This document shows positions 1-64,000 of a DNA stretch of 64,000 bases, piece after piece. The position numbers and the translations under genes are program-made. Below the pieces are notes generated by a model. The model saw only the letters and a list, made by a program, of their open reading frames with translations. It did not search any database and had not been told where the DNA came from. Position 1 is the first letter of the stretch. Every line of letters begins with the position of its first letter. Source of the stretch: Brytella acorum (GTDB lineage: Bacteria > Pseudomonadota > Alphaproteobacteria > Acetobacterales > Acetobacteraceae); NCBI RefSeq assembly GCF_029309905.1, contig NZ_JARBJP010000002.1, positions 1-64,000 on the forward strand, given 5' to 3'.

Positions 1-1
1 C

Positions 2-1105
2 GTGGAACCAGCTCACCGACCAGCCATGGCGCATTATGTCTCTCGGATTGCGCGACTGGGCTCATGGGTCATAGCAAAAACAAATTGGTATTACGCCGCG
101 TTCGATGACAACCGCGATCACTGGCATTTTCTGGCCGGGCAGGCGTGGAGCATGCTGACGCCGGGTCGCACGGGCATCGTGCCCCGCCAGGAAAGCCTGC
201 CGGAGACGATCGAAGCCTCGATGCTGGCCGGACAGACCTGGGCCAGACAATGGCAGGTGCGGGCGGTCAAGGACTTCCTGAACCACCGCCTCTGGGCGGG
301 TCTGTCTGTGGAAAATCCCCAGACGCTTTACGATACCACGGGCTTCATGAGCAGCGGCGGCAGAGTGACCCTGCCGAATGGCGGTATTGCGACGGTGGGA
401 GAGAACGGCACGGGGCTTACGAATAATGCGCTTTTTTCCAACGAGATCGCGCCGGACGTCATCGCCAAGCTCGCCTACGATCCGCGTTGGGGTCATTACG
501 AAGTCGAGGGGATCGTGCATTTCCCCCATGATCGCGTGACGGTCGATCATGTCGGTCACAACAACACCGCCATTGGCGGCGGCGGCGGCGGCTCCTTGAT
601 CCTGCCCGTTCTGCCACATTATCTGGAGGTCCGGCTGGCGGGTCTGGCGGGCTGGGGCGTCAATCGCTACGGCTCCGTCCTGCTGCCGGACGCCACGCTC
701 AATGCCAAGGGCGCTCCCGCGCCGCTGTTTGGTGTCCAGGCCACGGCCGGTATTATCGCCCACCCCACGCCGCGGATCGATGTGTACGGTTATTTCGGCA
801 CCCAGCGCGTGGGAAAATCGTCGTTCAACATGAATGGCGGCTCGTACGGTTATGGAAATCCTCTCTATTCCAACGCCGGTTGCATGCAGGAACTTTCAAG
901 CCTGACCTGCACGGCCAATACACGCGGTGTTTCCGAGGTCAGCGTCGGTGCGTGGTGGCGTTTCTTCAAAGGAAAATTCGGCACCGTCGAAGGCGGCGCC
1001 CAGTTGGCCTATTCGCATCGCGATACGTGGAGCGGGCAGGGCGAAGACCCGCACACGGATATGAGCCAGATCTTCTTCGACTTCCGCTACCTGCCGTTCC
1101 AGTAG
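2..1105 (+). CDS. Outer-membrane beta-barrel (porin-like) protein, C-terminal part
   Basis: The reading frame is open at the left window edge, so the N terminus and any signal peptide lie outside and the true start cannot be given. About 367 residues are visible, rich in alternating aromatic and polar strands (for example GQAWSMLTP near the start, VSVGAWWRFF and FDFRYLPFQ at the end), Gly/Asn loops and no hydrophobic helices. That composition is typical of a Gram-negative outer-membrane barrel. The GQ-[AT]-W-S segment resembles DcaP-like porins, which take up small carboxylates or sugars. A run of glycine codons at about 576-593 gives a GGGGGG loop. A Cys pair (CMQELSSLTC) may form a loop disulfide. 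Substrate unknown. It converges on the tlyA operon. Confidence 0.6.
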   Translation: MEPAHRPAMAHYVSRIARLGSWVIAKTNWYYAAFDDNRDHWHFLAGQAWSMLTPGRTGIVPRQESLPETIEASMLAGQTWARQWQVRAVKDFLNHRLWAGLSVENPQTLYDTTGFMSSGGRVTLPNGGIATVGENGTGLTNNALFSNEIAPDVIAKLAYDPRWGHYEVEGIVHFPHDRVTVDHVGHNNTAIGGGGGGSLILPVLPHYLEVRLAGLAGWGVNRYGSVLLPDATLNAKGAPAPLFGVQATAGIIAHPTPRIDVYGYFGTQRVGKSSFNMNGGSYGYGNPLYSNAGCMQELSSLTCTANTRGVSEVSVGAWWRFFKGKFGTVEGGAQLAYSHRDTWSGQGEDPHTDMSQIFFDFRYLPFQ

Positions 1106-1129
1106 CGGCGGGGAAACCAGAAGCGGGTT

Positions 1130-1870
1130 TCAGTCTCCGAGCCGGGCCGCGATCAGGAACTCGCGGTTGCCCTCGGGGCCGGTGATCGGGCTGGGCTCGA
1201 TCCCCAGGACCTCCCAGCCGGGCAGGGCGCTCCACCAGTCCCGGATGTCGTCGCATACGCGCTGATGGACAGCGGGGTCGCGCACAACGCCCTTGGAGCC
1301 GATTTCCGAGCGTCCGGCCTGAAATTGCGGCTTGATCAGGGCTACCGCCCAGGCGCCGGGTTTACACATGGAGAGAGCCGCGGGCAGTACGGTTTTCAGG
1401 CCGATGAAGCTGGCATCGCAAACAACCGCATCGACGCTCTCCGGAACATGCGTGGTATCGAGCGCGCGCGCATTCGTTTTTTCGAGCACGACCACCCGCT
1501 CGTTCGAGCGCAGTTTCCACGCGAGCTGACCATGACCGACATCGATGGCGTAGACTTTCGCCGCTCCGTTCGTCAGCAGAACGTCGGTGAAGCCGCCGGT
1601 GGATGCGCCGACGTCGATACAGACGCGCCCCGCCGCATCCAGAGCGAAATGCTTGATGGCATGATCGAGTTTCAGGCCGCCCCGCGATACCCAGGGATGG
1701 TCCTGGCCCTTGAGGACAAGCGGAGCATCTTCGGCAAGAGTGTCACCGGCCTTGGCGACGCGTTTGTCGCCACTATAGGCGAGGCCGGCCAGAATCAGCG
1801 CCTGCGCGCGGGCGCGCGTCTCGACGAGACCGCGCTCGACGAGAAGCTGGTCAGCCCGCTTTTTGGCCAT
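1130..1870 (-). CDS. tlyA: TlyA-family S4-domain RNA methyltransferase
   Basis: A 246-residue protein. Residues 1-65 form an S4 RNA-binding domain ([19 protein letters not shown]). The rest is an FtsJ/RrmJ-type Rossmann methyltransferase with the SAM-binding motif CIDVGASTGGFTD near residue 85, followed by VYAIDVGHGQL. Family members 2'-O-methylate rRNA cytidines; the hemolysin name is historical. It is the last gene of the xseB-ispA-dxs-tlyA operon. Its ATG overlaps the dxs stop by one base (TGATG), so translation is probably coupled. The S4-plus-FtsJ architecture and length match the family; the exact rRNA target is not visible. Confidence 0.9.
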   Translation of the reverse strand: MAKKRADQLLVERGLVETRARAQALILAGLAYSGDKRVAKAGDTLAEDAPLVLKGQDHPWVSRGGLKLDHAIKHFALDAAGRVCIDVGASTGGFTDVLLTNGAAKVYAIDVGHGQLAWKLRSNERVVVLEKTNARALDTTHVPESVDAVVCDASFIGLKTVLPAALSMCKPGAWAVALIKPQFQAGRSEIGSKGVVRDPAVHQRVCDDIRDWWSALPGWEVLGIEPSPITGPEGNREFLIAARLGD

Positions 1871-3864
1871 CAGGCCGTCTGCTGCGCCGACATCTCGACA
1901 CCCAGAGCCGACGCCGCCTTTTCAACGATATGAGCGGCGTTGAGACCGGCCTGATCGTACTGCACGTTCGGCAGGTTGTGATCGATATAGGAGTCCGGCA
2001 GGGTCATCGGGCGGAACTTCACCTGATCGATCAGGCCGCTATCCGCAAGATGCTGCATGACTTGCGCGGCGAAACCGCCAACGGCGCCTTCTTCGATCGT
2101 GATGAAGACCTCGTGCTGTCGTGCAAGCTGATCGACCAGTTCCCGGTCGATCGGTTTGGCGAAACGCGCATCCGCGACGGTGACGGCGTAGCCCTGCGCG
2201 GCCAGCAGATCAGCGGCTTTCAGCGATTCGCCCAGGCGGGTGCCGAGCGAAAGGATCGCTATGCCGCTCTTGAGCGTCGGATTGGTGTTGCTCTGGCGCA
2301 CGATGCGTCCCTTGCCGATCGGCAGGATCTCGCCCTTCTCGGGAAGATCCAGACCGACGCCCGACCCACGCGGGTAACGGAAAGCGATCGGGCCATCGTC
2401 ATAGGCGCAGGCCGTCGCCGTCATATGCGTCAGTTCGACTTCGTCCGACGGCGCCATGATGACCATGTTCGGCAGGCAGCCGAGATAGCTCAGATCGAAC
2501 GACCCGGCATGCGTCGCACCATCGGCGCCGACCAGACCGGCACGGTCGATGGCGAAGCGCACCGGCAGGTTCTGCAGCGCCACGTCATGCATGACCTGAT
2601 CGTAAGCGCGTTGCAGAAACGTCGAATAGATGGCGCAGAAAGGCCGCATGCCCTCGGTGGCCATGCCCGCCGCGAAGGTTACGGCGTGCTGCTCGGCAAT
2701 GCCGACATCGAAGAAGCGGTCCGGATGGGCCTTGGCGAACTTCTCCAGCCCTGTGCCGGACGGCATGGCGGCCGTGACGGCCACGATGCGATCATCGGCG
2801 TCCGCATTGCGCAGCAGTTCGCGCGCAAACACCGACGTGAAGCTCGGCGGTCCCGCGGGCGCCTTGTTCTGTTCGCCCGTGACGACGTTGAAACGCGAAA
2901 CGGCATGGTATTTGTCGCCCGCGCTTTCGGCGGGCTTGTAGCCTCGGCCTTTCTCCGTGATGACGTGCAGCAGGATCGGGCCCTGATCGTCGGCATCGCG
3001 AAGGTTGCGCAGGATCGGCACGAGCTGGCTCATGTCGTGGCCGTCGACCGGGCCGACGTAATAGAAGCCGAGTTCCTCGAACAGCGTGCCGCCCGTGATC
3101 ATGCCGCGCGTCAGTTCCTCGGCGCGCTTGGCGGTGCGCTCGATGCGCGGCGGCAGACGCTTGACCACCTTGCCCGCGAGGTCGCGCAGGCTGAGGAATT
3201 TCTGCGACGACATCAGACGCGTGAGGTAGTTCGACATCGCGCCGACCGGCGGCGCGATCGACATTTCGTTGTCGTTGAGAATGACGATGAGGCGCTCGGC
3301 GCTCTCGCCCAGCGCGCCCGCGTTGTTCATGGCCTCATAGGCCATGCCCGCCGAGATCGATCCGTCGCCGATCACGGCGATGACGTTGCGCTCCCTGTAG
3401 CCCGGATCTTTTTCGGCGCGCAGGTGATGGGCCACGGCCATGCCGAGGCCCGCGGAAATCGACGTCGAGGAATGGGCCGCGCCGAACGGATCGTATTCGC
3501 TTTCCGAACGACGCGTGAAGCCAGACAGGCCGCCCGGCTGACGCAGGGTGCGGATACGGTCCCGTCGACCCGTCAGGATCTTGTGGGGATAGGCCTGATG
3601 GCCGACATCCCAGATAATCCGGTCATCCGGCGTATTGAACACCGCGTGCATGGCGACCGTCAGCTCGACGACGCCCAGCGACGCGCCGAGATGGCCGCCC
3701 GTTGTGGAAACCGCGTCGACCGTTTCGGCCCGAAGTTCCTCGGCGAGCTGCTTGAGCTGGTCTGTCGAAAGATTGCGCAGATCGTCCGGCGAGCGTACGC
3801 GATCGAGGATCGGAAAGCGGCCCAGCGTCGGAATGGGAGTGTCGTTCGGGGTGTTTTTGCTCAT
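1870..3864 (-). CDS. dxs: 1-deoxy-D-xylulose-5-phosphate synthase
   Basis: First enzyme of the methylerythritol phosphate route: condenses pyruvate and glyceraldehyde 3-phosphate to DXP with thiamine diphosphate. Protein of 664 residues. The TPP-binding motif [18 protein letters not shown] lies in the N-terminal third. The pyrimidine domain carries [13 protein letters not shown] with the catalytic Glu. The C-terminal transketolase domain ends with PDSYIDHN. I chose the ATG at 3864 (MSKNTPND) because AGGAA lies eight bases upstream and it begins just four bases after the ispA stop; an in-frame ATG at 3891 would overlap ispA. Acetic acid bacteria need it for hopanoids and ubiquinone, and the directly upstream ispA uses its downstream products. 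Confidence 0.97.
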
Positions 3865-3868
3865 CGTC

Positions 3869-4792
3869 TCAGTTCCTGCGCTCGACAACATACTGCGCCA
3901 GCGCCCTTAAGGATGCGGCGCGGGCCCCGAAGGGCGCCAGAGCGTCGATCGCACGTTCGGACAGTTTGCGCGCCTCTTCGCGGGCGCTGTCAATCCCAAG
4001 CAGGGATACGTAGGTTGATTTGCCGGAGGCCTCGTCTTTGCCGGCCGTCTTGCCGAGTTCCTCGGCGCTGGCGGTCGCATCCAGCACGTCATCGGCGACC
4101 TGGAAGGCCGTGCCGAGATCACGGCCGTAGTCGACGATCGCGTCGCGTTCCGCGCTGTTCGCATGGCCGAGAATCGCACCCGCCTCGGCGGAATAGCGGA
4201 TCAGGGCGCCCGTCTTGAGCGCATGGAGGCGACGCACCTGGTTCAGCGGGAGGGCCCTGCCTTCGCCACGGATGTCGATGACCTGACCGCCGACCATGCC
4301 AGCCGCGCCCGAAGCTTGGGCCAGAGCCGCGACGAGCCGGATCCGGATGGAGGGATCGGCGTCGGTCGCCTCGTCGGCGAGGATTTCAAAGGCGCTGGTC
4401 TGGAGAGCGTCGCCTGCAAGAATGGCCATCGCTTCGTCGAACTGGCGGTGCGTGGAGGGGCGTCCGCGACGCAGATCATCGTCATCCATGGCCGGGAGAT
4501 CGTCATGAACGAGACTGTAGGCGTGCAGCATCTCCACCGACGCCGCCACGCGCAGCGCGCTTTCGCGCCGGGCGCCGAACAGAGCGCCGATTTCGGTGAC
4601 GAGATAGCCGCGCATCCGCTTGCCGCCGCCCAGCGTCGCGTAGCGCATGGCTTCGATCAGCACGGATTCGTCGCCCGGAACGGGCGGGAGCAGCGCGTCG
4701 ATCGTCGTTTCGATGGCCTGCGCGGCCGCACCAAGAGAGCCGGCCAGTTCGGCGGGGGTGGCGATTTCGTGATCCGTCGGCGTATCGCTCAT
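3869..4792 (-). CDS. ispA: Polyprenyl (farnesyl/geranyl) diphosphate synthase
   Basis: Head-to-tail condensation of isopentenyl diphosphate with allylic diphosphates in the cytoplasm. The 307-residue protein has both Asp-rich motifs: [15 protein letters not shown] (first DDxxxxD) near residue 100 and QVADDVLD (second DDxxD-like) near residue 230, plus GGKRMR for the diphosphate. The spacing of the first motif is of the bacterial FPP synthase type; chain length is otherwise inferred. The start codon overlaps the xseB stop by four bases (ATGA). Second gene of the xseB-ispA-dxs-tlyA cluster, an arrangement common in proteobacteria. Confidence 0.94.
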
Positions 4793-5052
4793 TCGGGAGC
4801 TCCCGTAGTGGTCTCTTTCAATTCAGGCAGTTCGACCGAGCCGATGCTGCCGTCATCGCGGGCGACAATGGCGCGCACGCGCATCTCGGCCTGGCCGAGC
4901 TTGTCTTCGCAGTAGCGCCGCAGGGCCGCGCCACGCTCGTAGGAGGCGATCGCGTCCTCAAGCTTCAACTGCCCGCTCTCCAGTCCACGCACGATCTTTT
5001 CGAGTTCGGCCAGGGCGTCCTCGAAGGAAAGGTTCGAGAGATCGTCGCTCAT
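4789..5052 (-). CDS. xseB: Exodeoxyribonuclease VII small subunit
   Basis: An 87-residue protein with the family signature LSFEDALAELEKIVRGLESG in the first half and SYERGAALRRYCEDKL, forming a helical hairpin that wraps XseA. Exo VII degrades single-stranded DNA in both directions. Length and motif order match XseB. First gene of the operon, with a four-base overlap into ispA. The C-terminal tail ([14 protein letters not shown]) is acidic and probably disordered. The partner xseA is not in this window. Confidence 0.93.
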   Translation of the reverse strand: MSDDLSNLSFEDALAELEKIVRGLESGQLKLEDAIASYERGAALRRYCEDKLGQAEMRVRAIVARDDGSIGSVELPELKETTTGAPE

Positions 5053-5218
5053 ATCAGCGCGCTGTCATCATCATGTCGTTACGGTCCCCGTCATGCGGTC
5101 CAGTACTGCCATCGGCAAAGTTGTGCGGAGGGATAGCCCCAGTCGGCGCTTTCTCCAAGCCCGGCTGGCAGCAGAGAGGCATAATTCGGCATAATCATGG
5201 CCACGTGCGGACTTCGGG

Positions 5219-5458
5219 TCACGCCTTGCGTCGGATGACGAAGGCGAGAGTCTGGCCTTCCTCGCTGAACGCGACAAGCGCATGACCGGTCTCGCGGCAA
5301 TAGGATTGAAAATCCGAGACGCTCGCACGGTCCGTCGCCAGCACCCGCAGTTTCTGTCCCGGAGCAAGATCGCGCAGGATACGATTGGCTTTCAGAACCG
5401 GAAGAGGGCAAGACAACCCGCGTACATCCAGAAGCATTTCGGTTGGATTCATGTTCAT
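5219..5458 (-). CDS. tusA: TusA-family sulfurtransferase
   Basis: A 79-residue protein with the hallmark RGLSCPLPVLKA: the CPxP cysteine at about residue 18 carries the persulfide. The rest is the compact beta-alpha-beta fold seen in TusA/SirA/YedF. Members relay sulfur for tRNA thiolation or molybdenum cofactor metabolism. It stands alone between xseB and the fructokinase, with no other Tus gene near, so its sulfur acceptor is not indicated. Start at the first of two close ATGs (MNMNPTEM); the second is equally possible. The 166 bases between it and xseB show no gene. Confidence 0.88.
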   Translation of the reverse strand: MNMNPTEMLLDVRGLSCPLPVLKANRILRDLAPGQKLRVLATDRASVSDFQSYCRETGHALVAFSEEGQTLAFVIRRKA

Positions 5459-5673
5459 GATCCGAGTATGCGTCGCAACGTTGTGACGGCCAAGAGGCGC
5501 GCAGGCGCGTCATCTGCCTGTTCCGTGCCCTGTCTCTGGTTACGTCGCGCGCGTTAAGGTGAAGGAAAGAACTGTTTTCCGTCGGGCGCGTCTGTCGCAT
5601 CATGCCGTGGTCGAAAGGCTGGTGCTGACGGACTGACGTGCAACAGCGCTCTAAATCTTGAATAGGGTAACGT

Positions 5674-6609
5674 ATGGCTGACTACCGTTTGGGCATCGAT
5701 TTCGGTGGAACGAAAATCGAAATTGCCGTTCTCGACCGTGACGGACAGCTCGTGATTCGCGAGCGGGTGCCGAATCCTCGCATCTACGAGCAGTCCATCG
5801 GCACCGTGAGGGATCTGGTGGCCAGCGTGGAAGCCCGTCTGGGTGCCGTTCCGCATCATCATGCCCAGGCCGGGCAGAAAACCACCACGCTCGGGATCGG
5901 CATTCCCGGGTCGATTTCTCCGGATACCGGCCTGATCAAGAACGCCAACTCCACATGGCTTAACAGCAAGCCGTTCGGCGTGGATCTTGATGCGGCCTTG
6001 CAGCGTGTGGTCCGCGTGGAAAACGATGCCAATTGTTTCGCGCTTTCCGAGGCGGCGGACGGTGCTGGCGCGGGTGCGCGCACGGTCTTCGGCGTTATCA
6101 TCGGCACGGGAATGGGGGCGGGCATCGTTTGCGACGGCGCGCTGGTCCCGGGACGGCACCATATCGCGGGCGAGTGGGGTCATGTGCCCCTGCCGTGGGT
6201 GAAGGTCGAAGAATTTCCGATGCCGAAATGCTTCTGCGGCAATGAGGGGTGTCTGGAACGCTTTCTGTGCGGCCCCGCTCTGGGCGAAGACTGGCGCGGC
6301 AAGGGTTCGCACAGCACCGCGGGTATCGAGGAAGCAGCGCGTGGCGGAGATGTCGCGGCCCAGGCCGCGCTCGACCGTTACGTCGAACGCTTCGCACGGG
6401 CCTGTGCGCTCGCCATCAATATGCTCGATCCGGACGTGATCGTCCTGGGCGGCGGTGTTTCCAATATCGACACGATTTACGAACGCGTGCCGCCTCTTCT
6501 GGATCGCCACGTCGTGACGCCGCATTGCACGACGCCGATTGTGCGCAATCGTCACGGGGACAGTTCGGGCGTGCGTGGCGCCGCGTGGCTCTGGGACGTC
6601 GATGCCTGA
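5674..6609 (+). CDS. ROK-family sugar kinase, probably fructokinase
   Basis: Protein of 311 residues. It has the N-terminal ATP phosphate loop IDFGGTKIE (residues 7-15), the glycine-rich sugar site GIIIGTGMGAG-like stretch near residue 145, and a zinc knuckle CFCGNEGCLERF near residue 190 preceded by the GEWGH His. The opening resembles E. coli Mak (a ROK fructokinase), so ATP-dependent phosphorylation of fructose or a related hexose in the cytoplasm is the best guess; glucose or N-acetylhexosamine cannot be excluded. AGGG lies seven bases before the ATG. Its last six codons, stop included, are duplicated in tandem immediately downstream. Confidence 0.85.
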   Translation: MADYRLGIDFGGTKIEIAVLDRDGQLVIRERVPNPRIYEQSIGTVRDLVASVEARLGAVPHHHAQAGQKTTTLGIGIPGSISPDTGLIKNANSTWLNSKPFGVDLDAALQRVVRVENDANCFALSEAADGAGAGARTVFGVIIGTGMGAGIVCDGALVPGRHHIAGEWGHVPLPWVKVEEFPMPKCFCGNEGCLERFLCGPALGEDWRGKGSHSTAGIEEAARGGDVAAQAALDRYVERFARACALAINMLDPDVIVLGGGVSNIDTIYERVPPLLDRHVVTPHCTTPIVRNRHGDSSGVRGAAWLWDVDA

Positions 6610-6627
6610 GGGGACGTCGATGCCTGA
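6593..6627 (+). repeat. 17-bp direct repeat duplicating the stop codon of the ROK kinase gene
   Basis: The 17 bases GGGACGTCGATGCCTGA at 6593-6609 recur at 6611-6627 with a one-base spacer, i.e. an 18-bp in-frame tandem duplication. Both copies end in TGA, so read-through of the first stop would add six residues and then stop. It looks like replication slippage. Confidence 0.95.
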
Positions 6628-6675
6628 GCCGACGGGCCTACGGAAGACATATTTGGAGAGGCTGGGGAGGGCCCC

Positions 6676-7458
6676 TCAGCCTCCCGGTTTTGCCAGTCGA
6701 AAGCCGGTGGCGACCACGTAAAGCTCGCTCGATTCCTTGCGTGAGGCCGGAGGCTTGACGTGTCGAACGCTCGTGAATGCTTTTTTCATGGAATCGAGCA
6801 TCTGCTGTTCCGAGCCGCCCTGGAACACTTTCGCCACGAACCCGCCCCCCTCGGCGAGAACCTGCAACGCGAAATCCAGCGCGCCCTCGGCCAGCCCCAT
6901 GATCCGCAGGTGATCCGTCGGAGCATGCCCTGTCGTGTTCGGCGCCATATCCGACAGGACGAGATCGGCCGGGCCGCCCAGAAGCAGCTTCAGCCGATCG
7001 GGCATTTCGGGATCCGTGAAATCGCCCTCGACCAGCTCGGCGCCCGCGACGGGTTCGACCGGCAGAAGATCGACGCCAGCCACATGCGTCGCACCGCGCT
7101 TCACCGCGACCTGCGACCATCCACCCGGTGCGGCGCCAAGGTCGATGATGCGCATGCCGGGCTTGATCAGATGGAACCGGTCGTCGATCTCGATCAGCTT
7201 GAAGGCCGCGCGGGAACGCCACCCAGCCTTGCGCGCCGCTGCGACATAGGGATCGTTGAGCTGGCGGTTCAGCCAGCGTTGCTGCGCGGTGGTCCGTCCC
7301 CGGGCCGTGCGCAACATGACGGTTTTCTGCCGGGTGTTGGCGACGGCAGCCGCATCCTCGACGGTATTTTCGGCGCCGGGTTTGGCGGCGCTTTTCAGGG
7401 CGCGACCGGGGATCCGGCGTTCGCCGTCGCCACTGCCGGGTTTTTTGCTCTTGCTCAT
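6676..7458 (-). CDS. rlmE: 23S rRNA 2'-O-methyltransferase RlmE (FtsJ/RrmJ)
   Basis: Methylates the 2'-O of a uridine in the A loop of 23S rRNA in the large subunit. The 260-residue protein has a basic N-terminal extension of about 60 residues, then SRAAFKLIEIDDRF with the first catalytic Lys, the SAM loop IIDLGAAPGGWSQ, DLVLSDMAPNTTGH with the catalytic Asp, and a late Lys in VAKVFQGG. This K-D-K arrangement is the RrmJ signature. It starts 25 bases downstream of ppx, a frequent alphaproteobacterial pairing. A GC-rich inverted repeat (GAGGCTG 6658-6664 with CAGCCTC 6677-6683) covers the stop and may help terminate transcription from either side. Confidence 0.94.
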   Translation of the reverse strand: MSKSKKPGSGDGERRIPGRALKSAAKPGAENTVEDAAAVANTRQKTVMLRTARGRTTAQQRWLNRQLNDPYVAAARKAGWRSRAAFKLIEIDDRFHLIKPGMRIIDLGAAPGGWSQVAVKRGATHVAGVDLLPVEPVAGAELVEGDFTDPEMPDRLKLLLGGPADLVLSDMAPNTTGHAPTDHLRIMGLAEGALDFALQVLAEGGGFVAKVFQGGSEQQMLDSMKKAFTSVRHVKPPASRKESSELYVVATGFRLAKPGG

Positions 7459-7483
7459 GGGCGTTCGATTACAGGAGCGCGCA

Positions 7484-8629
7484 TCAATGCGCTACGATTC
7501 GTGCCGAAGGATAGCCATCGCGTGATGGGCGGGGGCGCGACCGGCGCATGGCATCGCCGTCCCGGGCCATGCGGGCCAGAAGTCCGTCCCGCAGACCACG
7601 GTCCGCGACGATGATGTTATCGACGGGCCATAGACGATGGATGGCTTCGAAAATCGCACAGCCGGGAAGAACATAAGTGCTTCGATCGATCCCGATGCAG
7701 GGATGGGGAGGCTCTTCGGCGGCTTCCAGATCCCGAAGGATATCGATCGCTTCAAGCGCCGCCGTGTCGGTCAGCGTCACGCCGTCAACGGCCTGACGGT
7801 TGTAGCGCGGCAGCCCGAGGGCCACGCCCGCCAGCGTCGTGATCGTGCCGCTCGTGCCGAGCATCGCAACATTGCGTCGCTGAATTTCGCGCCGGATCTG
7901 ATGGACGTCCTCGAAGCCGGAAAGCTGGGCGATCACATGGCGCACCATGCTCTCATAATAATGCTCATGCTCGGCGGCATCCGCTCCGGGCGCGGGCGGG
8001 CGAAAACTTTCCGCTATGGTAATGACACCGCATGGAATGCTGACCGTGCCGGACAGATCCTGCGCCCGTCGGGTCGGGTCCAGGCGCAGCCAGGCGATTT
8101 CCGTGGAGCCGCCCCCAATATCGAAAAGGAGTCCGCGGCTGCGGCGGTGGTTGTTGGCGTGGAGCAACACTCCGCAGCTTTCCATCGCCAGTTCGGCTTC
8201 CTCGCGCGGCGATATCAGATCGAGGATAATGCCGGTTTCGCGATGCACGCGGCTGAGAAATTCTTTTCCGTTGACGGCCCTTCTGCACGCTTCGGTCGCC
8301 ACACCCCGGATGGCCTGGACGGGCCAGTGACGAATGCGTGCGGCACAGACATGCAGGGCGTTGATCGCCCGGACCATCGCTTCCTCGCTGAGGGCGCCGG
8401 AACTCTGAAGGCCTTCTCCCAGGCGCACGGAGCGGTTGAAGCTGTCAACGACGCGAACACCCACGGAGCCACGTTCGCCAATCATCAGACGACAGTTGTT
8501 CGTGCCCAGATCCAGTGCGGCAAAATATGCGGAGCCGTCGCCCAAGCCGCGGTTTTTTCGCGGCTGGGCGGCGTTGTGCGCGGGCGATTCCCGCGTCTTG
8601 TCCGGCATATTGTCGTAACTGTTCTTCAT
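7484..8629 (-). CDS. ppx: Exopolyphosphatase / pppGpp phosphohydrolase (Ppx/GppA)
   Basis: ASKHA-fold phosphatase that removes terminal phosphate from polyphosphate or from pppGpp. Conserved blocks: AALDLGTNNCRLMIGE at the start of domain 1, the Glu-containing GVATEACRRA, the second phosphate loop FDIGGGSTEIAW, and GTSGTITTLAG. I place the start at the ATG at 8629 (MKNSYDN), giving 381 residues; the frame stays open upstream to about 8821 but that extension is basic and proline-rich, runs towards a tRNA promoter and has no family homology. A further ATG at 8608 is possible. First gene of a ppx-rlmE pair. Confidence 0.9.
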   Translation of the reverse strand: MKNSYDNMPDKTRESPAHNAAQPRKNRGLGDGSAYFAALDLGTNNCRLMIGERGSVGVRVVDSFNRSVRLGEGLQSSGALSEEAMVRAINALHVCAARIRHWPVQAIRGVATEACRRAVNGKEFLSRVHRETGIILDLISPREEAELAMESCGVLLHANNHRRSRGLLFDIGGGSTEIAWLRLDPTRRAQDLSGTVSIPCGVITIAESFRPPAPGADAAEHEHYYESMVRHVIAQLSGFEDVHQIRREIQRRNVAMLGTSGTITTLAGVALGLPRYNRQAVDGVTLTDTAALEAIDILRDLEAAEEPPHPCIGIDRSTYVLPGCAIFEAIHRLWPVDNIIVADRGLRDGLLARMARDGDAMRRSRPRPSRDGYPSARIVAH

Positions 8630-8828
8630 CTCTGTTGGCGGGGCTCCCGAATGTCCGCCAGGGACACCCTGATCCAATGTGGCGAGAGCGCAGGTCAATC
8701 GCAAGAGATTTATGACAAAACGGAAAATCCGGGGTGGCGGCTTTTTTGGGGGATGCCTCTTGCATGCCCACGGGGGCGATGATAACACGCTGCCACCGCG
8801 ACGGAGCATGTCTCCGCCCAATCCCGGT

Positions 8829-8902
8829 TGGGGGATAGTTTAGCGGTAGAACTACCGGCTCTGACCCGGTCAGCCCTGGTTCGAATCCAGGTCCCCCAGC
8901 CA
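8829..8902 (+). tRNA. tRNA-Gln, anticodon CTG
   Basis: Folds as a complete cloverleaf. Acceptor TGGGGGA (8829-8835) pairs with TCCCCCA (8892-8898), followed by discriminator G and an encoded CCA. The D arm is closed by GTT/AAC. The anticodon stem ACCGG/CCGGT encloses the loop CTCTGAC, so the anticodon is CTG (reads CAG, Gln). The T arm CCTGG-TTCGAAT-CCAGG is canonical. It is divergent from ppx. Confidence 0.96.
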
Positions 8903-9055
8903 ATAGCGCGCAACGCTTTAATTTCCTGCTTTCTGGCACGCCTCCTTATGGCCGCATCAGGGATCGGATGGGCACCGGAATCAGTCATCTCTTCATGTGC
9001 CGGGCAGTCTGTTGGTGGCGGCCCGACCTCCGAAAAATGTCGCCGTTTCGGGGTG

Positions 9056-9985
9056 TTACGTCCCCGCGAGACCGTCCAGCGCGGTGAGGACATGCGCCGC
9101 CATCGCCGCGCGGACCTCTTTCGTCGCCGAGCCGCGATGGGCCTGTAGAACGACGTTCTCCAACCCGAGCAGCGCCTCGGGCACCTGGGGTTCATGGGCG
9201 AAAACATCCAGCCCCGCGCCGGCCAGACGCCCGTTCTCCAGTGCGTCCACCAGTTCCGGCTCGTCCACCACGCTCCCACGCGCGACATTGACCAGATAGC
9301 CCTGCGGCCCGATCGCGTCGATCACCGTCCGGTTCACCAGCCCGTTCGTGGCCGCCCCGCCGGGCAGGGCGAGCACCAGCACGTCGCACCAGCGCGCGAG
9401 GGTCACGATATCGCTGTGATAGGTGTACGAACTATCCGGCTTCTCGCGACGGGTATGATAGGCGATCTGCATTCCGAAGGCCGCGCCGCGTCGCGCGATG
9501 GCCTCGCCGATCGCCCCCAGCCCCACGATGCCGAGCTTCCTGCCCGTGATGGTGTCGCCCAGCGGCGGGGCGCCCTTCAGCCATTTCCCGGCGCGCACGA
9601 AGCGGTCATTGGCCGAAATCCCGCGCATCACATCCAACATCAATCCCATGGCGAGATCGGCCACATCAGCATCCAGCAGCCCGCGCGTGGTGCTGACGGC
9701 GATGCCGCGCCGCTCGGCCTCCCTGAGATCGATCCGGTCCGTTCCCACGCCGTTGACGGCGATCAGCCGCAGGCCGGGAAGGGCCGCCATGATGGCGGGG
9801 TCGAGCCCCGTGCCGCCGCCCGTGACGACCGCGCGGATTCCTTCGGCGACGGGGTGCAGCGCCTCGATCGAGGTGAAGCGGTGCGTGACGTGGCGTCCCT
9901 CCAGTTCCGCCTGCGCCGCGGCGGGAAGCGATTCAATGACCAGAACTTCAGGACCGAGAATGTCAGGCGCGCCGTCGTGAGGCAT
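9056..9985 (-). CDS. D-isomer-specific 2-hydroxyacid dehydrogenase (2-ketoacid reductase)
   Basis: A 309-residue NAD(P)H-dependent reductase. It has the Rossmann motif LGIVGLGAIGEAIA near residue 155, the arginine in VNVARGSVVDE, the Glu in GLDVFAHEP and the catalytic His in VVLQAHRGSAT, i.e. the Arg-Glu-His triad of the family. An Arg two residues after the beta-2 strand (HTRREK) suggests NADPH preference. Relatives include glyoxylate/hydroxypyruvate reductases and, in Gluconobacter, 2-ketogluconate reductase; the latter is plausible here but not proven. It lies 52 bases downstream of the GH31 gene and is the last gene of the leftward transporter-GH31-reductase operon, so its substrate may derive from that glycoside. 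Confidence 0.85.
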   Translation of the reverse strand: MPHDGAPDILGPEVLVIESLPAAAQAELEGRHVTHRFTSIEALHPVAEGIRAVVTGGGTGLDPAIMAALPGLRLIAVNGVGTDRIDLREAERRGIAVSTTRGLLDADVADLAMGLMLDVMRGISANDRFVRAGKWLKGAPPLGDTITGRKLGIVGLGAIGEAIARRGAAFGMQIAYHTRREKPDSSYTYHSDIVTLARWCDVLVLALPGGAATNGLVNRTVIDAIGPQGYLVNVARGSVVDEPELVDALENGRLAGAGLDVFAHEPQVPEALLGLENVVLQAHRGSATKEVRAAMAAHVLTALDGLAGT

Positions 9986-10037
9986 GGGATGTGTCTTTCG
10001 TCAGATCGTGAAAAGCAGGGATGCGAGGCCGGAACCG

Positions 10038-12431
10038 TCAGGTGGCTGATTCGAGACGTAGGGTCAGCCAGCCATCGGCCGAAACGGTCGCCGTGGGTAC
10101 GTCGTTGACGGTGACGGATCGGGTTTCGCCCGGCGGGATCGCCACCTGCGGCAGTTCCGCCCCGCCATCAATCATTTCGATCCCGATCCGCAGGGTGTTC
10201 CCATCCGCCGTGACCGTGCCCTGGCAGGCAGGCCCGTCCTCGACGGGGCGCGCACGTTCGTCATAATGCACCCAGGGGACGGTACCGTTCCCGACGGGCG
10301 GGCAGATCATGAGGCGCGTGGTTTCGGGTGTGACGCCGAAGCCCGTCTTCCCCGCCGCCAGCGCCACCACGGCACCGCTGCGCACCAGCATCACGGGCGG
10401 GTCCGCAAGGGTGCATTTCACGCGCGCGCGACCGGCAGCATAGGCCTGCCCGGTGAAAAGATGCGTCCAGGTCCCATCTCCGGGGAGATTGACCTCAACT
10501 TCCTCCTGCCCCGGTTCGGCAATGATGGCCACCAGAACATCCGGTCCGAGCATGTAGGTATCCTGCTCCTGCCATGCTTCGGGCTGGCGGGGGAACATCG
10601 TCCAGACCGGACGCAGCATCGGTTCGTAATGTTGATGCGAGGCGACGGCGAGGTCGAACAGGAACGGTTCGAGACGCTGGCGCAGGGCCATCAGGCGGGT
10701 GATCTCGGGCAGGACCTCGGGATGCATCCAGGGTTCGCTGACGGCGCCCGCCGCGTTCCAGCTATGGATGCTGAAGCGCGGCAACGTGATTCCCGCCTGC
10801 ACCCAGCGCACGAGAAGCTCCGGCCCCGGCGACGGTCCATAAAAGCCGCCGATGTCGTGACCCGTGTTGGAGACGCCCGAAAGCGCCAGGCTCAGGCCCA
10901 TCCTGGCGTTGTAGCGGATGGTTTTCCAGGCGGTGTAATTGTCCCCGCTCCAGGTCTGTGCGTAGCGCTGCATCCCGGCCATGCCGGAGCGTGTGACGAC
11001 ATAGGGTCGCTTGTCCGGCCAGCGGGCCATCTGGGCGGCGCGCGAGGCCCGCATCATCAGCAGCGGCTGGAGGGAAAGAGCATAGGCCGCAGGCCCCGGC
11101 TGGCCGAAATAATCGAACCGCGCGCGCGGATCCCACAGGCCGTATTCGTTGTTGTCGTTCCACGTCGAAAGAATGCCGTAATCGAGCAGGTTCGCCGTCA
11201 GCCCCTCCCGCCACCAGACCGCGGCCTTCGGGTTCGTGAAATCGATGAAGCTGCCCACCTCGTCCCAGAACTGGGCCTCGACGGGGTTGCCCTGCGCGTC
11301 ATTGACGAAGCACCCCCCCGCGGCGACTTCGTCGTAGCGCGGATGCGAGCGCAGGAGGGCCGGCTTGATGTTGGGCACCAGTTCGATGCCCGCATCGCGG
11401 TAGGCGGTGATGAACGCGGCGGGATCGGGGAACTTGTCACGGTTCCAGTTGAACACGTAGCGCTTGTCGCCGATCGAGGTGTAGCCCGAGGAGAGATGAA
11501 ACGAGCTGCATCCGATGTCGTAACGTCGCAGCTTCTCGACGAAGGTCATCATCTGGTCGTAGGCGTCCGGCGCATCGGTATAGGTCATCGTCGAGCCGGA
11601 ATAGCCAAGCGACCAGGCGGGCATCAGCGCGGGCCGTCCCGTGAGCCAGGTGAAACGCTTGACGACCGCGAGCGCATCCGGCCCCGCGATCACGTACAGG
11701 TCGATGTCGCGCGCATCCTCGCTGACGAAATAGCGGTAATTGCCGTGATAATTGTCGATCTCGCAGCCGAGATCGACGCTCGCATCCGCCATCGTGTCGT
11801 AGAACATGCCAAAGCAGTGCCGCGCCTGATCGGCCGCGAGAATGAAGGGGATCGACTTGTAGAGCGCATCCGTGTGCTCGGCGTCGTACCCCATCGGGTC
11901 CATCATGCGCAGGCGGTGGCGCCGCCCCGCGAGATCCAGCGCGCCGGCGCGTTCGCCCAGGCCGTAATAGCTCTCGCCATCGGCCCGCGCGATATAATGA
12001 TAGGCCCGGGCGTCCCACCAGCCGAAATTATAGGCCTGCGAGGCGCGGTCGGAGAACATTTCCACCCAGTCCTCGCCGATCTTCTGCGCCCAGCAGCATC
12101 GCAGCCCGCGCAGAGTCACCGTCAGGCGCAGCCGCGCCGTCTGGATGATGATCGTGTCCTCCGTGCGATCGAGCGCGAAAGCGGGGAGGGAAAATCCGTT
12201 GGTTGCGTGCCGGTCGCGGCCCGGCTCGGCCACGTCCTCGACGCCGGGTGCGATCGCCCAGCTCGGCGGCAGCGCGGTCGCGCCGCTCGGCATCACGAGC
12301 AGGCGCACGACATCGTCCTCAAGCACGAAGACCTTCGCAAGCGCGCCCGTATCGGAGGTCAGCGCGACCCATCCCGTGCCCTGACCGGACAGCGAGAAGA
12401 CGGGCGGGGCGGAAAGGGTGGCGTTACGCAT
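10038..12431 (-). CDS. GH31 alpha-glycosidase, cytoplasmic
   Basis: Glycoside hydrolase family 31 protein of 797 residues without a signal peptide. The retaining-mechanism nucleophile is the Asp in STWNDNNEYGLWD (about residue 420); the acid/base is the Asp of WSGDNYTAW about 80 residues later. SYYGLGERAG and the Tyr/Trp-rich N-terminal beta-sandwich are also typical. The WNDNNE version differs from WxDMNEP of common alpha-glucosidases and from the alpha-xylosidase and sulfoquinovosidase motifs, so substrate cannot be assigned; an alpha-linked hexosyl or xylosyl unit on an imported oligosaccharide is inferred. The ATG shares one base with the MFS transporter stop (TGATG), arguing for tight coupling of uptake and hydrolysis. 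Confidence 0.88.
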   Translation of the reverse strand: MRNATLSAPPVFSLSGQGTGWVALTSDTGALAKVFVLEDDVVRLLVMPSGATALPPSWAIAPGVEDVAEPGRDRHATNGFSLPAFALDRTEDTIIIQTARLRLTVTLRGLRCCWAQKIGEDWVEMFSDRASQAYNFGWWDARAYHYIARADGESYYGLGERAGALDLAGRRHRLRMMDPMGYDAEHTDALYKSIPFILAADQARHCFGMFYDTMADASVDLGCEIDNYHGNYRYFVSEDARDIDLYVIAGPDALAVVKRFTWLTGRPALMPAWSLGYSGSTMTYTDAPDAYDQMMTFVEKLRRYDIGCSSFHLSSGYTSIGDKRYVFNWNRDKFPDPAAFITAYRDAGIELVPNIKPALLRSHPRYDEVAAGGCFVNDAQGNPVEAQFWDEVGSFIDFTNPKAAVWWREGLTANLLDYGILSTWNDNNEYGLWDPRARFDYFGQPGPAAYALSLQPLLMMRASRAAQMARWPDKRPYVVTRSGMAGMQRYAQTWSGDNYTAWKTIRYNARMGLSLALSGVSNTGHDIGGFYGPSPGPELLVRWVQAGITLPRFSIHSWNAAGAVSEPWMHPEVLPEITRLMALRQRLEPFLFDLAVASHQHYEPMLRPVWTMFPRQPEAWQEQDTYMLGPDVLVAIIAEPGQEEVEVNLPGDGTWTHLFTGQAYAAGRARVKCTLADPPVMLVRSGAVVALAAGKTGFGVTPETTRLMICPPVGNGTVPWVHYDERARPVEDGPACQGTVTADGNTLRIGIEMIDGGAELPQVAIPPGETRSVTVNDVPTATVSADGWLTLRLESAT

Positions 12432-13702
12432 CAGCTATCCTTTGCGGAGGAGGCAATTCCGTAGTGTCGGACCATGAGAAACAGGTACACGGCACCGATG
12501 AGGTCAAAAAGCGACAGGCAGACAAAGAGCGGGCCATACCCGACCGTTTCGGCCAGTTGTCCGATGGCTAGCGAGAAGATGAGACCGCCCAGCCACCCGG
12601 CCTGTCCGACCAGGCCATTGGCCAGGCCGACCTGCTCGTCGGGGAAGAGATCGGCGGTCAGGGTGTTGATGAGCACCGAGATGATCTGATGGGCGAAGCC
12701 GCCGATCGAGAACAGGGCGATCACGGCGACGTGGCCATGGGCGAACATCACTGAACCCGGAGCGATCATGCAGATGGCCCCGAGGAAAATGCCCAGCACG
12801 CGCGACGAAACGAGACTGAGCCCGAACGCACGCATGAAGAACGGCGAGAGATAGCCGCCGAGAATCCCCCCGAGATCGGCGGCGAGGAACGGCAGCCACG
12901 CGAACAGCGCGATGGATTTGATATCGAAGCCGCGCTCGGTAGACAGATAGAGCGGGATCCAGAAACTGAACGTCTGCCAGGCCGGTTCCGCCAGAAAGCG
13001 CGGCACCGCGAGCGTCCAGAAGCGAGGCGAGCGCAGGATGACGCCAGGCCGCATCCGCGACGCCGGAGCCTCGGTCTGGCGCAGGTTGCGGTCGGCCGCG
13101 ATCATGTCGCGCTCGGCCGTCGTGATCGCGGGGTGCTGCGAGGGGCTGCGATAGAGCCAGACCCAGGCCGCCGCCCAGATCAGACCGAGCCCGCCGGTGA
13201 CGATGAAGGCCGCCCGCCATGAAAGATAGAGCGAGACAAACCCGACGAGCGGCGGGGCGAGCAGGGCGCCGAAGGAGGTTCCGGCGTTGAAATACCCCGT
13301 CGCGATCGAGCGTTCCCGGCGTGGGAACCACGACGCGATCGCCTTCATGCCAGCAGGGATGGCGGCCGCCTCCGTCGCGCCCAGCATGGCGCGGAACACC
13401 GCCAGCGCCATCCAGCTTGCCGCCACGGCATGCAGCATGTTGGAGACCGACCAGCCGACGGCGAACAATGCGAATCCTAACCGCAGCCCGATGTAGTCCA
13501 CCAGCCCGCCGCAGACCGGCTGCATCAACGTATAGGCGCCCTGGAACGCACCGACGATGTAGCTGTATTGCTGCGTCGTGATGTGAAGCGTCGTCTTCAG
13601 CGTGGGTGCGAGCACGCCGAGGGAGTTCCGGGCGAGATAGTTGAGAATCGTCCCACAACTGATCAACGCGACGATGTACCATCGCAAACCACGCACCGTC
13701 AT
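12431..13702 (-). CDS. MFS transporter, anion:cation symporter (hexuronate-type) family
   Basis: A 423-residue integral membrane protein with about 12 hydrophobic segments. It opens with RGLRWYIVALISCGTILNYLARNSLGVLAP, the start typical of the ACS subfamily (ExuT, glucarate and galactonate carriers). Loop 2-3 has GLVDYIGLRLGF, and FPRRERSIATGYFNAG precedes helix 5. ACS carriers move organic anions with protons. Here it heads an operon with GH31 and a hydroxyacid reductase and faces the uxaC/uxuB cluster, so a uronate or uronate-containing glycoside is the likely cargo. The family evidence is sequence-based; the cargo is inference from neighbours. Confidence 0.87.
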   Translation of the reverse strand: MTVRGLRWYIVALISCGTILNYLARNSLGVLAPTLKTTLHITTQQYSYIVGAFQGAYTLMQPVCGGLVDYIGLRLGFALFAVGWSVSNMLHAVAASWMALAVFRAMLGATEAAAIPAGMKAIASWFPRRERSIATGYFNAGTSFGALLAPPLVGFVSLYLSWRAAFIVTGGLGLIWAAAWVWLYRSPSQHPAITTAERDMIAADRNLRQTEAPASRMRPGVILRSPRFWTLAVPRFLAEPAWQTFSFWIPLYLSTERGFDIKSIALFAWLPFLAADLGGILGGYLSPFFMRAFGLSLVSSRVLGIFLGAICMIAPGSVMFAHGHVAVIALFSIGGFAHQIISVLINTLTADLFPDEQVGLANGLVGQAGWLGGLIFSLAIGQLAETVGYGPLFVCLSLFDLIGAVYLFLMVRHYGIASSAKDS

Positions 13703-14093
13703 GCTTACCCATATCCTTCTGGCCGAAACCCGGGAGAGGGTCCTGTGCTTCCCAGGCCCGGAGTGGTGCGCCTTGCGATGGCTTCGCGAGGATGGAAGTC
13801 AATTTGGTATATTAATGTCAGGCAGCGATCCAGAGGAGGGCTTGGCGCGCTATGACAATAAATATCCCAGATAATAGTGACTTTATAAGAATCCTCACGC
13901 TCGCTCAGCGCCTGTTGGGCAGGAGATAGCATTCTTATGTGATATATCCATTCACATATATGTTATTTATCACCCAAAAGTCATCTTCTGTCTCGCAAAC
14001 GATTTTTCTCTCGCTATGAATGCCTCTTCGGGCGAACGAAGCCGATATTCCGGCGAATCCAGCAGAGAAATTTCGCCCACTGGGATAACCGAT
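13703..14093 (+). other. Intergenic control region of the carbohydrate divergon
   Basis: This 391-base gap separates the leftward MFS-GH31-reductase operon from the rightward porin-hydroxyacid oxidase-uxaC-uxuB operon and should hold both promoters. The section 13850-13980 is markedly AT-rich compared with the flanks and contains the palindrome listed separately. A reading frame from 14016 continues into the porin but lacks a ribosome site, so I treat it as untranslated. Confidence 0.6.
13936..13958. promoter_or_regulatory. Candidate operator, TATGTGA-N9-TCACATA
   Basis: Perfect 7-bp inverted repeat (TATGTGA 13936-13942, TCACATA 13952-13958) with a nine-base spacer in the AT-rich middle of the divergent promoter region. 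The half-site recalls TGTGA of CRP sites, but the spacer is nine rather than six. It could equally bind the FadR-type regulator encoded at 19837. Confidence 0.5.
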
Positions 14094-15575
14094 ATGACTT
14101 TCTCACTGAGCCTCAGAGTAAAACTGAAATACGATAAGGCGGAGTTTTCGGCTTTCAGGTATATTAAAATACCCTATTTCGCGAAGCGTTGGTCGGCCGC
14201 TGGTATCGCGCTGTCCCTGACGACCGCCTTCCCCGGCACGGTGCATGCGCAATCGACGCTGACCAGCAATATGCCGCCCACGATTACGAGGCCGGTTCTT
14301 TCCGCGACCTCCAGCCTCGTGAATCCGATGCAGATCGGCAGCGATGACGGCGCGACCACGGGCTGCCATTATTTCGACCGCTACCGCACGCGGGGCTCGG
14401 AAGTGCCAGCCATCACCACCTGTGACGACATCGCGCCGGAGTGGGGCGGCCTGCGCCAGATTCTGGTCGATCATGGCGTGCTGATCACGGGCGTGCTGGC
14501 TGGAAGCCTGACCTACGACATGCTGGGCCATGACGCGCATACGCCGCACTATGTCGGCCAGAACCTCACCTACAATTCCGCGCCGGGCTTCACGCTGACC
14601 TTTGACCTCAACCGCACGCACCTGCCTTTCTGGAAGGACGCGCAGTTCACGATGACCGGCTATCTGTGGCGCAACAACTATCCTGGCCGCGGCCCGAACG
14701 CCTTCGGCATGTCCCAGTTCTCGATCGTTCAGCCGTTTTTCACGCCGCGTATCGCCATCCAGTATGGCTATACGGAGTTCTCCAACCAGTTCTACGGCAC
14801 GAATTACGGTACCAGCACGGCCGCCTCCGCACTTGGCCCGAGCAGCGTCATCCCCGTCGAGGTCGGCATGTCGAACTTCTTTGCCACGCCGAGCTTCGAT
14901 GTGCGCTTCTTCTCCAAATCCATGCGCTTCTACGATCACTTCGGCGTGGCCCGGAGCGTAAGTCCGCTCGGCGCGCGTGGGGACGTGCAGGCTGGCATGG
15001 GACTGGAATGGCACGTGCCCAACACGGGTGCGCTGTTCATCGACGAGGTGGGCTATCGCATCCGCCCCTCCGTCGATCACCATATGATGTGGCTGCGTGG
15101 CGGCGCGATCTACAACAACACCAGCTACTTCAACTACAGCCAGAATAAATATACGCGCGGCAATCAGGCCTTTTACGCGGCGGCCGACTACCAGATCATG
15201 CAGTTCGACCGCAAAATTCCCTCACGCGGCATGTTCATGAACTTCAAGGCCGATGCGGCTCCCCCGGATCGCAACGTGTTCGCGCGCGATATCAGCGGCA
15301 CGATCTACTTCGTCGGCCCGTTTGCGCGCCGCGCCAAGGATTCGGCTTCCCTCGGCTTCACGTTCAACAAGCTCAGCAACTTCGCCTATGCCTACCGCAT
15401 CGCCCGTGGTGCCACGGCCGCGCACAGTTCCAATACGACGACCGCTTCCTACGCGTTGCATGTCATGCGCGGGCTCTATTTCACCAACTCGCTGAGCTAC
15501 GTGCATAATCCCGCGCCAACTCCCAAGCTGCATGACGCGTTTCTCATCACATCCGGTCTGACCCTGTCGCTCTGA
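14094..15575 (+). CDS. OprB-like carbohydrate-selective porin
   Basis: About 493 residues. A long, basic N-terminal region is followed by a hydrophobic stretch (AAGIALSLTTAFPGTVHAQS), a signal peptide with AHA cleavage site. The mature part begins with a disordered segment. It then has WGGLRQILVDHGVLITGVLAGSLTYD, the OprB-type opening in which a helix packs in the pore, and ends in a barrel with a terminal hydrophobic residue (TSGLTLSL). OprB porins pass mono- and oligosaccharides across the outer membrane. The start is uncertain: ATG at 14094 has GGGA about ten bases upstream, and the leader before the hydrophobic core is unusually long (around 35 residues). First gene of the rightward operon. 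Confidence 0.82.
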   Translation: MTFSLSLRVKLKYDKAEFSAFRYIKIPYFAKRWSAAGIALSLTTAFPGTVHAQSTLTSNMPPTITRPVLSATSSLVNPMQIGSDDGATTGCHYFDRYRTRGSEVPAITTCDDIAPEWGGLRQILVDHGVLITGVLAGSLTYDMLGHDAHTPHYVGQNLTYNSAPGFTLTFDLNRTHLPFWKDAQFTMTGYLWRNNYPGRGPNAFGMSQFSIVQPFFTPRIAIQYGYTEFSNQFYGTNYGTSTAASALGPSSVIPVEVGMSNFFATPSFDVRFFSKSMRFYDHFGVARSVSPLGARGDVQAGMGLEWHVPNTGALFIDEVGYRIRPSVDHHMMWLRGGAIYNNTSYFNYSQNKYTRGNQAFYAAADYQIMQFDRKIPSRGMFMNFKADAAPPDRNVFARDISGTIYFVGPFARRAKDSASLGFTFNKLSNFAYAYRIARGATAAHSSNTTTASYALHVMRGLYFTNSLSYVHNPAPTPKLHDAFLITSGLTLSL

Positions 15576-15641
15576 AGGCGCCGCAAGCACCTTCCTCGGG
15601 CCCGATTTCGTCCATTCACGCGAACACATTCAAGGACCACC

Positions 15642-16826
15642 ATGACCAAGAGACGCCTGCGAAGCGCCGGGAGCATCCTCAACCTCGAAGACTTCGCCGC
15701 CCTGGCAAGGCGGCGTCTTCCCAGAGCGTTCGCGGCCTATGTATCCGGAGGGGCGGGCGACGGTCTCTCCCTTGCCGCCGCCCGCGAGGCGTTTGCGCGC
15801 TGGTGCTTCGTGCCGCGTGTCCTGCGCGGCACGCACGACCGTTCGTCCCGTGCGCGCATCCTGGGACGCGATTATGCCATGCCCATCGGGATTTCCGCCC
15901 TCGGCGCCAGCGCGGTGCTGGCCTATGACGGCGATATCGCCATGGCGCGCGCCGCCTTCGAGGCTGGCGTGCCCTATCAGTTGAGCGCCAATTCCATCAC
16001 CCCGCTGGAAGAGGTGATCGCCGTCAACCCGCATGCCTGGTTCGCGGCCTATTTCCCGGCCGACCGCTCGACGATCGACGGCGTGCTCGCCCGCTTGGCG
16101 CGGGCCGGATTCGGAACCCTCGTGATCACAGCGGATGTGCCGGTGGCCGCCTTCCGCGAGCCCGAGACCCGCGCGGGCTACGCGATGCCCTTCCGCTTCG
16201 CCCCCCGCATCCTGATGGATATCGTCCTTTCGCCCCGCTGGTTCGTCGGCACCGCCCTGCGGACCTTTTTCAGGAGAGGGGTGCCGCATATCGCCAATAT
16301 CGCCGCCACACGCGGCCCCCATGTCTTCACGCGCGACATCGGCCAGATCGGCGGCGCGGACCGGTTCACCTGGGAAGATATCCGCCATATCCGCGCGCAG
16401 TGGAAAGGCAGGCTCGTGCTCAAGGGCATCCTCTCGCCCGAAGATGCCCGACAGGCCGCCCAGGACGGGGTCGATGCCGTGATCGTCTCCAGCCATGGCG
16501 GCCGACTGTCGGACTGCATGATCGCGCCGCTTGACGCCCTGCCCGAAATTCGCGCCGCCTGCCCGGATCTGACGATCCTGCTCGATGGCGGCGTGCGGCG
16601 TGCGGGCGACGCGCTCAAGGCGATCGCCCTGGGGGCGGACGGTGTGTTCATCGGCCGCCCGTTCTTCTTCGCCGCGGCAGCAGGCGGGGAGGCGGGAATC
16701 GGACATGCCCTGCGTCTGCTCGCCCGGGAGATGGACCGGGAGCTCGCCTTCCTCGGCCTGCTGACACCGCTGGAAGCGCGCGACAATCGTCTCCGACGAC
16801 GCGAAACCCCGGGGACGGCGCCCTAG
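15642..16826 (+). CDS. FMN-dependent alpha-hydroxyacid oxidase/dehydrogenase, divergent
   Basis: A 394-residue TIM-barrel flavoprotein of the LldD/glycolate oxidase family, which oxidises L-2-hydroxyacids to 2-oxoacids. Recognised blocks are YVSGGAGDG, FVPRVLRG, ITADVPVAAFRE, VLKGILSPEDA, SSHGGRLSD with the catalytic His and substrate Arg, and LLDGGVRRAGDALKAIALGA plus IGRP for FMN phosphate. Two usual signatures are altered: WFQLY is WFAAY, and SNHGGRQLD is SSHGGRLSD, so substrate or acceptor use may differ from lactate or glycolate. It lies between the porin (66-base gap) and uxaC, implying a role in the same sugar-acid pathway. Electron acceptor (O2, quinone or cytochrome) is not visible. 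Confidence 0.8.
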   Translation: MTKRRLRSAGSILNLEDFAALARRRLPRAFAAYVSGGAGDGLSLAAAREAFARWCFVPRVLRGTHDRSSRARILGRDYAMPIGISALGASAVLAYDGDIAMARAAFEAGVPYQLSANSITPLEEVIAVNPHAWFAAYFPADRSTIDGVLARLARAGFGTLVITADVPVAAFREPETRAGYAMPFRFAPRILMDIVLSPRWFVGTALRTFFRRGVPHIANIAATRGPHVFTRDIGQIGGADRFTWEDIRHIRAQWKGRLVLKGILSPEDARQAAQDGVDAVIVSSHGGRLSDCMIAPLDALPEIRAACPDLTILLDGGVRRAGDALKAIALGADGVFIGRPFFFAAAAGGEAGIGHALRLLAREMDRELAFLGLLTPLEARDNRLRRRETPGTAP

Positions 16827-16891
16827 CCGCCGAAAACTCCGAACCCGCCTCCCAACTCCCGATGAATCCCGATGAATATGGAATTCGCGCC

Positions 16892-18301
16892 ATGCCCACC
16901 CTGACACTGCACCCCGACCGGCTCTTTCCGCCCGATGAAGCGACACGCAGCATCGCAAGGCGGCTCCATGACAGGATCGCCAGTCTGCCGATCATCAGTC
17001 CCCACGGGCATACGGACCCGGCCTGGTTCGCCGGGAACGAGGCTTTCGAAAACCCCGCCGAACTTCTGATCATCCCCGATCACTATGTGTTCCGCATGCT
17101 GATGAGCGCGGGCGTGCCGCTGGAATCGCTGGGCATCCCGCCCGCAGGCGGACGCTCCACCGCCGATCCGCGCGCGGTCTGGCAAATTTTCGCCGCGCAT
17201 TATCATCTCTTCCGCGGTACTCCGAGCCGGTTGTGGCTCGACTGGGTCTTTTATCACGTCTTCGGCCTGCGCAGCCGCCTGGATGCCGCAACGGCCGACC
17301 ACTATTACGACGTGATCGACAGCCGGCTGAAAACGCCGGAGTTCCGCCCGCGCGCCCTTTTCGAGCAATTCAACATCGAGGTGCTGACGACGACGGAAGG
17401 ACCTCTCGATACGCTCGAACACCACGCCAGCATCCGCCGGAGCGGCTGGGGCGGTCGCATCCTTACCGCCTACCGCCCCGACAACGTCACCAACCCGGAA
17501 AGCCCCGGTTTCCAGGAGGCCATCCGCGCCTTCGGCGCCGTGACCGGCCAGGACGTCACCACGTTCGCGGGTTACATGCGCGCCCACCGCGCCCGCCGCG
17601 CCTTCTTCCGCACGATGGGCGCGACCTCGACCGACCATGGTCACCCCGATCCGTTCACGACCTCGCTGCCCGCCGAGGCGGTCGAAGCGCTCTACAGGCG
17701 CGTCACCACCGGCACCGTCACGCCGGAGGATGCCCGCCTCTTCCGTGGCCACATGCTGACGGAAATGGCCGGGCTTTCGGCCGAAGACGGCATGGTCATG
17801 CAGCTTCACACGGGTGTCTTCCGCAATCATAACCCCTCGCTCTTCGCCCGTTTCGGGGCGGACAAGGGGGCGGATATCCCGGTCGCGGTCGATTTCGTCC
17901 ATGCGCTCAAGCCGCTGCTCGACCAGTGGGGCAACGACCCGCGCCTGACACTGATCCTCTTCACGCTCGACGAGACCACCTTCAGCCGCGAACTGGCCCC
18001 TCTCGCGGGTCATTATCCCGCTCTGCGCCTCGGTCCGCCCTGGTGGTTCCTCGACAGTCCCGACGGCATGTCGCGCTTTCGCGCCGCCGCCACGGAAACA
18101 GCGGGTTTCTACAACACCGTCGGCTTCAATGACGACACGCGGGCCTTCCTCTCCATTCCCGCCCGCCATGACGTCGCCCGCCGGGCGGATGCCGCCTATC
18201 TCGCCCGCCTCGTCGCCGAACATCGGATCGACGAGGATGAGGCTGAAGAGATCGCTCACGACCTGACCTACGGGCTGGTCAAGAAGGCCTACCAGCTATG
18301 A
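16892..18301 (+). CDS. uxaC: Glucuronate isomerase (uronate isomerase)
   Basis: Amidohydrolase-fold enzyme that converts D-glucuronate to D-fructuronate (and D-galacturonate to D-tagaturonate). Key pieces: PIISPHGHTDPAWF with the metal-binding HxH, EVLTTTEGPLDTLEHH, MQLHTGVFRNHN and PPWWFLDSPDGM. I used the ATG at 16892 (469 residues, close to E. coli UxaC at 470) because GGAAT sits eight bases upstream; an ATG at 16862 has no ribosome site. The stop overlaps the next start by four bases (ATGA), which ties it to the reductase gene. Confidence 0.93.
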   Translation: MPTLTLHPDRLFPPDEATRSIARRLHDRIASLPIISPHGHTDPAWFAGNEAFENPAELLIIPDHYVFRMLMSAGVPLESLGIPPAGGRSTADPRAVWQIFAAHYHLFRGTPSRLWLDWVFYHVFGLRSRLDAATADHYYDVIDSRLKTPEFRPRALFEQFNIEVLTTTEGPLDTLEHHASIRRSGWGGRILTAYRPDNVTNPESPGFQEAIRAFGAVTGQDVTTFAGYMRAHRARRAFFRTMGATSTDHGHPDPFTTSLPAEAVEALYRRVTTGTVTPEDARLFRGHMLTEMAGLSAEDGMVMQLHTGVFRNHNPSLFARFGADKGADIPVAVDFVHALKPLLDQWGNDPRLTLILFTLDETTFSRELAPLAGHYPALRLGPPWWFLDSPDGMSRFRAAATETAGFYNTVGFNDDTRAFLSIPARHDVARRADAAYLARLVAEHRIDEDEAEEIAHDLTYGLVKKAYQL

Positions 18302-19749
18302 CACGTCTCTCCGCCGCCACGCTCGGCACGCTGCCCGCCACCTTCGAAACCCCGCGATACGACCGCGCCCAGGTGAAGACCGGCGTCGTGCATCTCGGGC
18401 TGGGGGCGTTTCACCGCGCCCATCAGGCCACCTTCTTCGACGACGCGCTGGCGGCGGGCGATCCGCGCTGGGGCATCCTTGGCGTCTCCAACCGTTCGGC
18501 GGAGCCGGGCCGGAACCTCGCCGCGCAGGACGGGCTCTATACCGTCGTCGCGCGCGACGGGGATGCCATCGCCCCGCGCGTCATCGGCGCCAGTCGCGGC
18601 GTCATGGTGCTCGCCGATGGGGCCGCGCCGGTTATCGCTGCGATCGCCGCCCCCGAGACGCATATCGTCACCCTCACCATCACCGAGAAGGGCTATCGTC
18701 TGCGCCCCGGTGGCGGCAGCCTCGATCCCGACGATCCCGGCATCCGCCACGACATCGCCAGTCCCCAGACCCCCGAGACCATCCCCGGTCTGCTCGTAGC
18801 CGCGCTGGCCCGTCGCAAGGCGACGGTCGCAACCGGCCTCAACGTCATCTCCTGCGACAACCTGCCCGCCAACGGCGCCCGCCTGCGCGAAGCCGTCCTG
18901 ACGATGGCACGGGAAGTCGATTCCGCCCTTCATGACTGGATCGCCGCACAGATCGCCTTTCCCTCGACGATGGTGGACCGCATCGTCCCCGCCACGACGC
19001 AGGATGACATCGCGACGTTCGCCGATCAGACGGGGGTGACGGATACCGCGATGGTCAAGACCGAATCCTTCCGTCAGTGGGTGATCGAATCCGTTCTGAC
19101 CGCCGACGTGCCGGATTTCGCGCGCTTTGGCGTCACCCTCACGCGGGACGTGACGGCCTGGGAACTGACCAAGCTGCGGATGCTGAATGCCGCCCATTCC
19201 ACCATGGCCTTCTGCGGGCTGCTCGCGGGCTTCACCTTCGTGCATGAGGTGATCGCAACCGGGCCGGGCCGCCGGATCGTCGAGGACTTGTGGGACGAAA
19301 ATCAAACCACCCTCCGCGCCACCGAAGGGCTGGATGTGGCGGCCTACCGCGCGGCCACGCTCGCCCGTTTCGCCAACACGGCGCTGCATCACAAGCTGAT
19401 CCAGATCGCTGCCGACGGCTCGCAGAAAGTGCCGCCGCGCATCATCGCCCCGCTGGGCGAGCGGCTCGCGGGCGGCATGGCCTCGCCCGTTCTGCTGCGC
19501 GCGCTGGCGGCCTGGCTCGTCTGCCTGACCGACGGTCCCGGGGCCGCCCGGCCGATCATCCTGCAGGACCCGCGCGCCGAGGCGCTGCGCGGCCTGATGC
19601 ATGGCGAGACCCGCCAGCAGGTCGGCGCGCTGGTCAGCCGGAGCGGCCTGTTCGAGGCTCCCGTTTTCGGCGGAGATGCGTTTCAGTCCGCCCTTGCGTC
19701 AGAGATCGACCGCCTGCGCCGCGACCCTGCCGCCGCCCTGAGCCTGTGA
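18298..19749 (+). CDS. uxuB: Fructuronate reductase-like, mannitol dehydrogenase family
   Basis: A 483-residue NAD-dependent polyol/uronate dehydrogenase. N-terminal Rossmann part: VVHLGLGAFHRAHQA and WGILGVSNRS; central SCDNLPANG and FPSTMVDRI; C-terminal catalytic KLRMLNAAHS with Lys, Asn and His. Family members reduce fructuronate to mannonate (UxuB), tagaturonate (UxaB) or fructose to mannitol. The four-base overlap with uxaC makes fructuronate the most likely substrate. No mannonate dehydratase or KDG kinase is in the window, so the rest of the route must be elsewhere. Confidence 0.85.
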   Translation: MTRLSAATLGTLPATFETPRYDRAQVKTGVVHLGLGAFHRAHQATFFDDALAAGDPRWGILGVSNRSAEPGRNLAAQDGLYTVVARDGDAIAPRVIGASRGVMVLADGAAPVIAAIAAPETHIVTLTITEKGYRLRPGGGSLDPDDPGIRHDIASPQTPETIPGLLVAALARRKATVATGLNVISCDNLPANGARLREAVLTMAREVDSALHDWIAAQIAFPSTMVDRIVPATTQDDIATFADQTGVTDTAMVKTESFRQWVIESVLTADVPDFARFGVTLTRDVTAWELTKLRMLNAAHSTMAFCGLLAGFTFVHEVIATGPGRRIVEDLWDENQTTLRATEGLDVAAYRAATLARFANTALHHKLIQIAADGSQKVPPRIIAPLGERLAGGMASPVLLRALAAWLVCLTDGPGAARPIILQDPRAEALRGLMHGETRQQVGALVSRSGLFEAPVFGGDAFQSALASEIDRLRRDPAAALSL

Positions 19750-19836
19750 CGGAGCCTCTCCGCGCGTCTTCCTGACGTCTTCGCTCTTGCCCGCCAGCCT
19801 AAAACGAAGACAATGGGCGGGTGGAGGAGGGCTGGC

Positions 19837-20523
19837 ATGGACGTCGTCGCGGAAGAACCGGTTTCGGAGATCAGCCGCAGGGAAGGAAGCGCCGAGCTTC
19901 TGTCCGAGCGCGTCTATGCGCGTCTCAAGCGCGAGATCGTATTCGGCCGCCTGCCGCCCAACGCCAAGATCGTCGAGCGCGAGATCTGCGAGCAGTTCGC
20001 CGTCAGCCGCACGCCTCTGCGCGAGGCCCTGCTGCGGCTGGCCGCTGATGGCCTGGTCATCGTCAAGCCGCAATCGGGAACGCTCGTGGCACCGATCACG
20101 CTGAGCCGCGTCATGGCCGCGCAGTTCATTCGCGAAAGGCTGGAATGCGGCCTCGTCCGCCGCGTGACCGACTGCTGGAATCGCGCGGGCCATGCCACGC
20201 TGCTCGAAAACATCGCCGCCCAGAAGGTGGCCGCCGAGTGCAATGATTTCGAGGGTTTCCATGACCTTGACGAGGCTTTTCACGGTCACATGTCGATCAT
20301 CGCCGGTCTGCCCGATGTCTGGACGACGATCGCCGCCTCCAAGCCCCATCTCGACCGTATCCGCATCGAGAGCCTGGACCGGCGCAAACACATCCACGAC
20401 CTGATCCTCGATCACTCCGACATCGTCGCCGCCCTGGCCGACCGCGACGTCTCCAGGGCCAAGCGCCGCCTGCGCGCCCATCTGAGGCAGGTCCTGCGTT
20501 CGCTCGAATACCTTAATCAGTAG
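19837..20523 (+). CDS. GntR-family (FadR/FCD) transcriptional regulator
   Basis: A 228-residue repressor. Winged helix at residues 15-85 (LKREIVFGRLPPNAKIVEREICEQFAVSRTPLREAL). The helical FCD ligand domain has conserved metal ligands: Asp and His in DLDEAFH, His in DLILDHSDIV and His in RRLRAHL. ATG chosen at 19837 because a strong AGGAGG lies six bases upstream. Located just after uxuB on the same strand, it resembles UxuR/ExuR-type regulators of uronate genes and probably controls the 9-20.5 kb island; a fructuronate- or glucuronate-like inducer is inference. Confidence 0.88.
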   Translation: MDVVAEEPVSEISRREGSAELLSERVYARLKREIVFGRLPPNAKIVEREICEQFAVSRTPLREALLRLAADGLVIVKPQSGTLVAPITLSRVMAAQFIRERLECGLVRRVTDCWNRAGHATLLENIAAQKVAAECNDFEGFHDLDEAFHGHMSIIAGLPDVWTTIAASKPHLDRIRIESLDRRKHIHDLILDHSDIVAALADRDVSRAKRRLRAHLRQVLRSLEYLNQ

Positions 20524-20605
20524 GGCGGACGCGCCGACGGCGCCAGGCGGTGAATGCGCCACCTCCGGTGGGGTGACGTCACATCCGGCCAACCGTCAAG
20601 ACGTC

Positions 20606-22246
20606 TTACGCTTCGGGTTTCATGGCTTCGAACAGGCGGGCGATCGCTTCCGCGCCGGGATCGGGGACATTCTCCAGATGATCGGCTGACACATAGGACG
20701 CACGTCCCGCGCCAGCCTTCCGCATGCCGGCCGTCCTGTCAGCACCGTCACGGGCCGCGCGCACGACCGTGTCCCATGCCTCGTCGTCATCGAGCGCTCT
20801 GACGGCTGGAATCAGGGCATCGAGCATGGTCCGGTCGCCTTCGCGCGCGCCAGCGTATGCCTGCATCGCCTCTACCCCTTCGAGCAGCGCCGCCTGCCAG
20901 CGATCCTGCTCGCTTCGGCTGGCCGCCGCGAAGAAAATGGACAACAAAACACCGCTCGATCCGCCCGCGTGACGGGAGAGAAGGCGTCCCACGGTCTGCA
21001 TCAGGGCTTTCGGGTCGGAAAGGGGCAGGCGATCGATCGAATCCCGGATCACCCTGGCGGTTTCCGCGAATGTCGAGCCGGCATCGCCATCGCCGATCCT
21101 TGCATCCAGGGCGTTCAGCGCTTCCTCGTTTTCGAGCAGCGTCGCGGCCCCCCGTTCCACAACCTTTCTGAGACGTGCATTCGCCGACGGCGTCTCCGAG
21201 AAGATTTCGGGCATGGAGGGCGTCGCGATGAGCGCTGGCGCCCGCCATGCCGCGATCCCGGTCCAGGCTTTCGGATCGACAGGCGCGCGCAGCGCTTCCT
21301 CGACATGCGAATCGAGAGGAATGAGCGACAGCGAAAAACCGTACATGTCGAGCGCGGTCAGAAAGTGCGATGGACCGGCGATGAACTCGATGCGTGAGGA
21401 CAGGGTGGTTTTCGAAAAGGCTTCCACCAGCACGGCCATCTCAAGGATCGAGGTCGAACCGAGATTGTTGAACAGCAGGGCATAACGGGCGTCGTCTTTC
21501 GGTAACGTGGCCTCCAGCGCGGAAGCCGCGAGTTCGACCAGTCCATCCGCCGGAGCCATCGCGATACGTTTCGCGCCAGGTTCGCCATGGATGCCCAGGC
21601 CAAGTTCGGCCTCATGATCGTCGAGGCGGGTCTCGAAACGGTCATCGTAGGTATAGCAATCGCTCAGCGAGAGACCGATCGACCGGATTTTGGCGGCGGT
21701 CTGTCTGGCGAAGGCGGCCACTTTTTCCAGAGATTGCCCTTCTTCCGCGAAGTGGCCCGCGATCTTGTGCACCAGAACCGTGCCCGCGACGCCGCGAGCC
21801 TCGCGGTGGTCGGGGAGGGAGATATCGTCGGCGACGACGACCATCTCGACCTTCAGCCCCATATCCCGCGCCTGTTCGGCTGCGAGGCCGAAGTTCAGGC
21901 GGTCGCCCGTGTAGTTCTTGACGATGAGGAGACAGCCGGCGTCGCCGGTCACGGCGATGATGCCCGCAAGGATGGCATCGATCCCCGGAGACGCGAAAAG
22001 CGATCCGCAGATCGCTCCCGTCAGCATACCCTTGCCGATAAATCCCGCATGCGCCGGCTCATGGCCGGAGCCGCCGCCCGAAAGAATGGCGACGCGACCT
22101 GAGTTCCTGTCCCAGTCGCGTCGGAGGAGGACGCGGATGTCCGGGTAGCCGTCAAGGCGGCACAGTCCAGCGCCAGCCGGAGAACGCAGGAATCCGTCGA
22201 GCGCTTCGGTGACGAGCGTTTCGCGGCTGTTGAGAAACCGTTTCAT
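20606..22246 (-). CDS. ATP-dependent dihydroxyacetone kinase (DhaK-DhaL fusion)
   Basis: Phosphorylates dihydroxyacetone to DHAP in the cytoplasm. Single chain of 546 residues. The N-terminal DhaK domain has ILSGGGSGHEPAHAGFIGKGML and the substrate-binding His in ELGLGIHGEPG. The C-terminal DhaL domain has the Asp cluster LNALDARIGDGDAGST, SSGVLLSIFFAA and TMLDALIPA, the ATP/Mg site. Fusion of both domains marks the ATP-dependent rather than the PTS-dependent type. ATG at 22246 has AGGAG about eleven bases upstream. It fits with the DHA-producing sldAB in this window, although 32 kb away. It converges on the GntR gene. Confidence 0.95.
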   Translation of the reverse strand: MKRFLNSRETLVTEALDGFLRSPAGAGLCRLDGYPDIRVLLRRDWDRNSGRVAILSGGGSGHEPAHAGFIGKGMLTGAICGSLFASPGIDAILAGIIAVTGDAGCLLIVKNYTGDRLNFGLAAEQARDMGLKVEMVVVADDISLPDHREARGVAGTVLVHKIAGHFAEEGQSLEKVAAFARQTAAKIRSIGLSLSDCYTYDDRFETRLDDHEAELGLGIHGEPGAKRIAMAPADGLVELAASALEATLPKDDARYALLFNNLGSTSILEMAVLVEAFSKTTLSSRIEFIAGPSHFLTALDMYGFSLSLIPLDSHVEEALRAPVDPKAWTGIAAWRAPALIATPSMPEIFSETPSANARLRKVVERGAATLLENEEALNALDARIGDGDAGSTFAETARVIRDSIDRLPLSDPKALMQTVGRLLSRHAGGSSGVLLSIFFAAASRSEQDRWQAALLEGVEAMQAYAGAREGDRTMLDALIPAVRALDDDEAWDTVVRAARDGADRTAGMRKAGAGRASYVSADHLENVPDPGAEAIARLFEAMKPEA

Positions 22247-22435
22247 ACTATGCCGTTCTCCTCCCGACTGCATCAGGGATGCGATAGCGCTCCTTCAGCG
22301 GGGAAAATGCAAGAGCGGGGCGGTCCATCGGGACGCCCGACAGACGGAACCCGTAGGGGCGCCGCGTCCTGCCTGCCGGAGTCAGGGTTTGAGGTCCGAA
22401 ATAAAGCGATGTGGAAGTCCCCTTGGGGATACGAA

Positions 22436-22558
22436 CTATCTATCCTCGCGCTTGTCCTGTTTATCCGGCGCTTCATCCTGCTGGGGGCTCTTGTCGGGAT
22501 AGGGATCGAAAGGCTTGTCCTCATCCGGTGAGGCGGGATTGCGGGGCTTGTCACTCAT
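22436..22558 (-). CDS. Small hydrophilic hypothetical protein
   Basis: Forty residues, almost entirely Asp, Lys, Pro, Gln and Glu (MSDKPRNPASPDEDKPFDPY and onward), no hydrophobic core, so probably intrinsically disordered and cytoplasmic. A good GGAG lies six bases before the ATG, and no neighbour overlaps, which is why I call it. Not recognised. It stands alone between the DHA kinase and the membrane protein at 22799. Confidence 0.55.
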   Translation of the reverse strand: MSDKPRNPASPDEDKPFDPYPDKSPQQDEAPDKQDKREDR

Positions 22559-22798
22559 GAGAGACTCCATGGAAGGGTTTGTATGATTCAACGCCACAGC
22601 GCCGGATGGTTCGCCGGAAGATCCAAAAACTGAGGAGACGGGACACGGACTTTCGATGAAGGGCCCTGACGGCCAGTGCCGTTCGCCTTTTTTTCGAGCC
22701 CACACACCGAGCCCGTGCGAAACCTAATTTCATTCAAACAAAATACTTTTCTTTTAAGAGTACTTTTCATATGCTGATTTTGTGTTTGGGAGATCACG
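22559..22798 (+). promoter_or_regulatory. Upstream region of the membrane protein/regulator pair
   Basis: A 240-base gap whose last 70 bases are strikingly AT-rich and contain two direct copies of TACTTTTC (22744-22751 and 22761-22768), spaced 17 bases start to start. This is likely promoter DNA for the rightward pair and possibly a binding site for the winged-helix protein encoded there. Confidence 0.4.
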
Positions 22799-23428
22799 AT
22801 GGCTTACGATTCGATTCAGGACGATCTGGCGTTCATGCGTTCTATGGCCGAGGCTGGCCAGCGCGTACCATTATCCGCGGGGCCATATCTCGTGTTTGGC
22901 GGTATCGTTTTCGGCGGGACGAGCCTGCTGTGCTACGCGCTGTTTGCGGCCGGTATGGGTGGAAACACGCTCCTGTGGATGTGGATCGCGTCCCTGATTG
23001 TGTTTGGAGCGGGTTTCCCGCTGGTTCATCGCGCGGCGAAAACGCAGCCGCAGTCGCGCGCCAACGACACGCTCGGCATGGTCTGGACGGCCATCGGCTG
23101 GGTGATTTTCGCCTGTTTTCTGGCCGCGCTCGCATCGCAATATTTTTATGGAGCGGCTGACGCCTGGGCGCTTTTCCCGTCGCTCGTTCTCGCGCTCTAT
23201 GGGGCCGGATGGGTTGTGACGGCGCGTGTGTCGCGCATCATGTGGCTGAATTCGGTCGCCGTCGGAGGTTTTGCCATGGCGGTCCTGATCGTTCCATTTG
23301 AACGTCACGCTTTTCTCTTCGTGATCTACGGACTGGCGATCCTGTTGCTTTCCGCGCTTCCAGGTTGGCAGTTGATGCGCGAAGCGCGGCGCGACGGCTC
23401 GCGAGGTCACGGAGCGCATTGTGGCTGA
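22799..23428 (+). CDS. Multi-pass membrane protein of unknown function
   Basis: A 209-residue protein with six hydrophobic segments in the sequence (for example YLVFGGIVFGGTSLLCYALF, MWIASLIVFGAGFPL, AIGWVIFACFLAAL, ILLLSALPGW) and short polar ends; the C terminus is Arg/His-rich. No enzyme motif seen. Its last eight bases overlap the GTG start of a winged-helix regulator, so the two are one transcription unit. This membrane-protein-plus-HTH pairing suggests the regulator controls or senses through the membrane protein; function not recognised. Confidence 0.7.
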   Translation: MAYDSIQDDLAFMRSMAEAGQRVPLSAGPYLVFGGIVFGGTSLLCYALFAAGMGGNTLLWMWIASLIVFGAGFPLVHRAAKTQPQSRANDTLGMVWTAIGWVIFACFLAALASQYFYGAADAWALFPSLVLALYGAGWVVTARVSRIMWLNSVAVGGFAMAVLIVPFERHAFLFVIYGLAILLLSALPGWQLMREARRDGSRGHGAHCG

Positions 23429-23735
23429 TTTCGTGCTGGACGACATCGACGACGTCATTCATGGCAAGGTCCGCCTGGGCATCATGGCGTTTCTCTCCAC
23501 GAGCGGCATCACGGACTTCACCACGTTGCGCGGTCATCTGGGGGTGACGGACGGGAATCTCTCGACCCATCTCCGGAAACTCGAAGGTGCCGGTTACGTC
23601 GAACCTTCAAAGTCGTTCCAGGAGCGGCGACCGGTCACGCATATTGCGTTGACGGAAACAGGTCGCGCGGCGTTTCTCGGATATCTGGAGACGATGGGGA
23701 AGCTGATTGGTTTTCAGCAGACGGACCAGCGGTAG
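23421..23735 (+). CDS. Winged-helix transcriptional regulator
   Basis: A 104-residue protein of the small winged-helix type (HTH_34-like, MarR/ArsR fold). DVIHGKVRLGIMAFL opens helix 1, LRGHLGVTDGNLSTHLRKLE is the helix-turn-helix, and SKSFQERRPVTHIALTETGR is the wing. GTG start with GGAG six bases upstream, overlapping the preceding membrane-protein gene. Likely regulates its own operon. Just downstream (about 23738-23760) are two copies of TGCAACAGGG separated by two bases. Confidence 0.8.
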   Translation: MADFVLDDIDDVIHGKVRLGIMAFLSTSGITDFTTLRGHLGVTDGNLSTHLRKLEGAGYVEPSKSFQERRPVTHIALTETGRAAFLGYLETMGKLIGFQQTDQR

Positions 23736-23856
23736 GGTCTGCAACAGGGCCTGCAACAGGGATCGTCGTCAGAACAAGGGCGTGCGGCTCCGATGACAGA
23801 AACACTGTCTCCGGCCGCACACCCCCAGGCTGCGGCGCCCTCAGGCTACTGCGTCC

Positions 23857-24579
23857 TCAGGCCGTTGCGGCTTCGGCCGGGCTCGGGGTCGCTTCGGACT
23901 CGCTTGTCGCGGTCGAGGCGGGAATGGGCGCGCCATCAGTGATCATTTCGAGATGGCCCGTGATCTGGCCGCCATCTTCGACCTGGAGGCGGCGGCATTT
24001 CGCCTTGCCGATCAGACGGCCGCTCGCGCGGATCGTTAGATTGCCCCGCACGGTCAATGTGCCGTCGATCGTGCCGGCCAGCTCCGCGTCTTCGACTTCA
24101 ATGCCACCGCGAAAGACACCGCCCGCGCTGACCGAAAGCTCGGTGGCGTGGATCATGCTCGCTTCAACCGTACCCTCGACCACCAGACGCTCGGCGTCCT
24201 GAACGGTACCCTGGACGCTGATGCCCCGACCCACGACAAGCGTGCGGCGTTCGCTGGTTTCGCGACGTGTCGTGGCGTTGGGTGTCGCGGCGGTCGGGGC
24301 CGCGGCGGCCGGGCGAAGGGGATTGTTCGACGGCGGCGGCGGAAAGGGAGAGCGGCCCATGGGGGAGTCCTTCGGTATGGAGTTGGATGGTGCGGGAGGT
24401 GTGTCGGCCAGAGGTTTGGTGGCCAGAGGTTTGTTGGCAAGAGGTGAGTCGGTTGCCGGACGTTCGGGGAAAATGGACGCGGAACCCTTGGGCAGGCTGG
24501 CTGGCGTCCCCCCGCTCGGCTCCTGAGCGCTGGAAACCGGCTTGGCCGGGATCGGTTCTGGTTTGCGTCGTTTGAACAA
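23857..24579 (-). CDS. Bactofilin (polymer-forming cytoskeletal protein)
   Basis: A 240-residue protein. Residues 1-105 are a disordered Pro/Ala/Ser linker with short internal repeats (PLANKPLATKPLADTP). Residues about 110-215 are the bactofilin right-handed beta-helix: RTLVVGRGISVQGTVQDAERLVVEGTVE and repeated G-x-V/L-x-G turns. The tail is Ala/Glu-rich. Bactofilins self-assemble into filaments without nucleotide and position envelope enzymes. The start is TTG, giving MFKRRKPEP as usual for the family, with GGGG seven bases upstream. No M23 peptidase gene, the frequent partner, is adjacent. Confidence 0.9.
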   Translation of the reverse strand: MFKRRKPEPIPAKPVSSAQEPSGGTPASLPKGSASIFPERPATDSPLANKPLATKPLADTPPAPSNSIPKDSPMGRSPFPPPPSNNPLRPAAAAPTAATPNATTRRETSERRTLVVGRGISVQGTVQDAERLVVEGTVEASMIHATELSVSAGGVFRGGIEVEDAELAGTIDGTLTVRGNLTIRASGRLIGKAKCRRLQVEDGGQITGHLEMITDGAPIPASTATSESEATPSPAEAATA

Positions 24580-24879
24580 GATAACCCCGCTGCGCGTTCG
24601 ATGGTGGCGGATCGGGTGCCTGATTCGAACAGTCCTGCGGCTGCGAAAGCGAAACGATCAGGTTAGTCCCTGACACCCGGCTTACACGCTACGACGCGAG
24701 AGCGGCAAGCCGCTCTCGGCGGCTCGCGCAAGGTTTCCCGGGAGGCATATCAAGGCCATGCACCCTCGGACGTTGGCGCTTGCCTTTGGGTTGCCTATGA
24801 TCATGTTGATTTCGTGGCGGAGCACCCGGTTCCGCCAATTTTTATGTACCGCGCCCCGCGGTTTTTTTGGGATGACCCG
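24580..24879 (+). other. Intergenic region between bactofilin and the PfkB kinase
   Basis: Divergent promoter region of 300 bases. It holds a perfect 8-bp hairpin (GAGAGCGG 24698-24705, CCGCTCTC 24710-24717, loop CAAG) without a following T tract. A T-rich patch near 24835-24870 precedes the kinase. No gene seen; the in-frame extension from 24814 lacks a ribosome site. Confidence 0.5.
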
Positions 24880-25851
24880 ATGACTTCTCTCGACCTCGTC
24901 TGCATTGGCAACGCTATCGTGGACGTTCTCGCCGAAGCTTCTCACGATGCACTGGCGGCGATCGGCACGTCCCCCGGCAGCATGGTTCTGATCGACGTCG
25001 GCCAGATGCAGCGGATCGAGGGCGGGATCACGCCCGCCAGAATCATGGGCGGCGGCTCGGCCGCCAACACGGCCGTCGTGGCCCGCCTGATGGGCGCGAA
25101 TGTCGGCTACATGGGCAAGGTCGCCGATGACGAGGCCGGCCGTCAGTACGCGGCGGACCTGCGCGCCGAGGGGCTGGTCTATCCGTCCCGGCCCGTCGCG
25201 GGGGCGCCTGTCCCCACCGCGCGATGCATCATTCTCGTAACCCCTGACGGTCAGCGCACGATGCACACCTATCTCGGGATCTGCACGGAGTTCGGACCGG
25301 AAGATGTCGACGCCGAAACCGTTCGCGCGGCGGCCGTCACCTATCTGGAGGGCTATCTGTTCGACAAGCCTCAGGCCAAGGCGGCGTTCGTCCATGCCGC
25401 CGAGCTGGCGCACGCCGCAGGCCGCAAGGTGGCCCTGACGCTGTCCGATGCGTTCTGCGTCGACCGTCACCGCGCATCGTTCCGACAACTGGTCGCCGGT
25501 CACATCGACCTTCTCTTTGCAAACGAAGCGGAGATCTGCGCTCTGTACGAGACGGCGGAGATCGACGAGGCCCTGGCGGCGGCGGCGCGCGATGTCGGCA
25601 TCGCGGCGGTGACCCGCAGCGAGAAGGGGGCTGTCGTAATGATCGATGGCGTGCGTCATGACGTACCGACCGGACCGGTTCAGGTGGTCGACACGACCGG
25701 CGCCGGCGATGCGTTCGCGGCGGGATTTCTGGCGGCCATGACTAGGGGGCTCGGATTGACCGAATGCGCCGCCCTGGGCAATCGGGCCGCCGGGCGCGTG
25801 ATCGGCCAGATCGGCGCGCGGCCGGGCAAGGATTTCGACCTCAGGGCCTGA
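24880..25851 (+). CDS. PfkB-family kinase, probable adenosine kinase
   Basis: A 323-residue ribokinase-fold protein. LVCIGNAIVDVLA opens it; GGGSAANTAVVARLMGANVGYMGKV is the substrate motif; VDTTGAGDAFAAGFL near the C terminus contains the catalytic Asp and anion hole. The opening and length resemble alphaproteobacterial adenosine/sugar kinases; the exact substrate (adenosine, ribose or another nucleoside) is inferred. ATG at 24880 preferred since the conserved beta strand begins there. Followed 140 bases later by typA on the same strand. Confidence 0.85.
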   Translation: MTSLDLVCIGNAIVDVLAEASHDALAAIGTSPGSMVLIDVGQMQRIEGGITPARIMGGGSAANTAVVARLMGANVGYMGKVADDEAGRQYAADLRAEGLVYPSRPVAGAPVPTARCIILVTPDGQRTMHTYLGICTEFGPEDVDAETVRAAAVTYLEGYLFDKPQAKAAFVHAAELAHAAGRKVALTLSDAFCVDRHRASFRQLVAGHIDLLFANEAEICALYETAEIDEALAAAARDVGIAAVTRSEKGAVVMIDGVRHDVPTGPVQVVDTTGAGDAFAAGFLAAMTRGLGLTECAALGNRAAGRVIGQIGARPGKDFDLRA

Positions 25852-25994
25852 TCAGCGGGACTTCTGGCCATCCTTTGATTGCAACAGCCCGGGAAACCGG
25901 GCAGAAGACGCCCAACCCGACATAACCCGGCCCCGTGTCGCCTGCGTGCGATCTCCGGGGCACGACCCGGCTCAGCCCGATCAGGACCGTTTGC

Positions 25995-27815
25995 ATGGAT
26001 ATCCGTAACATCGCCATTATCGCGCACGTCGATCATGGCAAGACCACCCTCGTTGACGCGCTGCTCAAGCAGTCCGGTTCGTTCCGCGAGAACCAGCATG
26101 TCGCGGATCGCGCGATGGACAGCAACGATCTCGAGCGCGAGCGCGGTATCACCATTCTGGCCAAGTGCACCTCGGTCGTCTGGAAAGACACGCGCATCAA
26201 CATCATCGACACGCCGGGCCACGCCGATTTCGGCGGTGAGGTCGAGCGTATCCTGAGCATGGTGGACGGCGCGGTCATCCTCGTCGACTCCGCCGAGGGC
26301 GCACTGCCGCAGACGAAATTCGTGCTTGGCAAGGCGCTCGCACGTGGCATCCGCCCGATCGTCGTCGTCAACAAGATCGACCGTCAGGACGCCCGTCCGG
26401 ACGAAGTGCACGAGGAAATCTTCGATCTTTTCGCCGCCCTTGGTGCGGACGAGGAGCAGCTCGACTTTCCGATGCTCTATGCTTCGGGCCGTCAGGGCTG
26501 GGCCGATGAGACGCTGGACGGCCCGAAGAAGGATCTGGCGCCGCTGTTCGACCTCGTCCTGCGTCATGTTCCGGCGCCGGGCCTCGATCCCGAACTGCCG
26601 TTCGGCATGGTCGCCACAATCCTCGAGAGCGACAACTTCCTGGGCCGTATCCTCACAGGTCGCATCGAGCAGGGACGCGCGCGCGTCAATATGCCGGTGC
26701 GCGTCCTGCGTCCCGATGGCAGCGTCGTGGAAACGGGGCGTCTGACCAAGCTGCTGTCGTTCCGTGGTCTGGATCGCGTGCCTGTCGAAGAGGCTGAAGC
26801 CGGCGATATCGTCGCCGTCGCCGGTCTCTCCGACGCTACCATTCCGGACACCATCGCGTCTCCGGAAGTTGCCGATCCGCTGCCCTCGACGCCGGTTGAT
26901 CCGCCGACCCTCTCGATGACCTTCCGTATCAATGATGGCCCGCTCGGTGGCCGTGAAGGCAAGAAGGTCACGTCGCGTCAGATCCGTGACCGTCTCTTCA
27001 AGGAGACCGAAGGCAACGTGGCCATCAAGGTCACCGAAAGCTACGAGAGCGAAGCTTTCGAGGTCGCAGGGCGTGGTGAGCTTCAGCTCGGCGTTCTGAT
27101 CGAGCAGATGCGTCGTGAAGGTTTCGAACTGACGATCGGTCGCCCGCGCGTCCTGTTCCGCGACAATCCCGAGACCGGAGAAAGCGAAGAGCCGTACGAA
27201 GAGGTTCTGGTGGACGTGGACGAGCCCTATTCGGGCGTCGTGGTCGAGAAGATGTCCATGCGCAAGGGTGTCATGCAGGACATGCGCCCGTCTGGCGGCG
27301 GCAAGGTGCGTCTGACGTTCGCAATCCCATCGCGTGGTCTGATCGGCTATCATGGCGAGTTCCTGACCGACACGCGCGGCACCGGCATCATGAACCGCAT
27401 CTTCTCGGGCTACGGTCCGAACGCGGGTAAGATCGAAGGTCGCCGCAACGGCTCGCTTATCTCGGCCGAAGACGGCAACACGACCCAGTATTCGCTGTTC
27501 TCGCTTCAGGATCGCGGCACGCTGTTCGTTGATGCGGGCGAGAAGATCTACACCGGCATGATCATCGGCGAGCACTCGCGCGAGAACGATCTCGAAGTGA
27601 ACGCGATCCGCGAGAAGAAGCTGACCAACATCCGCGCCGCCGGCAAGGACGAAGCGCTCCTGCTGATCCCGCCGCGCAAGATGAGCCTTGAGCAGGCGAT
27701 CGCCTATATCGAGGACGATGAACTGGTCGAGGTCACGCCCTCAGCCGTTCGTATTCGCAAGCGTTATCTCGATCCGAACGAGCGCAAGAAGATGGATAAG
27801 AAGAAGGCTCACTGA
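25995..27815 (+). CDS. typA: Ribosome-associated GTPase TypA/BipA
   Basis: Translational GTPase of 606 residues that aids 50S assembly and stress growth. G1 AHVDHGKTTL, G2 region RGITI, G3 DTPGHADFGGE, G4 NKIDR. Domain II follows, then EF-G-like domains III and V and the TypA C-terminal domain (GRRNGSLISAEDGNTTQYSL). Start at 25995 (MDIRNIAII) with AGGA about nine bases upstream. A rho-independent terminator follows 22 bases after the stop. Confidence 0.97.
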   Translation: MDIRNIAIIAHVDHGKTTLVDALLKQSGSFRENQHVADRAMDSNDLERERGITILAKCTSVVWKDTRINIIDTPGHADFGGEVERILSMVDGAVILVDSAEGALPQTKFVLGKALARGIRPIVVVNKIDRQDARPDEVHEEIFDLFAALGADEEQLDFPMLYASGRQGWADETLDGPKKDLAPLFDLVLRHVPAPGLDPELPFGMVATILESDNFLGRILTGRIEQGRARVNMPVRVLRPDGSVVETGRLTKLLSFRGLDRVPVEEAEAGDIVAVAGLSDATIPDTIASPEVADPLPSTPVDPPTLSMTFRINDGPLGGREGKKVTSRQIRDRLFKETEGNVAIKVTESYESEAFEVAGRGELQLGVLIEQMRREGFELTIGRPRVLFRDNPETGESEEPYEEVLVDVDEPYSGVVVEKMSMRKGVMQDMRPSGGGKVRLTFAIPSRGLIGYHGEFLTDTRGTGIMNRIFSGYGPNAGKIEGRRNGSLISAEDGNTTQYSLFSLQDRGTLFVDAGEKIYTGMIIGEHSRENDLEVNAIREKKLTNIRAAGKDEALLLIPPRKMSLEQAIAYIEDDELVEVTPSAVRIRKRYLDPNERKKMDKKKAH

Positions 27816-27836
27816 GTTCTTCTTCGGTTCGTTCGA

Positions 27837-27867
27837 AAAGCCCCGCCTCCACGGTGGGGCTTTTTTT
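27837..27867 (+). terminator. Rho-independent terminator of typA
   Basis: AAAGCCCC at 27837-27844 pairs with GGGGCTTT at 27856-27863, loop of 11 bases, followed by a T run to 27867. Confidence 0.9.
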
Positions 27868-28082
27868 ATGGTGGCTATATTGAGGCCACACTGCGGCAAA
27901 GCTGCGTGGAGACCTTAAATGATTTCTGCTTCGCGAAACTTTAATGCGCGACGTTAAGGTCGTTTCGTGGTATTTCTGAAAAAGACGAAATGCCGACATT
28001 ATATTGTCAGTGAATGTGTGATCATGACGATGTATTTTCGTTCGTCGACCTCATAATTCCAGAAGTTTTCGGAGTGTTCCCG

Positions 28083-28409
28083 ATGCTGTTCCCCAATCGC
28101 CGTCTGCTCGCCGCTGCTGCGACACTGACCCTTTTCGCTGCGGCTCCCGCGTTCGCACAGACGGAGCCCGGCGTTCCGACGACGGCGAATCCCGCCGCCG
28201 CTCCGGCTCAGGCCACAACCCCGGCCCAGACGGAAGCTTCCCCGACGGCTCCGGCTCCTGGTGCTGCTCCGGAACATGCGACGTCGAGCATGTCGTCGGA
28301 TGAGACAGGTCACAAGAAAAAGCACCATAAGAAGCATAAGTCGCACAAGAAGCATGAGAAAAAGGCTGACGACGCGGAAAAGACCGACCCGTCGGGCGAC
28401 AGCAAGTAA
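28083..28409 (+). CDS. Small secreted Ala/Pro- and Lys/His-rich protein
   Basis: A 108-residue protein. Signal peptide MLFPNRRLLAAAATLTLFAA-APAFA, cleaved before QTEPG. Residues 28-70 are Ala/Pro/Thr-rich and disordered. The tail has a dense block of Lys and His (HKKKHHKKHKSHKKHEKK) ending in an acidic patch. The His/Lys block could bind metal ions, nucleic acid or anionic polymers in the periplasm; I do not recognise the family. GGAG lies eight bases upstream of the ATG. A strong terminator closes the gene. Confidence 0.7.
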   Translation: MLFPNRRLLAAAATLTLFAAAPAFAQTEPGVPTTANPAAAPAQATTPAQTEASPTAPAPGAAPEHATSSMSSDETGHKKKHHKKHKSHKKHEKKADDAEKTDPSGDSK

Positions 28410-28447
28410 AATTGCGGGCTTCTCGCATTTTGCGAGATCCGAACAGA

Positions 28448-28477
28448 AAACGGGGCCTCTAAGGCCCCGTTTTTTTT
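28448..28477 (+). terminator. Terminator after the Lys/His-rich protein, probably bidirectional
   Basis: CGGGGCCT (28451-28458) pairs with AGGCCCCG (28462-28469) over a 3-base loop and is followed by eight Ts on the plus strand. Four As on the other side give a weaker T tract for the converging dadA transcript. Confidence 0.93.
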
Positions 28478-28544
28478 GTCTGGTTCCCTGACGGAATGGA
28501 TTAAAGTGAAGGCTGAACTGTTCCGTCAGCCCTCCCCCCGAGAA

Positions 28545-29804
28545 TCAGTCGTTGTAGCGGTCGAGCGAAAGATCAAGCGCGGGAATGTCGGTGCGACGGC
28601 CACTGATGCGATCGGCAAGAAGTTTTCCCGAGCCGCAGGCCATCGTCCAGCCCAGCGTGCCATGACCGGTATTGAGCCACAGATTGCCATACCGCCCTGA
28701 TGGTCCGACGATGGGCGTGCCATCAGGCGTGCAGGGCCGCAGACCGGTCCAGTAGCGTGCCTTCGTGAGGTCGGCTCCGCCGAACATCTCGGAAAATGAC
28801 AGTTCCAGCGTTTCTCTGCGGTCCGGGCTGAGGCGCAGACGCCAGCCGGTCAGCTCCGCCGTACCGCCAATGCGGATGCGGTCTCCGAGGCGCGTGATGG
28901 CCACCTTGTAGGTTTCATCATTGACCGTCGAAACCGGCGCGCGCTTTTCGTCGGTCAGCGGAGCCGTCAATGAATAGCCCTTCACGGGATAGATCGGCAG
29001 TTCCAGCTCGATCGGCTTGAGCATGCGCGGGGAATAGCTCCCCAGAGCCAGCACGTAGGCGTCAGCCGTCAGGCGACCTTCGCTCGTGCGCACGCCATAG
29101 ATGTTTTCGGCGGCTGCCTCAACGGCCTCGATCTGTGTGCGGAAGCGGAATTTCACGCCTTTTGCCGCCGCCATCTCGGCGAGACGACAGGTGAAGAGGA
29201 AGCAGTCGCCCGCCTCATCGCCTGGAAGGCGAAGGCCGCCCGCCAGCCGTCCTCGTGCCGCTGTCAGGCCCGGCTCGTATTTCAGAATACCATCGACGTC
29301 GAGCAGTTCGTAGGGAACATCACTTTCAGCCAGGAGACGCATGTCCTCATGCGCGGCGGCAACCTGCTTTTCCGTCCGGAAAAGCTGGATCAAGCCTTTC
29401 TGACTGCCGTCATACTCGATGCCCGTCTGCGCACGCAGGGCTGTCAGGCAATCGCGGCTATACTCCGCGATGCGCAGCATGCGGCCCTTGTTGACGTCAT
29501 AGGCATGCGACGAGCAGTTTTCCAGCAGCCGCGTCATGAAGCGGATCATCGGCACGCTGACATAAGCCGGGCGCACGACGAGCGGGCTGTGTTTGCTCAT
29601 CAGCCACTTCATGGCCTTCAGCGGCAATCCCGGCATCGCCCAGGGGGTCGAATAGCCCGGGGAAACCTGTCCTGCGTTCGCGTAGGAAGTTTCGAGTGCC
29701 ACGCCGGGCTGGCGGTCGATGACTTCGACCTCGTGGCCCTGCTCGGCCAGGTACCAAGCCGTGGTGACGCCGATGACTCCGGCGCCCAGAACAATGACTT
29801 TCAT
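28545..29804 (-). CDS. dadA: D-amino acid dehydrogenase small subunit
   Basis: FAD flavoprotein of 419 residues that oxidises D-alanine and other D-amino acids to 2-oxoacids, passing electrons to the membrane quinone pool. N-terminal dinucleotide fold MKVIVLGAGVIGVTTAWYL, the acidic end of strand 2 (VEVIDRQPG), and C-terminal YWTGLRPCTPDGTPIVGP and LNTGHGTLGWTMACGSG. Length is as in E. coli DadA (432). It overlaps the alr stop by four bases (ATGA). With alr it forms the classic L-Ala to D-Ala to pyruvate route. Confidence 0.95.
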   Translation of the reverse strand: MKVIVLGAGVIGVTTAWYLAEQGHEVEVIDRQPGVALETSYANAGQVSPGYSTPWAMPGLPLKAMKWLMSKHSPLVVRPAYVSVPMIRFMTRLLENCSSHAYDVNKGRMLRIAEYSRDCLTALRAQTGIEYDGSQKGLIQLFRTEKQVAAAHEDMRLLAESDVPYELLDVDGILKYEPGLTAARGRLAGGLRLPGDEAGDCFLFTCRLAEMAAAKGVKFRFRTQIEAVEAAAENIYGVRTSEGRLTADAYVLALGSYSPRMLKPIELELPIYPVKGYSLTAPLTDEKRAPVSTVNDETYKVAITRLGDRIRIGGTAELTGWRLRLSPDRRETLELSFSEMFGGADLTKARYWTGLRPCTPDGTPIVGPSGRYGNLWLNTGHGTLGWTMACGSGKLLADRISGRRTDIPALDLSLDRYND

Positions 29805-30916
29805 TTCACTTTCTCGATGTAATCGCGGTGATAGCGGTGACTCAGTCCGGTCAGCAGTTCGTAGCCGATCATATCCAGATCTCTGGCTACCGCATCGAGC
29901 GGACGAAGAGGGCCGATGAACTCGAAGGCGGTTCCAGGTGCAAGCGGCAGATCGCCCAGCGCGGTGATATCCAGCGCGAGGCAGTCCATCGATACGCGAC
30001 CGATGACCGGAAGCAGGATGTCCGGCTTTTCGGGTAATATGGCAAAAGTCCTGCCACCGGCGGCGCGGGGCACGCCGTCCGCGTAGCCGGCCGCGAGGGT
30101 CGCGATTCGCGATGGGCGGCTGGCCACGAACCGGGCGCTGTATCCGACCGCCGCACCGGTTTCGATACTTCGTTCCTGAATCATGCGCAGCTGTAAGGTG
30201 ACGACCGGCAGCATGGGAGAGGGGGCGCCGGGCGTCGGGTTCCCGCCATAAAGGGCGTAACCCGGTCGTACGAGGTCGAAATGGTAATCGGGACCCAGAA
30301 AAATTCCGCTGGAGGCGGCGAGGCTTGAAAGGGGCGCCGGAACGGCTTTTCGGCGGGCAAGGAATGTTTCCCGCTGGCTGCGGTTCTGACCGTGCTGAGG
30401 CTCATCAGCGCAGGCCAGGTGGCTCATGACCAGCTGAATATCGAGTGCTTCGAGGTCATCCCCGGCGTCCGTGAGGGCCCGATCATCCAGTCCGAAGCGA
30501 TACATTCCGGAATCGATCTGAATGACGCATGGTGAGCGCGAGCCGGTTCTGCGAGACAATGCGGCCCAATGAGCGATCTGTTCCGGACTGTTGAGAACCG
30601 GCGTGATGCCAGCCGCCTTCAAGTCCGCCTCGCATCCCTGAAAAGGACCATTCAGCTGAAAGACCTGCGCATCGGCTGCGACCAGCGGCCTGAGCGCGAT
30701 CGCTTCATCGACGGTGGCCACGAAGAAATGACGGCATCCCGCTTCGTAGAGAACAGGGGCGACGCGTGCGACCCCGAGACCATAGGCATCGGCCTTGACG
30801 GCCGCGCCTACGCGGGTTCGGTCGCCGACCTTTCCGCGGAGCCGTCGGTAGTTCCCATCGATCGCGCCCAGATCGATGGTCAGCCATCCTCCGGCACCGG
30901 AGTGGGTGAGATTCAT
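29801..30916 (-). CDS. alr: Alanine racemase
   Basis: PLP enzyme interconverting L- and D-alanine. The catalytic Lys lies in TRVGAAVKADAYGLG near residue 40 and the catalytic Tyr in VGYSARF near residue 250; the C-terminal beta domain has GRVSMDCLALD. I start at the ATG at 30916 (371 residues); the frame continues to a TTG at 30976, and neither has a strong ribosome site. Because dadA follows with a four-base overlap, this is probably the catabolic (DadX-like) racemase, though it may be the only one. Confidence 0.93.
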   Translation of the reverse strand: MNLTHSGAGGWLTIDLGAIDGNYRRLRGKVGDRTRVGAAVKADAYGLGVARVAPVLYEAGCRHFFVATVDEAIALRPLVAADAQVFQLNGPFQGCEADLKAAGITPVLNSPEQIAHWAALSRRTGSRSPCVIQIDSGMYRFGLDDRALTDAGDDLEALDIQLVMSHLACADEPQHGQNRSQRETFLARRKAVPAPLSSLAASSGIFLGPDYHFDLVRPGYALYGGNPTPGAPSPMLPVVTLQLRMIQERSIETGAAVGYSARFVASRPSRIATLAAGYADGVPRAAGGRTFAILPEKPDILLPVIGRVSMDCLALDITALGDLPLAPGTAFEFIGPLRPLDAVARDLDMIGYELLTGLSHRYHRDYIEKVK

Positions 30917-30994
30917 GGGCGGTGTGGCGTTCGTATCATTGTCGGGGACAATAGGCTGAAGCGCGTGGCGTCTCAACCCGTTCTGCGGCTGTAT

Positions 30995-32053
30995 TCAAGG
31001 TTGCCCCGGCGTGCCCTTGCTCGTCGAATATTCGAAATGGAGCGCGGTGTCCGGATGAACAATTGGATAGATGGCGTGCGCCGCCATCGCGCCCTCTGCG
31101 AAACCCTGAAGAATGAGCTTCAGCTTGCCGGGATACGAGGCGACATCGCCGATGGCGAATACGCCCGGAAGAGACGTCTCCAGCGATGAAGGCGTAACGG
31201 GGATCTGGCTGCGCGTCGTGTCGAGATTCCAGGCCGCGATCGGGCCGAGATCGGTCGACAGACCATAAAACGGAAGCAGCGTGTCGGCCTCGAGAACGCG
31301 GACCTGCCCGTCGAGTGTTGCGACTTCCACGCCGCGCAGGACGCCGGCTTCGCCCTGAAGGCCATGCAACTGGTAGGGCACGACCTTCTCGATGCGACCT
31401 TCGGTGACGAAGGCTTCGATGCGCGAGAGCGTCTCCGGAGCGCCTCGAAAACGATCCCGACGATGCAGGAGGAAGACCTTCTCCGCAATTTCGGCGAGAG
31501 ACAGAGCCCAGTCCAGCGCCGAATCGCCGCCACCTGCGACGACGATGCGACGTCCCGCGAAATCACTTCGACGACGCACGTAATATTGTATCGCGCCGCT
31601 TTGTTCAAAAGCTTCCAGACCGTCCAGCGGGGGACGGTTCGGGCCGAAGGCACCCGCTCCGGCGGCCACGATTACGGCCTTGGCGTGGATGACGGTCCCG
31701 GTGCTGGTCGTCAGGGTGAAGTCTCCACGCCGTCCAGAAAGCTTTTCGACGCGCTGACTGAGCACACGAGGGACGTTGAACGGCGCGATCTGCGCTTCGA
31801 GGGAGTCTATGAGCGCCCCGGCTGGAATCGCGGGGTGCGCCGGGATGTCATAGATCGGCTTCTCCGGATACAGCGCGGCGCACTGTCCTCCGACAGCGTC
31901 AAGCGCATCGATCAGGACCGATGAAAGCTTGAGCATCCCGCATTCGAACGCCGCGAAAAGCCCCGTCGGACCCGCTCCGATGATAGCGACGTCCACGATT
32001 TTCGGGGAGTTGGCGGGAGCGGCGGAAGGATCGGCGAGAGAGAGCGCGGACAT
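30995..32053 (-). CDS. Ferredoxin/flavodoxin-NADP reductase, thioredoxin-reductase-like type
   Basis: A 352-residue FAD protein. FAD site VAIIGAGPTGLFAAFECG, NADPH site RIVVAGGGDSALDWALSL, and C-terminal FAIGDVASYPGKLKLILQGF. It has the thioredoxin-reductase layout but lacks the CxxC redox pair, which identifies the YumC-type ferredoxin-NADP(+) reductase. Start at 32053 (MSALSLADP) with GAGGAAA close upstream. It is followed after about 80 bases by alr and dadA on the same strand and is divergent from a TonB receptor, so both iron and amino acid regulation are conceivable. Confidence 0.9.
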   Translation of the reverse strand: MSALSLADPSAAPANSPKIVDVAIIGAGPTGLFAAFECGMLKLSSVLIDALDAVGGQCAALYPEKPIYDIPAHPAIPAGALIDSLEAQIAPFNVPRVLSQRVEKLSGRRGDFTLTTSTGTVIHAKAVIVAAGAGAFGPNRPPLDGLEAFEQSGAIQYYVRRRSDFAGRRIVVAGGGDSALDWALSLAEIAEKVFLLHRRDRFRGAPETLSRIEAFVTEGRIEKVVPYQLHGLQGEAGVLRGVEVATLDGQVRVLEADTLLPFYGLSTDLGPIAAWNLDTTRSQIPVTPSSLETSLPGVFAIGDVASYPGKLKLILQGFAEGAMAAHAIYPIVHPDTALHFEYSTSKGTPGQP

Positions 32054-32248
32054 GGGGTTTCCTCGACACGGGGCGATGCGGCTAACGCGGACAGGTCCGG
32101 GTGCTAGCAGAAAGCGCGTGCCGAGCGAAGCTGCCAGATAATGACGCAGGTCATACCGGGCCGCTTCCTCTGTGGCGCGAAAGACACGAGATGACATCAA
32201 ATCATCCATGCATGTGATAATAAGTCGCATATAAAAGGTCATCTGCAT

Positions 32249-32263
32249 TGCGACTTCCTCGCA
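32249..32263. promoter_or_regulatory. Candidate operator, TGCGA-N5-TCGCA
   Basis: Perfect 5-bp inverted repeat inside the AT-rich region about 45 bases upstream of the TonB-receptor start, a position where an iron regulator such as Fur could act. It does not match a Fur consensus well enough to name it. Confidence 0.35.
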
Positions 32264-32307
32264 TTTGAAGGAGAAAGAGCGCCGAAATTGTTTCAGGAGT
32301 GCCGAAC

Positions 32308-34662
32308 GTGAAATCCCGTCTGATGACGTGTGTGAGTCCGATGTCGCTGGCTGCGGGGATGACCCTGGTATGCACGGCGGCCCATGCCCAGTCGTCGGTG
32401 CAGCCGATCGACCAGACGGGTGCGAATGCGCCGCCCTCGACGAAAAAGACGCAGGCGGGTTCCCACGCCCAAGGCACCAGCGACAGCACGTTCGATGACG
32501 AAGGCGGCGAACACGTCAAGGTCGTCGGCCATACAATGAATATTCTCAACGAGCCGATCGGTATCGGTCGCATGCCGCAGGATGTCATGCACACGCCGCA
32601 GACGGTCAACGTCGTGCCGAAACTGTTGCTCGAACAGCAGAACGTGAAGTCTCTGGACGAAGCCCTGCGCAACGTCCCGGGAATCACGGCATCCGTCGGC
32701 GAGGGGGAAGGCGGCATGGCCGGAGACCAGTTCCTGATCCGCGGTTTCCAGGCCCAGAATGATATTTACGAGGACGGATTGCGCGATTTCGGCGTCTATG
32801 CGCGCGACAGTTTCGACTATGACCGTGTTTCGGTGATCAAGGGGCCGTCATCGGAGATCTTCGGAAACGGCACGACGGGCGGTGCGATCAACATCACGAC
32901 GAAGGTCGCCCATCTCGGAGACAGCTACAACGCCAATTTCTCCGGTGGCTCGGGTCAGTATTATCGGGGCACGCTCGATTTCAACAAGCAGATCGGCGAC
33001 GGCATCGCCATCCGTATCGCGGGGATGGGCAACGAGAACAACGTCGTCGGTCGCAACAACATCTTCTCGCATCACTGGGGCATCGCGCCGTCCATCAGTT
33101 TCGGGCTTGGCAAAAAGACCACCTTCACGCTCGAATATTTTCACCAGACCGATAATCGCATCCCGGATTATGGCGTGCCGGTCATCACCAGGCCCGGAAC
33201 GAAAATAGGGCGTCCGGCGACCGAATACGGCCTGAACCGGAACAACTGGTATGGCACGACCTACGATCAGGACGATTCCGACGTCGATATGCTGACCGGA
33301 CGTCTCAAATCCGAGATCAATCAATACATCACCTTATATGACGACCTGCGGGGCGGCATGTACAGCCGGTATTTCTCGGCATCGCAGCCGGGATGCGATG
33401 CCACCTGCACGGCGAATTTCTTCAACAATCCTTCGGCGGCCATGATCAACCGTCGCGGTCATCTCGGCGGCCCCGAGCCTTATCAGCAGGATGACTGGTC
33501 CGTGCAGAACGTGTTTTCAGGTGTCGGCCGTTTCAGGACGGGCGGCATTCGACACGAGATGATCGCAGGCGTGGACGTCGAGCACGTTTATGACCGCCGG
33601 ACGAACTATGCCTATAATTTCAACGGGCAGAACGGGACGAAGGCGGACATGACCAGCATGATCAACCCGTCCGCCGTCCAGCCGGGCCTGCTTCTTGGCG
33701 GATATGGTCAGTATCCCAACAATCTTGTTCGTGTGGCCGGTGTGGGAAATCCACTCCACAAAACGGGAGACGCGACCGATGTGGGGGCATTCTTTTCCGA
33801 GCAGATGTGGCTCATTCCCGAATTTTCCGTCAAGGCCGGTTTCCGCTGGGATCACTGGAACAGCCATTACAGCGCCACCGAAGGCGCGGTGGCGGCGCCG
33901 ACGCGTCTGTCCGCCCAGCAGGATACGTTCAATCCGACCGTCAGCCTGATGTATACGCCCATGCGTGACACGATGGTTTATTTCAACTGGGCCGAGGCGA
34001 CGACGCCCATGGGGCTGTATGTCACCAACAGCACCGAACCCCTGAGATCCTCGACGGCGGGCTTCAAGCCCGAGCGCAGCCGCCTTTACGAATTCGGCGT
34101 GAAGCAGCAGTTCTTCAACCAGCGCGTCGGCGTGACGGCGGCAGCCTTCCGGCTTGAGAAGGGTAACGCCATGATCACCGATCCGGGCACCAGCACGGTG
34201 ACCTCGTCCAGCGACCAGCAGCGCAATCAGGGCGTCGAACTCAGCGCGTCCGGCGAAATCCTCAAGAACTGGACAGTGATCGCGACCTACGCGTACTACA
34301 ATTCCGAGACGACCTATTCGGCCACCGTCGCCAACCGGGGCAAGCAGCTTCAATACGTGCCGAAGAACTCGGCCACCATCTGGTCCACCTACACGATCGC
34401 CCCCAAAAAGCCGTGGAACCTCATGTTCGGCGGCGGTCTGACATGGCGCGAGGGCGTCTGGCTGGATCAGGCCAACACGGCCCGCGTTCCCGCCAATGTC
34501 GATTTCAGCGCCGTGATTTCCCACAACATCACGCAGCACTGGCGCCTCGCGCTGAACGGCTACAACCTCGCGAACCGTCTGAACTACAGCAATCTGTTCT
34601 CCGATCGCGCCACGCCTGCCGTGGGGCGCACGTTCATGGGCAGCATCGCCCTCAGCTATTGA
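32308..34662 (+). CDS. TonB-dependent siderophore receptor
   Basis: Outer-membrane gated barrel of 784 residues for ferric siderophores (FhuA/FoxA-type). Signal peptide MKSRLMTCVSPMSLAAGMTL-VCTAAHA. The plug domain has TPQTVNVVPKLLLEQQNVKS, LDEALRNVPGIT, FLIRGFQAQNDIYEDGL and VIKGPSSEIFGNGTTGGAINI. A roughly 22-strand barrel ends in the aromatic FMGSIALSY. A Cys pair GCDATC lies in an extracellular loop. GTG start at 32308, eight bases after AGGAG. Its stop overlaps the convergent symporter gene by seven bases. The siderophore is not predictable. Confidence 0.93.
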   Translation: MKSRLMTCVSPMSLAAGMTLVCTAAHAQSSVQPIDQTGANAPPSTKKTQAGSHAQGTSDSTFDDEGGEHVKVVGHTMNILNEPIGIGRMPQDVMHTPQTVNVVPKLLLEQQNVKSLDEALRNVPGITASVGEGEGGMAGDQFLIRGFQAQNDIYEDGLRDFGVYARDSFDYDRVSVIKGPSSEIFGNGTTGGAINITTKVAHLGDSYNANFSGGSGQYYRGTLDFNKQIGDGIAIRIAGMGNENNVVGRNNIFSHHWGIAPSISFGLGKKTTFTLEYFHQTDNRIPDYGVPVITRPGTKIGRPATEYGLNRNNWYGTTYDQDDSDVDMLTGRLKSEINQYITLYDDLRGGMYSRYFSASQPGCDATCTANFFNNPSAAMINRRGHLGGPEPYQQDDWSVQNVFSGVGRFRTGGIRHEMIAGVDVEHVYDRRTNYAYNFNGQNGTKADMTSMINPSAVQPGLLLGGYGQYPNNLVRVAGVGNPLHKTGDATDVGAFFSEQMWLIPEFSVKAGFRWDHWNSHYSATEGAVAAPTRLSAQQDTFNPTVSLMYTPMRDTMVYFNWAEATTPMGLYVTNSTEPLRSSTAGFKPERSRLYEFGVKQQFFNQRVGVTAAAFRLEKGNAMITDPGTSTVTSSSDQQRNQGVELSASGEILKNWTVIATYAYYNSETTYSATVANRGKQLQYVPKNSATIWSTYTIAPKKPWNLMFGGGLTWREGVWLDQANTARVPANVDFSAVISHNITQHWRLALNGYNLANRLNYSNLFSDRATPAVGRTFMGSIALSY

Positions 34663-36014
34663 TGTGCCTGACCGCGGCGTTTCACGAGAACCGCCGCGGA
34701 TAACAGCAGCGCTGGCAGGGCTGGATTGATCCCGCCGATAGGCGCGTCCGTCATACGAAGCGCCAGTCCCAATGCCAGCCCGGCCACGATGCTGATGCCA
34801 GCGCGGCGGGCGCTCGTCCGATGGCCGGTGGCGATCGCGATGAGGCCCGGCAGAAGCGGCGCCATCCCCAGATAAAACAGTGTGTTGAGTTGGGTGAGCA
34901 GCGCGTCAAGCGGACGGGCGGCGAGGGACGCGGCGGCGAGATAGGCGGCCATGACCACGCGGCCCCAGCGCTTCTGCCGCGCGTCATCCAGATGTGGCGC
35001 GAGATTGCGTGCCACCAGGGCCGCGATGGCCAGGGCGATGCCGGACAGCACCACGAGCGCCGAGAGGCCCACCCCCGCGATCACCAGTCCGAACCCCCAT
35101 GATGGCAACAGGTGTCCGGCTGTCGCCAGAAAAGCCGCATCCGGTCGCGCGGCCAGTGGCGGATGGGCGATGGCGAAGCCCGCGATCATCATCAGCAGGG
35201 GAAACAGCACCATGTAGAGCGGCATCAGCCATTGGGCGCGCATAAGCGCCTCGGGGCTTCGCGCGGCGAACACGCCCGCGACCGTCGGGGGCGAGAGGCA
35301 GAAGCCGACCGCCTGGACGATGACGGTGCTCAGCAGAAACGCGTCGCCACGGATCGTCGGATGCGGTGCGAGCGTCTGCGCCATCGACATTGTCGCATGA
35401 ACGGGCCACGCTTTGAGCGCGGTTATGGCCAGCGACGCGATGGCGCCGAGAACGAGAATGTCTTTCAGGGCGCTGACGCGGGCCGGAGCCCGCAAGCCCG
35501 CAAATCCGGATGCGGCCAGAACGAATACGGCCGCCGCCACGCAGGCGATGTCCGCCCCTGCTGGCGTTGAGGGAAAAAGAAAGGCCGCCGCGTGCCGCAG
35601 CCCGATGAACTGCGAGGCTCCGAGCGGAATCAGGATCCATACAAGCAGGATGGCGACGCCGCGTTCAAGTTTTGCGCTCCCGAAATGATCCAGAAACAGG
35701 TCCGGGATCGTCGCGGCTCCACTGCGGGCACCCGCCTGCCAGAGGCGGGGATAGAGAACGAAACCGATCGGGAAGGCCAGGAGGATATAACCGACGAACC
35801 AGAAGGCGAGCGTCGAACCCTTGGCGACGATCCCGCCGGGAAAGCCGAGAAGCGAGCCGATGCTGTACGTTTCGCCAACGGCGAGAAGAAAATAGAGCGG
35901 CGTTGCCAGACGCCCTCCGGCTGCGAAAAAATCGCGACTGCTGTGCGTGCGTGTCCCGGCGGAGAAAGCGAGAACGAGCGCAAGCGCCGCGACCATGACG
36001 ACGGTCGCGATCAT
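34656..36014 (-). CDS. Sodium:solute symporter family (SSS) transporter
   Basis: A 452-residue integral membrane protein with about 13 hydrophobic helices. SSRDFFAAGGRLATPLYFLLAVGETYS is the SSS helix 1-2 region, followed by FPGGIVAKGSTLAFWFVGY. The start at 36014 overlaps the DUF3311 stop by four bases. SSS carriers couple Na+ or H+ to uptake of sugars, amino acids or organic acids. The DUF3311-SSS gene pair is a recognised arrangement, comparable to small subunits assisting acetate or pantothenate carriers; cargo unknown. Confidence 0.87.
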   Translation of the reverse strand: MIATVVMVAALALVLAFSAGTRTHSSRDFFAAGGRLATPLYFLLAVGETYSIGSLLGFPGGIVAKGSTLAFWFVGYILLAFPIGFVLYPRLWQAGARSGAATIPDLFLDHFGSAKLERGVAILLVWILIPLGASQFIGLRHAAAFLFPSTPAGADIACVAAAVFVLAASGFAGLRAPARVSALKDILVLGAIASLAITALKAWPVHATMSMAQTLAPHPTIRGDAFLLSTVIVQAVGFCLSPPTVAGVFAARSPEALMRAQWLMPLYMVLFPLLMMIAGFAIAHPPLAARPDAAFLATAGHLLPSWGFGLVIAGVGLSALVVLSGIALAIAALVARNLAPHLDDARQKRWGRVVMAAYLAAASLAARPLDALLTQLNTLFYLGMAPLLPGLIAIATGHRTSARRAGISIVAGLALGLALRMTDAPIGGINPALPALLLSAAVLVKRRGQAHQ

Positions 36015-36211
36015 GGGGACGGGCGTTCCGCATCCGCCGTGCATCCGGATCGGCGCCATGCGAATAGCAGGCAGAGGCTCGTCAGGGGGATGCATCCGAG
36101 CATCCACCATACGGCCAATGGCAGGCCCCACCACGTTATTGCCGAGCGCTCCAGAAACAGCAGCGGGATGAAATAAAGCCCGAAAGGCAGGATGATCAGG
36201 ATGTTCGTCAT
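36011..36211 (-). CDS. DUF3311-type small membrane protein
   Basis: A 66-residue protein with two hydrophobic helices (ILIILPFGLYFIPLLFLER and WWGLPLAVWWMLGCIPLTSL), then a short polar tail. The WWGLP-x-W-x-W core is that of DUF3311. Its stop overlaps the symporter start (ATGA), so it is probably a small subunit or assembly partner. ATG at 36211 chosen because the hydrophobic domain begins directly after it. Confidence 0.8.
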   Translation of the reverse strand: MTNILIILPFGLYFIPLLFLERSAITWWGLPLAVWWMLGCIPLTSLCLLFAWRRSGCTADAERPSP

Positions 36212-36308
36212 GCGGGGAGCGGGAGCCTCCATGTATGGCAGGCGGGATTTGGCGTGGGAGTCCCGCGCGAAAGAGCGCACCCTACTTCAGGGCGCGTCCA
36301 AGTCCGAC

Positions 36309-36334
36309 ATCCCGATCCGGTGAGCGATCGGGAT
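36309..36334 (-). terminator. Strong hairpin just downstream of the P1 peptidase gene
   Basis: Perfect 9-bp stem: ATCCCGATC (36309-36317) with GATCGGGAT (36326-36334), eight-base loop. It lies five bases beyond the peptidase stop. No T tract follows, so it may be a transcript-stabilising hairpin or a weak terminator. Confidence 0.6.
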
Positions 36335-36338
36335 GATC

Positions 36339-37454
36339 TCAGTCCTTCAGCATGGACCAGCTTTGACCTGCCATTCCCGCAGGCATCCGCGCCTCGTACA
36401 CCCCGCGCGCGATCGAGCGCGCCAGCACGTCCGCCGCGATCGCTCCGATGCGCGCGACGAGCAGCGCGCGCGGTCCCGCGGGCAGGGGGCGGCGGCCCGT
36501 CGAGAGTGCGAAAACGGTATCGCCGTCAAAAGGGGAATGGACCGGACGAATCGCGCGGGCGAGCCCATCCTGGGCCATCATCGCTACGCGGCGACACTCG
36601 TCGGGGTCGAGAGCGGCGTCCGTCGCCACACAGGCTAGCGTCGTGTTGGCGCGCGGCGAGGGATTGATCTTGGCATCGCCCCAGTCTTCCGTATCGACCG
36701 TGACGCGGGCCGCGCCGAGGCCACCAAATTCGCGATCGATCTCGAACGGCGCCGCCCAGAACCGGTTGGTGCCGGGCACTGTGACGCTCCCAAGACTGTT
36801 GCATGCGACGATCGCGCCGACAGTGATCCCGTCATGGGAGACGAAGGACGCGCTGCCGATGCCTCCCTTGAGCGTGCCGGCCGTGGCGCCATAACCCGCG
36901 CCGGCCGTTCCGAGCGCAAAGCGCGCGCGGACATCGTGCAGCGCCGCGACGCCGAGCGCGCGATAGGGCGGCATCGTGCCCCAGCGTTTGTCGCCGCCAT
37001 TGGCGAGATCATAGAGAATGGCCGAGGGAACGATGGGAGAGACGGGCACCCCAGCCGCCGTGCCGAGCGCAAAACCGCGTCCCTGCGCGCCGAGAACGGC
37101 GGCAACGCCGTCCGACGCGGCCAGCCCGTAAACGGAGCCTCCCGACAGCACGATGGCGTCGACGCTGCGGACGAGATTCCAGGGTGTAAGCGCGTCGGTT
37201 TCCCGGGTGCCGGGACCGCCGCCGCGCACGTCGACGGCGCATGTGACGCGTCTGTCAGGCAGGAGGACGGTCACGCCCGTACGGACGCGTTCGTCCTGGG
37301 CCTGCCCGATCTGAAGCCCGTCCACATCGGTGATGAGATTGAGCGGGCCGGACGTCCCGTGTTTCGTCGTCGCGGCGAAAGCCGGGCCAACGCTCAGGAA
37401 GGCGGGCGCCGATAGAAAAAGTCGGCGGCGCGAGAGACCGCGCGCCGCCTTCAT
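36339..37454 (-). CDS. P1-family (S58/NylC-DmpA) N-terminal-nucleophile peptidase/amidase, exported
   Basis: A 371-residue Ntn hydrolase precursor. The N terminus has a twin-Arg-like export signal (LSRRRLFLSAPAFLSVGPAFAA). Conserved segments are GQAQDERVRTGVTVLLP, IVLSGGSVYGLAASDGV, KGGIGSAS, and ANTTLACVATDA, whose Asn-Thr bond is the autocleavage site in NylC-type members (Thr becoming the nucleophile). FDGDTVFALSTG follows. Family activities are aminopeptidase, beta-peptide or cyclic-amide hydrolysis; substrate unknown. It begins one base after the ornithine decarboxylase stop region, so the two are co-transcribed. The ATG at 37454 fits the signal; another at 37484 exists. Confidence 0.82.
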   Translation of the reverse strand: MKAARGLSRRRLFLSAPAFLSVGPAFAATTKHGTSGPLNLITDVDGLQIGQAQDERVRTGVTVLLPDRRVTCAVDVRGGGPGTRETDALTPWNLVRSVDAIVLSGGSVYGLAASDGVAAVLGAQGRGFALGTAAGVPVSPIVPSAILYDLANGGDKRWGTMPPYRALGVAALHDVRARFALGTAGAGYGATAGTLKGGIGSASFVSHDGITVGAIVACNSLGSVTVPGTNRFWAAPFEIDREFGGLGAARVTVDTEDWGDAKINPSPRANTTLACVATDAALDPDECRRVAMMAQDGLARAIRPVHSPFDGDTVFALSTGRRPLPAGPRALLVARIGAIAADVLARSIARGVYEARMPAGMAGQSWSMLKD

Positions 37455-37455
37455 C

Positions 37456-38589
37456 TCAGATGTAATGCTCGGAGAGCGGCGCAAAGCCGTTGAATCCCGT
37501 CGAGCAATAGGTCGAGACGTAAGCGCCGGTCGTCAGCAACTCGATGCGTTCGCCGGATTTCAGCGCAAGCGGGAGTTCGACGCGACGCTTTTCGTACATG
37601 ATGTCCACACCGTCGCAGCTCGGCCCGGCGACGATGGTTTCGCCCGTGGGCTCGCCATCGTGGTCGGTGCGGAACGTGTAGCGGATGGCCTCGCCTTCCG
37701 TCTCGGCCAGACCGCTGAAGCGACCGATGTCGAGATAGACCCAGCGCGGATCGGTTTCCTTGCCGCCGCGACGGCTGACGAGCACGACTTCCGTCGAAAC
37801 GACACCCGCTTCCGCGACGAGGTAGCGGCCCGGCTCGACCAGCATCTGCGGCAGGTCGTTGCCGAAGTGGCGGGTCATGGCCTGACCGATAGCAAGGCCG
37901 AAATCGTCGATATCCGGCACGTCGCTGTTGTAACGGACGGGGAAGCCGCCACCGAGATTGACCATGCGCACGTCGATCCCGTCATTCTTGAGATCGGTGT
38001 GGAGCATGGCGACGCGGGCGATGGCCGCCTCATAGGCATCCGTCTGCGTCTGCTGGCTGCCGACGTGGAAGGAGAGGCCGTACGGATCGAGGCCGAGGTC
38101 GCGCGCCATGAGCATCAGTTCGTGGGCGTGCTTGAGCGTCGTGCCGAACTTGCGCGACAGCGGCCAGTCCGCGCCCGCGTTCTCGACGGCGAGGCGGCAG
38201 AAGACGCGTGCGCCCGGCGCGTGGTCGGCGAGCTTGTAAAGCTCTTCGACGCTGTCGAAGACGAACAGGTCGATGCCGAGCGCGAAGGCTTCGCGAATGG
38301 ACGACACTTTCTTGACGGTGTTGCCGAACGAAATGCGGTCCGGCGTGGCGCCCGCGGCGACGCACTGGCGGATCTCGCCGATCGAGGCCGCGTCGAACGA
38401 GGAACCGAGCGAGACGAGGCGCTCAAGGATCTGCGGCGCGGGATTCGCCTTGACGGCGTAATAGATGTGCGCGAGCGGGAGCGCGTCGCTGAGCGCCGCA
38501 TAGCGGGCCGCAACGTGATCCACGTCGACGACGAGGCACGGGGTCGCCGGCTGCTGCTCGGCGAGATAACGGGCGATTTTCGGAGTCAT
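37456..38589 (-). CDS. Ornithine/lysine decarboxylase, fold-type III PLP
   Basis: Makes putrescine (or cadaverine) in polyamine synthesis. A 377-residue alanine-racemase-fold enzyme: PLP Lys in IYYAVKANPAP (about residue 48), the glycine loop GGGFPVRY, and the active-site Cys in VAGPSCDGVDIM near residue 320, with STYCSTGFNGF at the end. Length and motifs match the short alphaproteobacterial ODC group rather than the longer LysA. ATG at 38589 has GGAGGAG just upstream. Followed immediately by the P1 peptidase gene. Confidence 0.9.
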   Translation of the reverse strand: MTPKIARYLAEQQPATPCLVVDVDHVAARYAALSDALPLAHIYYAVKANPAPQILERLVSLGSSFDAASIGEIRQCVAAGATPDRISFGNTVKKVSSIREAFALGIDLFVFDSVEELYKLADHAPGARVFCRLAVENAGADWPLSRKFGTTLKHAHELMLMARDLGLDPYGLSFHVGSQQTQTDAYEAAIARVAMLHTDLKNDGIDVRMVNLGGGFPVRYNSDVPDIDDFGLAIGQAMTRHFGNDLPQMLVEPGRYLVAEAGVVSTEVVLVSRRGGKETDPRWVYLDIGRFSGLAETEGEAIRYTFRTDHDGEPTGETIVAGPSCDGVDIMYEKRRVELPLALKSGERIELLTTGAYVSTYCSTGFNGFAPLSEHYI

Positions 38590-38958
38590 GTGTGCTCCTC
38601 CCGATAGCCGGTCCCAGCGGGAGCGGCATGTTGCGAAACGGTCGAACGGACCGGCGATCAAAACGTGGATGCATCGCTGCGCTCAAAGACAGACATGTCC
38701 CGGAACGCACTGGGGCAACCCGATTGCCAGAACGCTTGACGTCGTTGCGTAACCTACAGAGGGCCAGTGGCACGTGCGTTGCTGCGTGGGCGGCGATATG
38801 AGGCTAAAATTCCCTCGTTGCAACAGCATTTTTGGCATCTGGGGAAGATTTCATATTTCTTTTCCGTTATTGCGGAAAAGAGAGTTCCTTTCATGGAACG
38901 TATGAGCGGCTCGCATGTAAAGAGGAGGGCGCTCATCCGCCACCGTTCTCGAATATCC
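38590..38958 (+). other. Divergent intergenic region upstream of ODC and the YihY gene
   Basis: About 370 bases without a convincing gene. The half nearest ODC is GC-rich; the half nearest the YihY gene is AT-rich and holds the palindrome at 38859-38880. A frame open from 38767 into the YihY protein contains no plausible ribosome site or homology. Confidence 0.5.
38859..38880. promoter_or_regulatory. 8-bp palindrome CTTTTCCG-N6-CGGAAAAG
   Basis: Perfect inverted repeat (38859-38866 and 38873-38880, spacer TTATTG) upstream of the YihY gene. Its core TTCCG-N6-CGGAA, with spacer sharing T-ATT-, is 14/16 identical to the palindrome before minD at 47572-47589. Confidence 0.6.
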
Positions 38959-40107
38959 ATGAGGAGTTCCCGTTTGATCGATGCTTCGCGCCAGACAAGC
39001 CACGCCGGCGAATCCCTTCCCGACGGACGGGACGAGACCGTGCAACTGTCCGGCGGGCGCGTCGATGCCCACGACACGCGGAGCGAAGGGTGGGATGAAC
39101 CGGGTACCGGAGCTCTCTCGCCCCTCAGGATGCCATGGTCAGGCTGGAAACTGATCGTTCGGCAGACGATTTTCGAACTGGGCTCGAGCCAGTGCTCGCT
39201 GGCCGCCGGGGGATGTGCGTTTTTCTCGACGCTTTCGCTTTTCCCCGCGCTCAGCACGCTCATTTCGCTTTACGGCCTGGTGTTCGATGTCCAGTCCGTC
39301 GAACCGCAGCTTGAAGTCATGCGGCGGTTGCTGCCCTACGGCGCGTATACCCTTATCGGCACCCAGATCCACAGCCTGGTGACGCAGCCGCATTCATCGC
39401 TGACGATCGGGCTGATCTTTTCTTTCGCCGTCGCCCTCTGGTCAGCTTCGGCCGCGACGAAATCCGTCCTGATGGCGCTGAATATCGCTTATGACGTCAC
39501 GGAAAAACGCGGCTTTTTCGCCTTCCAGTTCATGGCGCTCGCGACGACGTTCAGCGGCGCGCTCGGAGCCGGGCTGACCCTGGCGGTGATGGTGGCGCTG
39601 CCCGCGCTCGTTCACATCCTGCCCATGTATTTCGGGTTCAGTCATCTGCCATATCCGCTGGACTTCTTCATGGATTACGGCACGAGCGCCCTGATCAAAT
39701 GGGGCTCAACCGTGCTGGTGCTGTTCTTCGTCTTCATGGCCCTGACCATGCTGTACCGCTTCGGTCCATGCCGACCCGCCGTGGCCTGGCGCTGGGTGAT
39801 GCCCGGCTCCATTCTCTCCACGCTGCTCTGGGTGCTCAGTTCAAAAATCTTCTCGTTCTACGTGGCGCATTACGGTGGCTACAACGCGACCTACGGACCT
39901 CTGGGCACGGTGGCGGCCATGATGATGTGGATGTTCGTCAGCGCCTATGTCGTCCTGCTGGGCGCGGAGCTGAACGCGGGAATCGAGGATCGGGTGGTGG
40001 GACGCAAGCCGAAACTCTCGGCGGAGGCTGTCGAGGTCATGGGCGAGCAGCGGCGCGTCGCGGAAGAAGTGCTGCGCAATGCGGCAGCGCCTTCGGCGAC
40101 GCCCTGA
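38959..40107 (+). CDS. YihY/UPF0761-family inner membrane protein
   Basis: About 382 residues. A hydrophilic N-terminal part of around 70 residues is followed by the family core: six hydrophobic segments from GGCAFFSTLSLFPALSTLISLYG through LGTVAAMMMWMFVSAYVVLLGAELNAGIE. Formerly annotated as RNase BN, now regarded as a membrane protein of unclear role, sometimes in virulence or envelope integrity. The start is uncertain: ATG 38959, or TTG 38974 which has AGGAG seven bases upstream; ATG 38893 is also in frame. A candidate operator lies about 80 bases upstream. Confidence 0.82.
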   Translation: MRSSRLIDASRQTSHAGESLPDGRDETVQLSGGRVDAHDTRSEGWDEPGTGALSPLRMPWSGWKLIVRQTIFELGSSQCSLAAGGCAFFSTLSLFPALSTLISLYGLVFDVQSVEPQLEVMRRLLPYGAYTLIGTQIHSLVTQPHSSLTIGLIFSFAVALWSASAATKSVLMALNIAYDVTEKRGFFAFQFMALATTFSGALGAGLTLAVMVALPALVHILPMYFGFSHLPYPLDFFMDYGTSALIKWGSTVLVLFFVFMALTMLYRFGPCRPAVAWRWVMPGSILSTLLWVLSSKIFSFYVAHYGGYNATYGPLGTVAAMMMWMFVSAYVVLLGAELNAGIEDRVVGRKPKLSAEAVEVMGEQRRVAEEVLRNAAAPSATP

Positions 40108-40147
40108 TCGAAAAGACGTCGCGGGTCAGTGGCCTCCTGCTCGGACG

Positions 40148-40324
40148 TCAGTGGCATCCGCCGCCCTTGCATCCACCGCATGTGCCGCAGCCTCCCTTGC
40201 CGCCGCCTTGCGCTTTCGGACCGATCGCGGGGCGCAGACGCGATGTGGGGAGGAGTTTGCGTCCCCAGTAGAGGGCGCAGACGGCCACGATCGCAATGAC
40301 GAGCAATGTTTCGGCCATAATCAT
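40148..40324 (-). CDS. FeoB-associated Cys-rich membrane protein
   Basis: A 58-residue protein: one N-terminal transmembrane helix (AETLLVIAIVAVCALYW), a short basic linker, then a Gly/Cys tail (GCGTCGGCKGGGCH). This is the layout of the small FeoB-associated Cys-rich family, thought to assist ferrous iron passage or sensing. The ATG overlaps the feoB stop by four bases, or the second Met at 40318 is used. Four closely spaced Cys and a final His could bind Fe(II) or an Fe-S cluster. Confidence 0.85.
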   Translation of the reverse strand: MIMAETLLVIAIVAVCALYWGRKLLPTSRLRPAIGPKAQGGGKGGCGTCGGCKGGGCH

Positions 40325-42168
40325 CCTCCTCCGAGAAGACGCGCGACGTGGTAAGTCACGAAAGCTGCCCCGTAAGCCAGGGCAAACAGATATGTGGCGG
40401 TGCCAGCGACGAATTTCCAGGAGTTGGTCTCCCGCCGGATGACCGCCAGGGTGGACAGGCACTGCGGCGCATAGACGTACCACGCCAGAAGCGAGAGCGC
40501 CGTTGCAAGACTCCACTGCGCCGAGAGGAGCGGCGTCAACTGCCCCGCGGCGTCGTCGCCTGTCGCGCCGAGCGCGTAAACCGTGGCCAGGGCGCTGACC
40601 GCGACCTCGCGCGCGGCGAGGCCGGGGATCAGGGAGACGCAGATCTGCCAGTTGAATCCGATCGGCGCGAAGACAGGCTGCATCCAGTGTCCGATCCGCC
40701 CTGCCAGACTCCAGTCGATGGCGGCCCCGGTTGTCCCGGCGGGGGGGGCGGGGAAACTCGACAGCGCCCAGAGCAGCACGTTGAGTGTCACGATGATCGT
40801 TCCGACGCGCGACAGGAAGATGGTCGCGCGCTGCCATAGACCCATGGCGAGGTTGCGAAGGGACGGTACGCGATAGGCAGGCAGTTCAAGCAGCAGCGGG
40901 TGTTCCGCAGAGGCGGTGCCCCGGGTCATGACGCGGGCAACGATCAGCCCGCTCAGAATGGCCACGGCATAGAGACCGAAAAGGACGAGCCCCTGAAGCC
41001 CCAGGACGCCCAACACGGTGCGCTGGGGGATGAACGCGCCAATGAGCAGGGTGTAGACTGGCAGGCGCGCGGAGCAGGTCATCAGCGGCGCGACGAGGAT
41101 GGTCACCAGACGGTCGCGCGGGTTCTGGATCGTGCGGGCTGCCATGATGCCGGGAATGGCGCAGGCGAAGCTCGACAGCAGCGGAATGAACGACCGGCCG
41201 CTCAGCCCGGCGGCGGCCATGATGCGATCGAGCAGGAAGGCGGCGCGGGGCAGGTAGCCGGATTCCTCGAGCGCCAGAATCCACAGGAAAAGAATCAGGA
41301 TCTGCGGGAGATAGACGATGACGGTGCCAGCCCCGGCGATTACGCCGTCAACGAGCAGGCTTCGCAGCATGCTGTCCGGCAGAAGCGAGCCGACCAGAAC
41401 GCCCAGATGCGCGACACCGGACTCGAGACTGTCCATGATGGGCTGCGCCCATGAGAATACGGTCTGGAACATCACGAACAGCACGATGAGCAGGATCAGC
41501 GGGCCGATGACGGGGTGCAGGAACCAGTGATCGAGGCGGTCGGCCAGGGTCGCCTCCCGCAGATCCTCGCTCGATACGAAAGCCGCCAGGATACGGCGCA
41601 CCTCGACATGCGCGTCCGCGCCTTCCGGCAGCGGCGGCGGCGGGGCGGGAAGGGGAGCGTCCAGTGCCTCGAGAACTCGCGCCGCCCCGCCGGTTCGAAC
41701 GCTGATGGCCGGGATGACCGGAACGCCCAGCTCGTGCGCCAGTCCTTTGATGTCGATCGTCATGCCGCGCCGTTCCGCCTCGTCCATCATGTTCAGGACG
41801 AGGATCATCGGAACGCCGAGCTGCCGGATTTCGAGAACGAAGCGCAGATGCAGACGCAGATTCGTGGCGTCCGCGACGCAGATCAGCAGTTGCGGACGCG
41901 GTTCGCTGGAGTGTTCACCGAGACAGACGGCGCGCGTCACGTCTTCGTCCGGGCTCGTGGCCTGCAGACTGTAGGCGCCCGGAAGGTCGAGCAGGCGAAC
42001 GGGATGCCCCCCCGGAGTCACGAGCCTTCCTTCCTTACGCTCCACCGTGACGCCCGCGTAGTTCGCCACCTTCTGGCGGCTGCCGGTCAACTGGTTGAAG
42101 AGCGCTGTCTTGCCGCAATTGGGATTTCCCACCAGCGCGGCGTAGAGCGTCGTGACACTTGCATCCAT
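40321..42168 (-). CDS. feoB: Ferrous iron transporter FeoB
   Basis: Inner-membrane Fe(II) permease with an N-terminal cytosolic G domain, 615 residues. G1 GNPNCGKT, G3 DLPGAYSL, G4 NMMDEA. The helical guanine-dissociation-inhibitor-like spacer follows, then two Gate motifs with about ten membrane helices (GRSFIPLLSSFACAIPGIM and ISLIPGLAAREVAVSAL). Shorter than the E. coli protein (773), as in many alphaproteobacteria. ATG at 42168; a TTG at 42186 is in frame. Middle gene of feoA-feoB-Cys-rich partner. Confidence 0.96.
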   Translation of the reverse strand: MDASVTTLYAALVGNPNCGKTALFNQLTGSRQKVANYAGVTVERKEGRLVTPGGHPVRLLDLPGAYSLQATSPDEDVTRAVCLGEHSSEPRPQLLICVADATNLRLHLRFVLEIRQLGVPMILVLNMMDEAERRGMTIDIKGLAHELGVPVIPAISVRTGGAARVLEALDAPLPAPPPPLPEGADAHVEVRRILAAFVSSEDLREATLADRLDHWFLHPVIGPLILLIVLFVMFQTVFSWAQPIMDSLESGVAHLGVLVGSLLPDSMLRSLLVDGVIAGAGTVIVYLPQILILFLWILALEESGYLPRAAFLLDRIMAAAGLSGRSFIPLLSSFACAIPGIMAARTIQNPRDRLVTILVAPLMTCSARLPVYTLLIGAFIPQRTVLGVLGLQGLVLFGLYAVAILSGLIVARVMTRGTASAEHPLLLELPAYRVPSLRNLAMGLWQRATIFLSRVGTIIVTLNVLLWALSSFPAPPAGTTGAAIDWSLAGRIGHWMQPVFAPIGFNWQICVSLIPGLAAREVAVSALATVYALGATGDDAAGQLTPLLSAQWSLATALSLLAWYVYAPQCLSTLAVIRRETNSWKFVAGTATYLFALAYGAAFVTYHVARLLGGG

Positions 42169-42188
42169 AAAACGAGTTGGCCCCAAAC

Positions 42189-42428
42189 CTAGCTGGCCCC
42201 CCGCAGATGAACGCGCGCGGCTTCTTCGCGCCGCAGCGCGAAGCGGGTGCTGCCGATCCGGACGGCGATGGGATTTCCCCCCATCGGTCCGATGGCGATC
42301 ACCTGCACCGGCTCGCCGGACACGAAGCCAAGCTCGACCAGCCGCTTCATGATCGGGTCGGAAACCCCCTGGGGTTCAACGCGGTCGATAATCGCTGTCT
42401 CGCCTCTGGGAAGGGTATTCAGATACAT
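42189..42428 (-). CDS. feoA: FeoA-type SH3 domain protein
   Basis: A 79-residue SH3-like beta barrel: MKRLVELGFVSGEPVQVIAIGPMGGNPIAVRIGSTRFALRREEA-type sequence, matching FeoA, which binds FeoB and is needed for full Fe(II) uptake. First gene of the operon, with a palindrome about 26 bases upstream of the start that may be its iron-responsive operator. Confidence 0.92.
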   Translation of the reverse strand: MYLNTLPRGETAIIDRVEPQGVSDPIMKRLVELGFVSGEPVQVIAIGPMGGNPIAVRIGSTRFALRREEAARVHLRGAS

Positions 42429-42453
42429 CGGCGCGACGTTCCTGTATTTAAAG

Positions 42454-42470
42454 TTAAGAACGCGTCTTAA
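42454..42470. promoter_or_regulatory. Candidate iron operator, TTAAGA-N5-TCTTAA
   Basis: Perfect 6-bp inverted repeat (42454-42459, 42465-42470) in the AT-rich gap upstream of feoA, where the promoter is expected. No close match to a known Fur or Irr box. Confidence 0.45.
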
Positions 42471-42551
42471 TATCTCCCCGTCGTGCTGTCCATGTTTTAC
42501 AGGATGCGCGCGGATTAACGTTTCGCGAGAACGGCTCCTTATCGGGGAAGA

Positions 42552-44096
42552 TCACGCCGTCGCCATGGCCAGCATATGCTCCGCCATGCGCAGACCGAGC
42601 GCCATGATGGCCAGGGCCGGATTGGCGGAAGTTGCGCTGGGAAAGATCGAGTGATCGCAGATCCACAGGTTTCCGACATCGAAGCTTCGACCGAACGGAT
42701 CGACGACCGCATGATCCGGGTCGTCGCCCATGCGGCATGTGCCGATCATGTGCGCGTCGCGTGACACGGACCAGATGTCGGTGGCCCCGGCCGCTTCCAG
42801 GATGGCCGTCATGGTGGCGATCGCATGAGCGCAGAGCGCGTCCTCGTTCGGCCCGTGGCTGAAGGTGATCAAAGGTTTCGGCACGCCCGCCATGCCGGGT
42901 TCGTCGGACAGTACGACGCGGTTGTCGGAGTGGGGCAGGCATTCGCCATGGGCGCCGAGGCCCACGACATGATTATAGTGTCCCAGATACTCCGTGAGGG
43001 CCTGTCCCCACAGGCCGCGACCGCGCGCGACGAGCGTGCCCCATGTGACCGGCATCATGCCCAGAGACTGGATCAGATAGCCGCCCGCGAAACGGGCATC
43101 GGCGGGACGGATCATATCCTCGGTGATGGCGAGCGAGGGATAGCCCTTGTTCGGGCGCGTCTCGCCGGGAAGCGTGCCCCAGACCTGAGGCGAGGGATGC
43201 GCCATGTAGTTGCGCCCGACCTGTTCCGAGCTGTTGGCCAATCCGGTATGGAGCAGGAGGCGGGCCGTTTCGACCGCCCCGGCCGCGAGGACCAGAAGGC
43301 GGCATTTCTGGCGGTAATCGACGCCATCGTGCCGATAGACGACGGCGCAGACATGTCCGTGCGCATCGGTTTCGATGCCATGGACGAAGCAGCCGGGACG
43401 GATGTCCGCTCCGTCAGCCTCGGCACGGCGCAGGAACGTGTTGTCCACGCCGGATTTCGCGCCATTGCGACAGCCCTGATGACAGGCGCCACAACTGACG
43501 CAGGCTTCGCGTTCGGCCGTCGCACGCGTCAGCAACCCGGCAGGACCGTCCGAGGCCCGGATGCCCAGGGCCTCGCATCCTCTCAGCATGGCTTCGCAGG
43601 CCGCGTTGCGCGGCGGCGGTGGGGAGGAAAAACGGCGTTCGGGCTCCCAGATATAAGAATCAGGGCCGGATGTGCCGATCTCTCTCTCCACCTGCATCAT
43701 GTAAGGGAGCAGCGTCTCGCGGCTGATCGGCCAGTCGATCCCCCGGCCCGTCTCCGAAAAAAGCTGGAAGTCGCGAGCATCGATACGCGGCAGAAAGGCG
43801 CCGTAATGGAGCATCGAGCCGCCCACGCCGGTTCCGCTGTTATTGCCGCCGAAAGCCTGGGGCGTATGACCGCCGGACAGGCGCTCTTCCTGCCAGTAGA
43901 ATTCGCTGGCGATGATTTCGTCGGGTGTGAACTGGCGTGAATCGAAGCGGGGTCCGGCTTCCAGCGCGACCACCTTCAAGCCGGCGCGCGCAAGCTGGGC
44001 CAGAACCGGAGCGCCCCCCGCGCCGGTCCCGACGACCACCGCATCGACGATGTCGTCGTCTTCGTATCGTGCGCCCTTCACGCTTGCGGCTCCCAT
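42552..44096 (-). CDS. GMC-type FAD-dependent dehydrogenase, large subunit
   Basis: A 514-residue glucose-methanol-choline oxidoreductase. FAD site VDAVVVGTGAGGAPVLAQLA, GGNNSGTGVGGSMLHYG, and C-terminal HMIGTCRMGDDP with the catalytic His, ending NLWICDHSIFPSATSANP. A Cys-rich segment near residue 195 (ACVSCGACHQGCRNGAK) has spacing C-x2-C-x2-C-x3-C, like GMC dehydrogenases that bind an Fe-S cluster or hold disulfides. It has no signal peptide. Its N terminus overlaps a subunit-III-like gene by 19 bases, as in FAD-dependent gluconate/glucose dehydrogenases, but the third, multiheme cytochrome c subunit is absent. Substrate unknown. Confidence 0.85.
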   Translation of the reverse strand: MGAASVKGARYEDDDIVDAVVVGTGAGGAPVLAQLARAGLKVVALEAGPRFDSRQFTPDEIIASEFYWQEERLSGGHTPQAFGGNNSGTGVGGSMLHYGAFLPRIDARDFQLFSETGRGIDWPISRETLLPYMMQVEREIGTSGPDSYIWEPERRFSSPPPPRNAACEAMLRGCEALGIRASDGPAGLLTRATAEREACVSCGACHQGCRNGAKSGVDNTFLRRAEADGADIRPGCFVHGIETDAHGHVCAVVYRHDGVDYRQKCRLLVLAAGAVETARLLLHTGLANSSEQVGRNYMAHPSPQVWGTLPGETRPNKGYPSLAITEDMIRPADARFAGGYLIQSLGMMPVTWGTLVARGRGLWGQALTEYLGHYNHVVGLGAHGECLPHSDNRVVLSDEPGMAGVPKPLITFSHGPNEDALCAHAIATMTAILEAAGATDIWSVSRDAHMIGTCRMGDDPDHAVVDPFGRSFDVGNLWICDHSIFPSATSANPALAIMALGLRMAEHMLAMATA

Positions 44097-44725
44097 GCGT
44101 CGCGCTGATCCGTTCCGATGCGCGAGAAACCCTGAATGATGTCATCGCCGCCGGTCGCGATGGCGGAGATTCCGAAAGCGGCCTGAGTGGCCGGATAGGA
44201 CATGAAGATCTGGACGGCATCGGCACGCAGGTCGCTGAACCATGCCCGCATCTGATCGGCGTTCAGCGGCCCGTCGGATGGCAGGCCCGGCACGATCTGC
44301 GCCAGCAGGGCATCGAGGGCATCGTTCGGCAGCGTCTCAAGCGCGTTGCCATGCTGCCGTCGTGCGGCGCCATCGAGCGTTTCGAGCGCCAGTTCGTAGG
44401 CTCGCTTATCGGGCGGCAGAATCGCAAACCGCCAGCCATCCCCACCGCTGCCGAGCCGCAGCGCGATGCGGGCCGCGAGATCGATGGCCGCCGTTCCGAA
44501 AACCCGTTCCTGCGGAAGAACGCGCGACACGACGCACCGCAACTGCTCCAGAAGGACAGGCGACAGGACATGCCCGACCGCTACCACGTCTGGTGTCGCC
44601 ATCCGCTGGCGCATGATGGTCCGTGTGCGCGCCGAGACATGGTCGGAATCGAGAAGGGCGAGAAACGCCTCGGAAACTTCGGGTTCCTCGGGCGGTTTTG
44701 CGGGACTGCCAGAGCGACACGTCAT
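44078..44725 (-). CDS. Gluconate 2-dehydrogenase subunit 3-like protein
   Basis: A 215-residue helical protein resembling the small (gamma) subunit of membrane FAD dehydrogenases, which chaperones and exports the GMC subunit through the Tat system. Recognised by VLSPVLLEQLRCVVSRVLPQE and GFSRIGTDQRDAWEPQA; the latter end is typical. Unlike the classical subunits it has no hydrophobic or twin-Arg leader; it starts with a polar, Glu/Pro-rich segment. Overlaps the large subunit gene. The complex may therefore stay in the cytoplasm. Confidence 0.75.
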   Translation of the reverse strand: MTCRSGSPAKPPEEPEVSEAFLALLDSDHVSARTRTIMRQRMATPDVVAVGHVLSPVLLEQLRCVVSRVLPQERVFGTAAIDLAARIALRLGSGGDGWRFAILPPDKRAYELALETLDGAARRQHGNALETLPNDALDALLAQIVPGLPSDGPLNADQMRAWFSDLRADAVQIFMSYPATQAAFGISAIATGGDDIIQGFSRIGTDQRDAWEPQA

Positions 44726-44806
44726 GCTGTGCGTCCTTCATGTTCGTTGTATCGGCACCGATGCCACGGCGTATGACGCGGGGTGCGAGGCGTTCGTCCG
44801 AGGGTG

Positions 44807-45982
44807 TCAGAAGCTGGCTGCGGCGAGACCCGCGGCGCGGCCGCTGGCCCATGCCCATTGAAAATTATAGCCACCCAGCCATCCGGTGACGTCGACGGCC
44901 TCGCCGATCGCGTAAAGACCCGGCACATCGCGCGCCTCCATGGTCTGGGACGAAAGCGCCGCCGTATCGATTCCGCCTCTCATGACTTCCGCCTTGAGGT
45001 AACCTTCGGTTCCCGAGATCTCGGGGGTCCAAGCGCGCAGACGGTCCGCGAGTTCCGTAATCTGACGGTCCGGGACGTTGGCGAGGGTCGTGGCGGTCTC
45101 ACCGAACGTCTCGTTCGCCCAGTGACGCGCCAGTCGTTGGGGAAAGACGGACAGCAGGGAGGCGGGCTCGGCGCGCGGACGGGCTTTTTTCTGCGCGAGC
45201 AGACTCTGACGGGCGTCCGCTCCGGGCATGAGGTCGAGCGTCAGCGGGGCGCCGTCATGCCGTCGATACGATGAAATCTGAAGAATGGCCGGGCCGGAGA
45301 GGCCGCGATGAGTGAAGATCATGCCATCGCTGAAGGCGGTTTTGCCGATGCGCGCCGTGACGAGCAATGAAACGCCTGCCAGCTCCGACAGCGGCGCGCT
45401 CAATGTGAGGGGGACCAGAGCCGGGGCTGTTTCGATCACGCCCAGACCGAATTGCCGCGCCAGACGCAGGGAGAGATCGGTCGCCCCCAGCTTGGGGATC
45501 GACAGGCCGCCCGTGGCCAGAATCAGACGTCGCGAAGCGATATCGCCATGGTTGGTGGACGTGATGAAATGATCTCCGCGTTCGACATGACGGATCTCGT
45601 GGGACAGCGCGATCGTAACGCCACTCGTCCGGCATTCGGAAAGCAGCATGTCCACGATCAGGCGCGCCGATTCGTCACAGAAGAGCTGTCCGGGCGATTT
45701 TTCGTGCCAGGCGATCCGGTGCCGCTCGACGAGCGCGAGGAAATCGCGCGGCGTATAACGTGCCAGCGCGGAGCGGGCGAAGTGACGGTTCGCGGAGAGA
45801 AAATTCTCGGGTTTCGTATCGAGATTGGTGAAGTTGCATCGCCCGCCACCGGAAATCAGGATTTTCTTCCCGGCTTCGGGCGCATGATCGATCAGAATGG
45901 TGGCGCCGCCGCGAGAGGCCGCGGCGGCGGCGGCCATCATTCCAGCGGCCCCGGCCCCCAGAACGGCGATATCGTAGATCAT
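44807..45982 (-). CDS. YhiN/HI0933-family flavoprotein (BaiN-like)
   Basis: A 391-residue FAD protein: YDIAVLGAGAAGMMAAAAAASRG, then KKILISGGGRCNFTN, the family signature, and C-terminal GLYAIGEAVDVTGWLGGYNFQWAWASG. Cellular role is poorly known; relatives reduce enone bile acids or act in RNA and disulfide stress contexts. It lies two bases downstream of the GST-fold gene, so they share a transcript. Confidence 0.9.
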   Translation of the reverse strand: MIYDIAVLGAGAAGMMAAAAAASRGGATILIDHAPEAGKKILISGGGRCNFTNLDTKPENFLSANRHFARSALARYTPRDFLALVERHRIAWHEKSPGQLFCDESARLIVDMLLSECRTSGVTIALSHEIRHVERGDHFITSTNHGDIASRRLILATGGLSIPKLGATDLSLRLARQFGLGVIETAPALVPLTLSAPLSELAGVSLLVTARIGKTAFSDGMIFTHRGLSGPAILQISSYRRHDGAPLTLDLMPGADARQSLLAQKKARPRAEPASLLSVFPQRLARHWANETFGETATTLANVPDRQITELADRLRAWTPEISGTEGYLKAEVMRGGIDTAALSSQTMEARDVPGLYAIGEAVDVTGWLGGYNFQWAWASGRAAGLAAASF

Positions 45983-45984
45983 CT

Positions 45985-46653
45985 TCAGAAATCGAGATCG
46001 GCGTAATGGTCCGGCGGCGCGAAGCCGGTGATGCGATCGCCGAGCAGGCTGCGAAAGCTGGGGCGCGACTTCACGCGCGCATACCAGTCCTTGGCCGCCG
46101 GAGATTTCTTCCAGTCGATATCCCCGATGAAGTCGAGGCAGGACAGGTGGGCGGCCGCTGCGAAATCGGCGACGGACAGGCTGGGACCGGCCAGCCAGGC
46201 CCGCGTTTCGGCAAGCCAGCCGATGTAATCGAGGTGGAAGCGCATATTCGCGTAACCGGCCCGCAGCGCCTGTCCGTCCGGAAGACCACGACCCGACAGG
46301 CGCTTGTCTACCTTTTCACCCAGCAGGTTGCGCGTGACTTCGGCTGCGAATTTTTCGTTGAACCATGCCACGAGTCGCCGAACCTCGACGCGATCGCGCA
46401 ATGTCCGGCCCATCAGGGGAGTGTCGGGATAGGCCTCTTCGAGATACTCGCAGATGACGCCCGCATTGGGGATCACCATGCCGTTCTCCTCGGTGAGGAC
46501 GGGGACATCACCGGCCGGGTTCATGGCCAGAAAGTCGTCGCGCCTTTCCCATACGCGCTCGGTCTTGAGTTCGCAGGGCAGACGTTTCTCACCCAGGACA
46601 AGACGCACCTGACGGCTTTGCGGGGAGAGTGGCAGATGGTACAGCATACGCAT
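45985..46653 (-). CDS. Glutathione-S-transferase-fold protein, FzlA-like
   Basis: A 222-residue protein with a thioredoxin-fold N domain (LYHLPLSPQSRQVRLVLGEKRLPCELK and PAGDVPVLTEENG) and an all-helical C domain. In Caulobacter, FzlA is a GST homologue without enzymatic use that binds FtsZ filaments and licenses septal synthesis; it ends in an acidic-aromatic tail contacting FtsZ. Here the protein ends HYADLDF, consistent with that tail, and it is divergent from minCDE. I consider FzlA likely but not certain; an ordinary detoxifying GST is the alternative. Confidence 0.7.
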   Translation of the reverse strand: MRMLYHLPLSPQSRQVRLVLGEKRLPCELKTERVWERRDDFLAMNPAGDVPVLTEENGMVIPNAGVICEYLEEAYPDTPLMGRTLRDRVEVRRLVAWFNEKFAAEVTRNLLGEKVDKRLSGRGLPDGQALRAGYANMRFHLDYIGWLAETRAWLAGPSLSVADFAAAAHLSCLDFIGDIDWKKSPAAKDWYARVKSRPSFRSLLGDRITGFAPPDHYADLDF

Positions 46654-46762
46654 GCGCCTATTCTATGGTACGTCCCGGATCGCCAACAAGGTGCCATCGT
46701 GCACGGAGCGGCGGCATTCGGGTCCGCGCCGCCTTTCTTTCCGTGTGAGGCTCTGATCGTCC

Positions 46763-47506
46763 ATGCCGTCCTCGACATCATCCAGCCCGGCGATGCCGGA
46801 CGATGGCGCGTCCGCGCCGCTACGCATCAGGGCCCGTGGCCGGTCCTTTCTGGCTCTCGTCCTTTCTCCCGAGCGGCCCCTCGCGCGCTGGGTCGAGGCG
46901 CTCGATGAACAGATCGCCCGGTCCGCCGGCTTTTTCGCGGGCAAGCCCGTCATTCTCGATCTCGCGCTTCTCGATCGTAGCGATGAAGGGCTCGAAGGCC
47001 TTCAGGAGAAGCTCGTCGAGCGCGGCGTGCAGATCGTCGGCATCGAAGGGGCGGCGCGCGACTGGCCCGCACTGTCGGGATGGACGTGGCCCGGAAGCCT
47101 CGAGGGCGGCCGCGCGAGTGGTGCTGTCGATATTCCCGAAGAAGCGGTCGGACGAAGCGGCGAGGCCGTATCGACGGGGCGGAGCCTGATCGTGACCGAG
47201 GCAGTGCGATCGGGGCAGAGCGTGCGCAATCTCGAGGGAGATCTTGTGGTCATAGGGTCTGTCGCATCGGGCGCCGAAATCGTCGCGGCGGGATCGATCC
47301 ATGTGTATGGGGCGTTGCGGGGCCGTGCGGTCGCCGGTGTCGGAGGGCGCGCGGATGCGCGGATCTTCGCAAGACGCATGGACGCGGAGCTTCTGGCCAT
47401 TGACGGCTACTACATGACGGCTGAGGAAATGGGGGGCGAACTGACCGGACAGTCGGCCCAGGCCATGCTCGCCGAGGAGCGGATTATCGTGCGCTCGGTT
47501 GGGTGA
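46763..47506 (+). CDS. minC: Septum site-determining protein MinC
   Basis: FtsZ-assembly inhibitor of 247 residues. N-terminal FtsZ-binding domain (RARGRSFLALVLSPERPLARWVEALDEQI) and C-terminal beta-helix dimer that binds MinD: SLIVTEAVRSGQSVRNLEGDLVVIGSV, followed by GSIHVYGALRGRAVAGVGG, ARIFARRMDAELLAIDGYY. A Ser/Pro/Glu linker connects them. A second in-frame ATG at 46793 is possible. The 111-base gap before minD contains a palindrome, so minD may have its own promoter. Confidence 0.93.
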   Translation: MPSSTSSSPAMPDDGASAPLRIRARGRSFLALVLSPERPLARWVEALDEQIARSAGFFAGKPVILDLALLDRSDEGLEGLQEKLVERGVQIVGIEGAARDWPALSGWTWPGSLEGGRASGAVDIPEEAVGRSGEAVSTGRSLIVTEAVRSGQSVRNLEGDLVVIGSVASGAEIVAAGSIHVYGALRGRAVAGVGGRADARIFARRMDAELLAIDGYYMTAEEMGGELTGQSAQAMLAEERIIVRSVG

Positions 47507-47571
47507 AACGCGGCTTCCGGGTGATTGCCCATTGCGGAGCGTTGAGAATAATCCGTAAGATGAGGGACATA

Positions 47572-47589
47572 GTTCCGTAATTTCGGAAC
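47572..47589. promoter_or_regulatory. Palindrome GTTCCG-N6-CGGAAC upstream of minD
   Basis: Perfect 6-bp inverted repeat with spacer TAATTT, 28 bases before the minD ATG. The core matches the palindrome at 38859-38880 at 14 of 16 positions. It could be an operator or a leader hairpin. Confidence 0.6.
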
Positions 47590-47617
47590 GCGATCTTTTG
47601 GGAAGTCTGGAGCGCAC

Positions 47618-48433
47618 ATGGCGAAGGTGCTGGTTGTCACGTCCGGTAAGGGCGGCGTCGGCAAAACCACATCAACGGCGGCACTTGGTGCGGCCCTGGC
47701 AAAAACCGGTCAGAACGTTGTCGTTGTTGATTTTGACGTGGGTCTGCGGAACCTCGATCTTGTTATGGGGGCCGAGCGCCGGGTGGTGTTCGACCTCATC
47801 AACGTCATCCAGGGCGACGCCAAGCTGGCGCAGGCCCTCATCCGCGACAAGCGCTGCGAGACGCTGTCGATCCTTCCGGCGTCCCAGACGCGTGACAAAG
47901 ATGCGCTCACCGCCGAAGGTGTGGCGCAGGTCATGGAGGAGCTGCGCGAGAAGTTCGACTGGATCCTGTGTGACAGTCCGGCGGGCATCGAGCGTGGCGC
48001 CCAGCTCGCGATGCATCACGCGGACATGGCCGTCGTCGTCACGAACCCGGAGGTCAGCTCCGTTCGTGACAGCGACCGGATCATCGGCATGCTGGACAGC
48101 ACGACCGTCAAAGCCAAGAACGGCGAGAAGATGGAGAAATTCCTTCTTCTGACGCGGTATGATCCGGCGCGCGCCGCGCGGGGCGAGATGCTCAGCACGG
48201 AGGACGTGCTTGAGATTCTCTCCATTCCGCTGATCGGCATTATCCCCGAGAGTGAGGAAGTGCTTCGCGCGTCCAATGTGGGCGCGCCCGTTACTCTTTC
48301 CAATCCCGAGTCGGCCCCCTCGCGCGCCTATCTCGACGCGGCGCGTCGTCTCATGGGCGAGAAGCTCGAAATCCAGGTGCCCGTCGAGCGCAAGGGCCTG
48401 TTCGACTGGCTGTTCAAGAAGAGGGTCGCATGA
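47618..48433 (+). CDS. minD: Septum site-determining ATPase MinD
   Basis: Membrane-associated ParA-type ATPase of 271 residues. Deviant Walker [11 protein letters not shown], switch I region [15 protein letters not shown], switch [13 protein letters not shown], and the C-terminal amphipathic membrane-targeting helix [12 protein letters not shown]. It recruits MinC to the poles and is released by MinE, whose gene overlaps its stop by four bases. Confidence 0.97.
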
Positions 48434-48714
48434 GCTTCCTCGGCAACCTTTTCGGCAAGCGCGCCACCAGTGGTGTCGCGCGTGACCGCCTCCAGATCCT
48501 GCTTGCGCATGAGCGCGCGATTGGCGGGGGCGATTCCGATCTGATCGCCAAGTTGCATCGGGAGATTCTCGAGGTGATCAAACGTCATATGTCGATCGAT
48601 AACGACAAGGTCACGGTCAAGCTGGATGGCTCTGGCAAAGGCTGCTCGGTGCTCGAAATCGATATCGAAGTTCCGACCCCGGAGCAGACCGCCGAAATGC
48701 GGCGTCTGGCCTGA
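48430..48714 (+). CDS. minE: Cell division topological specificity factor MinE
   Basis: A 94-residue protein. N-terminal membrane/MinD-contact helix ([28 protein letters not shown]), then the dimerising beta/helix domain ([21 protein letters not shown]). Stimulates MinD ATPase to drive pole-to-pole oscillation. The ATG overlaps the minD stop (ATGA). Confidence 0.96.
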
Positions 48715-48745
48715 CCAACCTGTTTCTTGGAGAAGGACAACGGTT

Positions 48746-49105
48746 TTGAGCGGCTTTTTTGGTAATCTGATTGGCCAGGCGCTTGGCGCACTGGGCAGCG
48801 AAGGACAGCAGAAGCTCGGGGCGAGCTTTCAGGAGTTTCTCTCCGGTGGCGGGCTGCAGACGCTGCTGGCGCAGGCGAAGAGCGCCGGGCTCGACGACAA
48901 GATCCGCTCGTGGATCGGGACGGGTGAAAATCTGCCGATCTCGGCGGATCAGGTCCGCAGTCTACTCTCCGACGCACAGGTTCAGGCTCTCGTCGCCCGG
49001 ACCGGACTGCCCGCGGCTGTCGTGCTGCCGGCCATCGCCGAACTTCTGCCGCATGCCGTGGATCAGCATACACCCGACGGCCAGGTTCCGACGACAACCG
49101 CCTGA
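48746..49105 (+). CDS. YidB/DUF937-family protein
   Basis: A 119-residue protein of the YidB type: GFFGNLIGQALGALGSEGQQKL at the start, FLSGGGLQTLLAQAKSAGLDDKIRSWIGTGENLPIS and Q-V-R-S-L-L-like helices towards the end. Function unknown. TTG start at 48746 is supported by AAGGA eight bases upstream; longer frames lie inside minE. Located 31 bases after minE, so it is probably the fourth gene of the min operon. Confidence 0.8.
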   Translation: MSGFFGNLIGQALGALGSEGQQKLGASFQEFLSGGGLQTLLAQAKSAGLDDKIRSWIGTGENLPISADQVRSLLSDAQVQALVARTGLPAAVVLPAIAELLPHAVDQHTPDGQVPTTTA

Positions 49106-49115
49106 CGACCGTTCC

Positions 49116-49147
49116 GACCCGGCGGTCCATGTTCGGGCCGCCGGGTC
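49116..49147. terminator. Hairpin between the convergent yidB-like and murA genes
   Basis: Perfect 10-bp GC-rich stem: GACCCGGCGG (49116-49125) and CCGCCGGGTC (49138-49147). No T tract on either side, but its position between converging genes suggests a bidirectional stop. Confidence 0.65.
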
Positions 49148-49159
49148 ATAGGGAGACGT

Positions 49160-50422
49160 TCAGTCTCCCACGCGCTCGATACGGGCGCCCACCGCCGCGA
49201 GTTTGCTGTCCACGCCTTCGTAGCCACGATCGAGATGGTAGATACGGCTCAGCACCGTCTCGCCTTCCGCGACGAGGGCCGCCAGAATCAGCGAGAACGA
49301 GGCACGCAGGTCGGTCGCCATGACCGGCGCGCCGGATAGCTTCCGCACGCCGCGAATGATCGCCGAGGAACCGTGGACATTGATCCGCGCGCCCATGCGG
49401 CTGAGTTCCGGGACATGCATGAAGCGGTTCTCGAAGATCGTCTCCGTGATCATCGATGCCCCTTCGGCGACGGATAGTAGCGCCATGAACTGCGCCTGCA
49501 TGTCCGTCGGGAAGCCAGGATAGGGCTCGGTCATGATGTCGATGCCCCGCAACGGCCCGGTTCGACGGACACGAATCGCATCTTCTTCACCAATCACCTC
49601 GACACCCGCTTCCTCAAGGGCGCGGACAACCGCGCCGAGATCGCTGATGCGTCCGCCGACCAGACGCAGGTCTCCGCCGGTGATGCCCGCGGCGCAGGCA
49701 TAGGTGCCGCACTCGATCCGATCGGCCATGATCCTGTGATGGGCGCCATGAAGGGCGTCGACGCCGTCGATGACCAGGGTGCCGGTGCCGGCGCCCGTGA
49801 TGCGTGCGCCCATCGCGTTGAGGCAGACCACCAGATCGCCGATCTCGGGTTCGCGGGCGGCGTTGATGATTTCAGTGCGCCCCCTGGCCAGCGTCGCGGC
49901 CATGACGAGATTTTCGGTCGCGCCGACAGAGGCGAACGGCAGCACGATTCGGTCGCCCTTCAGGCCGCCCGGCGCTGACGCATTGATATAACCGCCCTCC
50001 AGACGGATATCCGCGCCAAGCGCTTCGAGACCCTTGAGATGCATGTCGACGGGGCGCGTTCCGATGGCGCAGCCGCCCGGAAGGGATACGCGCGCCTCAT
50101 GCGCGCGGGCGAGGAGCGGACCGAGCACGAGGATCGATGCCCGCATCTTCGAGACGATATCGTAGGGCGCTTCGACCGACGCAATATCGCCGCCGATGGA
50201 GAGCGTCCGGGTGCTGCCGTCGACCGGATCGACCGCGATTCCATGCTGGACGAGCAGATCCTTCATCGTCGCGATGTCGGCGATCTGCGGCACGTTGGAC
50301 AGCACGAGGCGTTCTGAAGTCAGAAGCCCTGCGACCATAAGCTTCAGCCCGGCGTTCTTGGCGCCCCCGATGGCGATTTCGCCCTCGAGACGCTGACCGC
50401 CATGAATGATGAAACGATCCAA
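49160..50422 (-). CDS. murA: UDP-N-acetylglucosamine 1-carboxyvinyltransferase
   Basis: First committed step of peptidoglycan synthesis: transfers enolpyruvate from PEP to UDP-GlcNAc. The 420-residue protein starts [24 protein letters not shown] and carries the active-site loop [21 protein letters not shown] with the reactive Cys (the fosfomycin target) and [21 protein letters not shown]. Length and motifs match MurA. Located near min genes in an envelope/division neighbourhood. A GCGGAA-N10-TTCCGC repeat lies about 90 bases upstream. Confidence 0.97.
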
Positions 50423-50509
50423 GGGCTCAACTCCTGAGGCAAGGCGGGGAAATGTGCTGGCGTCATTTCGCGACGGGCACTGTTCGTCAAGAGCTATGGG
50501 GGAAAGATT

Positions 50510-50531
50510 GCGGAATTATGACGTTTTCCGC
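50510..50531. promoter_or_regulatory. Inverted repeat GCGGAA-N10-TTCCGC upstream of murA
   Basis: Arms at 50510-50515 and 50526-50531 in the 144-base gap between dcd and murA. It uses the same GGAA/TTCC half-sites as the palindromes at 38859 and 47572 but in opposite orientation. Confidence 0.35.
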
Positions 50532-50566
50532 TCTCGCGCGATGTTTCGTCGAAATTTTCGGGGCGA

Positions 50567-51118
50567 TCAGAGGCGCGGTGTGGTGACGCCGCGCTGGCCC
50601 ATATATTTCCCGGCCCGATCCGCGTAGCTCACCTCGCAGGGCGACGTCCCCTGGAAGAAGAGAAACTGGCAGATGCCTTCATTGGCGTAGATGCGGGCTG
50701 GCAGTTTCGTCGTGTTGCTGATCTCGATGGTCACCTGGCCTTCCCATTCCGGCTCCAGCGGGGTCACGTTCACGATAATGCCGCAGCGCGCATAGGTGGA
50801 TTTTCCGAGGCATACCACCAGCGTATCGCGCGGAATGCGGAAATATTCGACGGTATGCGCCAAAGCGAAGGAGTTTGGCGGAATGGTGATGTCGCCATGT
50901 CGGGTGACGAAGCTGTTTTCCGCGAAATTCTTGGGATCGACGACCGCGTTATCGACGTCCGTGAAGATTTTGAAATCCGCTCCGACACGGGCGTCATAAC
51001 CGTAGGACGACAGTCCGTACGAGATGACCCCTTCGCGCTTCTGGGACTCCACGAAGGGCTCGATCATGCCATGTTCGAGCGCCATGCGGCGAATCCAGCT
51101 ATCGGGCATGACGGACAT
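50567..51118 (-). CDS. dcd: dCTP deaminase
   Basis: Converts dCTP to dUTP in dTTP supply. A 183-residue protein with [20 protein letters not shown], the catalytic region [24 protein letters not shown] and [21 protein letters not shown] with the Ser/Arg nucleotide site and Glu of catalysis. Length matches the bacterial trimeric enzyme. ATG at 51118 (MSVMPDSW) has AGGAG eight bases upstream. A tandem repeat array lies upstream. Confidence 0.96.
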
Positions 51119-51208
51119 TGGGCAGTCTCCTGAAAAACGCATCGGGTCGCCGGTCTGCTGATAGCGGCTGAGGCGGAGACGCGCAATTTCAGAAGCGCGT
51201 TTCCGGCC

Positions 51209-51276
51209 CGTGTTGAGGAGATGCCCGTGTTGAAGAGATGCCGGTGTTCAGGGGATGCCTGTCTTCAGGGGATGGC
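51209..51276. repeat. Four tandem 17-bp repeats
   Basis: Contiguous units at 51209-51225 (CGTGTTGAGGAGATGCC), 51226-51242 (CGTGTTGAAGAGATGCC), 51243-51259 (GGTGTTCAGGGGATGCC) and 51260-51276 (TGTCTTCAGGGGATGGC). Neighbours differ at one to five positions, so it is an ageing array. The fourth unit supplies the stop codon and last residues of the small basic protein; the others lie upstream of dcd. Confidence 0.95.
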
Positions 51277-51462
51277 GCCGTCTTCCTGATCTTCAGGCGC
51301 TTTGACCGTGCGGTCACGTACCTGCTGTTTGCGCTTGCGCAGATTGGCGCGCAGGGCTGCGGCTTCACGGCCCCGTCGCGCCTCGAGTTCGGCCTGCGCC
51401 TTGGCCTTGATGGCAGGCTGGGGCTTGCCCGGCTTCACCGGGCGTTCTGGCTGTTCAGTCAT
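51265..51462 (-). CDS. Small basic hypothetical protein
   Basis: A 65-residue, highly charged protein, Lys/Arg/Glu-rich and predicted helical in the middle (AKAQAELEARRGREAAALRANLRKRKQQVRDRT), with proline-rich start and acidic end (DQEDGAIP). Its start overlaps the glycosyltransferase stop by four bases (ATGA), which is strong evidence for translation. No domain recognised; nucleic-acid or ribosome binding would fit the charge. Its last codons lie in the 17-bp repeat array. Confidence 0.75.
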   Translation of the reverse strand: MTEQPERPVKPGKPQPAIKAKAQAELEARRGREAAALRANLRKRKQQVRDRTVKAPEDQEDGAIP

Positions 51463-52658
51463 GCAGGGAGAGCCTCCGTCATGGCTTGGAATGTCGGGGA
51501 GAGTTGCGTTCCGAGAAGTTCATCATAGACGCGGAGTGTCGCGGTCTGCATGTCCGACGTTCTGTAGCGGGCGAGAACGTGATCACGCGCGGTTTCAGCG
51601 AGCAGGGCCAGCGCATCGGGGGGCGTGGACAGCACGCCAAGTACGGCTTCAGCCAGGGCGGGAGCATCGTTGGCCGGGATCAGAAGCCCCGTCCGGTCGG
51701 GCAGGATGGTTTCCACGCTGCCGCCAATCGCCGTCGCGATGACGGGGCGCCCCATGGCCTGGGCTTCGACCGCGATGCGTCCGAAGGGCTCGGGGCGCAG
51801 GGAGGGGGCTACGACGACATCGGCCAGCGCGTAGGCGGCGGCCATGTCCTGGCAGTGGCCTGCGAAGCGCAGGTTGGCCGCGATTCCGCGTCTGGCGGCC
51901 AGAGCGCAGAGTTCGCGGACATAACGATCTTCAGGGTCGGCCGGTCCCACGAAAATGCATGCCCATGGCTGGGGCAGGGTCGAGGCCAGAAGGCTGAGAG
52001 CTTCGATCGTCACCATGTGGCCCTTCCAGCGCGTCAGGCGTCCGGGAAGCATGATCGTGCGGGCGCCTTCCGGAATGGCCCACGCGTCCACAAGGGTCTG
52101 AATCCGTTGGCCGGTGACGCGGGTCGGATCGAAACGCGCGACGTCCGCGCCGCGCGGAATCAGACGCAGACGTTCGGGGGGGACGTGATAGTCCTGCGAC
52201 AGGCGTTCGGCGATGAAGGCGCTTGTCGCGATGACGCGGTCACCACGCGCCAGAATGGCGTTGTAATGGCGTTTCCCGGCCCAGTTCGCGTTGTGCAGTC
52301 CGTGCCATGTCGTCACGAAGGGCAGGCTCGCAGCCCGACACGCGCGTGAGGCCGCCCATGCCGGGGCGCGCGACCGGGCATGAACGAGATCGATGTTTTC
52401 GCGCGCGATCAGGCCGGACAGTCGGCGGCCGTTCCGCCAGATGGCGAGCGGTGATTTGCCTGCGAGATCGATCGTGACGTGTTCGGCGCCGATCCGCTCG
52501 AGACTGTCCACGAGAGGGCCGCCTGCACTGGCGACGATGGCCCGGCCACCGGCGGCGATGACGGCTTCCGCCATCTCCAGTGTCCCACGTTCCACGCCGC
52601 CGGCCTTCAGGGCCGGGAGGACCTGAAGAATGGCGGGGTGGCGGGAAGAGGAGACCAT
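51459..52658 (-). CDS. Glycosyltransferase family 4
   Basis: A 399-residue GT-B enzyme, probably for lipopolysaccharide or exopolysaccharide. N-terminal domain VLPALKAGGVERGTLEMA, donor-binding LPGRLTRWKGH, and the EPFGRIAVEAQAMGRPVIAT motif with the two conserved glutamates spaced as E-x7-E. Transfers a nucleotide-sugar residue with retention; acceptor unknown. It is first in a glycosyltransferase-small protein-dcd string and follows the antiporter after 41 bases. Confidence 0.88.
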   Translation of the reverse strand: MVSSSRHPAILQVLPALKAGGVERGTLEMAEAVIAAGGRAIVASAGGPLVDSLERIGAEHVTIDLAGKSPLAIWRNGRRLSGLIARENIDLVHARSRAPAWAASRACRAASLPFVTTWHGLHNANWAGKRHYNAILARGDRVIATSAFIAERLSQDYHVPPERLRLIPRGADVARFDPTRVTGQRIQTLVDAWAIPEGARTIMLPGRLTRWKGHMVTIEALSLLASTLPQPWACIFVGPADPEDRYVRELCALAARRGIAANLRFAGHCQDMAAAYALADVVVAPSLRPEPFGRIAVEAQAMGRPVIATAIGGSVETILPDRTGLLIPANDAPALAEAVLGVLSTPPDALALLAETARDHVLARYRTSDMQTATLRVYDELLGTQLSPTFQAMTEALPA

Positions 52659-52699
52659 GAGGTGGCGTATAGCTCAAAAAAATTCGGATGGACCTTCCG

Positions 52700-54292
52700 T
52701 TAAAAGCGTTCCGTGTCCGCCGCAAGCTCCTGAAGGTCCAGCTGGTGTTCAAGCGTGTAGAGAAGATGTTCCGGGATCTGGCCGCTTCGATGCAGACGCA
52801 GCACTTCCTGACGACCGGCTCCTATGGCGGCGAGAACGGCTTCATGTTCGGCCTCGCGATCCGCGAAGTCATGTTCGTCGGGCGTTTCGCTATAGGCTTG
52901 CAGGACGTGCAGTCGTTGAATGAACTGGGCGACACGATGGCGGTCGGGCGTTTGCAGAGCGTTTTTTTCGCCTGGGGTCTCGATGGCGTCGATCTGCGCG
53001 CGCGCGACCAGCGTCGCGGCTTCGGCGCGGCTGAGATGGGATCGAGACGATTCGGCGTGCTCGTCATGAGGTTTGAGGCGGCGGATCAACCACCCGATGG
53101 TGGTGCCCTGAACGATGACCGTGGCGCAGATGGAGGCGAAAGCCGAAATCACGATCAGGGCCCGTCCCGGCATTTCCTCGGGAAGGGCGAGCGCGACGGC
53201 GATGGTGACGACGCCTCTCATCCCGGCCCAGCTCATGACAGTGGCGTTGGCGAAGGAGAACCGGCCACCTTTCCAGCCAAAGACCCGATAGAGTCCGGCC
53301 CGTATGAGGTCCGCGGTGAAGATCCAGATGAAACGCGAGGCGATCATGGCGACGAGCACCACGGAGACCGGCAGCAGATAGGTGCTTACGGCGTTTTCGA
53401 CGCTGCCGAGATGCTCCGCTATGGCGCGCATCGTCAGTCCGATGAGGATGAAAACGAAGGATTCCAGGATGAAGACCATGACGCGCCAGCATGCGACGGC
53501 ACGAACTCTGAGGGCGGCAGAGAACATCTCGTGCTGGTACCAGCCCAGCACGAGCCCGGCGGTCACGGTCGATAGAACACCGGACACATGCACGGCTTCG
53601 CCCGCGATATAGGACACCCATGAGAGGGCGAATGTCGCGGCGATCGCCGTGGAGACGTCGCCGAGCAGCGGGACGAGGCGCACCCAGAGCAATCCGAGAA
53701 CGCCACCGACCGCCATGCCTCCGAGCGCCAGGAACATGAACGTGCCGCCGGCATGGGTGGCGTTGAAACCGCCCGTGAGTCCGGCCGTGACCGCAAAGCG
53801 CAGAAGCGTCAGGCCCGTTGCGTCATCCAGAAGGCTTTCGCCCTGAAGCTCGACCATGAGACGCCGTGGCAGGGGAAGACGTTCGAGAATGGCGCGTGCG
53901 GCGACGGCGTCCGGCGGCGAGACGACCGCGCCGAGCGCGAAACAGGCCGCCCAGGGAAGCGCCGGAACGGCCCAGTGGACCGCAAGGCCGACAGCGAGCG
54001 TCGTGAAGAAAACCGCCCCGACAGCGAGCGCGAGGATGCCGGGAAGCTGCCTGCGAAATTCAGTCCATGCGGTGAAGAAGGCGCCTTCCATGAGGAGGGG
54101 AGGCAGGAACAGGACCAGGACCAGGTCAGGGTCGAGTTCGAAATCCGGCACACCCGGCATAACGGCCAGGGCGATTCCACCAGCAATGAGAGCGACGGCG
54201 GGAGGAAGGTTGACGCGTTTGGCCAGCACTTCCAGCCCGAGAATGATGACGAGAAGGAAGAGAATGAATTCGAAGAGATGCGTGGATTCCAT
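52700..54292 (-). CDS. Na+/H+ antiporter, CPA1/NhaP family
   Basis: A 530-residue protein: about 12 hydrophobic helices to residue 400, then a charged cytoplasmic tail of around 130 residues. Conserved pieces are LPPLLMEGAFFTAW, FALGAVVSPPDAVAA with the ion-binding Pro-Asp, LLDDATGLTLLRFA and AGMRGVVTIAVALALP. It extrudes Na+ for pH and salt control, useful in acidic habitats. ATG at 54292 has GGAG five bases upstream; a GTG two codons earlier is weaker. Confidence 0.9.
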   Translation of the reverse strand: MESTHLFEFILFLLVIILGLEVLAKRVNLPPAVALIAGGIALAVMPGVPDFELDPDLVLVLFLPPLLMEGAFFTAWTEFRRQLPGILALAVGAVFFTTLAVGLAVHWAVPALPWAACFALGAVVSPPDAVAARAILERLPLPRRLMVELQGESLLDDATGLTLLRFAVTAGLTGGFNATHAGGTFMFLALGGMAVGGVLGLLWVRLVPLLGDVSTAIAATFALSWVSYIAGEAVHVSGVLSTVTAGLVLGWYQHEMFSAALRVRAVACWRVMVFILESFVFILIGLTMRAIAEHLGSVENAVSTYLLPVSVVLVAMIASRFIWIFTADLIRAGLYRVFGWKGGRFSFANATVMSWAGMRGVVTIAVALALPEEMPGRALIVISAFASICATVIVQGTTIGWLIRRLKPHDEHAESSRSHLSRAEAATLVARAQIDAIETPGEKNALQTPDRHRVAQFIQRLHVLQAYSETPDEHDFADREAEHEAVLAAIGAGRQEVLRLHRSGQIPEHLLYTLEHQLDLQELAADTERF

Positions 54293-54407
54293 GGTCACTC
54301 CGTGGCCGGGATCGGCTGACCCGTAGCGGAAAGCGGCTGGACGCGTTCGGGTTCCCCTGTGGCATCACCCTGCCGGCGTTTTTTGTTTGACCTGTGTCCC
54401 GGAAACA

Positions 54408-54436
54408 AAAAAACCGGGCACAGATGTGCCCGGTTT
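54408..54436 (-). terminator. Rho-independent terminator of sldBA
   Basis: Read on the minus strand: AAACCGGGCACA and TGTGCCCGGTTT (54411-54422 and 54425-54436) form an 11- to 12-bp stem followed by further Ts (A run 54406-54413 on plus). It lies about 34 bases after the sldA stop. Confidence 0.9.
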
Positions 54437-54469
54437 CCGTGAAGTCGCCCTGAACGGGTCGGACGTTCG

Positions 54470-56665
54470 TCAGTGAACGTCGTCAGGAAGCGCGTAGACG
54501 ACCAGCGCATCACTGACCGGTGTCATCATGAAGTGATGTCCACCCGCCATAATGGCCACGTACTGCTTGCCGTTGACTTCATATGTCATGGGGTTCGCCT
54601 GTCCGCCACCTGGCAGGACGTCGCTCCACACGACTTCGCCCGTCTTCATGTCGATGGCGCGGATCTGGTTGTCGGTCGCTGCCGCCACGAAGATCAGGCC
54701 ACCGGCGGTGACGACCGAGCCACCGTTATTCGGCGTGCCGATATTCAGCGGCAGGCCGGTCGGCAGACCCCACGGGCCGTTGGCGCGCGCCGTGCCCAGC
54801 GGCTTCTGCCACAGGACTTTCTTGGTCTTGATGTCGATCGCCTCGATCATGCCGTAAGGCGGCTTGTTGCACATCATGCCGGTGTACTGGTTCCAGAACG
54901 GTGTCACGACAATGCCATAAGGCGTTTCGGACATCGCGCCGTTCCCTTCCGCACCGCCGCTGCTTGGCGTGAAGTTCGGATCGTCGACCGACATCAGTCC
55001 GAGCTTGTTGGCCTTGGCGCGGTTGACCAGCTGGTCATACATCGGCGTGTTGTTCCAGTTGGCGATTACGATGCCCGACTTCGGGTCGTAAGCCATGCTG
55101 CCCCAGTCCGAACCACCATTATAGCCGGGATATTCGATCCAGGGCTTCTTGAGATGGGGTGGCGTGAACTCGCCGACATAGGCGGCCTTGCGGTATTTGA
55201 TGCGGCAGAAGAGCTGGTCGATGGGCGACATACCCCACATGTCGCTTTCTTTCAGATCGGGGAAACCGAGACGTGGGAAGGCGACCGACCAAGGCTGCGT
55301 GGGCGAACGCGAATCATCGGGGATCACGCCGGGCGAAGGTGCCGGACGCTCTTCCACGGGGAATTCCGGCAGCGGCTTGCCTGTGGCGCGGTCGAGAATG
55401 AAGGTCTGCCCGCGTTTCGTCGGCAGGATCAGCGCCGGCGTCTTCGTGCCGTCCGCGTTCGGGTAATCGAACTTCGTGACCTGCGAGCCGATATCGTAAT
55501 CCCAGACGTCTTTGTGAACCGTCTGGAAGACCCAGCGCGGCGCACCCGTACGGACATCGAGAGCCACGAGGGAGGACGAGACCGCGTTTTCCTTGTCGGA
55601 CCGCATGGCGCTGTAATAGTCGGCTGCCGAATTCCCGGTCGGGACGTAGACGAGCCCCAGCTCGTTGTCGCCCGTCATGGCGGCCCAGGAGTTCGGTGTG
55701 CCGCGGCTGTAATGCTTGCCGGGCGCGGGCTGGTGATGGTCGTCGGGGTTGTTGACGTCCCAGGCCCAGACGAACTTGCCGGTTTCGGCGTCATAGCCAC
55801 GGATGACACCGCTGGGAGCCCAGCGGCGCTGGCCATCGAGAACTTCATGATTGACGACGACGATGCCGTTGATCACCGGAGGCGGGGTCGTCATCGACAC
55901 GAAGCCGGGGACGGATTCGCCAATGCCCTGCATCAGGTTGATCTGGCCACCGAAGCCGAAGCCTTCGCACATCTTGCCGGTTTCGGCATCGAGCGCCATC
56001 AGACGCATGTCGAGTGTCGAGGCGATGATCCGGTTGTGACAGGGCTGACCTTCCGGCACGACGGAAGACGTGAAATACGTGACGCCCTTGCAGGCGGCGG
56101 TGTACGGAATGGAGTCGAATTTTACGCCGCTGTTGTGCCGCCAGATCTCCTTGCCGGTCGCGGCGTCGATCCGCATGATGTCGTTGAGCGCGGAGCAGGT
56201 ATAGAGGGAATCACCCACCTTGATGGGGGTGGTTTCCGCCGCCCATTTGTTGGCCTGGCCAGGGGCGGGCTTGCTGCCCGTATGATAGACGAAAGCCCGC
56301 TTCAGCTTGCCGACGTTGGCCGGGGTGATCTGCGACAGGGGCGAATAGCGGTTCTGATCGTCCGTACGGCCGTAAGCGGGCCAGTCAGCCGGAGCGGGGT
56401 TGGTGCTGACCTGCGGCACCATCTGCGGGACTTCGGAGATATCGATTTCCGGATCGTCCGGCAGGTTGGCGGCGTTCACGCCCGGAGCCTGGGGGCTGGA
56501 CGGGGACGGAGGTTCGAATTTCGGGTTCAGCGGATCGGCGTGATAGGCCTCGCTGGAGACCGGACCGGGGAGACGGTCCTCGTGACCGGCCATCTGTGCG
56601 TGAGCGACCGCAACGGCCAGCGAGCTCCCGAGAATGGTTGCTGCGAGAAGGGAAATCCTGCGCAT
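54470..56665 (-). CDS. sldA: PQQ-dependent polyol/glycerol dehydrogenase, large subunit
   Basis: Periplasmic quinoprotein of 731 residues that oxidises D-sorbitol, glycerol, gluconate, arabitol and other polyols at the membrane, feeding ubiquinone. Signal peptide MRRISLLAATILGSSLAVAV-AHA. An eight-bladed propeller follows with KWAAETTPIKVGD, TYFTSSVVPEGQPCHNR, VVVNHEVLDGQRRWAPSG, RGQTFILDRATG, and the C-terminal GGQANPMTYEVNGKQYV. From memory it matches Gluconobacter SldA closely over almost the whole length, including LDGQRRWAPSGVIRGYDAE. ATG shares a base with the sldB stop. Terminator follows. Confidence 0.95.
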   Translation of the reverse strand: MRRISLLAATILGSSLAVAVAHAQMAGHEDRLPGPVSSEAYHADPLNPKFEPPSPSSPQAPGVNAANLPDDPEIDISEVPQMVPQVSTNPAPADWPAYGRTDDQNRYSPLSQITPANVGKLKRAFVYHTGSKPAPGQANKWAAETTPIKVGDSLYTCSALNDIMRIDAATGKEIWRHNSGVKFDSIPYTAACKGVTYFTSSVVPEGQPCHNRIIASTLDMRLMALDAETGKMCEGFGFGGQINLMQGIGESVPGFVSMTTPPPVINGIVVVNHEVLDGQRRWAPSGVIRGYDAETGKFVWAWDVNNPDDHHQPAPGKHYSRGTPNSWAAMTGDNELGLVYVPTGNSAADYYSAMRSDKENAVSSSLVALDVRTGAPRWVFQTVHKDVWDYDIGSQVTKFDYPNADGTKTPALILPTKRGQTFILDRATGKPLPEFPVEERPAPSPGVIPDDSRSPTQPWSVAFPRLGFPDLKESDMWGMSPIDQLFCRIKYRKAAYVGEFTPPHLKKPWIEYPGYNGGSDWGSMAYDPKSGIVIANWNNTPMYDQLVNRAKANKLGLMSVDDPNFTPSSGGAEGNGAMSETPYGIVVTPFWNQYTGMMCNKPPYGMIEAIDIKTKKVLWQKPLGTARANGPWGLPTGLPLNIGTPNNGGSVVTAGGLIFVAAATDNQIRAIDMKTGEVVWSDVLPGGGQANPMTYEVNGKQYVAIMAGGHHFMMTPVSDALVVYALPDDVH

Positions 56666-57048
56666 CAGACAGCGCTCCTGATCGTTGGACGAATGGTATC
56701 GCGACGCCGCAGTGCCGGAAGGCTGACGAGCACGAGGACGAGAATGATCGTCGGGCCGAACAGACGCGGCAGCCAGCCCCAGCCGTCAAAGCCAACCTCA
56801 TAGATGGTCCAGAGGAGGGTTCCGGCCCATGCGAGCAGGAAGAGCCAGGCGCCGAGAAGACGTCCCTTGATGGTGAGGACGCCGGATGCGGTCAGGACAA
56901 TACCGCACAGGATATAGTACCAGGAGCCCCCGAGAGCGGCGAGTTCCGCCCCGCCGCCAAGAAAAATAACGCCGAATAGTAAAATGAGGGCGCCGAGAAT
57001 GATCGTTGCGATCCTGCCAATTTCGGATGGCCGTCCATAATCTGCCAT
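56665..57048 (-). CDS. sldB: Membrane subunit of PQQ polyol dehydrogenase
   Basis: A 127-residue protein with five hydrophobic segments (ATIILGALILLFGVIFLGGG, YYILCGIVLTASGVL, LGAWLFLLAWAGTLLW, FGPTIILVLVLVSLPAL). It anchors SldA and gives the quinone path; it corresponds to the N-terminal membrane part of one-chain quinoprotein dehydrogenases. ATG at 57048 (MADYGRPS) is preceded by GGAGG, and the length equals known SldB (126). Upstream gene of the sldB-sldA operon. Confidence 0.94.
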   Translation of the reverse strand: MADYGRPSEIGRIATIILGALILLFGVIFLGGGAELAALGGSWYYILCGIVLTASGVLTIKGRLLGAWLFLLAWAGTLLWTIYEVGFDGWGWLPRLFGPTIILVLVLVSLPALRRRDTIRPTIRSAV

Positions 57049-57118
57049 AATGCCTCCAAGAAATGTTGCTGGTTTCTTCAAGGCGGAATGAAATCCAGCA
57101 GTGTTACCGTGTCACAGA

Positions 57119-57149
57119 TACAGGGAAGCGCGAGGCGCGAAACCCTGTA
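57119..57149. promoter_or_regulatory. Hairpin in the gap between the lipoprotein gene and sldB
   Basis: TACAGGG (57119-57125) pairs with CCCTGTA (57143-57149); the interior can add a CGCG/CGCG stem. It lies 20 bases beyond the lipoprotein stop and about 70 bases before sldB. It may terminate the first transcript or sit in the sldB leader. Confidence 0.45.
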
Positions 57150-57168
57150 ATTCTTCACAAACTAATGA

Positions 57169-58323
57169 CTATCCCGCTGGAATGGTGATGACAGCTCCAG
57201 CCGAATGACTTGTGGCCGCGAGTGCGGCCAGAATCTGGATCATTGTGAACGCCAGCTTGCTCTGGAAGTCCGTATCTTCGATCCAGAACCATTGATGGCG
57301 GTATTCGACGCCCGCATACACGTCCTTGGGAACGGTTTTGCCAGAATGGATGACAACATCGGGGCGCGTTTCTATTCCGACAGGGCTGATGGTCTGGAGT
57401 GTGCGTCCCTTGATGACGTCGGCTTCGGGGACATTGGTCTCGTAGGCTATTTGCGAAAGAATCGCAAACATCGAACGCGTAAGGACGGCGATCTGGCCAG
57501 GCACCTTGGGATAGGGGCCATAGACGATCTCGGCTTCCTCGCTTTTGGGGTCAAGATGAAGCAGGCGGCGCACTTCCGCCTGGATCGTCGCCAGATCGGG
57601 CTCCGAGGTCGCGGGCAGCACCAGATACGCATGCTCGCTCTGGGGCTTGTCCGATTTGCTGTCGTCGGGTTTGGCGTCGTCGCCCTTGGCGGTGTTCTTC
57701 GGCGCGTCCGTCGAAATGCGGATCGTCATGGCGCCGCGCACCTGAAGCTGCCTCAGATCATGCAGAAGAAGGTAGAATTTCAGCGAGCCGCCACCGTTGG
57801 GGCCCGCGCCCAGGCCACGAACGTTGCTCAGGCCGTCGATCGACTGGGCGGTGAGGCGCAGGAGAGAGTCGATCGGCAGGCCGCCGAGGCTGAGCGGCAT
57901 GATGACCACGGGCGCGATCGGGCGCACGACGTTCTCGGCATATTGCTGCCCGGCTTCGGGCTGATACGTGAATGTCGGGTTTTCCTGAAGGCTCGCCGAG
58001 CCGCCGCCGAACAGATAGCTGCCGACGCCGTGAGGATAGGCGTAAAATCCGCCGTTCATCGTCCGGTTCATCTGATATCCGGCGATCACCTGCGTCGTAT
58101 CGAGAAACGTCGGCGGATCGGCATAACGGATGCGTACGATGTTCAGAAGCATCTCGCGTTTCTGCGTGTCGCCCAGCGCGCGCGAATAGGCGAGGTGGTC
58201 GTGGGTCAGCTCCATCGGTCCCAGCGAGAAGCAGCCGCCCAGCGTTCCACACAGGATAACGGGCGGCGCAAGACGCGTCAGCAGGATTTTCAGTCGGCGA
58301 GACCGGGGAAGGAAGCTTCTCAT
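57169..58323 (-). CDS. Lipoprotein of unknown function
   Basis: A 384-residue protein with basic start (MRSFLPRSRRLKILLTRL), hydrophobic core and lipobox LGGC, so a membrane-anchored periplasmic lipoprotein. The mature part has MLLNIVRIRYADPPTFLDTTQVIAGYQ, a Gly/Tyr-rich patch, an Asp/Lys-rich loop (DDAKPDDSKSDK) and IETRPDVVIHSGKTVPKDVYAGVEYRHQWFWIEDTDFQSK. Not recognised beyond a conserved hypothetical. Same strand as sldBA but separated by 120 bases with a hairpin. Confidence 0.75.
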   Translation of the reverse strand: MRSFLPRSRRLKILLTRLAPPVILCGTLGGCFSLGPMELTHDHLAYSRALGDTQKREMLLNIVRIRYADPPTFLDTTQVIAGYQMNRTMNGGFYAYPHGVGSYLFGGGSASLQENPTFTYQPEAGQQYAENVVRPIAPVVIMPLSLGGLPIDSLLRLTAQSIDGLSNVRGLGAGPNGGGSLKFYLLLHDLRQLQVRGAMTIRISTDAPKNTAKGDDAKPDDSKSDKPQSEHAYLVLPATSEPDLATIQAEVRRLLHLDPKSEEAEIVYGPYPKVPGQIAVLTRSMFAILSQIAYETNVPEADVIKGRTLQTISPVGIETRPDVVIHSGKTVPKDVYAGVEYRHQWFWIEDTDFQSKLAFTMIQILAALAATSHSAGAVITIPAG

Positions 58324-58401
58324 GGGTGTATCGTGCTTATCGCAACATCGACGGTGCGGACCAGTGCGGGGATGGGTTTGTTCTCCGATATGGCGGATAT
58401 T

Positions 58402-59298
58402 TTACAGACGGTCCGTCCTGACCGATCCATCCTGTCTCCCGGCCGTTTCCTCATCCAGAATGGCGCGCAGCCCTTCGCGGTAGCTCGGATAGCACCACGG
58501 CCTGCCCAGGACGGATGACGTGCCGCGGCTGTCGACGATCCGTCGCTCACTCCAGAAACTACGCGCCATGGGTGACATGTCGGCCCACGCCTGTGCAAGA
58601 GGAACCGGCTTGGGCGCCTCGATGCCCAGGAGACGCGCGGCTTCGAAAATGACGTCGGACTGGGGCGCGGGCGTGTCGTCGACGAAGTTGAAAATGCGTG
58701 CGCCGCCATCCGATGTGGCGATGGCCGCGGCCACGCCTTGTGCAATGTCCGTGACATGAATGCGGCTGAAACGATGAGCGGGCGCGACGATGGCCCGGGC
58801 CGTGCCAGCGCGCAGGGTGTCGAAGGCCGAGCGTCCGGGACCGTAAATTCCGCCCAGCCGGATGACATCGCATGCAATGCGCCGCTTCGCGGCGAGAGAT
58901 GCCCATGCCCGCTCGGCCTCGAGGCGCAGGATGCTGCGGGGCTGGGTGGGGGCCGGCGGCGTGGTCTCATCGACGCGGGCGCCCTGGTGGTCGCCGTAAA
59001 CCCCCGTCGTCGAAAAATAGCCGATCCATTTGAGCGTCGGCGCGCGTCGGATCGCGTCGGCATAGGCCCCCAAGGCCGGATCACCGTCGGCCCCGGGAGG
59101 CACCGAGACCAGCAGATGGGTGGCATCCTTCAGACAGGATTCCGCATCGTCGAAAGCGATTTCATGGATGGATGCGTGGCGATGTTCAGCGATGCGGCGT
59201 GTGCCGAAAACTGTCCATCCCGCATCGGATAGATGCTGAGCTGTGGCGTATGCGCTGTATCCGAGGCCAAAAACGACCAGTTTCCGTGACATGATCAT
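58402..59298 (-). CDS. NAD(P)-dependent epimerase/dehydratase-like protein (YeeZ type)
   Basis: About 299 residues. Extended-SDR relative with the N-terminal Rossmann motif KLVVFGLGYSAYATAQHL, atypical SDR form GLGYSA. It then has IGYFSTTGVYGDHQGARVDE (YxxxK-like region degenerate) and RLGGIYGPGRSAFDTLRAG. YeeZ-like proteins bind NAD(P) but their substrates are unknown. Starts at 59298 or 59292, with weak ribosome sites. Divergent from the TPR gene; only 45 bases separate the starts. Confidence 0.8.
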   Translation of the reverse strand: MIMSRKLVVFGLGYSAYATAQHLSDAGWTVFGTRRIAEHRHASIHEIAFDDAESCLKDATHLLVSVPPGADGDPALGAYADAIRRAPTLKWIGYFSTTGVYGDHQGARVDETTPPAPTQPRSILRLEAERAWASLAAKRRIACDVIRLGGIYGPGRSAFDTLRAGTARAIVAPAHRFSRIHVTDIAQGVAAAIATSDGGARIFNFVDDTPAPQSDVIFEAARLLGIEAPKPVPLAQAWADMSPMARSFWSERRIVDSRGTSSVLGRPWCYPSYREGLRAILDEETAGRQDGSVRTDRL

Positions 59299-59343
59299 CG
59301 TGTGTTCTTGACCAAAAGACATGTGGCGGCCAATCACATCACC

Positions 59344-60141
59344 ATGAAGCGCACATTATGCACAGTTTTGGGCATGCTGCTCGGCGCAGGACCGGTTTCC
59401 CAGGCATCGGCGGCCGCTGGAAACCAGTCCCCGGCGCTCGCGTCCTGTCTTGTGCGTCTGGCCGACAATCCGGCTGGAACACTGGCCGAGGCCCTTCAAT
59501 GGGAGCGCCGGGGCGGCGGCCTCGAGGCGGGCGAATGCGCGGCTCTGGCCCAGATGGAAACCGGCGATATCAAGGGCGCCGCGGCGCGGTTCGACGCGCT
59601 CGCGCTGGCGGCCGGACAAGGGCATTCCGTGCAAGCGCCCGCCGGACAGGCGGCCAGGGCTGCGAGCTATGCCGCGCAGGCGGCCCGGGCCTGGCTTCAG
59701 GCCGGGAACGCTTCGTCGGGCCTGAAATCCGCAAGGGAAGCCCTGCGCTGGCAGCCGCGTTGTCTGATCTGCGAGGTGCTTCTGGCGCGCGCCCAGGCCA
59801 TGCAGAATGATTATGCCGCCAGTATCGCCACGCTTGCGGACCTGCCGCCGCAGGACGGAGAGTCGGAAGACGTCGTCGACGCCTATATCCTGAGGGCGTC
59901 GGATCAGCGTCATCTGGGAAATCTCAAGAGCGGCTTCAATGATATCGCGGCGGCCCTGCTGATCGCGCCCGACGACAGCGGGGCCCTGCTCGAGCGCGGT
60001 ATCCTCCATATGCGTTCGGGGGATCTTTCGGCCGCGCGCGCGGACTGGGATCGAGTTATCGCGACATCGCCGGACGCTCATGATGCGGACCTCGCGCGGC
60101 AGGACGAAGATCTGCTCGCGGCGGATCCGGACGACCCGTAA
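59344..60141 (+). CDS. Secreted TPR-like protein
   Basis: A 265-residue protein. Signal peptide MKRTLCTVLGMLLGAGPVSQ-ASA. The mature part is all alpha-helical, built of degenerate tetratricopeptide helices: ARAWLQAGNASSGLKSAREALRWQP, SGFNDIAAALLIAPDDSGALLERGILHMRSGDLSAARADWDRVI. It ends in an acidic tail (DEDLLAADPDDP). TPR domains scaffold protein contacts; partner unknown. Followed by dld after 86 bases. Confidence 0.75.
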   Translation: MKRTLCTVLGMLLGAGPVSQASAAAGNQSPALASCLVRLADNPAGTLAEALQWERRGGGLEAGECAALAQMETGDIKGAAARFDALALAAGQGHSVQAPAGQAARAASYAAQAARAWLQAGNASSGLKSAREALRWQPRCLICEVLLARAQAMQNDYAASIATLADLPPQDGESEDVVDAYILRASDQRHLGNLKSGFNDIAAALLIAPDDSGALLERGILHMRSGDLSAARADWDRVIATSPDAHDADLARQDEDLLAADPDDP

Positions 60142-60227
60142 GGTGGGGTTTGTGATCGCTGCGAGCGTGCGCGCAGCGGTTGCGTGCGCCTATTCTCACC
60201 GCTGAATTGATGGAACGGAAGACCGGG

Positions 60228-61949
60228 ATGAGCCATCTGGACGAAAGCAGTCTCGACGAGGCGTTGCTGAAAACGCTGCGGGCTGTGTCAGGTCGACGCC
60301 ATGTCCTGACGTCGCGGAACGCGACCTACCGGTTCCGCCGGGGCTTCCGTTTCGGCGAAGGGCGTGTGCTGGCCGTCGTGAGGCCGGGCTCGCTGGTCGA
60401 ACTCTGGCGTGTGGCGCAGGCATGCGTCACGGCGGGCAAGATCATCATCATGCAAGCAGCCAATACCGGCCTCACCGGCGGTTCGACGCCCGATGGAGAC
60501 AGTTATGACCGTGGCGTCGTGCTGATCAGTACGACCCGCCTGCGCGGCTTCCAGCAACTGGGCGGTGGTAAGCAGGTGGTTTGCCTGCCCGGCGCGACAT
60601 TGCATGATCTCGAAGAAAATCTTCGTCCGATCGGGCGCGAGCCGCATTCGGTGATCGGCTCCTCCTGCATCGGCGCATCGGTCCTTGGGGGCATCAGCAA
60701 CAATTCGGGCGGTGCGCTGCTCCAGCGCGGTCCGGCCTTCACTCAGATGGCCTTGTTCGGGCAGATCGGCGCCGACGGCACGCTGCGGCTGGTCAACCAT
60801 CTGGGCATCGCGCTGGGGGACGAGCCGGAGGTGGTCCTGAGGCGTCTCGAGGCGGGCCGCTTTGACGAGCGTGACGTCGCCTGGGATGCCGGTCTTGGAC
60901 ATGACGAGAGTTACGCGGCTCACGTGCGTGATGTCGATGCGGATACTCCAGCCCGCTTCAATGCCGATCCGAGCCGATGGTACGAGGCCTCGGGATGCGC
61001 GGGTAAACTTGTGGTCTTTGCTGTCCGGCTCGATACGTTTCCGATCGAAAAAGATCCGGCGGTATTTTACGTCGGCACCAATGATCCGGCGGAACTGCAG
61101 GCGATTCGCCGCCACGTTCTGACGCGGTTTGAAGAGTTGCCGATCGCGGGCGAGTACATGCATCGCGACGCGTTCGATATTGCCGAAAAATATGGCAAGG
61201 ACACATTCGCGGTGATCCGTTATCTCGGAACACGCTGGATGCCCCTGATGTTCTCGGCAAAGTCGCGAGCCGACGCGTTGACGAGACGTCTGCGCTTTCT
61301 GCCTTTGCATCTGGCCGACCTGGTTTTGCAGGGGATCAGTCGTTTTCTGCCGCGTCAGTTACCACGTCGCATGACGGATTATCGTGACCGCTACGAGCAT
61401 CATCTGATGATCAAGGTCTCGACGCGCATGGCGGCCCCGGTGCGGGATTATCTTTCAGGCTATTTCGGCAGGGCCAGCGGTTCTTTTTTCGAGTGCACGC
61501 CGGAGGAAGGAAAGCTGGCGTTCCTGCATCGTTTCGCAGCCGCCGGGGCCGCGATCCGCTATCGCGCGGTGCATGCGAAACAGGCCGAGGACATTGTCGC
61601 GCTCGACGTGGCCTTGCGACGCAATGACGACGACTGGTTCGAGCGTCTTACGCCGGAGATCGATTCAAAACTGATCGTGAAGCTCTATTACGGGCATTTT
61701 TTCTGCCACGTGATGCATCAGGATTATGTGGTGAAAAAAGGCTTCAACGCTTCGGATGTCGAGGAAGAAATGTTGCCTTATCTCGACAGGAGGGGCGCCC
61801 GATATCCGGCGGAACATAATTTCGGGCATCTATACGAAGCGCCGAAAGATATGCTCGAACATTTCCGGATGCTCGACCCATGCAACTGCATGAATCCCGG
61901 AATTGGAAAATCGACTAAACGGGAAAAATGGGTCGCGGAAAGCGTTTGA
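60228..61949 (+). CDS. dld: Quinone-dependent D-lactate dehydrogenase
   Basis: Peripheral membrane FAD enzyme, 573 residues (E. coli Dld: 571), oxidising D-lactate to pyruvate with electrons to quinone. FAD-binding VLAVVRPGSLVELWRVAQACV and IIMQAANTGLTGGSTPDG; VIGSSCIGASVLGGISNNSGG follows. The central cap domain and C-terminal Dld membrane-binding domain end in RMLDPCNCMNPGIGK. ATG at 60228 has GGAAG about eight bases upstream. It matches the lactate-using habit of many acetic acid bacteria. Confidence 0.93.
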   Translation: MSHLDESSLDEALLKTLRAVSGRRHVLTSRNATYRFRRGFRFGEGRVLAVVRPGSLVELWRVAQACVTAGKIIIMQAANTGLTGGSTPDGDSYDRGVVLISTTRLRGFQQLGGGKQVVCLPGATLHDLEENLRPIGREPHSVIGSSCIGASVLGGISNNSGGALLQRGPAFTQMALFGQIGADGTLRLVNHLGIALGDEPEVVLRRLEAGRFDERDVAWDAGLGHDESYAAHVRDVDADTPARFNADPSRWYEASGCAGKLVVFAVRLDTFPIEKDPAVFYVGTNDPAELQAIRRHVLTRFEELPIAGEYMHRDAFDIAEKYGKDTFAVIRYLGTRWMPLMFSAKSRADALTRRLRFLPLHLADLVLQGISRFLPRQLPRRMTDYRDRYEHHLMIKVSTRMAAPVRDYLSGYFGRASGSFFECTPEEGKLAFLHRFAAAGAAIRYRAVHAKQAEDIVALDVALRRNDDDWFERLTPEIDSKLIVKLYYGHFFCHVMHQDYVVKKGFNASDVEEEMLPYLDRRGARYPAEHNFGHLYEAPKDMLEHFRMLDPCNCMNPGIGKSTKREKWVAESV

Positions 61950-62390
61950 TAGGTCAATCATTCCCGGACCGGAAGGGGCGGTGTCCGAAGGCTCGACTGA
62001 TGGCACTCAGACGATCAGACCATCGGACACCAATATCGATTCCGTCCTTACGGAGGGTCGACCCCCCGGTGATCCACGATGACATGGGCAACCCGGCTAT
62101 AGCCAATAGGTTTGCGAGAGAATGTGCTTACGGAAATACCAGATGACATGATCGGTCTTCCTTCTTCACATGGCGCCGCAGCGCACTATTGAGCGTTGGC
62201 CGAACTTTACTTCGTCTATCTTCGGTGATTACCGGAAGAAGACTTGGTGCGGTTCGGTTGCCGCAAGGTCACGCTAACGCTGTTTGAATGAAGAATGGAA
62301 GAATTTTTTTCGACAAAAACATTACAAATGACGCCTGCTGCGATTCGCCCGCTCTAGCGGCCCGGTCGGGCAAGGCGTCCGGCGGCGGCG
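61950..62390. other. Intergenic region between dld and the helicase gene
   Basis: The 441 bases hold no convincing gene. They contain the hairpin at 61980-62031, an imperfect repeat near 62219-62237 (CTTCGGT, ACCGGAAG) and an AT-rich, T-run patch near 62290-62330. Short frames are not supported by ribosome sites or homology. Reverse-strand translation gives a plausible-looking but unanchored peptide, so a degraded element is possible. Confidence 0.5.
61980..62031. ncRNA. 52-base two-tier hairpin after dld (possible structured RNA or terminator)
   Basis: Outer arms GGTGTCCGA (61980-61988) and TCGGACACC (62023-62031) are perfect 9-bp complements. Inside, GG pairs with CC and CTGAT (61997-62001) with ATCAG (62014-62018). 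No T tract. It starts 31 bases after the dld stop. Confidence 0.4.
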
Positions 62391-64000
62391 TTATGACGGA
62401 CGGCGGCGCTTCGCATGGGCGCGTGAAGGCGCGGCGCTCGGGCCTGTCCGCCGCGCTCCACTGCGCTCCACATCCCGTCTTGGGCCTTTGTGGCCCTGTG
62501 TTTTGCGTTCGTTTTCGCGGACGCGACTCTGCTGCCGCAGGACGGCTTCGATCCAGTCATTGAGGATGACCGTGTTCGTCTCGGCCATCTCACGATCCGG
62601 ATAGGCTTCGGGAAATCGAAGCGACAGCCAGCGCCACGCGACCAGTCGCTTATGGCGTTTTTCGGCACGCTCCAGTTCTTCCCGGTCCGCGTGAACGGGC
62701 TGTGGCAGTCGGCCTGTTCCGGGCGGCGGAACGGGGCGGCCTGCCGCATGGTCGCTCGCCCATCGTGTCAGGCGGATGATCCCGTTATCGCGCTCATCCA
62801 CCGGGCACATGGCGTAGTTCCAGCGCTGGGTGAGATCGAGGCCTTCGATTCCTTCGAGCGCGGAGGCGATCTCACTCGCCTGCTCCATGTCGGCGAGTCG
62901 ATAATTGGGATCGTCGGCGCGCAGGACGGCCCGCTTGATCCGGGCCAGCACGCCATACAGACTGTCCGACTCGATTTCATTGGCCACGGCCCGGACGATG
63001 TCCGCGTCCGGCTGTACGAAGGGACGCAACTCGGCGAGCGGCTCGGGAGGGGCGGCCAGTTTCTTGCGGATATAGGTGGGGCTGCCCGCGTCCGAGAGAA
63101 CGGCGACGACGCCGTCTTCATGTTTGCCGTAGCGTCCCGCCCGGCCGCCGATCTGCTTGATCTCCTGGGTCGTCAGGTCGCGTGTCTGCCTGCCGTCGAA
63201 TTTGCGAAGCGCGCTGAAAACAATACGCTTGATGGACAGGTTGAGACCCATGCCGATGGCGTCGGTGGCCACGAGGACGTCGGCATCTCCGTCATTGAAC
63301 CGCGCGGCTTCGGCGCGGCGGACTTCCGGGCTGAGCGCCCCGTAGACGACCGCGACGCGACGACCGCGCGCCAGAAGCTCGGCGCGAAGATCGAGCACTT
63401 CCCGGCGGGAAAACGCGATAACGGCGTCACCCTGCGTCAGTTCGCTGAGGCGCACCGGCAGTTCTGCCGCACGGAGAGGGCTTTTACGCTCAAGGTGGAT
63501 TTCGTCGAGCGGATCGTCGCAGAGTTCGGCGATCCGTCGCACCATCGGAATGCAGTCGGGCGCGCCGAGAACATAGAGATGACGAGCGGGCGCGCCCATG
63601 ATGGCGGCCGTCCAGGCCGCGCCGCGATCGGTGTCGCAGAGCATCTGCGCTTCGTCGATGATCGCGACGTCCACCGGATTGTGGAACGGGCACATTTCGA
63701 CGGTCGCGGCCAGATGGCGCGCACCCGGCATGACAATCCGCTCTTCGCCGGTGGACAGGGACGCCGGGACGCCGCGCGAGAGCAGAGCTTCGCGGAATTC
63801 GTGCGCCAGCAGACGCAGCGGCGCGAGCGCCAGACCGGATTCGGCGCCGGCGAGCGCGTTAAGGGCCGTATAGGACTTGCCGCTGTTGGTGGGGCCGGTG
63901 ACGAGCGTGATGCGCCGTTGCAGCGCCCGCGCGGTCCGGAAATGGGCGGCGTAACGATCGAGCGCCGCCACGCGCGCGATGATCGCGTTGCCAACCTTGC
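62391..64000 (-). CDS. SUV3-type ATP-dependent RNA/DNA helicase (N terminus cut by window)
   Basis: At least 535 residues; the frame remains open at the right edge, so the start lies beyond. Superfamily 2 helicase: Walker A VTGPTNSGKSYTAL, DEAQ-box VAIIDEAQML, YVLGAPDCIP, FSRREV, VLVATDAIGMGLNL and motif VI QIGGRAGRYG. The order and KRIVFSALRKFDGRQTRDLT resemble mitochondrial SUV3/SUPV3L1, an RNA degradosome partner, and its alphaproteobacterial homologues. The last 100 residues are Arg/Lys-rich and disordered (ARRTGPSAAPSRAHAKRRRPS). Downstream: the 441-base gap to convergent dld. Confidence 0.85.
   Translation of the reverse strand, partial: KVGNAIIARVAALDRYAAHFRTARALQRRITLVTGPTNSGKSYTALNALAGAESGLALAPLRLLAHEFREALLSRGVPASLSTGEERIVMPGARHLAATVEMCPFHNPVDVAIIDEAQMLCDTDRGAAWTAAIMGAPARHLYVLGAPDCIPMVRRIAELCDDPLDEIHLERKSPLRAAELPVRLSELTQGDAVIAFSRREVLDLRAELLARGRRVAVVYGALSPEVRRAEAARFNDGDADVLVATDAIGMGLNLSIKRIVFSALRKFDGRQTRDLTTQEIKQIGGRAGRYGKHEDGVVAVLSDAGSPTYIRKKLAAPPEPLAELRPFVQPDADIVRAVANEIESDSLYGVLARIKRAVLRADDPNYRLADMEQASEIASALEGIEGLDLTQRWNYAMCPVDERDNGIIRLTRWASDHAAGRPVPPPGTGRLPQPVHADREELERAEKRHKRLVAWRWLSLRFPEAYPDREMAETNTVILNDWIEAVLRQQSRVRENERKTQGHKGPRRDVERSGARRTGPSAAPSRAHAKRRRPS

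Follow-up and report, generated by a model that had tools for sequence, protein, structure and literature searches.

Two bacterial glucuronate pathways were given as known in the introduction to a 2016 publication (PMC4870679). The isomerase (Ashwell) pathway of Escherichia coli (UxaC-UxuB-UxuA) shares with the locus described here UxaC, a UxuB-like reductase, a regulator of the FadR/GntR type and an anion-type MFS carrier; it differs in that our genome lacks both mannonate dehydratase and KDPG aldolase, and in that two hydroxyacid oxidoreductases are encoded in the locus. The α-glucuronidases of families GH67, GH115 and GH4 release α-linked glucuronate, which is the reaction predicted below for a GH31 enzyme, but these families are unrelated to it and none is represented in the locus. 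To our knowledge no α-glucuronidase belongs to GH31, and a literature search returned nothing relevant on GH31 α-glucuronidases or on glucuronosylglycerol catabolism. The operon of the sulfoquinovosidase YihQ offers a closer likeness, with a GH31 catalytic domain, an anionic C6 sugar and, as the natural substrate of YihQ, an α-linked glyceryl glycoside; the GH31 studied here is, however, only 25% identical to YihQ over 454 residues, has a different nucleophile motif, and is accompanied by uronate rather than sulfoquinovose genes, none of the latter being detected in the locus with Pfam and NCBIfam models.

Two further systems bear on the later steps. In the assimilation of 2-ketogluconate by Gluconobacter (GOX0417, GLF_0478 and GLF_1777), reductases of comparable size (33-kDa) convert 2-ketogluconate to gluconate, and porin and transporter genes lie near that of GLF_1777, as they do in our locus; there the 2-ketogluconate comes from outside the cytoplasm, whereas we propose that it is made inside from mannonate (PMC11837542). 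Inversion of an aldonate at C2 via a 2-keto acid has been proposed for the GluC-containing glucuronate pathway of Aspergillus niger, but this converts L-gulonate to L-idonate, with other enzymes and in a eukaryote (PMC4870679).

The locus lies in the window, the whole stretch of 64,000 nucleotides of Brytella acorum DNA which was analysed. Genes were assigned from the ORF table together with Pfam and NCBIfam scans, and these bear out the preliminary description of eight genes on two divergent arms, with its positions, overlaps and WNDNNE motif (Table 1). The minus arm consists of the 2-hydroxyacid dehydrogenase, GH31 and MFS genes, and the plus arm of those for OprB, FMN_dh, UxaC, the UxuB-like reductase and the GntR/FCD regulator. 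Base 12431 is common to the MFS and GH31 genes, and uxaC overlaps the uxuB-like gene by four bases.

Table 1. Genes and candidate operator of the divergent locus, with positions in the window
Feature	Position	Strand	Basis
2-Hydroxyacid dehydrogenase, D-isomer-specific; proposed NADPH-dependent 2-keto-D-gluconate reductase	9056-9985	-	PF02826/PF00389
GH31 glycosidase, proposed α-glucuronidase; D426 nucleophile, D497 acid/base	10038-12431	-	PF01055/PF13802/PF21365
MFS importer, anion:cation symporter type; proposed carrier of intact glucuronide	12431-13702	-	TIGR00893, score under cut-off
Imperfect dyad TATGTGATATATCCATTCACATA in divergent promoter; candidate operator	13936-13958		Inverted-repeat scan and A. 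methanolica alignment
OprB-family carbohydrate-selective outer-membrane porin	14016-15575	+	PF04966, 4e-18
FMN-dependent (S)-2-hydroxyacid dehydrogenase; proposed respiratory D-mannonate 2-dehydrogenase	15642-16826	+	PF01070
uxaC, glucuronate isomerase	16862-18301	+	NF002794, 558 bits (cut-off 387)
uxuB-like fructuronate reductase, polyol long-chain dehydrogenase	18298-19749	+	Best NCBIfam match, under cut-off
GntR-family FCD (FadR-type) regulator	19813-20523	+	PF00392/PF07729

All eight genes are found in identical order in Acidomonas methanolica DSM 5432 (G037), with protein identities of 91-96%, which argues that the arrangement in the window is not due to chance. The divergent promoter region is also retained, including the dyad, in which the single substitution falls in the spacer; we regard this repeat as a candidate operator. 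The GntR/FCD protein, 93% conserved in A. methanolica, likely regulates both arms. Beyond it, and abutting its gene in convergent orientation, is a single-chain Dak1-Dak2 dihydroxyacetone kinase (20606-22273, minus strand), and farther along (28545-30976, minus strand) a dadA-like FAD-dependent oxidoreductase gene and an alanine-racemase-like gene overlap by four bases, probably as a D-alanine catabolism pair.

UxaC is 63% identical to its counterpart from a GH31 locus of Novosphingobium. The UxuB-like protein finds its best NCBIfam family in fructuronate reductase, with 306 bits against a cut-off of 603, and is 37% identical to E. coli UxuB and 43% to the Novosphingobium counterpart. The MFS carriers score best with an anion:cation symporter family; for the window protein this model is TIGR00893, of galactonate/hexuronate-type carriers, with a score under its cut-off.

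Homologues of the window GH31, with 42-63% identity, were recovered across the alpha-, beta- and gammaproteobacteria, on plasmids as well as in genomes, and almost all adjoin either a TRAP transporter or an MFS gene related to that of the window; MFS genes of 45-66% identity directly adjoin GH31 in these relatives. Uronate genes (uxaC, uxuA, uxuB or manD) were located within approximately 10 kb in 17 of 40 MFS/TRAP-type loci and in none of 14 with ABC (MalK-type) importers (Fisher p 0.002, or 0.03 with near-copies collapsed by hand), p-values which serve only as a guide since every locus was fetched by similarity to the window GH31 rather than at random, near-copies share history, and within the ABC group only part of the loci had their importer type checked. 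A maximum-likelihood tree splits off the ABC group at 100/98 and scatters the uronate-associated members over the remainder. The latter span the alpha- and gammaproteobacteria in many independent lineages and include Novosphingobium (uxuB-uxaC-fadR//manD-MFS-GH31), Azospirillum B510 (with uxuA), Pantoea soli (uxuR-uxaC-uxuB-uxuA), Paracoccus, Ruegeria, Roseinatronobacter and Nitratireductor (TRAP, GH2 and GH31, in most with uxuB-uxaC-uxuA), and further genomes. GH31 in a uronate setting had been presented as unfamiliar; the enzyme does fall in no characterised PDB clade, but the pairing is widespread and not peculiar to this genome. Counting against a glucuronidase are the GH31 loci of Enterobacteriaceae, Burkholderiales and others, which have no uronate genes nearby.

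As to the protein itself, the N-terminal, TIM-barrel and C-terminal domains of GH31 are all present, the catalytic residues align, and no signal peptide was noticed on inspection by eye. The PDB search revealed no close solved relative: the best match is glucosidase II alpha [9.6e-57], and the MalA and YicI types are also distant. Nor is it close to the neutral-sugar enzymes by NCBIfam score (MalA, 266 bits against a cut-off of 800; α-xylosidase, 225 against 606), a comparison made with PDB and NCBIfam only and without CAZy subfamilies. We found no assayed enzyme of this clade in the literature. In the alignment the -1 subsite Asp of neutral α-glucosidases (LDIEH in GANAB) is replaced by Ser314, which is invariant across the MFS/TRAP clade and is Gly in the ABC sister clade; Y277, G279-T281, Y284, T285 and H556 likewise separate the two groups. 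Lys356, a candidate carboxylate ligand, was rejected as a clade marker because the ABC clade shares it without exception, and thus no residue yet proves a uronate in the -1 site. The sulfonate-binding pair of YihQ, R301 and W304, is not reproduced, the Arg being kept (R324) and the Trp position occupied by Phe327. An AlphaFold2 model built from two sequences had a pLDDT of 28 and was unusable. The sister clade occurs in Roseomonas and other Acetobacteraceae (L018-L028, L153, L154, L173), beside MalK/UgpC-type ABC sugar importers where these were checked, and shares Lys356.

The anion-type MFS carriers, the TRAP systems and the GH2 enzymes point to an anionic glycoside as the substrate. The TRAP binding protein of Ruegeria matches the solved uronate binders 4n91 and 4mhf, both of which bind glucuronate (PMC7660916), and the GH2 often found in the GH31 loci scores best, below cut-off, as a β-glucuronidase. 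The preliminary description had supposed that an α-linked disaccharide containing a uronate is imported intact and cleaved inside. Judging from the recurrence of MFS/TRAP-GH31 beside uxaC, uxuA, uxuB or manD in many lineages, import and intracellular cleavage of what would be a uronate-bearing α-glycoside are well supported; that it is a disaccharide is not established. From this genomic context we predict that the GH31 is an α-glucuronidase. Genes for glycerol kinase and/or glycerol-3-phosphate dehydrogenase (glpK/glpD) recur at the related loci (Novosphingobium, a related genome [L137], Caballeronia and G418), which suggests, by analogy with sulfoquinovosyl-glycerol and YihQ, a glycerol aglycone, such as that of glucuronosyl-glycerol derived from glucuronosyl-diacylglycerol. 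With this recurrence glucuronosyl-glycerol becomes at least as likely as a disaccharide, and is perhaps what the window GH31 acts upon. Of the whole argument the part concerning glycerol is the least secure, since the window locus contains no glycerol kinase or dehydrogenase gene and the neighbouring dihydroxyacetone kinase, considered as a glycerol-processing partner, was dropped because none was seen in the corresponding region of A. methanolica.

The absence of mannonate dehydratase, originally remarked for the window, extends to the whole genome and is joined by that of KDPG aldolase. Searches of the genome, which is 99.8% complete, with positive controls in known genomes, returned no UxuA, no altronate dehydratase (UxaA) and no PF01081 match that would indicate Eda; its only MR_MLE match is enolase, and hence there is no ManD. 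Gluconate kinase (GntK) is present. UxaC occurs in 11 of 250 genomes of the family, and among these UxuA is missing only from G000, G037 and G085. The last, a near-complete genome of the Acetobacteraceae, counts against the route proposed below: its UxaC (L089) adjoins a GntR regulator and has no FMN gene beside it, and the genome has no UxuA. The related GH31 loci often include uxuA or manD, in place of which the window locus has its two oxidoreductases. Scanning named genomes with UxuB yielded four loci: one was that of A. methanolica, and the other three stand in a canonical uronate setting that includes UxuA or ManD.

The FMN enzyme is closest, among solved proteins, to (S)-mandelate dehydrogenase (6bfg), to which its active-site residues and membrane-type segment could be aligned; the catalytic His, Arg, Tyr and Lys are all present on alignment with mandelate dehydrogenase and LldD. 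The D-isomer-specific enzyme has 32% identity to E. coli GhrB, with the catalytic Arg, Glu and His aligned and intact, and 50-60% to Acetobacteraceae homologues, a paralogue in its own genome standing at 60%. Neither gene could be used to trace the pathway in other genomes. The FMN family is found everywhere, and its best relatives beyond this genome and A. methanolica (62%) adjoin ethanolamine ammonia-lyase genes; the 2-hydroxyacid dehydrogenase is equally widespread and was twice found beside amino-acid-type ABC transporters. D-Mannonate has the 2S configuration, the side taken by FMN-dependent L-2-hydroxyacid enzymes, and D-gluconate the 2R configuration which D-2-hydroxyacid dehydrogenases produce, so that the pair could convert mannonate to gluconate via 2-keto-D-gluconate. 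The second of these steps is already known from acetic acid bacteria (PMC11837542). With UxuA, ManD and Eda missing genome-wide, the two enzymes become candidate replacements rather than accessories.

The model which we consider somewhat probable is a glucuronide utilisation locus in which the GH31 releases glucuronate and a dehydratase-free route leads on through gluconate. The OprB porin and the MFS carrier would take in an α-linked glucuronoside, which the cytoplasmic GH31 would split to D-glucuronate and an aglycone, possibly glycerol. UxaC would isomerize D-glucuronate to D-fructuronate, and the UxuB-like enzyme would presumably reduce this to D-mannonate. Since there is neither mannonate dehydratase nor KDPG aldolase, we propose a C2 oxidation of mannonate to 2-keto-D-gluconate by the FMN enzyme of membrane type. 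The D-2-hydroxyacid dehydrogenase would reduce this product to D-gluconate, and GntK could then supply 6-phosphogluconate to the pentose phosphate pathway. The net effect would be an epimerisation of mannonate to gluconate at C2 driven by the respiratory chain. Support for this bypass comes from one lineage (two related genomes), and the substrates assigned to every enzyme after UxaC are our proposals.

The FMN_dh proteins are common, and that most of them act on lactate-like acids (lactate, mandelate, glycolate) counts against the assignment to mannonate. An unrecognised dehydratase elsewhere in the genome might instead handle mannonate, leaving the two oxidoreductases to process an aglycone such as lactate, glycolate or glycerate or to interconvert lactate enantiomers, and the presence in the genome of a second FMN_dh (45%) and of the second 2-hydroxyacid dehydrogenase would agree with this. 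We are doubtful of it, since the UxuA, ManD and UxaA families are all absent from so complete a genome, no Eda is available to finish the KDG route, and in no related locus examined does the oxidoreductase pair stand beside an intact dehydratase.

Other readings concern the sugar. Most GH31 enzymes act on neutral α-glucosides, acetic acid bacteria make acidic exopolysaccharides with Glc-GlcA units, and an anionic disaccharide would equally suit MFS and TRAP carriers; an ordinary α-glucosidase might thus remove glucose or another neutral α-sugar from a disaccharide with a reducing-end uronate, which would then pass to UxaC. The loss of the canonical -1 Asp throughout the clade, and the annotation of glucokinase in none of the loci read, whereas glpK/glpD recur, make this unlikely in our estimation. 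UxaC acts on both uronates, and with uxaC confirmed and the relatives plant-associated one might also imagine a galacturonate locus, in which the reductase forms altronate and the substrate is a pectin-derived α-galacturonide. Against this, altronate dehydratase is absent, the reductase scores higher as a fructuronate reductase (306 bits) than as a tagaturonate reductase (142 bits), and the related loci carry mannonate dehydratases and the β-glucuronidase-like GH2; we judge it highly improbable. Placement of the GH31 in a characterised neutral-sugar clade together with a lack of co-regulation with uxaC, or a gene order conserved in no relative, would have spoken against the preliminary description; with only distant PDB matches and recurrent GH31/uronate neighbourhoods, neither was seen.

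We prefer to treat the window locus as a variant of the uronate utilisation loci from which two predictions may be drawn, α-glucuronidase activity of the GH31 and a dehydratase-free glucuronate route. Should the first hold for the clade, a widespread enzyme would gain a function and a gap in glucuronolipid recycling could be closed. The second would constitute a third bacterial glucuronate pathway, suited to organisms without KDPG aldolase, and the absence of uxuA would then be no proof of inability to use glucuronate. The two together, namely that the proteobacterial GH31 clade comprises α-glucuronidases acting on glucuronosyl-glycerol from glucuronolipids and that mannonate reaches gluconate via 2-keto-D-gluconate with neither mannonate dehydratase nor a KDG/KDPG route, form a speculative combination that is unlikely to be right in every part.

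Members of the GH31 clade were also met in other settings. The Acetobacteraceae genome G189 (L017) has two adjacent MFS-GH31-LacI units in approximately 11 kb, on a contig without uronate genes. In E. coli and Klebsiella the interval from ybiU to ybiT holds a homologous LacI//MFS-GH31 cassette (L158, 7983-10346; L108, L170), and the gene of the E. coli branch is present in 567 of 5426 complete E. coli genomes (~10%). Another version of the GH31, 42% identical to the window protein, is encoded by an E. coli IncI plasmid.
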